DNA from: Planctomycetales bacterium
GTDB taxonomy: Bacteria > Planctomycetota > Planctomycetia > Pirellulales > JAGQOS01
DNA: 37,532 nt
NCBI GenBank assembly: GCA_020427265.1
Contig: JAGQOS010000002.1
Location: 1 to 37,532, forward strand
Reading direction: 5' to 3'
Every line of letters starts with the position of its first letter. Position 1 is the stretch's first letter. The position numbers and the translations under genes were made by a program. Shown here piece by piece: positions 1 to 37,532 of this stretch. The notes below the pieces were generated by a model, which ran no database searches, was not told where the DNA came from, and was given only the letters and a program-made list of their open reading frames with translations.

Positions 1-1254
<1,254 letters not shown>

Positions 1255-1329
1255 TCTGTACCTCGGCAGTGCAAACGTTCCAAGTTTGCGCACGGTGCGC
1301 AAATTCTGGTGCGAGGAACACTCATCTGC

Positions 1330-1375
1330 ACTAATCATCGCTGATTCGATTGAGCGAAGATCAGCGTCGATTAGT
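1330..1375. repeat. Long imperfect inverted repeat (hairpin) between two minus-strand genes
   Basis: Two 16-base arms, 1330-1345 and 1360-1375, are complementary at 14 of 16 positions around a 14-base loop. The repeat lies in the 216-base gap between the DUF1080 gene ending at 1471 and the sulfatase start at 1254. There is no T-tract after it on the minus strand, so it is not a standard intrinsic terminator. It could be an mRNA processing or stabilising stem, or an operator. Confidence 0.55.
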
Positions 1376-1470
1376 GTTCCAACTTGCTTTCTATCCCTTG
1401 GTTGCGGCCGATGGCCGCGCCAAGTAATTCGCGACTGTGCGTGAAAAACTGTCCGCCTCGCACACCAGCT

Positions 1471-2139
1471 TTACAGCTCGCGAATCCGCAGATTACGCCA
1501 GGCCACTTCGTACGGACCGGAACCCTTCTTGATGCCATGCACCTGCAAGCCAATGAAACCCTTCGGGTGGGTCTTGAAAATGTCTTCATCGGTCAGATCG
1601 GCGACCGGCTCGCCGTTGATCCAGGTCTGGATGTGTGAGCCCTTGGCCACGACGCGATACTTGTTCCACTCGCCATCCTTGAAGTGTTTGTGCGGCTTGC
1701 GGTCGGCGTCGGTCGTCAGCCAGCCGCGGCCTGTCGCTTCGCCGTAAATGTAACCCGACTCGGCGCCGTTTGCGCCGCTGGCTTCGATTTCGACCTGCGG
1801 CCCGTTCACGCGGCCATCGTTCGTGCCGTCCTTCGTCTGCGAGCGGATCTGCACACCCGAGTTCAACTCGTTGGCGCACTTCACTTCAAACTCGAGTTCG
1901 AAGTCTCCGTAGAGCTTTTCGGTGCAAAGGAACGAGTTGGGGCTTCCCTCGTTCGTCTTACCGACGATCGTTCCGTCTTCCACTCGATAGGTCGCCGTGC
2001 CGTTCTTCTGCACGAAACCGTCGAGCGATTTGCCGTCGAACAGAGCGACCCAGCCGTCGTCGGCGGCCTGCGCGCTGGCGGCGGAAGTCAAAACGCAAAT
2101 GGCCAACACAGCCGATAGATTTCGAATCTGCGGTTTCAT
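1471..2139 (-). CDS. Secreted DUF1080 (3-keto-disaccharide hydrolase-like) protein
   Basis: 222 residues. A signal peptide covers about residues 1-25 (hydrophobic core followed by A-Q-A-A), then a single DUF1080/PF06439 concanavalin-like beta-sandwich domain fills the rest, beginning W-V-A-L-F-D-G-K-S-L-D-G. The ending P-Y-E-V-A-W-R-N-L-R-I-R-E-L is typical of the family. Members of this family have been linked to hydrolysis of 3-keto-glycosides or to sugar binding; the exact reaction here is inference. The AAGGAG Shine-Dalgarno 7 bases before the ATG fixes the start. It is one of three DUF1080 paralogues in the cluster, and the most divergent in its N-terminal half from the other two. Confidence 0.9.
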   Translation of the reverse strand: MKPQIRNLSAVLAICVLTSAASAQAADDGWVALFDGKSLDGFVQKNGTATYRVEDGTIVGKTNEGSPNSFLCTEKLYGDFELEFEVKCANELNSGVQIRSQTKDGTNDGRVNGPQVEIEASGANGAESGYIYGEATGRGWLTTDADRKPHKHFKDGEWNKYRVVAKGSHIQTWINGEPVADLTDEDIFKTHPKGFIGLQVHGIKKGSGPYEVAWRNLRIREL

Positions 2140-2283
2140 CTTCTTGCTCCTTTTACTCGTTGCTGAAAAATCAAGGTTGTTGTGTCTCGCGAAAATGCGC
2201 CATGCGCGCGACCCGGGTCGAATTGATATCGCCCGAATCGTCGCCGGTCATTCTACCCGGCCGAGTTTCGAAATTCAAAGAAC

Positions 2284-3219
2284 TCACGCCTTCAATTTCC
2301 GCGCGAACACTTCTTTCGTCCTGCGCCACATTTCCTCCGAGAGCACATGCCCCGTATCGGACTCGATGAAATACGAAAAGTGCTTTTCGGCGTGCATGCT
2401 GGCGTAGGCGTCGGCAATCGTGGCCACACCTTTGCGCACTTCGTCGATCGGGCTGCCACCGTCGGTCTCGCCGAAATTCAGATGCAGCGCTCGGGGGGCG
2501 ATCAGCGCGGCGATGTCGGGCGTGTCGCCGTATGAAAAGATGCCCGGCACGAAGTTCGGAAAGCAGTGCAGCATGTGGTTATCGTGAATCGCCTGGTACG
2601 TCGGCAGGCAGCAATTCCCCACGACGCACTTGAGCCGTTCGTCCCACGGCCCAACGAGCCAAGCGTGCGTCGAGCCCATCGAGTGGCCGTAGCAGCCGAT
2701 TCGATCGGCGCGCACTTCGGGCCGGCTCACCAGCAGATCGATCGCCCGCCGCATGTCAAGGATGTTCTTCCACGCCATGCACTTGCCGGCGACCACGTAG
2801 CGCAGGAATTCGAAGCGCTCGTACCAACCGCCTTTCAGTTTGCCAGTCGGATCCTGCCGTTCCTCGAAACAGAGCGCGTCGGGACAGAGAACGACGTAAC
2901 CCTCGCGCGCCAAAGCCGCGCCGGTATGGTGCATCGGATTGCCGTCCAAGCCGGCCGGTTCGCTCTTGCCCAAATGCCACTGGCCGTTGTGTTGATGCCA
3001 CACAGCCACGGCCGGCGCTGGACGAGCCGGGCTCGCACCGTCGGGAACGAGCAGCATGGCGGGAATCGGATCATCCGGCTCGGCGTCGAATGTGAGCGAG
3101 TGAATCGTGTAGCCGTCCTTCTCGATCTTCTCGCGCATGCGCACGTTCAGATCGCACGGCTCGGGCCACGGCCCGCCCAGCCCCTGTAAAAGCCGGTCAC
3201 GAAAGTCGGCCGTCGCCAT
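2284..3219 (-). CDS. Alpha/beta hydrolase (dienelactone hydrolase / acetyl-xylan-esterase-like)
   Basis: 311 residues from the ATG at 3219, which has AAGGG 7 bases upstream. The frame also opens at a TTG at 3243, but that start has no ribosome-binding site. The nucleophile elbow is G-H-S-M-G (Ser180). A late histidine (about 291, in D-T-G-H-V) and an acidic residue near G-E-T-D-G complete a plausible triad. There is no signal peptide, so unlike its neighbours it should act in the cytoplasm, or be exported by a route I cannot see. It lies between two DUF1080 genes on the same strand. Likely role: removing an ester group (such as acetyl) or opening a lactone from imported sugar fragments. The specific substrate is unknown. 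Confidence 0.85.
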   Translation of the reverse strand: MATADFRDRLLQGLGGPWPEPCDLNVRMREKIEKDGYTIHSLTFDAEPDDPIPAMLLVPDGASPARPAPAVAVWHQHNGQWHLGKSEPAGLDGNPMHHTGAALAREGYVVLCPDALCFEERQDPTGKLKGGWYERFEFLRYVVAGKCMAWKNILDMRRAIDLLVSRPEVRADRIGCYGHSMGSTHAWLVGPWDERLKCVVGNCCLPTYQAIHDNHMLHCFPNFVPGIFSYGDTPDIAALIAPRALHLNFGETDGGSPIDEVRKGVATIADAYASMHAEKHFSYFIESDTGHVLSEEMWRRTKEVFARKLKA

Positions 3220-3260
3220 TCGCTTTCCCTTCTGTTGCACCAAGCTAAGGGGGCGCCGAC

Positions 3261-3947
3261 CTACTTCAACTCGCGCACGTAGATATTGCGGAAATAGAGC
3301 GTATTGCCGTGGTTTTGCAACTCGATCTGGCCGCTGGGGTAGATCGGTTTATCGCGCTCCCAGTAGTTCTCTAGCACCACGTCATCGACCACCAGCTTGT
3401 CGTTGAGCTTCACCGTAACCCGCTCGCCGACCATCTTGATGTAGAATGTGTTCCACTGGCCGACGGGGTTGTCGGCCATCACCAGCGGGTTCGAAGGGTT
3501 GTTCTTGTTGTTGAACAACCCGCCCGAGCCGATGTTTCGCAGGTTCGGGTCCCAGATTTGCACTTGTGGACTGCCGCGCAGGTAGATGCCGCTGTCGCCC
3601 TTCTCCTTGATCTTCCAATCGACATACAGTTCGAAATCGGCGTAGTCCTTGGCCGTGCAGAGGCTCTGCCCCTTGCCGTCGAAGACGAGCACGCCGTCTT
3701 CAACCGACCAGTGAGCGCGCATCTGCTCGTCGGCCTTGTCTTGCGCCTTGGCAAGTTCCTCGGCTGACATCGCGGCGCGCTTCTTCGGATCGCCGACCAG
3801 GCCTTTCCAACCGGTCAGATCCTGGCCGTTGAACAGAGCGGTAAACCCATCCGGGGCCGTATTCAACGGACGTTCATCGGCCACAGCCGAAAGCGGCAGC
3901 GAAAGAACCAAGGCGCCGAGCGCGCCGAGAGAAACGTAACGACTCAT
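3261..3947 (-). CDS. Secreted DUF1080 (3-keto-disaccharide hydrolase-like) protein
   Basis: 228 residues with a signal peptide to about residue 23 (ending S-A-V-A-D). The DUF1080 domain starts G-F-T-A-L-F-N-G-Q-D-L-T-G-W-K-G and ends Y-F-R-N-I-Y-V-R-E-L-K. Two ATG codons follow each other. The second (3947) sits 6 bases from a perfect AGGAGG, so it is preferred over 3950. An insert of about 40 residues after the first strand, rich in Lys, Ala, Glu and Asp, is not present in the 222-residue paralogue. The upstream DUF1080 gene stops 11 bases before it, so the two are almost certainly cotranscribed. The enzymatic role is inferred from the family. Confidence 0.9.
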   Translation of the reverse strand: MSRYVSLGALGALVLSLPLSAVADERPLNTAPDGFTALFNGQDLTGWKGLVGDPKKRAAMSAEELAKAQDKADEQMRAHWSVEDGVLVFDGKGQSLCTAKDYADFELYVDWKIKEKGDSGIYLRGSPQVQIWDPNLRNIGSGGLFNNKNNPSNPLVMADNPVGQWNTFYIKMVGERVTVKLNDKLVVDDVVLENYWERDKPIYPSGQIELQNHGNTLYFRNIYVRELK

Positions 3948-3958
3948 CATCCGCCTCC

Positions 3959-4654
3959 TTAGTTGCTTGCGCCCGAGAGATCCTTGATCCGAATGTTGCG
4001 GAATTCGACGACCGAGCCGTGACCCAAAAAGCCGATGTGCCCCGACTTGTTATGCATGCCGGGATGCTTGCTGAAAGGGTGCGTATGCTCCGACTCTTCC
4101 AGCTTGCTCAGATCGGTATCGACGATCGTTTCGCCGTTGAGCACGACCTGGATCTTCGGCCCCTGGGCGGTCACTTCCTGCACGTTCCACTCGCCGACCG
4201 GTTTGAGGAATTCGCGCTTCGCGGGAACGAGCCCGTAGACCGAACCGTGGAACTGGTACGGTTGCAGGTTCTTGTACTTGTCGGCAGTGTTATCGAGGAT
4301 TTGCAATTCCATGCCGACATACGCGGCATCACCCTGGATTGGCGTGCGAATGCCGAGTCCATTGTTCGCACCGGGCGTGAGCTTGAATTCGAAGCGAAAC
4401 ACGAAGTCGCTATACTCCTTCGCAGTAAACAACTTGCCGCCCGGCTTGCACAAGATGATGCCGTCGACGGCCTGGTAGCCCTTGGTATCGCCAATCCAAC
4501 CGTCGAGGTTTTCACCGTTAAACAGCTTGACGAAACCCGCTTCGTCGGCCGGCGCATCCGCCTTCTCGTTGGCAATCGCCAGCGAACCGGCGACAAACGT
4601 CGACGCGATCGCCGTCAAAACCGCCAGGTTGCACTTCCAATGGTTCATCATCAT
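3959..4654 (-). CDS. Secreted DUF1080 (3-keto-disaccharide hydrolase-like) protein
   Basis: 231 residues. The signal peptide runs to about residue 29 (A-S-T-F-V-A-G-S-L-A-I-A-N). The single DUF1080 domain begins G-F-V-K-L-F-N-G-E-N-L-D-G-W-I-G and ends V-E-F-R-N-I-R-I-K-D-L. The first of three adjacent ATG codons has AGGAG 6 bases upstream and is taken as the start. Its gene is followed after 11 bases by another DUF1080 gene, and the 211-base gap behind it separates it from the sulfatase ending at 4866. Paralogues in tandem suggest different linkages or sugars of one polymer being handled; this is inference. Confidence 0.9.
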   Translation of the reverse strand: MMMNHWKCNLAVLTAIASTFVAGSLAIANEKADAPADEAGFVKLFNGENLDGWIGDTKGYQAVDGIILCKPGGKLFTAKEYSDFVFRFEFKLTPGANNGLGIRTPIQGDAAYVGMELQILDNTADKYKNLQPYQFHGSVYGLVPAKREFLKPVGEWNVQEVTAQGPKIQVVLNGETIVDTDLSKLEESEHTHPFSKHPGMHNKSGHIGFLGHGSVVEFRNIRIKDLSGASN

Positions 4655-4865
4655 GGTTGGCTCCTAAAAAGCATGAAATCGAAATTCGAGTTGAATGGCA
4701 GCGTTCAAGAAGGCTTTATGGTAGCTTTCACTCAAGCGCGAAGCAACAATCGCCCCACGAATCGCACACGGTCGCCAGAGGCAATGGCACGACGGTGGAG
4801 AATTGCTGCAAAAAGCCTGAATTGCAGCTCTATTAGGGCGATACAGGACGTAAACGCTACCTTCG

Positions 4866-6347
4866 CTATCGACGTGGCTTCTTGGCGGCGGGACGTTCTG
4901 GAATCTGCTTCAATCCTTGGGGGACGCGCCGCGCCTGCGCGATGCGCTTTTGCAGTTGAGCCGACAGCTCGGCGATCGTCTGCTTGTGCTCGGCGCTTGC
5001 AGCCAGGTTACGCATCTCCGCCGGATCCGTTTCGTGATCGTAAAGCTCGTTCCCCTCAGCGCCGTCTTCGCCCCACTCCGTGTACCGATAACGTTCGGTG
5101 CGCAAGCTGTAGCCGTTGGCGAACTGCGTGAGCGCCGCTGTGCGCGGCCGAGCCTGCACGTCGCGCAACACCGGCGCCTGGCTTATGCCCGACAGGTTGT
5201 CCGGCGGCGCCAGTTCCGCCAATTCGGCCAACGTGGGATAGAAGTCGATCATCTCGGCCGGCGCTCCGGTCGCTTGTCCGGCGGACTTCATGCCGGGAGC
5301 GGAGATGATCAACGGCACGTGCGCCGCGTTTTCAAACAGCGTTGTCTTTTGGTAATAACCGTGCTCACCCATATGATAGCCATGGTCGGATGTGAACAGG
5401 ACGATCGTGTTCTCATCGAGCCCAGTTTCTTCGAGCACGTCGAGCACGCGGCCAAGCTGGGCGTCCATGAACGTGATCGACGCGTAATAGGCTTGAATCG
5501 CCTGGCGGGCCAGATCGTCGGCCAGATTCACTTGCTCCTTCTTGCGCGTGAGCGAAGCGCGAGCCGGCCCGGGGAGCGTTTCCAGATAACCAGCCGGAAC
5601 CTCCGGCACGACGATCTTCTCGAGTGGATACAGGTCGAAATATTTCTTCGGTGCGACGTAGGGCGTATGCGGCCGATAGAACCCTACCGCCAGATAAAAC
5701 GGCTCTTTGCTCTTAGCCAGTTCGCGCAGCAGCTTTGTCGCATGATCGGACGCGATGCCGTCGGTCTGCTCCTCATCCGCGCCGTCGGCGGCCAGCCAAC
5801 TCAAAGTGCCGCCAAACTGGCCTTTGCGCAGGCTGAAGATCAACGGCTCGTCGTCCTTGTCCCGACCGCGCGGATTGATCACGCGATCCCACGAGCCTGG
5901 GTCGTCGTGGCCATCGTTACCGATATCCTTCGGCACGTTGTAATGATAGATCTTGCCGATCCGCATCGCCGTGTAGCCGTTGTTGCGGAATAGTTGCGAC
6001 ATCGTCTGTACTTCGGGCACGTGCTCCCGAATACGGATCGCGTTGCGGTGAATCAACGTCTGATCGGGATAGAGCCCGCACATGAACGACGCCCGGCTTG
6101 GCCCGCAAAGTGGGTATTGGCAATAGGCTCGCTCGAATCGCACGCCGCGCCGCGCCAACCGATCGATGTTCGGCGACTGCACCTGAGGATGGCCGTAGCA
6201 ACCGAGATCGCAGTTCAGATCATCGGCGATGATGTACAAGACATTTGGGCGCCCGGCGGCATGCGCGCGGCCCGAATGCAAGGCAGATGGCAGAAAGGTG
6301 CAAAATATTACGGCAACGCTCAAGGTCCGAGCAAAAGAATTCGTCAT
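4866..6347 (-). CDS. Sulfatase (iduronate-2-sulfatase-like), secreted
   Basis: 493 residues, full length for the family. The signal peptide runs to about residue 31 (A-H-A-A). The metal-binding start is P-N-V-L-Y-I-I-A-D-D-L, and the formylglycine signature is C-G-P-S-R with Cys81. The active-site motif T-G-K/R-like region G-K-I-Y-H and the S-D-H-G-Y-H-M-G-E motif are both present. The C-terminal subdomain ends in a basic tail, A-A-K-K-P-R-R. GGGAG lies 5 bases before the ATG. It resembles the truncated sulfatase at the left edge (shared Y-P-L/S-P-L-C context and H-M/L-G-E motif), suggesting a duplication. No formylglycine-generating enzyme is visible in the window, so maturation must be encoded elsewhere. 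Confidence 0.93.
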   Translation of the reverse strand: MTNSFARTLSVAVIFCTFLPSALHSGRAHAAGRPNVLYIIADDLNCDLGCYGHPQVQSPNIDRLARRGVRFERAYCQYPLCGPSRASFMCGLYPDQTLIHRNAIRIREHVPEVQTMSQLFRNNGYTAMRIGKIYHYNVPKDIGNDGHDDPGSWDRVINPRGRDKDDEPLIFSLRKGQFGGTLSWLAADGADEEQTDGIASDHATKLLRELAKSKEPFYLAVGFYRPHTPYVAPKKYFDLYPLEKIVVPEVPAGYLETLPGPARASLTRKKEQVNLADDLARQAIQAYYASITFMDAQLGRVLDVLEETGLDENTIVLFTSDHGYHMGEHGYYQKTTLFENAAHVPLIISAPGMKSAGQATGAPAEMIDFYPTLAELAELAPPDNLSGISQAPVLRDVQARPRTAALTQFANGYSLRTERYRYTEWGEDGAEGNELYDHETDPAEMRNLAASAEHKQTIAELSAQLQKRIAQARRVPQGLKQIPERPAAKKPRR

Positions 6348-6400
6348 AGCGACTCCCAGGTGCGAATGAAACCGGACATCATGGATCGGGCGAAGGCGAA

Positions 6401-7819
6401 TTACGCCTTCTTTTTGCGCTTGTTCTTGGGCTGTTCCTTGAACGACTCGGGCCGCCGCGTGCCGCGATGTTTATCGAGCGCCGCCTGCAAGAAGGCGCGA
6501 ATATCACGCTGCGATTTGCTCAAAGCGTCGTCGGCCAGCGGCTGCTTCTCCTGCGGATCGACGGCCACGTGGTAGAACGCGCCGTCGCTGTACAGCTTGT
6601 ACTCCTGATTACGCGCCAACTCTTTGCCGGTCGGTCCGCCGTTGCGGGCGTACCAGCAATAGATCCACGTGCGCGGTTCGCCCGTTTCGCCGAGCAGTTG
6701 CGGCAGGAAGCTCCGGCCGTCGAGTTCGACACCCCGAGGCCGCTTGGCGCCTGCCGCCGCGACGAGCGTTGGCAGCATGTCGCTGAAATCGACCAGGTCG
6801 TTGCAGACTTTACTCGGGGCGATACGCCCAGGCCAACTGGCGATGAGCGGCACATGCGTGCCGTTGTCCTTCGTGCTCCCCTTGCCGCCGACGTACTCGA
6901 GGCCATCGAGCCGCGAGCGGATTCCGGTCATTGTGCCGTTATCACCGGTGAAGAGCACGAGCGTATTCTCGCGCAGCTTCAATTCGTCGAGCTTCGCCAC
7001 GACGCGGCCGACCATTTTGTCGGTATAGGCGACCATGTCGGCGAAGAACTTTTCGCTCGTCGTATTCGCGCCCTTCTCGGTCGCATCGTCGCGACGCGCG
7101 GCGGGATCCCATTCGACCGAATCGGGTGTCGGCTCGAAAGGCCAGTGCGGCAGAATCATCGGATAGTAAAGTAAAAATGGCCGGTCGGCGTTGCGCTCGA
7201 GAAAGTCGCAGGCGTAGTCGCAAACCAGGTCGGGACCGTACCGGCCGTTCTTGAAGTCGACTTCCTTGCCATTGATCTCCAGACCCGGATTCGGATAGCG
7301 ATTTGGCCGCCGCGTGAGTTGCCACAGGCAGTACTCATCGAAGCCGAAGTGGTCCGGGCCTTCGAAACCGCCTTGCAATTGCCATTTGCCAACGACACAG
7401 GTGCGATAGCCGGCCTCGCGCAAGCAATGGGCGAAGGTCTTCGCCCGTGGATCGAGCAACCCGAAGCGAATGTAGTTGCGCTGATTGTAAAGCCCAGTCA
7501 TGATCTGCACACGCGACGGCGTGCAGATCGGCTGGCTGTGGCAATGCTCGAATCGCATGCCGCCGCTGGCAAGACGGTCAAGATTGGGCGTCTTGTACGA
7601 TTCGCCGCCGTTGGCGCCCACGCATTCAAAACCCATGTCATCGGCCATGATCAGCACGATGTTTGGTACACGTCGCCCATCGGCGTTAGAGTCGTTATTT
7701 GCAGCGCGTACTGGCGACATTGCCATGAAAGTGATGAGTAGGAGTGTCGCAACTATGTGTAGTAAACAGACTGGTAAGAAAGAGGGGCGAGTCTGTGGAA
7801 CGATGTTTGTTGTTGGCAT
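6401..7819 (-). CDS. Sulfatase (arylsulfatase A-like), secreted
   Basis: 472 residues from the ATG at 7819, which has AAGGTG 5 bases upstream. The frame extends to a TTG at 7852 without a ribosome site, so that start is not used. The signal or anchor segment is about residues 12-40. The metal site is P-N-I-V-L-I-M-A-D-D-M and the formylglycine signature is C-T-P-S-R (Cys99). G-D-N-G and T-H-V-P-L motifs follow, and the C-terminus is very basic (K-N-K-R-K-K-K-A). It belongs to a different sulfatase subgroup from the two downstream enzymes. It is the promoter-proximal gene of the minus-strand catabolic run, directly behind the promoter at 7868-7896. Confidence 0.93.
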   Translation of the reverse strand: MPTTNIVPQTRPSFLPVCLLHIVATLLLITFMAMSPVRAANNDSNADGRRVPNIVLIMADDMGFECVGANGGESYKTPNLDRLASGGMRFEHCHSQPICTPSRVQIMTGLYNQRNYIRFGLLDPRAKTFAHCLREAGYRTCVVGKWQLQGGFEGPDHFGFDEYCLWQLTRRPNRYPNPGLEINGKEVDFKNGRYGPDLVCDYACDFLERNADRPFLLYYPMILPHWPFEPTPDSVEWDPAARRDDATEKGANTTSEKFFADMVAYTDKMVGRVVAKLDELKLRENTLVLFTGDNGTMTGIRSRLDGLEYVGGKGSTKDNGTHVPLIASWPGRIAPSKVCNDLVDFSDMLPTLVAAAGAKRPRGVELDGRSFLPQLLGETGEPRTWIYCWYARNGGPTGKELARNQEYKLYSDGAFYHVAVDPQEKQPLADDALSKSQRDIRAFLQAALDKHRGTRRPESFKEQPKNKRKKKA

Positions 7820-7843
7820 GGGCGCACCTTGAAGGTGACGGTG

Positions 7844-7884
7844 GCTAGGCAATAGTTGGTGGCATTCAGTATCGGATGCCTAGC
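7844..7884. promoter_or_regulatory. Operator-like 8-bp inverted repeat spanning the sulfatase promoter
   Basis: Perfect 8-base arms G-C-T-A-G-G-C-A at 7844-7851 and its complement at 7877-7884, with a 25-base spacer. One arm falls between the predicted -35 and -10 boxes and the other in the early leader. Centre-to-centre spacing is 33 bases, about three helical turns, which would suit a dimeric repressor pair or looping. The regulator is unknown. Confidence 0.4.
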
Positions 7885-7896
7885 AAGCAGGGTCAA
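7868..7896 (-). promoter_or_regulatory. Sigma70-like promoter for the sulfatase cluster
   Basis: On the minus strand T-T-G-A-C-C (7896-7891), a 17-base spacer and G-A-T-A-C-T (7873-7868). Transcription would start near 7861, leaving a leader of about 42 bases before the ATG at 7819. The -35 box matches the consensus at 5 of 6 positions and the -10 at 4 of 6. Confidence 0.45.
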
Positions 7897-8330
7897 TAAT
7901 TTCCAGCATCGTCGGGAGAATAGCCGTGGAGGAAGTCGGTTCTGTCGAGGCGACGTGAGCGTCCATCGCTACTGACGAAATACGCGAGGGGCATGTTCAC
8001 CGCGTGGATGTTGGTTCGGAATTCTGGTGGCTTGGAACTTGGCTGGGGATTTAGGTTCGCGCATGTGGCAGCCGCCCTGCAGATGGCGACAACAAAATGC
8101 CGGTATCGAACGTGTGGGATCCCATCGAGCATCGAACGGGAAACTGCAACCAAGTTTGCCCCTGTCTATACTTTGTCGAATATAGCGGCACATGAATCTG
8201 GAGTGCCGATCGTTCTCTAAGGTGTTGTATCCAATCGTTTACTCCTATTTCCGTCACGCGTGGGATCCGGTTTGTCCGCCTGTTCCCATCGGGCTTGGCG
8301 TGTTATGGCGGTTGGTCTCTTGCAGGCTAA
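7897..8330. other. Intergenic stretch without a convincing gene
   Basis: The gap between the divergent sulfatase and FemAB-like genes. Besides the promoter region described separately, there are only short overlapping frames without a ribosome site or recognisable domain. A minus-strand frame at 7893-8153 contains a faint H-x-V-N-M...D-G-x-S-x-R pattern that recalls the end of DUF1559 prepilin-like proteins, but it is too weak to call. The plus-strand promoter of the FemAB-like gene must lie here; I do not see a good match. Confidence 0.5.
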
Positions 8331-9428
8331 ATGATGGTGTCTTCTGTGACCGAATCGACCCAAACTTCTGACGAACCGCTCAAGCAACAAATGACAGGTC
8401 GAGACGATAGCCCATCGATCGAACACCTGACGCTTCGCGAGTGGCAGGCGTTCGTCGCTTCGCATCCGCGAAGCACGGTCTTTCATCATCACCGCTGGCT
8501 CGAACTTCTGTCTGCTCAATACGCGATGAAGTTGAAGCTCGTCGCGCTGCGGCGAGAGGGTGAGATCCTGGCGGCAATTCCGTTTTTGGAATGCCGCAGC
8601 TTCCTCGGAAGTCGCAAGCTGATCTCGCTCCCCTTCTCCGATGTCCAGCCCTTTCTGCAGCAGTCGCCGAAAGACGGGGAGCAGTTGCTGTCTGCTCTAG
8701 ATGCTCATTTGCCGCAGAACTACCGCTCAATTGTAATTCGTTGCGACGAGCCGTTACCAACGCCCTACTCGACGTCGCATTTCGTGCGCCACGAGATCAA
8801 TCTGGATCGACCGTTCGCGGAGATCGAAAAGACTTTCGACTCGAACATTCGCCGCAATTTAAGGCGGGCGCAAGAAGGCGGACTGCGATTCGATTCAGGC
8901 GTCAATCGCTCGCTGATGGAGGATTTCTATCGCCTTCATCTCGCCACGCGTAAGAAACATGGAGTGCCGATTCAGCCCAAGAGCTACTTCTTGCGTCTGC
9001 AAAAGGAGATTCTCGAACCGGGCCTGGGTATCGTAGGCCGCGTTTCGCACAATGACCGCGCGGTCGCCGCGGCGGTTTTTCTCACTTACAATCAGACTTT
9101 TCTGTACAAGTACGGCGCCTCGGATATCAATGCGCTGGCCCTGCGGCCGAACGATCTGCTGTTGTATCACGGATTGCGCGTCGGCTGCGAACGCGGATAT
9201 CGGCAGTTTGATTTTGGTGTCTCGGATCGAGCACAAGACGGACTGCGCCGCTTCAAGACAAAGTGGGGCGCCGTCGAATCCGACGCCTTTCATTGTTACG
9301 TACGCGGCGAGCCGGAAGAAGCGCGTACCAATTCGCTGGCTCTGCGCACTCTGTCGCCGGCGCTCCGCGTGGCGCCGGCATGGTGCTGCCGGGCGCTGGG
9401 CGAACTCTTCTATCGCTACAGTCCCTGA
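8331..9428 (+). CDS. FemAB-like GNAT-fold acyltransferase (Acetyltransf_6), exopolysaccharide-associated
   Basis: 365 residues in the PF13480/FemAB-type fold. Visible features include W-Q-A-F-V-x-S-H-P-x-S-T-V-F-H-H-x-x-W near the N-terminus, N-I-R-R-N-L-R-R-A, and the C-terminal G-x-R-x-F-D-F-G-V-S-D-R followed by L-R-R-F-K-x-K-W-G, which is typical of FemAB proteins found beside exosortase and exopolysaccharide loci. Likely role: acylating or aminoacylating a sugar of the polysaccharide made by the convergent cluster. Start is uncertain: ATG at 8331 (AGG 4 bases upstream), 8334, or the in-frame ATG at 8394, which matches the usual family N-terminus better. It is the only plus-strand gene of the polysaccharide region. 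Confidence 0.8.
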   Translation: MMVSSVTESTQTSDEPLKQQMTGRDDSPSIEHLTLREWQAFVASHPRSTVFHHHRWLELLSAQYAMKLKLVALRREGEILAAIPFLECRSFLGSRKLISLPFSDVQPFLQQSPKDGEQLLSALDAHLPQNYRSIVIRCDEPLPTPYSTSHFVRHEINLDRPFAEIEKTFDSNIRRNLRRAQEGGLRFDSGVNRSLMEDFYRLHLATRKKHGVPIQPKSYFLRLQKEILEPGLGIVGRVSHNDRAVAAAVFLTYNQTFLYKYGASDINALALRPNDLLLYHGLRVGCERGYRQFDFGVSDRAQDGLRRFKTKWGAVESDAFHCYVRGEPEEARTNSLALRTLSPALRVAPAWCCRALGELFYRYSP

Positions 9429-9496
9429 TTCGCTTCCGACCAGCGGATACACCGGTGCATGTTTCATGACAATTCGCCACTGCGCGCTAGTGTCCA

Positions 9497-9551
9497 GTTC
9501 TTCCGAAGAACCGCGGGCTAGTGTCGTACGGCGGACGAGTTTTTAAACTCG
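9497..9551. terminator. Two hairpins between convergent genes, possible bidirectional terminator
   Basis: 9497-9511 is a near-perfect palindrome (7-base arms G-T-T-C-T-T-C around one base). 9536-9551 has 6-7-base arms C-G-A-G-T-T around a T/A loop and includes a T-run. They lie in the 150-base gap between a plus-strand and a minus-strand gene that converge, where both transcripts should end. The sequence C-T-A-G-T-G-T-C also occurs twice here (9487-9494 and 9518-9525). Confidence 0.4.
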
Positions 9552-9578
9552 CTCCGGCCACATTTCAATGGCCTGGCT

Positions 9579-10625
9579 TTACATGCGGCTCGCACCGCCG
9601 AGAGGAGCGTCTTTAACGCCCGCAGCGACTTCTTCGAAAAGCAGCGCATTACCGTCGAGCCGCGGCCGCACGATGGTCGCTTCCTCGGCCGCCGGACCAT
9701 GAACGCTGGCATACTCCCCATTCCATTCGACGTCCGACTCGTCGCGACGGCGCCACCAGCGAGCGACGTCGCGCGGCAGGGCATGCCAAAATCCGCCGGT
9801 ATCCTTGACTTGCTCCAGAAAGTTGCGATAGATAGCCAGGCGTTTGGCCGAATCGAGATAGTCGGGGTGCGTCAGCATCAGCGCCATGCCGTGCAAACGC
9901 CGCAATAGCGTCAATTTGTTCCGCCAAATGGAATCATCCTTGGCGCGGCACGGATAAAAGAGCGAATGGTCCTGCGGCAGCGTGTACGGCAATTCCACAA
10001 AACGTCCCGCGATGAAGGGCCACACCTGCTGAACTCCGCCTGGCATGGCTTGCAACGGATCGACGTCGAAACACGACGCATCGTATTCGACATCGAGCGC
10101 CTGCATCCAATGCAGATTGCGGTGCACCATCGGTGCGCGAAAGCCAACGGCCTGAAACTCTGCAAGTGCGCGATGGATTGCTTCCACGCGATTGTGAAAT
10201 GTCTTGTGGGACAGAAAGAGCTTGCCATCGTGATTGTACCCATGCACGCCAATCTCGAACCCGCGAGCCCGCAAATCCCGCAGCAAGCCGTGATCGACGG
10301 GGTAGCGATGCGGCACAATATTCCAGCAGGAACGAAATCCCATTTCCTCTTCGAGGTCGGCGAGCTTCGACACGCGGCGCAACCCCTCGGCCTCCTCCAC
10401 ATCGTGCGTGAGCACGAGTGCGAAAGACTTGCCGTGGGGCCAGGGATGCAGAATCGGTGCAATTTCGGCGCTGCCGCCAAAAGCATCGGCGAGGATCTCG
10501 CCAATGCGATTCGGGATGTACCAGTCGCCGGTTACCGCCGAATCGTGCTGGCGCTGGAGCAGCCGGCGCAGGCGCACGGGAACGAGCCGGCGAATTCGGT
10601 AGTACAAGCGGTATTGCGACGACAT
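9579..10625 (-). CDS. NodB-type polysaccharide deacetylase
   Basis: 348 residues from the ATG at 10625. The frame continues upstream to a TTG at 10775, but family members begin about here (Y-R-L-Y-Y-R-I-R-R-L-V-P). Motif 1 is T-H-D-V-E in place of the common T-F-D-D, motif 2 is H-G-Y-N-H (metal histidines), and motif 3 is F-R-A-P. A late H-P-D motif (M-L-T-H-P-D-Y) supplies the catalytic histidine. No signal peptide is evident, so it may act on a lipid-linked or cytoplasmic intermediate. It sits downstream of the glycosyltransferases in the same direction and would remove N-acetyl groups from the polysaccharide; this is inferred from context. The start choice is the least secure point. Confidence 0.82.
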   Translation of the reverse strand: MSSQYRLYYRIRRLVPVRLRRLLQRQHDSAVTGDWYIPNRIGEILADAFGGSAEIAPILHPWPHGKSFALVLTHDVEEAEGLRRVSKLADLEEEMGFRSCWNIVPHRYPVDHGLLRDLRARGFEIGVHGYNHDGKLFLSHKTFHNRVEAIHRALAEFQAVGFRAPMVHRNLHWMQALDVEYDASCFDVDPLQAMPGGVQQVWPFIAGRFVELPYTLPQDHSLFYPCRAKDDSIWRNKLTLLRRLHGMALMLTHPDYLDSAKRLAIYRNFLEQVKDTGGFWHALPRDVARWWRRRDESDVEWNGEYASVHGPAAEEATIVRPRLDGNALLFEEVAAGVKDAPLGGASRM

Positions 10626-10908
10626 GACAGCGCCGCTGATATCGTCCTCAACGGCGCGGCGAAAGAGCCGGCTTTCGCGTTCGCCGCCCGGGAAGAACCG
10701 GAGCGCCAAACTACCTGGTGAAGTATCGTTCACGTCGTTAGTTACTCGCGGGATTGCGTACGTGCCATACGCCAAAAGTGGTTGCGCCGACTTTCATCGG
10801 AGTGGAACAACTCTAACGCTTTCAACGAGCCCACGATTATGGTCGGGAGCACGTCTGTGCCTAGTAGGCCGGTAACTCGCTTTTTCACTTGTCGTTTCAT
10901 AACTGCGA

Positions 10909-12171
10909 CTAGGTACTCACGCCATTTGCAGCGTAACGCAGCTCGCGCGCATCTTCTTTCGTGTTCCGACGTGCATTCCCGGGGCGGCCCGTCATGCGGT
11001 CGTACATGGCGATGAGCTTAGGCGCCTCGTGTCGCCAGGCAAGGTGGTGAACGGCCCGCTCGAAACCCTCCTCGCCCAGGCGGCGCCGCTCGTCAGGATC
11101 GTCCATGAGTTGAACAAGGGCGCGGGCGAACTTGATTTCGTCGTTCGGCTCGACGTAAACTGCCGCGCCTTGGGCGCTGTGGCGTGTTTCCGGAAGATCG
11201 AAACAAACGATTGGCTTGGCTTGCGCCATGTACTCCATCACTTTGATCATCGTGCAATGGTCGGTATACGAGTTGGACGGATCTGGAACCACACAGATAT
11301 CCATGCCGCGTACGTATTCGACCACCTCGTGCGGCTTCACGCGCCCTACGAAGAACATGTGCTCTGTCAGTTCAAACTCGCCAGCCATTGAACGCAGCTC
11401 ATCGAGTTTTTCACCTTCGCCGACAAGGGCGCAAATCCAATCGCTCCGTCCCAGTTTGTGACGCAAATTTCTTAGGCTGCGCATCAAATAGTCGAGACCA
11501 TCCTGTTTGCCCATTTCGCCGACAAATCCAATCACGATCTGGCCCGGGCGGACCAGACTAGGGTGCGGCGCCCCCATTTCAAAATGGCGGGGCGCCGGGC
11601 CGTTGCGCACCACCGTAATGCGTTCCGCGGGAACTCCCGCCCGCTCGACCTCCAGCCGCTTGTACGACTCGTTCGTCGCGACGACGCAGTCGGCCCAGCG
11701 ACACGAAAGCCGCTCAAAGAATCGCAGTAGGCGATACACGATGCCGGTATTTCCGTGAAAGCGCACTCGAAACATCTCCGAGGCCAAATCGTGATGGTCG
11801 AAGACGAATTTCTTACCCAGCGGACGAAAGAGAATCGCGATCAATACGAACAGATCGGGCGGATTGTGCGCGTGCAAAACGTCGAAGCCGCGAGTGAAGT
11901 ACACCTGAATCGTCAGGATCAGGGTCATCAACATTGCGTGTGCATATTCAATGACATAACCCAATTTGCCGTATCCAAACAGCGCCGGCGAATACTGATA
12001 GGCCTCGACGCCGTCGAGCTTCTCCCGCCGGGCCTGGTGCGGCGCGCGGGGGCAGATCACGGAAACCTGATAACCCGCTTCGATCAGAGCGCGCGCTTCC
12101 CGCCGCACCCGACCGTCCCGCGAGTACGGATTGTTTTCAAGCAGCATCAAAATGCGCACAGGCCGTGACAT
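10909..12171 (-). CDS. GT4-family glycosyltransferase
   Basis: 420 residues from the ATG at 12171 (GAGG 4 bases upstream). The frame is open further, to 12402, but that part overlaps the upstream glycosyltransferase and is not homologous-looking. GT-B fold: the N-terminal acceptor domain starts V-R-I-L-M-L-L-E-N-N-P-Y, and the C-terminal PF00534 domain has F-V-G-E-M-G, the E-x7-E-like region M-I-K-V-M-E-Y-M-A and a closing helix. The segment R-D-G-R-V-R-R-E-A resembles WbuB-type enzymes. It is cytoplasmic and membrane-associated, and adds one sugar from a nucleotide donor to the growing lipid-linked repeat. The gap to the upstream gene is 10 bases. Donor and linkage cannot be read from the sequence. 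Confidence 0.9.
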   Translation of the reverse strand: MSRPVRILMLLENNPYSRDGRVRREARALIEAGYQVSVICPRAPHQARREKLDGVEAYQYSPALFGYGKLGYVIEYAHAMLMTLILTIQVYFTRGFDVLHAHNPPDLFVLIAILFRPLGKKFVFDHHDLASEMFRVRFHGNTGIVYRLLRFFERLSCRWADCVVATNESYKRLEVERAGVPAERITVVRNGPAPRHFEMGAPHPSLVRPGQIVIGFVGEMGKQDGLDYLMRSLRNLRHKLGRSDWICALVGEGEKLDELRSMAGEFELTEHMFFVGRVKPHEVVEYVRGMDICVVPDPSNSYTDHCTMIKVMEYMAQAKPIVCFDLPETRHSAQGAAVYVEPNDEIKFARALVQLMDDPDERRRLGEEGFERAVHHLAWRHEAPKLIAMYDRMTGRPGNARRNTKEDARELRYAANGVST

Positions 12172-12181
12172 GCAACCTCGG

Positions 12182-13213
12182 TCAAGCGGTACAGCTAATC
12201 TCTGTTGGGGTCTGTTGGTTCTCGCACTCGGGAAGAATGGTGCGTCCGAGCACCTGTTCATACACGCGGCAGACGCGCCGCGCGACCGACTGCAGGTCGA
12301 GCTCCATTTGCTCAATCCGGGCTCTGCCCGCCGCCGCGGTGCGTTCGTCGAGCAGTTCGCAAAGCATTGGCGCAACCTGCTCTGAATCACGCTCACACAC
12401 ACGGCAGCCCGTAACGCCGCGAAGTAGCTCCTGAACGTCGCCTACAGGTGTGCTGACGATCGGACGATTGCACGCCATCGCCTCCTTGATGACGTTCGGC
12501 GACCCTTCGGCATGCGACGCGAGCAGCATGGCGTCGCAGGCGTTCATATACATGGGCACGTCTTCGGGCGCGACGTCCCACATCGCGACCAATTCGATTC
12601 GCACGCCCAGCAGTTTCTCCGTCTGTGCAACCGCGGCTCTCGCCAAGTCGATGCCTTTGCGAGGGTTTGCGGGGTTGCCCGGAAACAGCACTCGCAGCGG
12701 CCCAGTCTCCCAGCCCAGTCTGCGGCAGGCTTCGTGCTGCTCGATTGGGCGAAATGTGCTGGTATCCACGCCGTTGGGGATCACGGTCGCCGGTGTCGGC
12801 GCGATCATTTCGGCCATCTGCTCACTCTTCACAATTACCGCGGCGACGCGCGGAGCGAGGAGCGTGCGATTGACTCGCGCCACGAAGGAGGAAACGAAGC
12901 CTGGCCGTCCGTGCGCTAGAGTATCGCCGTAGACGTCGGACCCCATCAGCGAGAGCACAATCGGCCTGGCTCGCTGTGTATGGGCAAGCCAGCCGCAATA
13001 GCCGAAGTGCGCGTGCACCAATTCGCACTGCGGCGCAGCACGGCGCACTCGCGGAATCGCCTTTAAATACTTCACCTTGGCCCGGCCGCGCATGTCGATC
13101 GTAATTGAATCGATGCCTAACGAGCGCAGCGACTCGATTTGCCGGGCGGTCGGCGCCATGCTCCCCGGCCGGCTGGCCGAGGGAAGTTCGGGTGTAATGG
13201 AAAGTATCTTCAT
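12182..13213 (-). CDS. GT4-family glycosyltransferase
   Basis: 343 residues starting M-K-I-L-S-I-T-P-E-L-P at 13213; the ATG overlaps the TGA of the preceding gene by 4 bases, so translation is probably coupled. An upstream extension of the frame to 13354 lies inside the neighbour and is rejected. It has the N-terminal domain with H-A-H-F-G-Y and G-S-D-V-Y-G-D, and the PF00534 C-terminal domain with F-P-G-N-P-A-N-P-R-K-G and S-H-A-E-G-S-P-N-V-I-K-E-A-M-A, the E-x7-E motif region of the GT4 active site. It is the shortest of the three glycosyltransferases. Donor sugar unknown. Confidence 0.9.
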   Translation of the reverse strand: MKILSITPELPSASRPGSMAPTARQIESLRSLGIDSITIDMRGRAKVKYLKAIPRVRRAAPQCELVHAHFGYCGWLAHTQRARPIVLSLMGSDVYGDTLAHGRPGFVSSFVARVNRTLLAPRVAAVIVKSEQMAEMIAPTPATVIPNGVDTSTFRPIEQHEACRRLGWETGPLRVLFPGNPANPRKGIDLARAAVAQTEKLLGVRIELVAMWDVAPEDVPMYMNACDAMLLASHAEGSPNVIKEAMACNRPIVSTPVGDVQELLRGVTGCRVCERDSEQVAPMLCELLDERTAAAGRARIEQMELDLQSVARRVCRVYEQVLGRTILPECENQQTPTEISCTA

Positions 13214-14391
13214 GGTCTTACGGCTTGCGTCGCCGACGGCTGTCGGCGTTTGGTTGTGACAGTTCGACGTCGCTCCTTGCGATTCGCCTCGTGCGACTCG
13301 ATCGCTCGCTGATAAGCGTCCAAGTGTGCATGGGCTACGATTCCGTCGGAACATTCCTGTTCCAGCTTGCGGCGTCCGTTGTGCCCCATCGTGCGGCGGC
13401 GTTGCGGGTCAGTCAGGAGTTGAACAATGGCGTCGGCCAGCGCCTTCACATCTCGCGGCGGAACCAGCAGGCCCGTATCGCCGTCGTCCACACATTCCGG
13501 AAGCGCGCCGACTCGCGTGGCGACAACGGCTTTGCCGTGGGTATAGGCCACGGGCACAACCCCGCTCTGCGTCGCCTCGATATAGGGCAGCACAACAAGC
13601 GCCGCTTGCGAGAACATTTCGTAGCGCCGCGTTTCGCTTACATATTCGTTCTCTACCAGGAATCGATCGGGATGGACCATCAAACGGCGATACTTTTCGA
13701 AGTTGTCGCCGCGCCCCGCAATCATGATGCGCAAGTTCGGCACGGCTTCGCTGATGAGCGGCTCCGCTTCAATCAAGTAACGCAGTCCCTTGTATTCCCA
13801 GATGCGTCCAAAGAAGAGCACGAGCGACGAGTCTTCTTCGACCGGCGGCATGTCTTGCGGCATCTCGCCCATGGCAATGTGCGGCACGACGTGGATCTTC
13901 TCGGTTGCGATGCCGAGCTGTTCGACCGTCTCCGCCTTGAGTTGATCTCCGTGCACGATCACATGATCGGCGCGGCGATAACCGTAGTCGAGCATGCACT
14001 GAGGCGTTCGCCGCGAGCTGCGATCGCCGACGTGATGCCGGGGATTGTGAATTGTGACGACCAAGGGCCAGCGTCGCGCGACGGCCAAGGCGCAATTGAA
14101 CCAGAGATGGCCTGCCTGCAAATGCAGGACGGACGGCTCGTAGGCGTCAAGCCGGTTCAAAATCTTGCGCGCCGCACCGAACTGGCGCAACGGCTGTCGC
14201 AAACGCGGGCCGGCGAACGCGAACAATTCCACTTTCGTTGAGAGCTTGTCGCGATGCTCCGCCGCGATGTCCTCGGGGAGCATCAGCAGCACGTCCGCCA
14301 CTTCGGCTAGTGCGTTGGCATGACGCACGGAGTATTCGCCAAATCCGTACGACAAGAAGGCGATTCGTAATCGAGATGCGTCTGGGTACAT
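13210..14391 (-). CDS. GT4-family glycosyltransferase
   Basis: 393 residues. The GT-B N-terminal domain starts L-R-I-A-F-L-S-Y-G-F-G. The PF00534 domain is marked by L-F-F-G-R-I-W-E-Y-K-G-L-R-Y-L and V-P-V-A-Y-T-H-G-K-A-V-V-A-T-R-V-G. A basic tail of about 25 residues (K-E-R-R-R-T-V-T-T-K-R-R) follows the catalytic domain and could favour membrane association. The ATG at 14391 has no clear ribosome site; the upstream flippase gene ends 27 bases before. The TGA overlaps the next ATG. Role: one of three successive sugar additions in repeat-unit assembly. Confidence 0.9.
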   Translation of the reverse strand: MYPDASRLRIAFLSYGFGEYSVRHANALAEVADVLLMLPEDIAAEHRDKLSTKVELFAFAGPRLRQPLRQFGAARKILNRLDAYEPSVLHLQAGHLWFNCALAVARRWPLVVTIHNPRHHVGDRSSRRTPQCMLDYGYRRADHVIVHGDQLKAETVEQLGIATEKIHVVPHIAMGEMPQDMPPVEEDSSLVLFFGRIWEYKGLRYLIEAEPLISEAVPNLRIMIAGRGDNFEKYRRLMVHPDRFLVENEYVSETRRYEMFSQAALVVLPYIEATQSGVVPVAYTHGKAVVATRVGALPECVDDGDTGLLVPPRDVKALADAIVQLLTDPQRRRTMGHNGRRKLEQECSDGIVAHAHLDAYQRAIESHEANRKERRRTVTTKRRQPSATQAVRP

Positions 14392-14418
14392 GGTGACGGC
14401 GGCCGCGGGAGATCCCGC

Positions 14419-15882
14419 TCATTTTAAAAGTGGTGCAAAATAGTTCTGGCGCAAACCTTGCAGGCCTCCGTGCGTAACGAGCATCAATAGTCCGATCGCG
14501 AACACATAGCAAACCGATGCCGCACTTCCCGCCAAGAACGGACCGTCCGACTTTAGCATCGCGAAACACGCGACCATCGCCGCGCCGGCCGCGACGCCAC
14601 GCCACATGGCGCCCGTGAGCGGCATGCCGATGAACAGCTTCGAGCAGGCGAAATAGTGCTGCCAGCCATTGACCATCCAAGTAAGGAGCGATCCGTATGC
14701 CGCGCCGATCAAACCATACGCATTGATCAGGAAGTAACTGGCCACGAGATTTACAACGACGTTCACCACCACGATACGCAGCGTAAGCCGCTCCTTCAGG
14801 CCCGCCCAAAGGGCATGCCCCAAAACGCTCGTCATCACATGCAAGAGGAGCACGAAGACAAGCACTCGCACAACGTCGGCCGAGGCGAGGAATCGCTCTT
14901 CGCCGTACATCAGCATGAGCCCCGACTCGGCGAGGAAGTAGACGCCGATGCCGATCGGCATGCCGATCACTACGAGAAATTCGATGAGCCAGCGCACAAA
15001 TCTCTTCAGATCTTGAAGATCCGCCATCCCTCTTTGGCACATCATGGGAAAGACGCTGGTGACCACGCTCTGAAAAAACAGCTTCGCGGGCAGCAGCAGT
15101 TGCCACGCGGCGGAAAAGAGGCCGACTTCTGCTTCGCCGCGTAGTTTGGAAAGCAGCACGACGTCGACACTCGCCCAGATGGCGATCACGCCGTCGATGC
15201 CCAGAAACGTCGTCGAGCGTCGGGCGAGTTGTTTCGCGTAGCCAAGAGAAAACGTCACCCGATCGCGCTCGAGGTAGTTTCGCAATAGCAGCCATTCGAT
15301 TAGGAAGATGAATACACGGCAAGCGACGAGCAACAGCGCGATCGCCATTACTCCGAAACCGGCTTTGAGCAGCGCAAAGGCCGCGGCAACCTTCAGCACG
15401 TTGACGGGAACATTGGCGATGGCGATGCAATGCATTGTTTCCCAGGCGCGAAAGATCGCCTCAGCGACCGTGGAAAGCGCATAGGGCAGCAGCCCAAGGG
15501 CGAGCGCCGAAATCACGAGCACCGTGTCGTGTTCGTAACGCATGATCAGGGCGAATAGCGCGAGCGCGACGGTTGCGACCAGGGACGAAGCCGAGATGAC
15601 GACGTTGCCATGCAGGAAGTACGACGCTGTCTGCGACCGGTCTCCGGCCAGGTCGCGCGTGATGAGTTTGGGCAACCCCATGCAGGCGAAGACCTGGAAC
15701 GTATACAGCAAGAGCAAACCCAGCGACAATTGGCCGAATGTGCGAGGGTCGGCGAAGCGCGACAGCATCGCATAGACGGCGAACGTCGTCGCCTTGTTCA
15801 GCACGTCGCTCGCCAACAGCGATGCCGAATTGCGCGCCACGCGCGCCAGGAGCGTTCTCTGTCTCGGACGTGACCGCGTCAT
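14419..15882 (-). CDS. Wzx-type oligosaccharide flippase
   Basis: 487 residues, strongly hydrophobic along the whole length with about 12-14 membrane helices, as expected for polysaccharide-biosynthesis flippases of the MOP superfamily. The start N-S-A-S-L-L-A-S-D-V-L-N-K-A-T-T-F and the motif M-G-L-P-K-L-I-T-R-D-L are typical. It would turn the undecaprenyl-linked repeat unit across the inner membrane. Its ATG overlaps the TGA of the wzy-like gene by 4 bases. A long open frame at 14147-15430 on the same strand is an out-of-frame shadow. Confidence 0.92.
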   Translation of the reverse strand: MTRSRPRQRTLLARVARNSASLLASDVLNKATTFAVYAMLSRFADPRTFGQLSLGLLLLYTFQVFACMGLPKLITRDLAGDRSQTASYFLHGNVVISASSLVATVALALFALIMRYEHDTVLVISALALGLLPYALSTVAEAIFRAWETMHCIAIANVPVNVLKVAAAFALLKAGFGVMAIALLLVACRVFIFLIEWLLLRNYLERDRVTFSLGYAKQLARRSTTFLGIDGVIAIWASVDVVLLSKLRGEAEVGLFSAAWQLLLPAKLFFQSVVTSVFPMMCQRGMADLQDLKRFVRWLIEFLVVIGMPIGIGVYFLAESGLMLMYGEERFLASADVVRVLVFVLLLHVMTSVLGHALWAGLKERLTLRIVVVNVVVNLVASYFLINAYGLIGAAYGSLLTWMVNGWQHYFACSKLFIGMPLTGAMWRGVAAGAAMVACFAMLKSDGPFLAGSAASVCYVFAIGLLMLVTHGGLQGLRQNYFAPLLK

Positions 15883-17228
15883 CGGGCCGCCTCCGGCGAC
15901 GAAGGCGACGCAGCGTGGAAAGCGACAATCGCCATGCCGATCAACATCGTCGTGCAGGCGAACCCCACGCGCACAAAGTTGGTGTCGAGCACGCCGTGAA
16001 ACACGGCGAACGTCAGTACGCCGGCTATAAAACGAAACCCCGGATCGCGCGAGTCGGCAAACGAATGGATCGCGCCGCGCAGGCTAAGGGCGACAATGCT
16101 CAACCCAATGGCCAGGCCAATCACGCCGATGTTGACCATCGTTTCGAGGTAGGCGGAGTGCGCGTGGTCAAACGCCCAGTCGTGAATGGTCGCGTAATAG
16201 GCGACACGCGCAGGTGACCAAAATCCGCCATAGCCGTAGCCGAGAATCGGATGATCGCCGATGTCTTGCACGACTTCTTCCCAAATCGGAACGCGCCCGG
16301 TCAACGATGCGATGTCCTCCACATCCTGATTGCGGCCCATTCTTGCGAAGGACAGCAGGCTGTCGCCGCTGGCGCTAAGGGCGATGACTCCCAAAAAAAA
16401 GGCGACACAAATGCCACCGAACACGAGCAAGCACCGGCGTCCTGTCTTCCCGTTGAGATATAGCATGATCCAAACGGCGGGCAGGAACGCGATCGTACTG
16501 GTGCGCGACTTGGTAAGCCAAAGGAACAGCGCGCCGCATGCCAGTGCCGACAACCAGAGTCCGGGACGTCCCATGGACGCCACCTTGGCTTCGCCAAACA
16601 TGGCGAGGGCCGCCATGCCGAGAATCGCACAGTTGATCGCCTGTCGATTCGAATGCAGCGTGCCGCAGAAACGATAGTCGCTACCGCGCAAGAAAGTTCC
16701 GAAGGACAATTCCGCGACCACGCCGATGCCGATGTAAGTGGCCGCCAACGACGCGCAAAGCAGGCACAGGTCGCGCGGCGTGAATTGCTTCGCAATGCCC
16801 AACGCCAGAATCAGCGTGAGGGTCGCTAGGATCGATCGTTTGGCCGACAGAAAAAAGTCGGAGGACCAGAGGGCGCTCGAAGCGATCCAGACGTTCATGC
16901 CGATGAGCAGTACGAGCAGCAGAGGGAGCCCCACGCTACGCCGAATCCCGGGGTTCCACAGCAGCAGCGCGCCCAAAACGCCGGAACTCAGGTAAGCGAA
17001 CTGACGGTAAAGTGTCGCTCCCTCGACCTCGATGACAAGATCGGTTTCAACGACATTGTCGCCACCAGCATTCTGGGCAAAGTAAAGCTTATGTTCATCG
17101 AGAAGCAGCCCAATACCGACCACAATCAGCGCAAGCCAAAAGGCGAGCCGGCGGCGCGCAGCATCGGGTGCGCTGACCCCGGAAAGAGACCAACTCGCAT
17201 GGGCGCTGTATGGCAGAGTCTCGGACAT
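15879..17228 (-). CDS. Wzy/O-antigen-ligase-family polymerase
   Basis: 449 residues with about ten or more membrane helices and a large periplasmic loop in the second half. That loop carries the PF04932 (Wzy_C) region: G-R-V-P-I-W-E-E-V, then G-Y-G-Y-G-G-F-W and H-A-H-S-A-Y-L-E-T, which is the usual active loop with conserved H and R/E. It would polymerise repeat units in the periplasm, or ligate chains to an acceptor; the two functions cannot be told apart by family. Placed directly before Wzx, it fits a Wzx/Wzy-dependent route together with the Wzc-like protein at 20980-23259. Confidence 0.88.
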   Translation of the reverse strand: MSETLPYSAHASWSLSGVSAPDAARRRLAFWLALIVVGIGLLLDEHKLYFAQNAGGDNVVETDLVIEVEGATLYRQFAYLSSGVLGALLLWNPGIRRSVGLPLLLVLLIGMNVWIASSALWSSDFFLSAKRSILATLTLILALGIAKQFTPRDLCLLCASLAATYIGIGVVAELSFGTFLRGSDYRFCGTLHSNRQAINCAILGMAALAMFGEAKVASMGRPGLWLSALACGALFLWLTKSRTSTIAFLPAVWIMLYLNGKTGRRCLLVFGGICVAFFLGVIALSASGDSLLSFARMGRNQDVEDIASLTGRVPIWEEVVQDIGDHPILGYGYGGFWSPARVAYYATIHDWAFDHAHSAYLETMVNIGVIGLAIGLSIVALSLRGAIHSFADSRDPGFRFIAGVLTFAVFHGVLDTNFVRVGFACTTMLIGMAIVAFHAASPSSPEAAR

Positions 17229-17243
17229 GAGTGAGTGTACTGC

Positions 17244-18389
17244 CTAACCTGGACTGACAGCCGACGTCGGCTCGGTACATTCGGCGATCGCGGCGCCAAC
17301 GCGCGCAATCGACAACTCGGTAATCTCCGGATACATCGGCAACGAAACGATTTCATTGGCGATTCGGGACGTCACCGGCAGGCCGTCGGGGACGCAGCGT
17401 GCATTTGCGTAAGGGGCAGCCAGGCTCATTGGGTTCGGGTAGTGAACGCCGCACTGGATCTGCTGTTGTCCGAGCGTCTGGATTAGCACGTCGCGATCCG
17501 CGTGGCGGACGACATACAGGTGGTACACGTGCCGCGCGTCGTCGCGCTCGATCGGCAAAACGATTCCTTCGATGGGCCCCAGAACTTGCCGGTAACAAGC
17601 CGCCGCGCGTCGGCGCAGGTCGTTCCATTCATCGAGACGCGACAACTTGACAAGCAGGATAGCTGCTTGCAGCGTGTCGAGCCGGCTGTTGTAACCCATC
17701 ATCGAATGCTCGTTCTTTACACGCTGGCCGTAGTTGCGAATCAAACGCAAACGCTCGGCGAGATCGGCGTCGTTTGTAACAATCGCGCCCCCGTCGCCGA
17801 AAGCGCCAAGATTCTTGCCGGGGTAAAAGCTGAAGCATCCCGCATCGCCGAGACTGCCGGTGCGGCGGCCGCGATATTCCGCTCCGTGCGCCTGGCAGGC
17901 GTCCTCGATGATCTTCAGTCCGTGCCGATCGGCAACTTCACGGATCTCGTCCATGCGCGCGGGCTGACCATAGAGATGCACCGGCAAGATTGCTTTGGTT
18001 TTCGGAGTGATGGCCTCTTCAAGCCACTGCGGATCGAGCGTGTAATCGTCCGGATCGACATCCACAAGCACGGGTGTCGCGCCGGCGTGTGAAATGCCAT
18101 AGGCTGAGGCAATAAAGGAATTGGCGGCCGTGATGACCTCATCGCCCGGACCGATGCCGAGCGCCCGGAGAGAAAGATGCAACGCGTCGGTGCCGCTGGC
18201 GACTCCAATGCAAAAACGGGCCTGGCAGTACTCGGCGAATTCCTCTTCGAATAATTCGACCTGCTTGCCGAGAATAAAGCCGGCGGAATCGACGACGTCG
18301 CCGATTGCCGACATCACATCCTCGCGCAGCGAACGGCACTGCCCGACGAGATCGACAAACGGAATGGTTTCAGATTCGGGTTGACTCAT
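17244..18389 (-). CDS. DegT/DnrJ/EryC1/StrS aminotransferase (WlbC/WbpE-like)
   Basis: 381 residues, PLP-dependent fold type I. Visible: G-T-D-A-L for phosphate binding, E-D-A-C-Q-A-H-G with the pyridine-binding Asp, and S-F-Y-P-G-K-N-L-G-A-F-G-D-G-G with the Schiff-base Lys192. It would transfer an amino group from glutamate to a 3-keto nucleotide sugar. Its partners, the Gfo/Idh dehydrogenase (19042-20112) and the hexapeptide acetyltransferase (18386-18994), form the same trio as WlbA/WlbB/WlbC that makes UDP-2,3-diacetamido uronic acids, so the 3-position is the likely target. The ATG overlaps the TGA of the acetyltransferase by 4 bases. Confidence 0.92.
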   Translation of the reverse strand: MSQPESETIPFVDLVGQCRSLREDVMSAIGDVVDSAGFILGKQVELFEEEFAEYCQARFCIGVASGTDALHLSLRALGIGPGDEVITAANSFIASAYGISHAGATPVLVDVDPDDYTLDPQWLEEAITPKTKAILPVHLYGQPARMDEIREVADRHGLKIIEDACQAHGAEYRGRRTGSLGDAGCFSFYPGKNLGAFGDGGAIVTNDADLAERLRLIRNYGQRVKNEHSMMGYNSRLDTLQAAILLVKLSRLDEWNDLRRRAAACYRQVLGPIEGIVLPIERDDARHVYHLYVVRHADRDVLIQTLGQQQIQCGVHYPNPMSLAAPYANARCVPDGLPVTSRIANEIVSLPMYPEITELSIARVGAAIAECTEPTSAVSPG

Positions 18390-18994
18390 GATGGTGACAC
18401 TTCGTTAGGTTGCAGTAAATCAAGACGTTGCTGCGGAGTTTCGCCGCAGCACAAACATTCGAGTTCGCGGAAGGAACCCCCAAGTGGCCGGCCGCAACGG
18501 CACACCGAACCGGTTTCGCGGGCCGGAGTTCCCGCGACCAGAGCAAACGGTGCCACGTTACGCGTGACTACGGCGCCTGCGGCGACAACGCAGTACGCGC
18601 CCAGTTCGACCCCCGGGAGGATCGTGGCGTTGGCGCCGATCGTCACTCCGCGACGAACCATCGTGCATTCCAGCCAGTTTTCTTTCTCAGCGTATCGCTG
18701 CGCGACCGACGGCATGCGCGGTGAACGCGGATACCGGTCGTTTGTAAATGCGACGCAGGGGCCGACAAACACGTCGTCCTCGATCACAACGCCGTCCCAG
18801 ACACAAACATGATTCTTTAGGGTAACGTTGTTGCCGACGATCGCTCCCCCTTCGAGAAACACGCCATCGCCGAGATTGCAGTTCGCTCCCACCGTGGCGC
18901 CGCCTAGCAGGTGCGCATGCGCCCAGATGCGCGATCCGGCGCCGATCTGGTCGGTTTCCACAATTGCGGCGGGATGAATGTAGACGTCTTGCAC
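18386..18994 (-). CDS. Left-handed beta-helix sugar N-acetyltransferase (WlbB/WbpD-like) with C-terminal Cys-rich tail
   Basis: 202 residues. Repeated hexapeptides (I-G-A-G-S-R-I, V-G-A-N-C-N-L, I-G-A-N-A-T-I) build the left-handed helix, with the acetyl-CoA binding end A-G-T-P-A-R. The inserted loop with T-N-D-R-Y-P-R-S matches WbpD-type enzymes that acetylate a 3-amino nucleotide sugar. After the helix, residues about 165-185 carry C-R-C-G and C-L-C-C-G, a zinc-ribbon-like tail seen in some relatives. The start is a GTG at 18994 with GGGAGG 8 bases upstream, a strong site that decides the non-ATG start. It is part of the amino-sugar trio. Confidence 0.9.
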   Translation of the reverse strand: MQDVYIHPAAIVETDQIGAGSRIWAHAHLLGGATVGANCNLGDGVFLEGGAIVGNNVTLKNHVCVWDGVVIEDDVFVGPCVAFTNDRYPRSPRMPSVAQRYAEKENWLECTMVRRGVTIGANATILPGVELGAYCVVAAGAVVTRNVAPFALVAGTPARETGSVCRCGRPLGGSFRELECLCCGETPQQRLDLLQPNEVSPS

Positions 18995-19041
18995 GCGGAT
19001 TGCCTCCCTCGGCAGTTACACCTGGAAATGTTTGTCCGCGC

Positions 19042-20112
19042 TCATGCGGATGCGACGGGCGCAGTCGATTTCGACGGCGATTCGCCGCTGCGTGAAACGG
19101 CATCCGCCAGCGCTACTCGAGCGCCTCCCAGGGAAAGCGACTTGTCGGCGGCCTCGAGAACTTCGACCACGGCCATGCCGTTGCGTCCGTCGGTATAAGG
19201 TCGCTCGCCATCGCGGATACAACGAATGAAATCGCTGCATTCGGCCATCAAAGGTTCGGCCTCATTCAGACGCGGGCTGAACGTGTTGCCGTAGCGGTAG
19301 CTGAATTGAAATTCGCCATACGAGGCTGGGTAGGGGAGCGCGTCGATACCGATGTCGTAGACCTTGATTTTTTCGAGCGGTTCCAGGTCGTTGTAGACGG
19401 CCATCTTCTTGCTGCCAACGACCGTCATTACCCGATCCTTGCGCGGATCGAGCCAACTAGTATGGACGATGCCCATTTTTTGGTCGGCAAAATTGAGCGT
19501 CAGATTGCAAACGTCGTGAACCCGCGGGTTCAGGTAGGCGAGTCCGGAACAACTAACCGACGCCGGGCTGTGACCGATGAGGTCGAGCATGATCGACAAG
19601 TCGTGTGGCGCGAGATCCCAAAGCGCATTCACGTCGTGTCGCACCGGCCCGAGATTTAATCGCTTCGAAGCGATGTAATAGAGATCTCCCAATTCGCCGC
19701 TGGCGACGAGTTCGCGCAGCGCTTGGACCGGAGTCGAATGAAGAAACACGTGGCCAACAAAAAGCGTCCGCTGGCGATCGTCGGCCAGGGCGATCAACTC
19801 GCGGCACTCCTCGGTTGACGTAGCGAGCGGCTTTTCTACGAAAACATGAAGGCCCGCTTCGAGCGCCTGAGTGGCGAGGCGATGATGCGTTCGCGTAGGA
19901 GTTGCGATGACGACGGCATCAACGACGTCGGAGTCCAGGACCTCATCGCTCTCGGTTGTGCGCCGGATCGTCGGAAACTGTGCGCCAATCTGTTCCAGTC
20001 GCTTCGTATCCCGATCACAGGTCACGACCACTTTGCAGTGACGATTCGCTTCGAAGCAGCGTAGCAAGTTCGGACCCCAGTAGCCGAGACCGATAATTCC
20101 AAGTCGTATCAT
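19042..20112 (-). CDS. Gfo/Idh/MocA nucleotide-sugar 3-dehydrogenase (WlbA/WbpB-like)
   Basis: 356 residues. The N-terminal Rossmann fold has G-I-I-G-L-G-Y-W-G, and the E-K-P motif (93-95, Lys94 catalytic) and D-L-A-P-H-D with His170 agree with WlbA-type oxidoreductases that oxidise the 3-hydroxyl of UDP-N-acetyl-glucosaminuronate. The product would be used by the aminotransferase and acetyltransferase encoded next. The enzyme giving the uronic acid (a UDP-GlcNAc 6-dehydrogenase) is not in the window. A weak AAGG lies 10 bases before the ATG. An 89-base gap separates it from the sugar-phosphate transferase, but the direction is the same. Confidence 0.88.
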   Translation of the reverse strand: MIRLGIIGLGYWGPNLLRCFEANRHCKVVVTCDRDTKRLEQIGAQFPTIRRTTESDEVLDSDVVDAVVIATPTRTHHRLATQALEAGLHVFVEKPLATSTEECRELIALADDRQRTLFVGHVFLHSTPVQALRELVASGELGDLYYIASKRLNLGPVRHDVNALWDLAPHDLSIMLDLIGHSPASVSCSGLAYLNPRVHDVCNLTLNFADQKMGIVHTSWLDPRKDRVMTVVGSKKMAVYNDLEPLEKIKVYDIGIDALPYPASYGEFQFSYRYGNTFSPRLNEAEPLMAECSDFIRCIRDGERPYTDGRNGMAVVEVLEAADKSLSLGGARVALADAVSRSGESPSKSTAPVASA

Positions 20113-20201
20113 TGCGGGAAGGCCTTTTCTTGTTTCGTAGGTGCAATCTCAATGGTTTATCCGCCTGTCAACCGCCAGCAGGAACTATCTACCTCGGGGG
20201 G

Positions 20202-20978
20202 CTATCGATTCAGCCCGACGAGCATTGGCAGCGTGCGCACTAAAATCTTCAAGTCAAACAGCAGCGAACGTTTTCGGACATAGGTCAGATCGAGCGCGAT
20301 CATTTTTTCAAACGTCAGTCGATTCTTGCCGCTGACCTGCCAGAGCCCTGTCAGCCCGGGCATAACCTGAAACCTTCGCTGTTGCGTTGGAGTGTAGTCG
20401 TCGAAGTCCAAGACATCGGGCCGCGGTCCCACGAGGCTCATCTCTCCCAGGAAGATATTGATCAGCTGCGGTAACTCATCGACCGACGAACGCCGGAGCA
20501 ATTTTCCGAGAGGAATCAGTCGCGAGATGTCGTCTATCTTCTTCAGCGGCCGGTCCGAATTGGCCAGCTGGCCGACATACTGACGATGCGCGCTTGCGTC
20601 GTTGTCAGGGTGCATGGTGCGAAACTTGATGATCGTAAACTGCTTACCTTCGCCCCCCACGCGCGATTGGCGGAAGAACACTGGCCCCGGCGAAACACAG
20701 CGAATGTAGGCCGCAATCACGACGAAGCAAGGCGAGAGCACGACAAGACCCACGGTCGATAGCACGACATCCATCGTGCGCTTCCAACGCGGAGTAGGCC
20801 GAAAACGAAAACCAATTGGCGGCTGAGTGACGCCTCGCCGAGATATGGCGCGACGATCGACGCGCACCTCGTTGTCCAATGCGGGATACGATGGCATCGG
20901 TTCCGCACACATGCTGTGCGGTCGAGGTTCCGTTAATGTCAGTTGTTCTGGCATGATTGTTACAAAATGCTCCGTCAC
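20202..20978 (-). CDS. Bacterial sugar transferase (polyprenyl-phosphate sugar-1-phosphate transferase)
   Basis: 258 residues of the small monotopic class. There is no N-terminal four-helix domain as in WcaJ/WbaP, only a soluble N-terminal tail of about 64 residues, a re-entrant helix (about 70-92) and the catalytic domain. Signatures are F-F-R-Q-S-R-V-G, K-F-R-T-M, the D-E dyad at 167-168 (S-V-D-E-L-P-Q) and S-L-V-G-P-R-P. It starts repeat-unit synthesis by putting a sugar-1-phosphate on undecaprenyl phosphate at the inner membrane. The start is a GTG at 20978, one base after the TAA of the wzc-like gene and 7 bases from a GGGA, which suggests coupled translation. An ATG at 20954 is the alternative. 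Confidence 0.92.
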   Translation of the reverse strand: MTEHFVTIMPEQLTLTEPRPHSMCAEPMPSYPALDNEVRVDRRAISRRGVTQPPIGFRFRPTPRWKRTMDVVLSTVGLVVLSPCFVVIAAYIRCVSPGPVFFRQSRVGGEGKQFTIIKFRTMHPDNDASAHRQYVGQLANSDRPLKKIDDISRLIPLGKLLRRSSVDELPQLINIFLGEMSLVGPRPDVLDFDDYTPTQQRRFQVMPGLTGLWQVSGKNRLTFEKMIALDLTYVRKRSLLFDLKILVRTLPMLVGLNR

Positions 20979-20979
20979 T

Positions 20980-23259
20980 TTATTTCCCGGTTTCCACTAA
21001 CCGATCCAGCCATTGAGGCAGATAACGGCGCGACTTGTTCAGAACCACACCGACGATGCAGGTTCCGGCGCCCGAAAGTCTGTCGCACACGCGGCGCGCC
21101 TCGTCGATGCTCGTACGCTCCGTCTCGATCACGAGCAGTACGCCGTCGACTCCCCGCGCGAGTATAGCGCCCCGACCAGAAGAATCGGCTGCAGGCAGGT
21201 CGACGAACACGGTGTCGTACTTGTCAGCGAATTGATGAACGCGCGTGGCCAGCATCGTCGAGTCGATGCGCGATCTTTCCGAAGTCGCATTGCCAGAGAG
21301 CAAGAACTCAAGATTATCGACGCGTCCGCGGAGCAGGCTTTCGCTAGCGTCCTCGCCATCGTCCGTAATATCCAGCAACCCGGGCGCGCCGTTGAGCCCA
21401 AACATTTTGGAGATCGACTTGCGCTCGAGGTCGGTATCCACAAGCAGCGCCGGCCGGCTGACACGGCTTGCGGCCACGACTGCGAGATTTGCGGCCACGG
21501 TGCTCGCGCCTGCGTCGGAACGGCAGCCCAGCACACCGATGCTGCGCGGTCTTTCGACCGATGCTGCGCGTTCGAAGAGTTCGTCGCAGAGCTCCTCGTA
21601 GCGCCGGCGTTCCACCGGTCGCAGACGGTTCCAAACGCGTCGACTCGGCGGCAGCGACATGAGAACCGGCAGACCGAGTTCTGCTTCCGCCTGCTCTGGC
21701 GTACGGATCGTGCCGTCGATCGCCTCACGAAACGTCGCAAACCCCAGGCTGGTCGCCACGGCCATGAAACCGCCGATCGCCAGAATGGCCGCCTTCGACG
21801 GGCTCTCGGCTTTTTCGACGAAAGTCGCCGGCTGGATGATGTTTACGTTGCTGATGCGATCCGATTCCAGGGCGTCATTGATGCGCGCCTCTTCGCGTTT
21901 TTCGGAGTGTTTGACGAACGCCGCCGTGAGCAGATCGACTTCGCGCTGCAGCTTCGCCAATTCAACTTCTTGCTCGGCGAACTCGTTGACCTGTGTCCGC
22001 AAGGAATCCTGTTGTCGCAACAATTCCTGATAGCGTGCACGCAGCGCCGTGAGATTCGCGTCTTCCTGTTTTTCGATCAGGTCGAGCGACAGCCGATTGG
22101 GGTTGAGCGCTCGCGTTGTGTCGAGTCGATCACTTCCCTGCTTGGCCAGAATTTTTTCCACTTGTTCGCGCTGTTCGCGCACGGCGATCAACGCCGGATG
22201 CGTGGGTTGATGCGTCGAAGCCAGCTCGCGCTCCTGGATTTCGAGCTCGTACAGTTGCTCGCGCATCCGGTTGTAAGCGTCGTCACCTGTTTCAACGCGT
22301 TGGGTAACGAGTTGTTCTGGGGCGGCGGATAGCTTCCCGTCCAGGTCGTTGATCTTCGCCTGCGAGTATTCCATGTCATTCGCCAAGCGCAGCAGTTCAC
22401 TCTCGTTTTCCGCGATATGTTGCTTGAGGATTTCGCGGCGCGAATCCGCCGATACGAGTCGGTGTTGTTGTTTAAATTCCTGCAGTTCACGCGATTTGGC
22501 CATTAACTGCTCGTTGAGCAGCGTGGTTTGCTCCTCGAAAAATGCCAGCGAACCATGCGAACCGTTGGCTTTTGTGTATTCATCGAGGAAGGCCGCGGTC
22601 ATCGCCCTGGCCAGTTGTTGGGCAGACTCGGGCGACTTCCCTTTTGCCCCGACCGTGATCACGGTTGAATTCCGCCGTGACGACACATCTCGGCTGCGAT
22701 CGACGCGGCGGATCGCTTCCTCGCGATCGCTCAGCGGATCACGGATTCTCGACCAGAGTAGCAACGAACTGAGTTTCGCCGAAAGCGACGAGCGCACACT
22801 ATCGATCATCGAGGGTTGCGAGTCGTCTTGCGATTCAGAACCTTCCGTCGACGTGGAGAGAATCGTTTCCACGCCGAGCATATCCACAACTCGTTCGGCA
22901 ATCTGACGGCTCGCGAGGATTTCGACGGCCGAATTGACTTCGTCCTCTTGCGACCGTTGCATCAGCAAAGTTTCGCCCGTCGTCGCCGTCGGATCGAGAC
23001 CGATGCTTTCGCGACCGACGCGGAGGAGCAGCTTCGCTTCGGAGTAATACGAGCGAGGCCAGAAGACGAGGCATGCCCAAGTTAGCAACCCCCATAGAAC
23101 AAAGATCAATGCGATCAGAAGGCGATGACGCACAAGTCGCCGGAGCACACCTTGAATGGAGAATCGGGACGCGGAACGTTTCGCAGAGCGCCCCGCAGAC
23201 CAAGGCGCGGGAAGCGATTGGGACTCGATTCGGTCGAATTCTTGGACGTGGATGGACAT
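20980..23259 (-). CDS. Wzc/GumC-type chain-length determinant with degenerate tyrosine-kinase domain
   Basis: 759 residues. Wzz-type N-terminal domain with membrane helices at about 47-67 and 489-509; between them long coiled coils (about 240-460). The cytoplasmic domain (about 570-759) resembles a BY-kinase, with Walker A' L-L-V-D-T-D (605-610) and Walker B V-F-V-D-L-P (684-689). The P-loop, however, reads S-D-A-G-A-S-T (581-587), with Ala585 where BY-kinases have the invariant lysine, and the C-terminal tyrosine cluster is missing (only Tyr746). So it probably controls chain length and export without phosphotransfer, or with altered nucleotide binding. First gene of the polysaccharide operon. 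No wza-like export gene accompanies it. Confidence 0.92.
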   Translation of the reverse strand: MSIHVQEFDRIESQSLPAPWSAGRSAKRSASRFSIQGVLRRLVRHRLLIALIFVLWGLLTWACLVFWPRSYYSEAKLLLRVGRESIGLDPTATTGETLLMQRSQEDEVNSAVEILASRQIAERVVDMLGVETILSTSTEGSESQDDSQPSMIDSVRSSLSAKLSSLLLWSRIRDPLSDREEAIRRVDRSRDVSSRRNSTVITVGAKGKSPESAQQLARAMTAAFLDEYTKANGSHGSLAFFEEQTTLLNEQLMAKSRELQEFKQQHRLVSADSRREILKQHIAENESELLRLANDMEYSQAKINDLDGKLSAAPEQLVTQRVETGDDAYNRMREQLYELEIQERELASTHQPTHPALIAVREQREQVEKILAKQGSDRLDTTRALNPNRLSLDLIEKQEDANLTALRARYQELLRQQDSLRTQVNEFAEQEVELAKLQREVDLLTAAFVKHSEKREEARINDALESDRISNVNIIQPATFVEKAESPSKAAILAIGGFMAVATSLGFATFREAIDGTIRTPEQAEAELGLPVLMSLPPSRRVWNRLRPVERRRYEELCDELFERAASVERPRSIGVLGCRSDAGASTVAANLAVVAASRVSRPALLVDTDLERKSISKMFGLNGAPGLLDITDDGEDASESLLRGRVDNLEFLLSGNATSERSRIDSTMLATRVHQFADKYDTVFVDLPAADSSGRGAILARGVDGVLLVIETERTSIDEARRVCDRLSGAGTCIVGVVLNKSRRYLPQWLDRLVETGK

Positions 23260-23321
23260 TGAGGTGTATGCGTACCTAGCTGCAGTTTTTCCCGCGCATC
23301 AACCGCCGAAAATGTCCGCCC

Positions 23322-23351
23322 ATCTTACCCCGTTTCACTATTGTGAGGCAA
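23322..23351 (-). promoter_or_regulatory. Candidate sigma70 promoter of the polysaccharide operon, with palindrome
   Basis: Minus-strand T-T-G-C-C-T (23351-23346), an 18-base spacer and T-A-A-G-A-T (23327-23322), giving a leader of about 55 bases before the ATG at 23259. The -35 box is overlapped by a perfect 6-base inverted repeat, C-T-A-T-T-G and its complement, at 23338-23354, which could be an operator. Confidence 0.35.
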
Positions 23352-23354
23352 TAG

Positions 23355-24368
23355 CCTTATCGCCAAACTTCCCGCAGGATTTTCAAATTAGCAACCGTCG
23401 CTTCGATTTCAAGTGGTAAGAAGTGGAGATTGGGCGTGTCGCACGTTGGTAGACATAGATTTCGTGCAGAGGGCTGACGAGCATGGCCTTCAGTTTGTCG
23501 AGAATCACATGCAACGCAGGCAAATCTGGGGAGGGCAGTCGACGCCGTGCCATCCAGGGGGTATTCATCCGCCCCAGGGGAGAGCACATCAACGAGTGTT
23601 GTTCTGCCCAGCCCTTGCCAGGTCTCACGCGTTTTGACGGCGGTCCAAAACTGCGGCGCGGGAGGCGTGACGTGCCGTTCTAAAATACGGGCAGCAATCG
23701 TCGCAAACCGAATGGCCCAGGATCTCGATCGGCGATTGGCACTCGTTACGCTTCGTGCCCGACGTCCCGTCGCGGGGATGAATCAAGCCGTAGATCAGCG
23801 ATTCAACATGAACTAACGACATCCGTCGCGGTTGCGTATTCAATGCCAAGTCGAGCCACGGCCAGCATTGCACTTCGTGCGACTTTCGACCGTTGCCACG
23901 TCAGCTACGCAACTCTTGCGACGAGCGTACTTAACGTAGCCGAGTGTCGTTAATTCGCCTGAGTTCGACGGAATCGGACGCAATCGGATCTGCGCCGGAA
24001 ATTACTGGAGCTATTGCATTTTTCGGGCGTTGAACAGTGGCTGCCGGAAGCGCGCTCTAATTGTCATCGGCCACCATGACAACGCTGTTTAGCGGGCGAT
24101 TGTCGCTTGCTTTGGCTTCGGCGTCGTTCTCGGAAAGCGGAGCCGTCGCTAAAACTTGATTACGACAACAAAGGCTCGTCAAATTACGTCGCACGGTGAG
24201 TCGATCTGCCCACAGTGATCCCGTAGCGATGGCGTGGGTATGCAGACCTCCAGGAGTGGACCAAGCGGGACAAACGGGGCATTCAAAAATCGCCCGCTCA
24301 GAATCGGTTGCTCGCCGCGCGACGTCATATATTACGAGTCGCCCATGATGCCCGACTAACGCCGCATC
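23355..24368. other. About 1 kb without a convincing gene
   Basis: Several short open frames cross here (for example minus 23625-23873, 82 codons with a C-D-D-C-C motif, and minus 23383-23628), but none has a good ribosome site, a known domain or a plausible neighbour. A perfect 7-base inverted repeat with an 8-base loop lies at 24061-24082. The stretch may hold decayed genes or an untranslated RNA; nothing in it is supported enough to name. Confidence 0.5.
24061..24082. repeat. Perfect 7-bp inverted repeat with 8-base loop
   Basis: T-T-G-T-C-A-T at 24061-24067 and its complement at 24076-24082, in the middle of the gene-free kilobase between the polysaccharide operon and the monohaem protein gene. 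Possible protein-binding site or RNA stem; no transcript context is known. Confidence 0.35.
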
Positions 24369-24791
24369 TCAATCCTTGAGCTTAATGCCGTCTAATTCAC
24401 CACTCTTGATTAGTGAAAGCCAGGTATTTCCGTTGGCCGATTTTTCGTTCTCAACGGTTTCGATTGCTTTAAGGAATTCGGCAACGACTTCTTCCTTCAC
24501 TTTGTCTTCCGACTCGTCGTCAGCCTCTTTAGCGTCTTGAAGCTTCTGGGTAAGATTCTTGTCTTTCAAAACAGCATGCAGCGCCTCACCGAACGGATTT
24601 AGGTGCTCTTTTCCCAACGGCTTGCCCGTCTTCTCATCTTTGCCCTTTACGTGACAAGTATAGCAAGACGCGGAACGTAGTTCGTATCTTTCCTTCATCG
24701 CCTTGCTCAAGGGAGCATGCGCTGTGGCAACGGCAGGAAATAGCACGACTAGGAATAGAATCATGGCGTGGGGAATGGCGCCTCTTGTCAT
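24369..24791 (-). CDS. Small secreted monohaem c-type protein
   Basis: 140 residues. A signal peptide runs to about residue 24 (A-T-A-H-A). One haem attachment motif, C-Y-T-C-H, sits at about 43-47. It is followed by a Lys/Glu/Asp-rich helical part (K-L-Q-D-A-K-E-A-D-D-E-S-E-D-K) and no obvious distal methionine of a classic cytochrome c fold. AAGGAG 8 bases before the ATG supports the start. It would be periplasmic and could carry electrons or sense redox or gas ligands; its partner is unknown, since neither neighbour is a redox protein. It is alone on its transcript, apart from the DinB-like gene 136 bases behind it on the same strand. Confidence 0.78.
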   Translation of the reverse strand: MTRGAIPHAMILFLVVLFPAVATAHAPLSKAMKERYELRSASCYTCHVKGKDEKTGKPLGKEHLNPFGEALHAVLKDKNLTQKLQDAKEADDESEDKVKEEVVAEFLKAIETVENEKSANGNTWLSLIKSGELDGIKLKD

Positions 24792-24927
24792 GGTGGGAAC
24801 TCCTTGGCCTGGAAATGGAATCGAGAAACCATTGAAGTTGAAGCAAAGTTTAAGGCGGCTTGCACAGCCTAATTCGATTGCCTAACTATCTTGAACGCTA
24901 GGGCATTCCAAATCAATTGTTGCGTCC

Positions 24928-25443
24928 TTAACGAAGTGGTTCACTACCTAGCAAACGACGCAGAAGCCCGATCTGGCCGGCGTGCAGCATTTCGTGCAAT
25001 GCGCAAAACTCCAGGGCTTCGATGAGTGTATTGAACATTTCGTGTGGCGCCGCCAGGGGTTCGGCCAGGCGAGCGTCATCCTCGGCGGCTAGCTCCGCAA
25101 GCGACTGCCGATGTACCGCGTCGAACACCTGGCGTATTTCCTCGGGCGATGGATTGTTCGCCGGATCCGGATCGGGAATTGAGCCCTTACCGAAGTGACG
25201 TCGGAACTCTCGAGACATAAGATCTCGATCTCCTGGCTCGCTACCGCGTCGACGCGCCAAACACAGCGCGTATTGCGCCATCGCCAAATGACCGACCTGC
25301 CAGGCAACGTGCGTTACGCCTTCGGTCGGTTGGCGAAACCAGTCGGCGTCGTCGAGTCCTTCCAGTAATTGGCGCGTGTAGGCCCGCGCCTTTTCGATGT
25401 TCTGAATGGCAAGTTGCAGACGTGTCGGATTGGACATGAGCAT
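24928..25443 (-). CDS. DinB-family (putative metal-dependent) protein
   Basis: 171 residues, a four-helix bundle of the DinB/YfiT class. The metal triad is visible as G-H-L-A (His52) and H-E-M-L-H (His150 and His154). Members include thiol-dependent S-transferases using bacillithiol or mycothiol and many of unknown role, so no reaction is assigned. Two close ATG codons (25443 and 25437) could serve as the start; the first has GGA a few bases upstream. It is divergent from the SAM hydrolase at 25604. Confidence 0.85.
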   Translation of the reverse strand: MLMSNPTRLQLAIQNIEKARAYTRQLLEGLDDADWFRQPTEGVTHVAWQVGHLAMAQYALCLARRRGSEPGDRDLMSREFRRHFGKGSIPDPDPANNPSPEEIRQVFDAVHRQSLAELAAEDDARLAEPLAAPHEMFNTLIEALEFCALHEMLHAGQIGLLRRLLGSEPLR

Positions 25444-25603
25444 GAAAGTTCCGTGATGAATGACATCGCGCCGCAGCCAGCCTGCAATGCGCTTCCGACA
25501 GCATCCATGGTTGCCAACACGGAGTCAATCCGCAAGCCGCCGCCCCAGCGCGTTTGCGGCGAATCGTGTGGAAATCCTCAGCGACTATCGCTAGGCTGAC
25601 GGG

Positions 25604-26392
25604 ATGAGCCGCCAGATCATTACGATTACCACCGACTTCGGCGACACGCACTCGTATCTCGCACAAATGAAAGGGGTGATTCTCTCCATCAACCCCGAAG
25701 CGACGATCATCGACTTGACCCACCGCATCCCCCCGCAAGATGTTGTGCACGTGGCCCAGTCTCTTCCGGAATTGGTGCGTTATTTTCCTGCGGATACCAT
25801 CCACATCGTCGTCGTCGATCCTGGTGTGGGAAGCGACCGCAAGATCGTTTATACGCGGTTCGGATCGCAGCAGTTCGTATCCCCCGACAATGGGTGCTTA
25901 ACCGGGTTGGCCCATCGAGAGGAACCATCTACAATAGTCGAGCTAGCAGACGGTCAGTACTGGTTGCCCGACGTCTCGGCTACGTTTCACGGCCGAGACA
26001 TCATGGCGCCGGTGGCTGCACGGCTCAGCCTTGGGCTAGAGCCAACGGCGTTGGGACCACGCCGCGATCGATTGGTCCGGATCAAGTTGCCGGAGGCCCG
26101 CATCTTGCCCGGAAAAGTAGAAGGCGAAATCGTCTCCATCGACTCGTTTGGCAATCTGGTAACTAACATCACGGCCGAGGCCTTGGCCGACGCTCCGCGC
26201 GATGAATCGGTAACGATCCGTTGCGATGATCACGAAACGCTTGGCATCTACACGACGTATTCCGATCAGCCTGAGATGACGCTCATCGCGCTGTTTGGCT
26301 CCAGCGGCAATTTGGAAATTGCCATTGTGAACGATAGCGCCAAGATCATGCTGGGCGTGCGGATCGGCGAGAAAGTTGTCGTACGCTGGTAG
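25604..26392 (+). CDS. S-adenosyl-L-methionine hydrolase (DUF62 family)
   Basis: 262 residues. The DUF62/SAM hydroxide adenosyltransferase family hydrolyses SAM to adenosine and methionine. Diagnostic motifs are present: T-D-F-G (10-13), D-P-G-V-G-S-D-R (72-79), P-D-N-G, T-F-H-G-R-D (127-132) and D-S-F-G-N-L-V-T-N (180-188). Asp72, Arg79 and His129 match the catalytic triad described for archaeal members. Nothing suggests the halogenase variants, which have a different insertion. Cytoplasmic. It is followed after 93 bases by the bioA-like gene, with an inverted repeat between. Confidence 0.93.
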   Translation: MSRQIITITTDFGDTHSYLAQMKGVILSINPEATIIDLTHRIPPQDVVHVAQSLPELVRYFPADTIHIVVVDPGVGSDRKIVYTRFGSQQFVSPDNGCLTGLAHREEPSTIVELADGQYWLPDVSATFHGRDIMAPVAARLSLGLEPTALGPRRDRLVRIKLPEARILPGKVEGEIVSIDSFGNLVTNITAEALADAPRDESVTIRCDDHETLGIYTTYSDQPEMTLIALFGSSGNLEIAIVNDSAKIMLGVRIGEKVVVRW

Positions 26393-26418
26393 TCGCTCGT
26401 CGCGATTCTCGTATCGGG

Positions 26419-26450
26419 CATTGCAAAGTTGCGCTGAACAGTTTGCAATG
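26419..26450. promoter_or_regulatory. Perfect 9-bp inverted repeat upstream of the bioA-like gene
   Basis: C-A-T-T-G-C-A-A-A at 26419-26427 and its exact complement at 26442-26450, separated by 14 bases, 35 bases before the bioA-like ATG. The spacing resembles that of BirA operators (two half-sites about 14-16 bases apart), although the half-site sequence is not the enterobacterial one. It could instead be a hairpin terminator for the SAM hydrolase, but no T-run follows. Confidence 0.4.
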
Positions 26451-26485
26451 AGCTTTCACGCCCACCCCCGAACGACCTCGCAACC

Positions 26486-27838
26486 ATGCCCGCTCCCTCG
26501 AATCATGAATTGACCGGCTGGGATTGTCGCCATTATTGGCATGCCTTTACCCAGATGGCGGAATACGAACCGCTCATCATTCGCGAGGCGCACGGTTGCC
26601 GGCTGGTCGACATCGAAGGACGCGAATTCATCGATGGTGTCGCCAGTCTTTGGTGCAATGTCCACGGCCATCGCCATCCGAAGATCGACGCCGCAATCCG
26701 CGCTCAACTCGATCGCATCGCACATTGCACATCGCTTGGCGCTTCTAACGACACGGCTATTGAACTCGCGAAGCGGCTCGCCGATCTTTCGCCGGCAGGG
26801 CTAGAGCACGTGTTCTTCGCTAGCGATGGCGCGGCGAGTGTCGAAGTGGCGTTGAAAATGGCGTTTCAGTATTGGCGGCAATGCTCGGAACCGCAGCCGC
26901 AAAAGACAAAATACGCGGCGCTCGCTAGCGCCTATCACGGCGATACCATTGGCAGCGTAAGCGTTGGCGGTGTCGCGCGTTTTCACGAAATGTTCGAGCC
27001 GCTACTCTTCGAAGTAGTTCGTGTGCCGGCGCCCGACTTGTATCGCCTGCCCGATGGTGTCGACACCGCGACGGCAACGGAGTTCTATCTAAGTCAAGCC
27101 GAAGCCTTGCTGGCGGAACACCATGACGAACTCGCTGCACTGGTTGTCGAACCGCTGGTGCAAGGAGCTGCGGGAATTTTGGTTCAGCCGTCCGGCTATC
27201 TGGCCGGGCTCCGGAATTTGACGCGGAAGTACGATGTTTTGCTCATTGCCGACGAAGTCGCGGTGGGCTTTGGCCGTACGGGAACCCTGTTCGCCTGCGA
27301 ACAAGAGTCGGTCTCGCCCGACTTTCTCTGTTTGGGTAAGGGATTGACTGGTGGCTATCTGCCCATGTCGGCAACTGTGGCCGCAACGCACGTCTTTGAA
27401 GCCTTTCTCGGCCGTTACGACGAGATGCGAACGTTCTTCCATGGTCATACGTTTGGAGGAAATCCACTGGCGGCCGCAGCGGCGCTGGCTACGTTCGACG
27501 TGTTTGAAGAGGAACAAACCCTCGCACGTTTGCCGGAAAAGGTCGGCTGTATGGCGGAACATCTCGAGCGCATCGCTGGACTTCCGCATGTTGGCGATGT
27601 CCGCCAGAAGGGGCTGATGGCCGGGATCGAGCTTGTCGCCGACAAAGCGCTCAAGCTTCCCTTTGCCTGGCAGGAAAGACGCGGAGCGATCGCGTGTCGG
27701 CATGCCATGGAGCACGGCGTTTGGCTGCGACCGCTCGGCGACGTGATCGTGGTCATGCCACCGTTGTCGGTGTCGCTCGATGAACTCGAACAGATTTTGC
27801 GCGCCGCGGAACTTGGCATCCGTGCGGCAACGGAGTAG
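26486..27838 (+). CDS. bioA: Adenosylmethionine-8-amino-7-oxononanoate aminotransferase (BioA-type)
   Basis: 450 residues, class III PLP aminotransferase. It converts 7-keto-8-aminopelargonic acid to 7,8-diaminopelargonic acid in biotin synthesis. Visible: Y-W-H-A-F-T-Q-M near the start, S-L-W (substrate Trp), A-Y-H-G-D-T, I-A-D-E-V (Asp256) and L-C-L-G-K-G-L-T-G-G-Y-L-P with Lys285. The segment F-F-H-G-H-T-F-G-G-N-P-L differs from the H-G-P-T of E. coli BioA and looks more like the Bacillus type, some of which use lysine instead of SAM. No other bio genes are in the window. It is followed 3 bases later by the amidotransferase gene. Confidence 0.9.
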   Translation: MPAPSNHELTGWDCRHYWHAFTQMAEYEPLIIREAHGCRLVDIEGREFIDGVASLWCNVHGHRHPKIDAAIRAQLDRIAHCTSLGASNDTAIELAKRLADLSPAGLEHVFFASDGAASVEVALKMAFQYWRQCSEPQPQKTKYAALASAYHGDTIGSVSVGGVARFHEMFEPLLFEVVRVPAPDLYRLPDGVDTATATEFYLSQAEALLAEHHDELAALVVEPLVQGAAGILVQPSGYLAGLRNLTRKYDVLLIADEVAVGFGRTGTLFACEQESVSPDFLCLGKGLTGGYLPMSATVAATHVFEAFLGRYDEMRTFFHGHTFGGNPLAAAAALATFDVFEEEQTLARLPEKVGCMAEHLERIAGLPHVGDVRQKGLMAGIELVADKALKLPFAWQERRGAIACRHAMEHGVWLRPLGDVIVVMPPLSVSLDELEQILRAAELGIRAATE

Positions 27839-27841
27839 CCG

Positions 27842-28567
27842 ATGGGGGCGCCGCGGAAATTCATGCTGTTGCAAATCCGCAATCCGGAGGACCGGATGCG
27901 CCAGCAGGAAGTGCGCAGTTTTTCGCGCGCATTGCATTGCAACCTGGCGCAGATCGTAACGTTCGACTTGCTCACAAATTCGCTCGATCGCCAAGAGCTG
28001 TCGGCGTGCGACATGGTTGTGATTGGCGGCAGTGGAGACTATTCCGCAGCGGGAGAAGGCGCATGGCTCGAACGGGCGCTCGATTCGCTGCGCGAGTTGC
28101 ACGAGTTGCAGAAGCCCACGTTCGCCTCGTGCTGGGGGTTTCAGGCATTGGCTCGCGCACTCGGCGGCCGAGTTATTCACGATCCCGCTGCCGCCGAACT
28201 CGGCACGATCGAACTGCGACTGACGGATGCCGGCCATGCCGACCCGATCTTCGGTCCGCTTGGCACGGTGTTTCAGGCTCAGGCTGGTCACGAAGATCGC
28301 GTCGTTGAACTTCCTGCTACTGCCGTGCTGTTAGCGTCGAGCGACAAGGTAGCCCAACAGGCATATCGCATTGAAGGCAAACCGATCTACGCCACCCAAT
28401 TCCACCCGGAATTGAATCGCGACGACCTACTCGGCCGCCTGGGAGCCTATCCGACCTACGTACAGAAAATTGCCGGGAAGACGGTCGCCGAGTTTTCGCA
28501 GCATTGCCGCGACACACCCGAGACGGAAGCCCTGCTGCGCCGCTTTGTGCAGCACGTGTTTGCGTGA
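27842..28567 (+). CDS. Class I glutamine amidotransferase (GATase1, stand-alone)
   Basis: 241 residues. The triad is readable: Cys97 in A-S-C-W-G-F-Q, His188 and Glu190 in Q-F-H-P-E. The order and spacing match GuaA-like stand-alone amidotransferases that release ammonia from glutamine or act on gamma-glutamyl compounds. No synthetase partner domain is fused or adjacent. GGAG 6 bases before the ATG lies inside the end of the bioA-like gene, so the two are cotranscribed. The C-terminal helices (about 205-241) extend beyond the GATase core. The physiological substrate is unknown. Confidence 0.87.
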   Translation: MGAPRKFMLLQIRNPEDRMRQQEVRSFSRALHCNLAQIVTFDLLTNSLDRQELSACDMVVIGGSGDYSAAGEGAWLERALDSLRELHELQKPTFASCWGFQALARALGGRVIHDPAAAELGTIELRLTDAGHADPIFGPLGTVFQAQAGHEDRVVELPATAVLLASSDKVAQQAYRIEGKPIYATQFHPELNRDDLLGRLGAYPTYVQKIAGKTVAEFSQHCRDTPETEALLRRFVQHVFA

Positions 28568-28593
28568 AACGCACTAATACGAACGCGACAAGA

Positions 28594-28601
28594 CGCTAGC
28601 G
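28594..28601. repeat. CGCTAGCG palindrome between convergent genes
   Basis: A perfect 8-base palindrome in the 35-base gap between the converging amidotransferase and DUF1501 genes. Too short to be a terminator by itself. Confidence 0.3.
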
Positions 28602-28602
28602 C

Positions 28603-30072
28603 CTACGCCAAAATCTCGTGAATGACATGCCCCTCGACGTTTGTCAGTCGTCGTTCGATGCCGTTATGCCGGAAGGTGAGCTGCTCGTGATCGAGCCCGA
28701 GCAAGTGCAGGATCGTGGCATTGAAATCATACAACGGATGAACATCTTCCACAGCCTTCAAACCCAACTCGTCAGTCGCGCCATGGCTAACGCCAGGTTT
28801 CACACCAGCGCCGGTCAACCAACAAGTAAAGCCATCGGGATTATGGTCGCGTCCTTGGGCTCCTTTTTGGAACATTGGCATTCGACCAAACTCGGTGCAC
28901 CAAACGACAAGCGTGTCATTGAGCAGGCCGCGTTGCTTTAGATCGCAAATCAATGCGGCGGCAGGCTGGTCGAGAATTTCAGCATGCTTGTCGTACTGCG
29001 ATTTAAGTTTGTTATGACCATCCCAGTTTAACTCGCCGCCGCTCGCGTAAGCCCCATTGAAAAGTTGGACAAACCGCACACCCTTCTCGATGAGTCGCCG
29101 AGCCAGGATGCAATTGCGAGCAAAGGCCGCTTTGTTCGGGTTGGACGTATCATCCGCGCCGTAAAGCTTGAGAATGTGCTCGGGTTCGGCGCCAAGGTTC
29201 GTTACTTCGGGAACACTCAATTGCATGCGCGCTGCAAGTTCATAGCTGGCGATACGTGCGGCCAATTTCCCATCACCCGAATGTTCCGCCAAGTGCCGCT
29301 GATTCATCTCTCGCAACAGCATTCTTGCCGCGACATCCGCCTGCTCGGAGATACTGGGCGCCGCCAGATGCCGTACGGGTGACGACGCACTGAACGTAGT
29401 GCCCTGAAACGCAGCGGGCAGAAAGCCCGGCCCCCAGTTGTTCGAACCGTTCTGTGGCACGCCGCGTGGGTCAGGGATCGCAACATACGACGGCAAGTCC
29501 TGATTCTCACTCCCAAGGGCGTAGGTGACCCAGGAGCCGAGACTAGGAAAGCCGTCGAGCACGGACCCGGTCGAGAGAAAATTCTCGGCTGGGCCATGGG
29601 TGTTGCTTTTGCTTGTCAGTGAATGAATGAAGGCCAGATCGTCGGTCAATTCGGCTAGGTGCGGAAGCATGTCGGAGACCATCTTGCCGGTCTCACCGCG
29701 AGGTCGAAACGCGTACTGAGGTCGCGCCAAATTTCCCGCCGGCCCCTGAAACGTGACGGCCGGCCCGTTGCTCAACGGCTTGTCGTCTTGGCGGATCAAT
29801 TCGGGTTTGAAGTCCCATGTTTCCAACTGACTAACCGCGCCGGCGCAGAAAATGACGATCACATTCTTCGCCTTGGCCGCGAAATGCCCCGCGCGCGGTG
29901 CGTACGGCTGGGCCGGGTCGATTTGCGGCGAGCCCGCGGCGAGCAAGCCGTCGCGATTCAGAAGGCTGGCCAATGCCATCGAACCAAGGGCCGTTGCGCT
30001 GTTATTCAGAAATTGACGCCGATCCCACCAACGTCGCGTGGCTGCATGATTGGGGCATGGATCGAATTGCAT
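28603..30072 (-). CDS. DUF1501 family secreted protein (Tat-type signal)
   Basis: 489 residues. The N-terminus has a twin-arginine signal, D-R-R-Q-F-L (17-22), before a hydrophobic stretch ending A-A-G. The rest is one DUF1501 domain, an alkaline-phosphatase/sulfatase-like fold without the formylglycine cysteine: [16 protein letters not shown] near the start and T-E-F-G-R-M-P with G-R-D-H-N-P towards the end. AAGG lies 7 bases before the ATG. It is placed 11 bases after the DUF1549/DUF1553 gene, the standard planctomycete pair. Molecular role is not established; often found with extracellular polymer use. Confidence 0.93.
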
Positions 30073-30083
30073 AGCCAGGCCTT

Positions 30084-33000
30084 TTAAGGGATAAAAAGAA
30101 ACTCATTGCTATTGAGTAGCGCACGGCATAAGGTTGGCAGGCCATGCGCACGCACGACCGGCATGGCGGCTGCAATTTCCTCTGCGCTGGCATCGCGACT
30201 CAAAGCGAGTTGATACGCGGCACAAATTTGCTTTTCCAAATCACCGGCCGCCATGCGACGCACTCGTTCGGCGAATGCCTGCGACTGATCCAGCACGAAT
30301 CGGCTATTCAACAGGTTCAGCGCCTGAATCGGCGTCGTCGACTCGCGTCGCCGTGGCGTGCTCTGCCCGGCATCGGGACAGTCGAACGCGCCAAAGACCG
30401 CGTCGCGCTCGCGGCGCACCTTATGCGCATAGATCATGCGGCGCAGGCCTTCGTCTTGAAACGACTCCAAGGGCTCGAAGCCGGTGAGTCCGCCGCGCTT
30501 GTCAAACAAATCAAAACCACGACCGTACATCGAAGTATTGAGTTGTCCGCTCACGGCGAGGATCGAGTCGCGAATGGATTCTCCCTCGAGTCGTCGGGTT
30601 GGATAGCGCCAAAGTAATCTTACGTCGGCGTCGCGCTGAGCGGCTTCGGCATTGTGGTGAGTCGATTGGCGATATACGGACGAGAGGACAATCAACCGAT
30701 GCATATGCTTGATCGACCAACCCGAACGAACCAACTCCTCCGCGAGCCAATCGAGTAATTCAGGATGCGAGGGGCTGCCGCCGTTGTTGCCAAAATCATT
30801 CGACGTCGAAACGAGCCCGATGCCGAAATGTCCTTGCCAGATGCGATTCACCATGACTCGGGCCGTGAGCGGATTGTCGGCGTTGGCGATCCATTGGGCC
30901 AAGGCCACGCGTCGTTGAGCCTCCGGCGCGCCGGAGGCCAAATCCAAATCGCCGAACAGGGCGGGTACAGCGGGCGAGACTTGCTCTTGTGGCTGCTCTG
31001 GATCGCCCCGGCGCAGTAAATGAATTTCATCGGGAGGGCGAAATCTGCCGGCAAAAACCAATAGCGATCTGGTCAACTCGGACAACTTGGCTTTGAGATC
31101 CTCTCTTTCCTGCAACAATCTCTCCGCAGCCAGGACCTCGTCGGGTAACAGCCCTACGGTTGTAAATCGCGACGGCGATTTTTGGTCGGCGTTAAATGGA
31201 GCGCGATCACTCGCATCGGCAACCGTTCTCCAAACGCCGGCGGGATCGGCAACCTCAATCGTGTAATCAGTAGTTAAGCGGTCGGCAAACTTGCCTTCGC
31301 GATCGCGTCCCCAAACGACGCGCTCGATCGTCACAGCGTTTGGAAACTCCAACGTGACCGATCCCTTGCCCGCCTGGCCCGACATCCAACTTCGAGAATT
31401 GCCATAGCGACCATCGTTTACGAATCGCAACTCGTGCCGATCGGCAACCGTTGTATCTCCTGACGAGGAAGCAATCGCACCCTCGTCGGCCAGCGCGACG
31501 TTACGGCCCGACAAATCGAACACTTCGAGTTCGTCAAGGCACGGCTCGAGCGAATTGGTTGCATGGATCGTCAATCGCAGCTTTTGGGCAAGTATTGGTT
31601 GGAAACGGTCGACGTTCTCGCGCGCATTCACCGACGGTCGCGGTGGGAGCACGGACACGAGCGTCGACATCGAGTCCAGAGCCGGACCAGCTTCAATCGA
31701 ATATGCGGTCGCTAGCCGATCCGAGTAACCACCCGTCCGATCGCGACTCCAGACGATCGAATCGATTTCGACCGCCTCGGGCAGTTCGAAGAGCAGCCAC
31801 CCTCGACCTGCCTCATCCGCCATCCAGCTTCGACCATTGCCGTACTGCCCGTCGTTTACGTGCTCCAAGCGATGACTTGCCGAAGTTCGACTACCCGAAG
31901 CTGTGACCTTCGCACCCGCTGCCGCAAGAGCCACATTTCGTGGTGGTGACTCATTCGAGAAAATCTCAAACTCGTCGACACACGGTTCGATCAATCCGAG
32001 GGTTGGGTGCAGGTTCGCATCGTGAATCGTGAAGCGGACAAACTTGGCGACGAGCGGATCGAAGTTTTCCACATTGTCGCGCGCGTCAATCGGTGCTCGG
32101 CTCGGTTGGCCGACACGAGCCAGTGGGACATATCGCGACATGTCGCGGTCAATTTCGGCAAGGCGGTCCTCGACCTGTTTCGCTTCGAGCCGTCGCATTT
32201 CCGAGTCGGGCGATAGCATCTCACGATCCGCATACTCGACACCGGCGACGAATGCTTGCATCGAATAATAGTCGCGCTGCGAGATCGGATCGAACTTGTG
32301 ATCGTGACAACGGGCGCAACCCATCGTCAGCCCGAGAAACGCGCGGCCTACGGTGTCCACCTGTTCGTCGGCAGTGTCGAGACGCAGCTTTTCCTTGTCC
32401 CGTTCCGTCAGCATTTTCGGCCCCATGGCCAGAAAGGTCGAGGCCACCAGTTGATCGTGACGTTGCTCGTCCGACTCGGCGAGCATCAGATCGCCAGCGA
32501 GTTGTTGCTGCACGAAATCATAAAAGGAACGATCGCGATTGAAGGAATCGATGACGTAGTTCCGATACCTCCATGCCTGGAAAAAGGTGTAGTTGCGATC
32601 GCCACCGTTGGAATCGGCGTAGCGGGCGACATCGAGCCAATGACGTCCCCATTTTTCGCCAAAGGCGGGACGGTTCAGCAGATCGTCGACCACGGCCGCA
32701 AGTGCCTTCGGTGAAGGGTCTTTTTCAAAGGCCGCCACCTCTTCTGGCGTCGGCGGCAGCCCGGTCAGGTCGTAGAAAAGGCGACGCAATAGCGGCCCCG
32801 GTGTGGCGTCGGGAACCGGGGAAAGGTTTCGACTCTTCAGTTCGGCAAGAATAAAGTCGTCGATCTCATCACGCCCCCAGTTGGCATCGGCGGCGTCTTC
32901 CACCTTCGGAATTGTCGGGCGAGTGTGAGGGCGAAACGCCCAATTCTGTCGAGCTTTGGCAAAATCGATCGGTTCTTTGCGAACATTCCCAGTTAGGGCT

Positions 33001-33425
33001 TCGTCACGCGGGTCCGGCGCTCCCATCGCAATCCAGCGCTCCAGAATCTCGATCTCCTCGGTCGCGAGCCGGTTCTTTGGCGGCATTTGCAGATCTTCGT
33101 CGAGGTAGCGGATGGAATGTGCAAAGAGGCTTTGATCCACATCTCCAGGGATCAGGGCTGGCCCCGAATCACCCCCAGTTTGCCAGCCCTCGCGTCGATC
33201 CAGCAGGAGACCGCCCTTCTGTTTTCCCGCTTCCTCCGAATGACACTCGTAGCATTGCGCCACCAGGATGGGCCGCACCTTGTTCTCGAAAAAGGCGATC
33301 CCGTCTTCGGCTAAACCAGAAGTGGGCAGGAGAGTGATGGCCGCCGAAACTACCAGCCACACGAGTGCCCGGCGACTGAGATCGGTGACACGAGAAGAGC
33401 AAAACTGGTCGGAGAGAAAGGCCAT
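30084..33425 (-). CDS. PSCyt1-DUF1549-discoidin repeats-DUF1553 large secreted protein
   Basis: 1113 residues. Order: signal peptide (to about 39); PSCyt1 domain with haem motif C-Y-E-C-H (58-62); DUF1549/PSCyt2 (about 185-395) with a second C-A-R-C-H (370-374); two tandem discoidin-like repeats (about 452-580 and 604-726); a coiled linker; and DUF1553/PSD1 (about 785-1110) with [15 protein letters not shown]. These are planctomycete-specific cytochrome-bearing domains of unknown reaction, thought to act on extracellular substrates. Two carbohydrate-binding-like repeats in the middle are unusual. The ATG at 33425 has no clear ribosome site. Cotranscribed with the DUF1501 gene. Confidence 0.92.
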
Positions 33426-33660
33426 GGCGAGAGACGAAACGCGGGAGAAAGCCGAATAATCTCCCTTGGAAGTCTATCATGCCAGCGAAACCAAAGAAGG
33501 GCCGCATACAGGGGATCTCGGCGCGCGTATTTTTCCAGGCTTTCCGCCATCCTTGACGAGCGCATGGGAGAAAGGGAAAAGGGCGAGGATGGAAAAAAGG
33601 ACGTCTTTTCGGCGTTTATTGCGCCATACGTTTCGCTTGCCGGTGGGGTTGGTCCTGCGG

Positions 33661-33960
33661 ATGATGCCCCTGATGGGCCAAGTCAATTTTTCCTATACCG
33701 GACAACTCGCCGCCGCTGCGGGCGTCGCCGAAGTCGTGCTCGATTTTTCAGATGATGCCGTGCCGCTACGTCGGGTGCTGGATGAACTCGCCTCCCGCCA
33801 TGGTTCGAAGTGGGGCGAGCTGATCTTTGACGACGCCGGTCAGGTCCGATCCACGCTGCTGGTCATTTTTGATGGAGCCCAGGTTTCCGGGGACAAGGAA
33901 GATCTCACCCTCGACGGCGTGAAATCGGTGATGTTGATGACGCCGATCGCCGGAGGTTGA
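33661..33960 (+). CDS. MoaD/ThiS-like ubiquitin-fold sulfur carrier
   Basis: 99 residues from the ATG at 33661. The frame is open back to 33466, and an in-frame ATG at 33589 has a better AAGGG site, but the extra N-terminal residues look unrelated to the family. The core starts Q-V-N-F-S-Y-T-G-Q-L-A-A-A-A-G, runs through P-L-R-R-V-L-D-E-L-A and L-L-V-I-F-D-G, and ends in M-L-M-T-P-I-A-G-G. The terminal Gly-Gly is the site that is adenylated and thiocarboxylated in MoaD and ThiS. It is followed at once by the ThiF-like partner, its expected activating enzyme. In tungsten enzyme loci a MoaD-like carrier often accompanies aldehyde oxidoreductase; no such gene is visible upstream here. Confidence 0.8.
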   Translation: MMPLMGQVNFSYTGQLAAAAGVAEVVLDFSDDAVPLRRVLDELASRHGSKWGELIFDDAGQVRSTLLVIFDGAQVSGDKEDLTLDGVKSVMLMTPIAGG

Positions 33961-33998
33961 GGGAGCGGCAAAAACGCGCAACCACACTCCTGAACTCC

Positions 33999-34745
33999 AT
34001 GCCTCTCACCGATCTCGATCGTTCCCTCTACGAATGGCAACTCGATGTGCCCGGCTTTGGTGAGTCGGGGCAGGAAAAACTGCGATCATCGACCGCGCTG
34101 ATCTCTCGGGCGGGTGGGCTCGGAGGACCGTTGGCCTTTTCCCTCGCGGCGGCGGGCATTGGAAAACTCGTCATCGCTCATGCCGGCGACCTGCGACTGG
34201 ATGACCTGAATCGCCAGATCTTGATGCGTCACGATGATGTCGGCAAACCCCGGGCCGAATCGCTGGCGGCGACCCTGCGGGCGTTCAATCCCCAGGTCGA
34301 AGTTGAAGTCATTCCCGAAAACATCACCGAAGCCAACGCCGCCGAACTCGTGGCCAAAGCCGACATCGTTTTTGGCGCGGCGCCGCTCTTTGAGGAGCGT
34401 TTCCTCATGAATCGCGAATGCGTCCGCCAGGGCAAGCCACTGATCGACTGCGCCATGTTCAGTCTCGAAGGCCAGATCCTTCCCATCGTTCCCGGGCAGA
34501 CACCGTGCCTCGCCTGTCTCTATCCGGAGATTCCGGAGCATTGGAAACGTCGTTTTCCTGTGATCGGTGCCGTCTCCGCGTTGGCGGCGAACATTGGCGC
34601 GATGGAGGGCATCAAACTGCTGGCAGGATTCGGTGAAGTGTCCTTAAATCGAATGATCTACTTTGATACCGCTACCATGCGGTTCCAGCAGATTCAGGTG
34701 CAGCGCAATCCAGACTGCGCGGTTTGCCAACACGTCTCCTTATGA
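33999..34745 (+). CDS. Divergent ThiF/MoeB/HesA-type E1-like enzyme
   Basis: 248 residues from the ATG at 33999; the frame opens at a TTG at 33957, inside the carrier gene, but the ATG matches the MoeB N-terminus (D-L-D-R-S-L-Y-E-W-Q-L). Rossmann ATP site R-A-G-G-L-G-G (37-43), the conserved L-N-R-Q-I-L (70-75), Lys83, and two zinc-knuckle pairs, C-L-A-C (170-173) and C-A-V-C (240-243). Unlike MoeB or ThiF, the segment F-G-A-A-P-L-F (125-131) replaces the D-C-T-D-N-F that supplies the magnesium-ATP aspartates, and the catalytic cysteine after the first zinc pair is absent. It may be a specialised or non-adenylating member serving the preceding carrier. Its stop overlaps the next start by 4 bases. 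Confidence 0.85.
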   Translation: MPLTDLDRSLYEWQLDVPGFGESGQEKLRSSTALISRAGGLGGPLAFSLAAAGIGKLVIAHAGDLRLDDLNRQILMRHDDVGKPRAESLAATLRAFNPQVEVEVIPENITEANAAELVAKADIVFGAAPLFEERFLMNRECVRQGKPLIDCAMFSLEGQILPIVPGQTPCLACLYPEIPEHWKRRFPVIGAVSALAANIGAMEGIKLLAGFGEVSLNRMIYFDTATMRFQQIQVQRNPDCAVCQHVSL

Positions 34746-36265
34746 AAATTCCCAATCTCTTCCTTTCCCTTCTGGTCACTGCTGTGATCGCTTCTCTCAC
34801 TTCCTGTGGTGGTGAAAAATCTGTCGATGGTGGGAAAGCCCCGCTGGTGATGTATTGCGCGGCCGGGATGAAATCGCCGGTCACCAGAATTGCCGAGCAA
34901 TATCAAGCTGAATATGGCGTGGAAGTTCAAATCCAGTATGCAGGATCTGGCACCCTGCTTTCCAGCCTGGAAGTGGCACCGGGTGATATCTTCCTGGCGG
35001 CAGACTCCAGCTATACCGAGTTGGCGAAGGAAAAGGGACTCCTCGCCGAGACCATGCTGGTGGCCTACATGAAAGGCGGATTTGCCGTCCCCAAAGGAAA
35101 TCCGAAGGGACTGTCCCAACTCGCTGACGTGAACCGCGAGGACCTGCGCTTCGGCATCGGCAACCCGGACGCGGCGTCGGTCGGCAAGTTTACTCAACAG
35201 GTTCTCTCCGAGGCGGGTCTGTGGGAAGGCTTCAAACCCGAGGTTCAGTTTCCCACCGTCAACGAATTGGCCAATGCGCTGAAACTGGGCACCATCGATG
35301 TCGCCATTCTCTGGGATGCGGTCGCGCAACAGTATCCTGAGATCGATTTCGTGAACCTCCCCGAGTTCGATGCCAAAAGAAAAGACATCACCATCGGGGT
35401 GCTGACGAAATCAGAGCAACCGACCGAGGCCTTGAAGTTCTGCCGCTATCTCACGGCGAAAGACAAGGGCTTGCCCGTGTTTCAGGCCGATGGCTACGAG
35501 ATCTCCTCGGGCGATGTTTGGGCGGAACACCCGGAGATTCAGCTTTTCAGCGGTGCGATGTTGAGACCGGCGATCGAGGAGACCATCAAGCAATTCGAGG
35601 AACGCGAGGGCGTCACCATCACCCCAATCTTCAACGGTTGCGGCATTTTGGTGGCCCAGATGAAAGCGGGCGAGACGCCTGATGCCTATTTTTCCTGTGA
35701 CGTGAAGTTCATGGACATGGTGCAGGACCGATTCGAGGCTTCGACCGTCGTCACCGCCAACGAGATGGTCATTCTGGCGGAGAAAGGCAACCCCAAAGGC
35801 ATCGTCGGTCTGGCTGACCTGACGAAGCCGGGCATGCGTCTGGGATTGGCGCATCCGGAAAAGTCAGCGCTGGGTTTCTTGACCAAGCACCTGTTGGTGA
35901 GCGAAAACCTCTACCAGAGCATCGTGGATTCCGGAAATCTCAAGCTCGACTCACCGACCGGCGACTTCCTTGTGAATCAATTGAAGGCCGGTTCCCTCGA
36001 TGCTGTGATCGTCTATTACAGCAATGCCATGGCCGTCTCTTCGACCGGTGAGGATTTCGATCTCATTCACATCAATCGACCCAATGCCATCGCCACCCAG
36101 CCTTTTGCCGTGTCCCGGGAGTCGAAGCATGCCCATCTGATCAACCGATTCCTTGATGCCTGCGTCTCCGCCACCGGAAAGGAGCAGTTTCTGAAATACG
36201 GATTCCGCTGGGAGTTGAAAGATACAGCCTCCCCCGGTGCCAGTCCGTCGCCGCCTGCTCCGTGA
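34742..36265 (+). CDS. Tandem-ModA lipoprotein, molybdate/tungstate ABC transporter binding protein
   Basis: 507 residues. Signal peptide with lipobox L-T-S-C (Cys22), so it is anchored by lipid at the membrane surface. Two successive ModA-type periplasmic-binding domains: about 33-265 (L-V-M-Y-C-A-A-G-M-K...Y-A-G-S-G-T) and about 268-490 (I-Q-L-F-S-G-A-M-L-R...F-N-G-C-G-I), each with the A-G/S-G-A oxyanion loop and a K-G-N-P-K-G element. Ordinary ModA has one domain of about 250 residues. A Pro/Ser tail (P-G-A-S-P-S-P-P-A-P) ends the protein. The ATG overlaps the TGA of the ThiF-like gene, and its stop overlaps the GTG of modB, so coupling is likely. Confidence 0.9.
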   Translation: MKIPNLFLSLLVTAVIASLTSCGGEKSVDGGKAPLVMYCAAGMKSPVTRIAEQYQAEYGVEVQIQYAGSGTLLSSLEVAPGDIFLAADSSYTELAKEKGLLAETMLVAYMKGGFAVPKGNPKGLSQLADVNREDLRFGIGNPDAASVGKFTQQVLSEAGLWEGFKPEVQFPTVNELANALKLGTIDVAILWDAVAQQYPEIDFVNLPEFDAKRKDITIGVLTKSEQPTEALKFCRYLTAKDKGLPVFQADGYEISSGDVWAEHPEIQLFSGAMLRPAIEETIKQFEEREGVTITPIFNGCGILVAQMKAGETPDAYFSCDVKFMDMVQDRFEASTVVTANEMVILAEKGNPKGIVGLADLTKPGMRLGLAHPEKSALGFLTKHLLVSENLYQSIVDSGNLKLDSPTGDFLVNQLKAGSLDAVIVYYSNAMAVSSTGEDFDLIHINRPNAIATQPFAVSRESKHAHLINRFLDACVSATGKEQFLKYGFRWELKDTASPGASPSPPAP

Positions 36266-37128
36266 AACGCGCCTTCCACAGTGGCGGGACGGACCTGCTT
36301 TTCTTCGCCGCATTGGTGTCCCTGGGGGGACTCTATCTGCTCCTTATTCTCGCGATGCTTTTCGCGGACATCTGGTATGCGGGCACTCATATCTCGGGGC
36401 AGGAGTTCATCGATCTTCTCAAGAACGAGCACATTCGCTATTCCATCTGGCTGACCCTGATCACCTGCACCATCTCGGCGCTTCTCTCGCTGCTGGTCGC
36501 GGTGCCGGCGGGCTACATCCTGTCTCGATACCGCTTCTGGGGAAAGACGCTCATCGATGCCATTCTCGACATTCCCATCGTGCTTCCTCCGCTGGTGGTG
36601 GGACTGAGTCTCCTGATCCTGTTCAACAAAATGCCGCCCGAGTTTCTCGGCCTCGGTTCCTTGGAGGACATCATCCGCAAATTTTTCGGTCCCAACGCAG
36701 GCGTCACCTACAAGATTCCCGCCGTCATCATTGCCCAGTTTTCCGTTTCCTGTGCTTTCGCCGTTCGCACGATGAGGAATACCTTCGACCAGATCTCGCC
36801 GCGGACTGAGCAGGTGGCGCGCACTCTCGGTTGCAGTCGGGGACGCGCCTTTTTCTCCGTGGTCATCCCGGAATCATGGCGCGGCATTTCCACCGCCGGG
36901 ACCCTGGCATGGACCCGGGCGATGGGGGAGTTTGGCCCCATTCTGGTTTTCGCCAGTACTATCCGAGGACGCACCGAAGTGCTGTCGAGCACCGTGTTTC
37001 TCGAGATCAGTATCGGAAATCTGGAAGGAGCCGTGATGGTCTCCCTGCTCATGGTCACCATCGCCATCATCGTGCTGGTGGCGGTGCGGGCGTGGGACAA
37101 AGGCCAACAGCACCGATTGCTCATTTGA
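36262..37128 (+). CDS. modB: Molybdate/tungstate ABC transporter permease ModB
   Basis: 288 residues with about six membrane helices. It carries the ABC permease EAA-type cytoplasmic loop, A-R-T-L-G-C-S-R-G-R-A-F-F, followed by V-V-I-P-E-S-W-R-G-I and G-A-x-A-W/T-R-A-M-G-E-F-G-P, the sequence typical of ModB and tungstate permeases. It starts with GTG at 36262, overlapping the ModA stop by 4 bases. It would form the membrane channel fed by the double ModA. The gene is followed 9 bases later by modC. Molybdate versus tungstate preference cannot be read from this protein. Confidence 0.9.
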   Translation: MKRAFHSGGTDLLFFAALVSLGGLYLLLILAMLFADIWYAGTHISGQEFIDLLKNEHIRYSIWLTLITCTISALLSLLVAVPAGYILSRYRFWGKTLIDAILDIPIVLPPLVVGLSLLILFNKMPPEFLGLGSLEDIIRKFFGPNAGVTYKIPAVIIAQFSVSCAFAVRTMRNTFDQISPRTEQVARTLGCSRGRAFFSVVIPESWRGISTAGTLAWTRAMGEFGPILVFASTIRGRTEVLSSTVFLEISIGNLEGAVMVSLLMVTIAIIVLVAVRAWDKGQQHRLLI

Positions 37129-37137
37129 AACCGTATC

Positions 37138-37532
37138 ATGATCGAAGTCGAAAACCTCAGCATCAAAGCCGGTGACTTTCGGCTCGAAGGCATCTCGTTC
37201 GAGATTCCGGCCGGGGGTTATGGCGTGCTGATGGGACGCACCGGTTGCGGCAAGACCACCATTCTCGAGGCGATCTGTGGATTGAAAGAAGTCACCGGAG
37301 GCACCATCCGGCTCGATGGCATCGACATGACCCGCATGCCGCCGAGTCGGCGGGGCATCGGATTCGTTCCCCAGGATGGCACCCTGTTCTCGACCATGAC
37401 CGTGCGCCAGCACCTGGCCTTTGGGCCCAAGGTGCATCGATGGAAAAAAGAAAAGATCACTGAACGGGTGCAGGAATTGGCTCGCGAACTGGGCATCGAG
37501 TCTCTCCTCGGGCGCAAACCCTACGGACTCAG
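37138..37532 (+). CDS. modC: Molybdate/tungstate ABC transporter ATP-binding protein ModC (3' part beyond window)
   Basis: The first 131 residues are visible, in frame from the ATG at 37138 to the edge, without a stop. Walker A is G-R-T-G-C-G-K-T-T, the Q-loop is F-V-P-Q-D-G-T-L-F, and the spacing between them is normal. The signature, Walker B and any C-terminal Mop domain lie outside the window, so whether the protein ends in a TOBE oxyanion sensor cannot be judged. It energises import with ModA and ModB. It follows modB by 9 bases with no separate promoter seen. Confidence 0.9.
   Translation, partial: MIEVENLSIKAGDFRLEGISFEIPAGGYGVLMGRTGCGKTTILEAICGLKEVTGGTIRLDGIDMTRMPPSRRGIGFVPQDGTLFSTMTVRQHLAFGPKVHRWKKEKITERVQELARELGIESLLGRKPYGL

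Follow-up and report, generated by a model that had tools for sequence, protein, structure and literature searches.

Gene row at the right end of the window

The window analysed here is a whole contig of 37532 bases (G000:C222) from a metagenome-assembled genome (MAG), and at its right end the genes for a MoaD-like carrier, a HesA-like protein, a tandem ModA, a ModB and a ModC follow one another on the + strand in compact order. The carrier (33661..33960), a MoaD/ThiS-like beta-grasp protein of 99 aa encoded by an ORF with an ATG start, ends in ...TPIAGG; it had no Pfam match and matched SAMP1 weakly, at 29.3 bits and below the cut-off of 60. The next gene (33957..34745) encodes a HesA-like protein of the MoeB/ThiF fold with a degenerate adenylation site, as assigned from a Pfam ThiF match of 184.6 bits, an AlphaFold2 model and a tree. 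Its ORF opens with TTG at 33957, which the carrier stop codon overlaps; the in-frame ATG at 33999, which the carrier stop does not overlap, is the likelier and probable start. The stop of this gene overlaps the ATG of a tandem ModA-like substrate-binding protein (34742..36265; TIGR01256 modA, 115.5 bits against a cut-off of 62.5; two PF13531 stretches), the stop of which in turn overlaps the GTG start of a ModB-like permease (36262..37128; TIGR01581, 183.2 bits, and TIGR02141, 153 bits, both below cut-off). The ModC-like ATPase (37138..37532) is cut by the contig end and was named from locus L095 and other homologues. The transported metal may be molybdenum, tungsten or another oxyanion; the ModB matches and the ModC match of the homologue L040 fell below the equivalog cut-offs.

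Locus L095, on Verrucomicrobiia contig JAGROX010000058.1, encodes a protein 100% identical to the HesA-like protein of the window together with a complete ModC of 212 aa, and no nif gene was found beside the HesA-like gene in the window/L095 gene row. A second copy of the gene lies in the same MAG (G000:C171, locus L004) and groups with Planctomycetota rows on the tree; because of this grouping and the complete identity with a Verrucomicrobiia protein, the assignment of the window contig to G000 is probably a binning error. At L095:13846-14319, after ModC, there is a small membrane protein that we take from its sequence to be TspO-like. Upstream of the gene row, a large cytochrome-type protein (window 30084-33425, L095:6551-9469) is nearly identical at the two loci for about 370 residues from its N-terminus; beyond that point the two sequences part, which looks like an exchange of the C-terminal region. 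The genes at L004:2177-5615, presumably the end of FhcB, FhcA and FhcC of a formylmethanofuran dehydrogenase/Fhc-like set, converge on the second HesA-like copy, and a search of them found a GXGXG domain in the FhcC-like one only. The corresponding clusters (c118, c190 and c241) hold no ORF of another locus, and a formylmethanofuran/Fhc link was therefore dropped.

Active-site residues and predicted fold

The HesA-like protein was compared with E. coli MoeB residue by residue. The original prediction had read G-A-A-P-L-F where MoeB has D-C-T-D-N-F, and this reading was borne out by FGAAPLF at 34371..34391 (+), in which proline takes the place of the catalytic Asp130 and for which E. coli MoeB has LDCTDNV. 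The cysteine said to be missing after the first zinc pair is indeed missing, since CLAC (34506..34517, +) is followed directly by LYPEIPEHWKRRFPVIGAV, with no cysteine at the place of MoeB Cys187 and a family-specific WKRRFP motif (34542..34559, +) in the region that bears it in MoeB. DLNRQ (34203..34217, +), with the equivalent of MoeB R73, and the second zinc pair, CAVC (34716..34727, +), are likewise present as had been claimed. The nucleotide loop, which had been described as retained, is altered: SRAGGLGG (34104..34127, +) has arginine for the first glycine of GxGGxG. The loss of conserved aspartates also extends further than proposed, as AHAGDL (34176..34193, +) carries histidine and glycine for MoeB D62 and D64. 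Altogether the differences from MoeB are R14 to W, G38 to R, D62 to H, D64 to G, K86 to R and D130 to P, with Cys187 absent, while the protein retains R73, G40, G41, G43 and its zinc cysteines.

A protein search of 392 Planctomycetota genomes returned 53 matches at E ≤ 5e-70 in 52 genomes, the next match lying at 1.6e-56, and 46 of the 53 strong matches were aligned together with 17 hand-picked weaker ones; the counts exclude the broken match of G092, which covers residues 109-258 and contains one stop. W14, R38, H62, G64, R86 and P130 occurred in 46/46 aligned family members, all of which lack Cys187, and the remaining seven strong matches carry the same altered set. Such conservation marks a family rather than a decayed gene, and chance or gene decay was ruled out on this basis. 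The weaker matches kept R14 in 17/17, D130 and C187 in 16/17 and D62 in 15/17, the exceptions at D62 being L086 (E62) and L079 (H62). The latter protein, L079:9056-9835, is a divergent relative that keeps R14, has R38, H62, G64 and P130, lacks Cys187 and lies in another neighbourhood. The altered set was found in all 80 named loci as well, which were retrieved with patterns including the AP motif and so give no independent evidence for P130. The first CxxC zinc pair was found in 41 and the second in 40 of the 46 family members, one of which (L038) is cut by a contig end. The zinc cysteine pairs are absent from L057, L059, L062, L070 and L077, which keep the W/R/H/P set. The protein also missed the NCBIfam equivalog cut-offs (TIGR02355, 129.6 against 376.55 bits; TIGR02356, 150.7 against 275.25; PRK08762, 195 against 449).

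An AlphaFold2 model built on a 66-row alignment, in which the zinc pairs were the only invariant cysteines, reached a pLDDT of 94.3 and a pTM of 0.92. Its best solved matches were ThiF 1zud_3 (Z 35.0, rmsd 1.3) and MoeB 1jw9_B (Z 34.9, rmsd 1.5, 239 aligned), and SAE1 and APPBP1 chains were also among the fold matches. The structural comparison with MoeB that had been proposed as a check thus gave a predicted fold that is intact around an altered adenylation site: E. coli MoeB and ThiF share with the HesA-like protein the fold (Z 34-35, rmsd 1.3-1.6), the zinc pairs and R73, whereas their catalytic Asp, D62/D64, Arg finger and Cys187 are all missing from it. Judged by their MoeB equivalents (positions 38, 62, 73 and 86), R51, H75, R86 and R99 would face the former ATP site. 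The weight of each substitution can be gauged from the excerpted text of PMC13139853, according to which ThiF, MoeB and TcdA conserve the counterpart of MoeB Asp130, which is essential in Tcd2 (D188A retaining 0.65% of wild type), the Lys86 and Arg73 equivalents contact the ATP phosphates, MoeB and ThiF can do without the Arg finger, and MoeB Cys187 forms no thioester. Given these roles, P130 is the strong argument against adenylation, and the arguments from W14 and from the loss of Cys187 are weak.

Kinship with HesA and the nitrogenase link

HesA is encoded in nif clusters of cyanobacteria and, by report, of Paenibacillus and Frankia as well. Within a plasmid collection, the window protein matched cyanobacterial 'HesA/MoeB/ThiF' proteins best, at 44% identity, and nif and/or molybdenum genes surrounded the HesA gene in each of three plasmid records. 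A maximum likelihood tree of 64 hand-picked rows, including 37 family rows and three cyanobacterial HesA, placed these together with L079 on one side of a branch with support of 100/100 and a length of 1.28; among the labelled rows the family formed one group and HesA another, and L079 fell among the family rows at the end of a very long branch, its placement being unsure. With this support HesA and the HesA-like family share ancestry to the exclusion of MoeB/ThiF. The three cyanobacterial proteins resemble the family in lacking D62, D64 (glycine at 64), D130 and Cys187 and in having R for K86, but they keep R14 and the full glycine loop (G38) and have R at 62 and H at 130, where the family has W14, R38, H62 and P130. 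These differences at 14, 38, 62 and 130 imply that function may have shifted. HesA moreover sits in nif clusters, whereas the window member lies outside any and its species (G392) has no nitrogenase match.

The genetics of HesA is described in the excerpts of PMC6361004. HesA of P. polymyxa is reported there to share 43-49% identity with its cyanobacterial counterparts and 26% with MoeB of E. coli, and loss of hesA in Paenibacillus nearly abolishes nitrogenase activity. The mutant was partly suppressed by very high molybdate or by cystine, both in P. polymyxa and in E. coli carrying its nif cluster; E. coli moeB gave no improvement, K. oxytoca nifQ gave no full restoration and nitrate reductase was unaffected. 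Genetic evidence implicates HesA in molybdenum and sulfur supply to FeMo-co (PMC6361004). HesA has also been proposed, in the portion of PMC3798268 consulted, as a possible adenylator of Gly-Gly tails, and the altered residues speak against this for the sequences compared here. Among the titles and abstract beginnings listed by literature searches of open-licence PMC articles, none treated this operon or reported that HesA lacks the Asp. The excerpts of PMC1779556 describe E1-like genes in MoaD-AOR and sulfate-transporter neighbourhoods, and in that article a term search found no word beginning with 'planctomycete'.

The family might still be one of adenylyltransferases in which other residues replace Asp130, as suggested for HesA acting on Gly-Gly tails (PMC3798268). 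The kept fold, R73, zinc pairs and basic residue at K86 are compatible with such an activity, as are the absence of a Cys187 thioester and the dispensability of the Arg finger in MoeB and ThiF (PMC13139853, as excerpted) and the statement in the excerpts of PMC6361004 that Paenibacillus has no other moeB-like gene. The Asp130 equivalent that is essential in Tcd2 (PMC13139853, same excerpts) is, however, proline in 46/46 family members, D62 and D64 are lost too and the MoeB/ThiF equivalog cut-offs were missed, and we consider continued adenylation quite improbable.

One member of the family does lie beside nitrogenase genes. In the Planctomycetota genome G121 (locus L078), nifD, nifK, nifE, nifN, a NifX-like gene, a NifX-associated gene and a nif ferredoxin gene (fdxN) stand ahead of a family member that carries all of the altered residues, behind which come a MoaD-like ORF and a canonical MoeB gene; nifD, nifK, nifE and nifN all exceeded their NCBIfam cut-offs, and the NifX-like match reached 91.5 bits, below its cut-off of 112. 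To place this cluster in context, 48 Planctomycetota genomes were chosen, 32 with the family and 16 without, as well as 34 named family-positive genomes. PF00148 was present in 1/48 of the former, that is, in 1/32 of the family-positive ones, and exceeded its cut-off in 1/34 of the latter, the match in G396 falling below it; G392, the species of the window, had no PF00148 match. The one named genome above the cut-off is that of the cultured Planctomycetes bacterium CA13 (G412; family gene at locus L146), in which the 19.9 kb surrounding the nif genes contain no HesA-like ORF. Nitrogenase as a general client was rejected on these frequencies (1/48 and 1/34 genomes, many of them incomplete MAGs). 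A molybdenum cofactor (Moco) role was likewise sought by co-occurrence, and MoaE and PF00384 were found in 48/48 genomes, with and without the family, and hence do not discriminate.

Carrier, partner genes and proposed function

Neighbouring genes were counted with purpose-built models at 46 loci and at the 80 named loci, the models being seeded from the first set, with some contigs common to both (L037, L132) and many ending early. Within these bounds, ModA lay within 7 kb at 28/46 and 60/80 loci, a co-oriented MoaD-like gene no more than 1.5 kb away at 33/46 and 62/80, a c8/c13 gene within 9 kb at 20/46 and 38/80, FtsX within 9 kb at 15/46 and 29/80, and c9 at 10/46 and 29/80 (c8 and c9 being protein families described below). 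The C-terminal GG was present in all 47 aligned carriers, which included 44 of 61 named candidates. A canonical MoeB near the family gene was found at 1/46 and 2/80 loci, and a ThiS-ThiF fusion lay within 5 kb at 11 of the 80 named loci (L118, L132, L133, L136, L139, L142, which is cut by a contig end, L143, L146, L150, L163 and L171). The one fusion that was scanned, that of L150, matched PF14453 and PF00899 and reached 289.5 bits against an NCBIfam cut-off of 159; these fusions (thiF_fam2, PRK08644) have a ThiF fold like the family, but keep DFD, SNLNRQ, the Lys and an Asp where MoeB has D130. No second E1 gene was found within 5 kb at 67/80 named loci or in the window operon.

Beyond the immediate neighbourhood, a second full-length ThiF/MoeB match was present in 31 of the 32 family-positive Planctomycetota genomes (in two pieces in G342), while G105 had a partial piece of 33.6 bits only. 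The same search of 27 of the 34 named family-positive genomes gave such a match in 23, including G392 at C99; G393, G400, G401 and G414 had no full-length second match. In G402, G403, G405, G407 and G411 the sole full-length second match reads through one in-frame TGA, which may be a true interruption, an error or a sign that the match extends beyond the end of the gene.

The presence of a second E1-type match in most hosts raises the possibility that the HesA-like protein serves as the catalytically inactive half of a heterodimeric E1, helping a ThiS-ThiF fusion or MoeB to adenylate the carrier as SAE1 and APPBP1 do in eukaryotes. SAE1 and APPBP1 share the E1 fold and their chains were among the fold matches; inactive adenylation halves are known in E1s, the adenylation domain of SAE1 being described as inactive in the excerpts of PMC12355090, and another E1-type gene is adjacent at 13/80 named loci and present in most host genomes tested. 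The Arg finger, however, which would complete the site of the partner, is Trp in 46/46 members, although this finger is non-essential in MoeB and ThiF (PMC13139853, as excerpted), and the window operon and 67/80 named loci have no partner E1 within reach. We regard this arrangement as unlikely.

The c8 family is represented by L097:5223-6428 and by G392:C402, a contig other than that of the HesA-like gene, which also encodes FtsX, an ABC ATPase and c9. Its members have an N-terminal hydrophobic helix, conserved ACxxPVFRYALERW and CSC motifs and a C-terminal helix that is membrane-spanning by appearance. Three members scanned had no Pfam match, and fold comparison gave weak thioredoxin-like matches (best Z 8.5; best Foldseek E 3.8e-4, TM 0.18), too weak for membership of the thioredoxin family to be claimed. 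In a hand-picked sample of 48 Planctomycetota genomes (every sampled genome of families f5, with 27, and f2, with eight, plus 13 others that carry the HesA-like protein), c8 was found at E ≤ 5.5e-51 in 27/32 genomes with the HesA-like protein and in 0/16 without it, and inside f5 in 17/17 and 0/10, respectively. Five of the 32 family-positive genomes thus had no strong match, and weak matches were seen in G342 (8.6e-5) and G030 (5.3e-6), which are family-positive, and in G353 (9.2e-5), which is family-negative. At E < 1e-37, c8 was also present in 30/34 named family-positive genomes, 15 of which had supplied rows to the model, and in 15/19 of those that gave none; c8 tracks the HesA-like protein across phyla. 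Because c8 lies far from the HesA-like gene in several genomes (e.g., G024, G105 and G307), the co-occurrence is not mere linkage, and since the genomes are related we give no p-value for it. The c9 family (L128:5159-7225, L156:2-2707, L121:2410-5148 and others) comprises large proteins with PQQ-type propeller stretches and a conserved RPxCW...PExGGGCSCG motif, the cysteines of which are a possible metal or cofactor site. With RPxCW...GCxC and E ≤ 1e-30 as thresholds, c9 was found in at least 13 of 32 family-positive and 0 of 16 negative genomes, among at most 56 candidates scored per genome, which makes its absences soft.

Two further explanations draw on these partners. The HesA-like protein could handle sulfur only, binding the thiocarboxylated carrier and steering its sulfur to an acceptor with the metal untouched; cystine too suppresses the hesA mutant (PMC6361004, as excerpted), the GG of the carrier is kept in 47/47 and c8 looks thioredoxin-like, if weakly so. 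High molybdate, however, suppresses the mutant as well (same excerpts), the adjoining transporter is of the molybdate type, and the zinc pairs, the sole invariant cysteines of the 66-row alignment, are absent from 5/46 members, which makes a pure sulfur role distinctly unlikely in our judgement. Alternatively, the protein could regulate or scaffold an envelope export system (c8, FtsX, ABC ATPase and c9) and have an incidental link to molybdenum, in keeping with the tracking of the family by c8 even where the two are unlinked and with the FtsX genes near part of the loci. Transporter and carrier genes are, however, nearby more often than envelope genes and HesA genetics indicates FeMo-co supply (PMC6361004, as excerpted), and we hold this explanation to be highly improbable.

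The loss of adenylation residues, the kinship with HesA and the presence of molybdate-type uptake and carrier genes suggest that the family handles molybdenum rather than adenylates. Our favoured reading, held tentatively and at somewhat less than even confidence, is that the HesA-like protein is a molybdenum or molybdenum-sulfur delivery factor of the HesA clade and not an adenylyltransferase. A separate E1, either a ThiS-ThiF fusion or a MoeB-rhodanese protein, would load the carrier with sulfur, and the carrier would dock on the HesA-like protein, whose former ATP pocket, with R51, H75, R86 and R99, would hold molybdate or tungstate from the transporter; a Mo-S unit or the bare metal would then be handed to a client. 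In nif clusters this client would be FeMo-co, and in other bacteria it may be situated in the envelope, with the c8/FtsX module serving it. A factor that joins molybdate and carrier-bound sulfur would explain both suppressors of the hesA mutant and fits the gene set. The lack of another moeB-like gene in Paenibacillus, as stated in the excerpts of PMC6361004, implies that a separate E1 would not be universal. The original prediction that the protein binds the carrier without adenylating it, or acts as a metal-insertion chaperone, fits the loss of the aspartates, the HesA sister clade, the operon and the other E1 genes; on these grounds it is supported in part, and binding without adenylation or metal insertion would be the putative chemistry.

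We also entertain, as a rather unlikely extension, a HesA-type Mo/W-sulfur assembly system that operates apart from nitrogen fixation in phyla such as Planctomycetota and Verrucomicrobiota, and in which a tandem-ModA importer, a Gly-Gly carrier, a separate true E1 and an ATP pocket turned into an oxyanion-metal site would feed an undescribed cofactor of an envelope enzyme through c8, an FtsX-type ABC transporter and, perhaps, the secreted c9.

HesA itself was already known, as was its requirement for full nitrogenase activity in Paenibacillus and others, for which MoeB-like adenylation had been proposed; what is new is a branch of the HesA kind that occurs mostly in genomes in which no nitrogenase was found. 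All HesA-clade members compared here lack the catalytic Asp, nitrogenase was found in almost none of the host genomes tested, and molybdate-type neighbours are common, so that the function of HesA becomes testable outside nitrogen fixation. The family is also a pointer to a metal pathway of Planctomycetota and Verrucomicrobiota that has gone unstudied.
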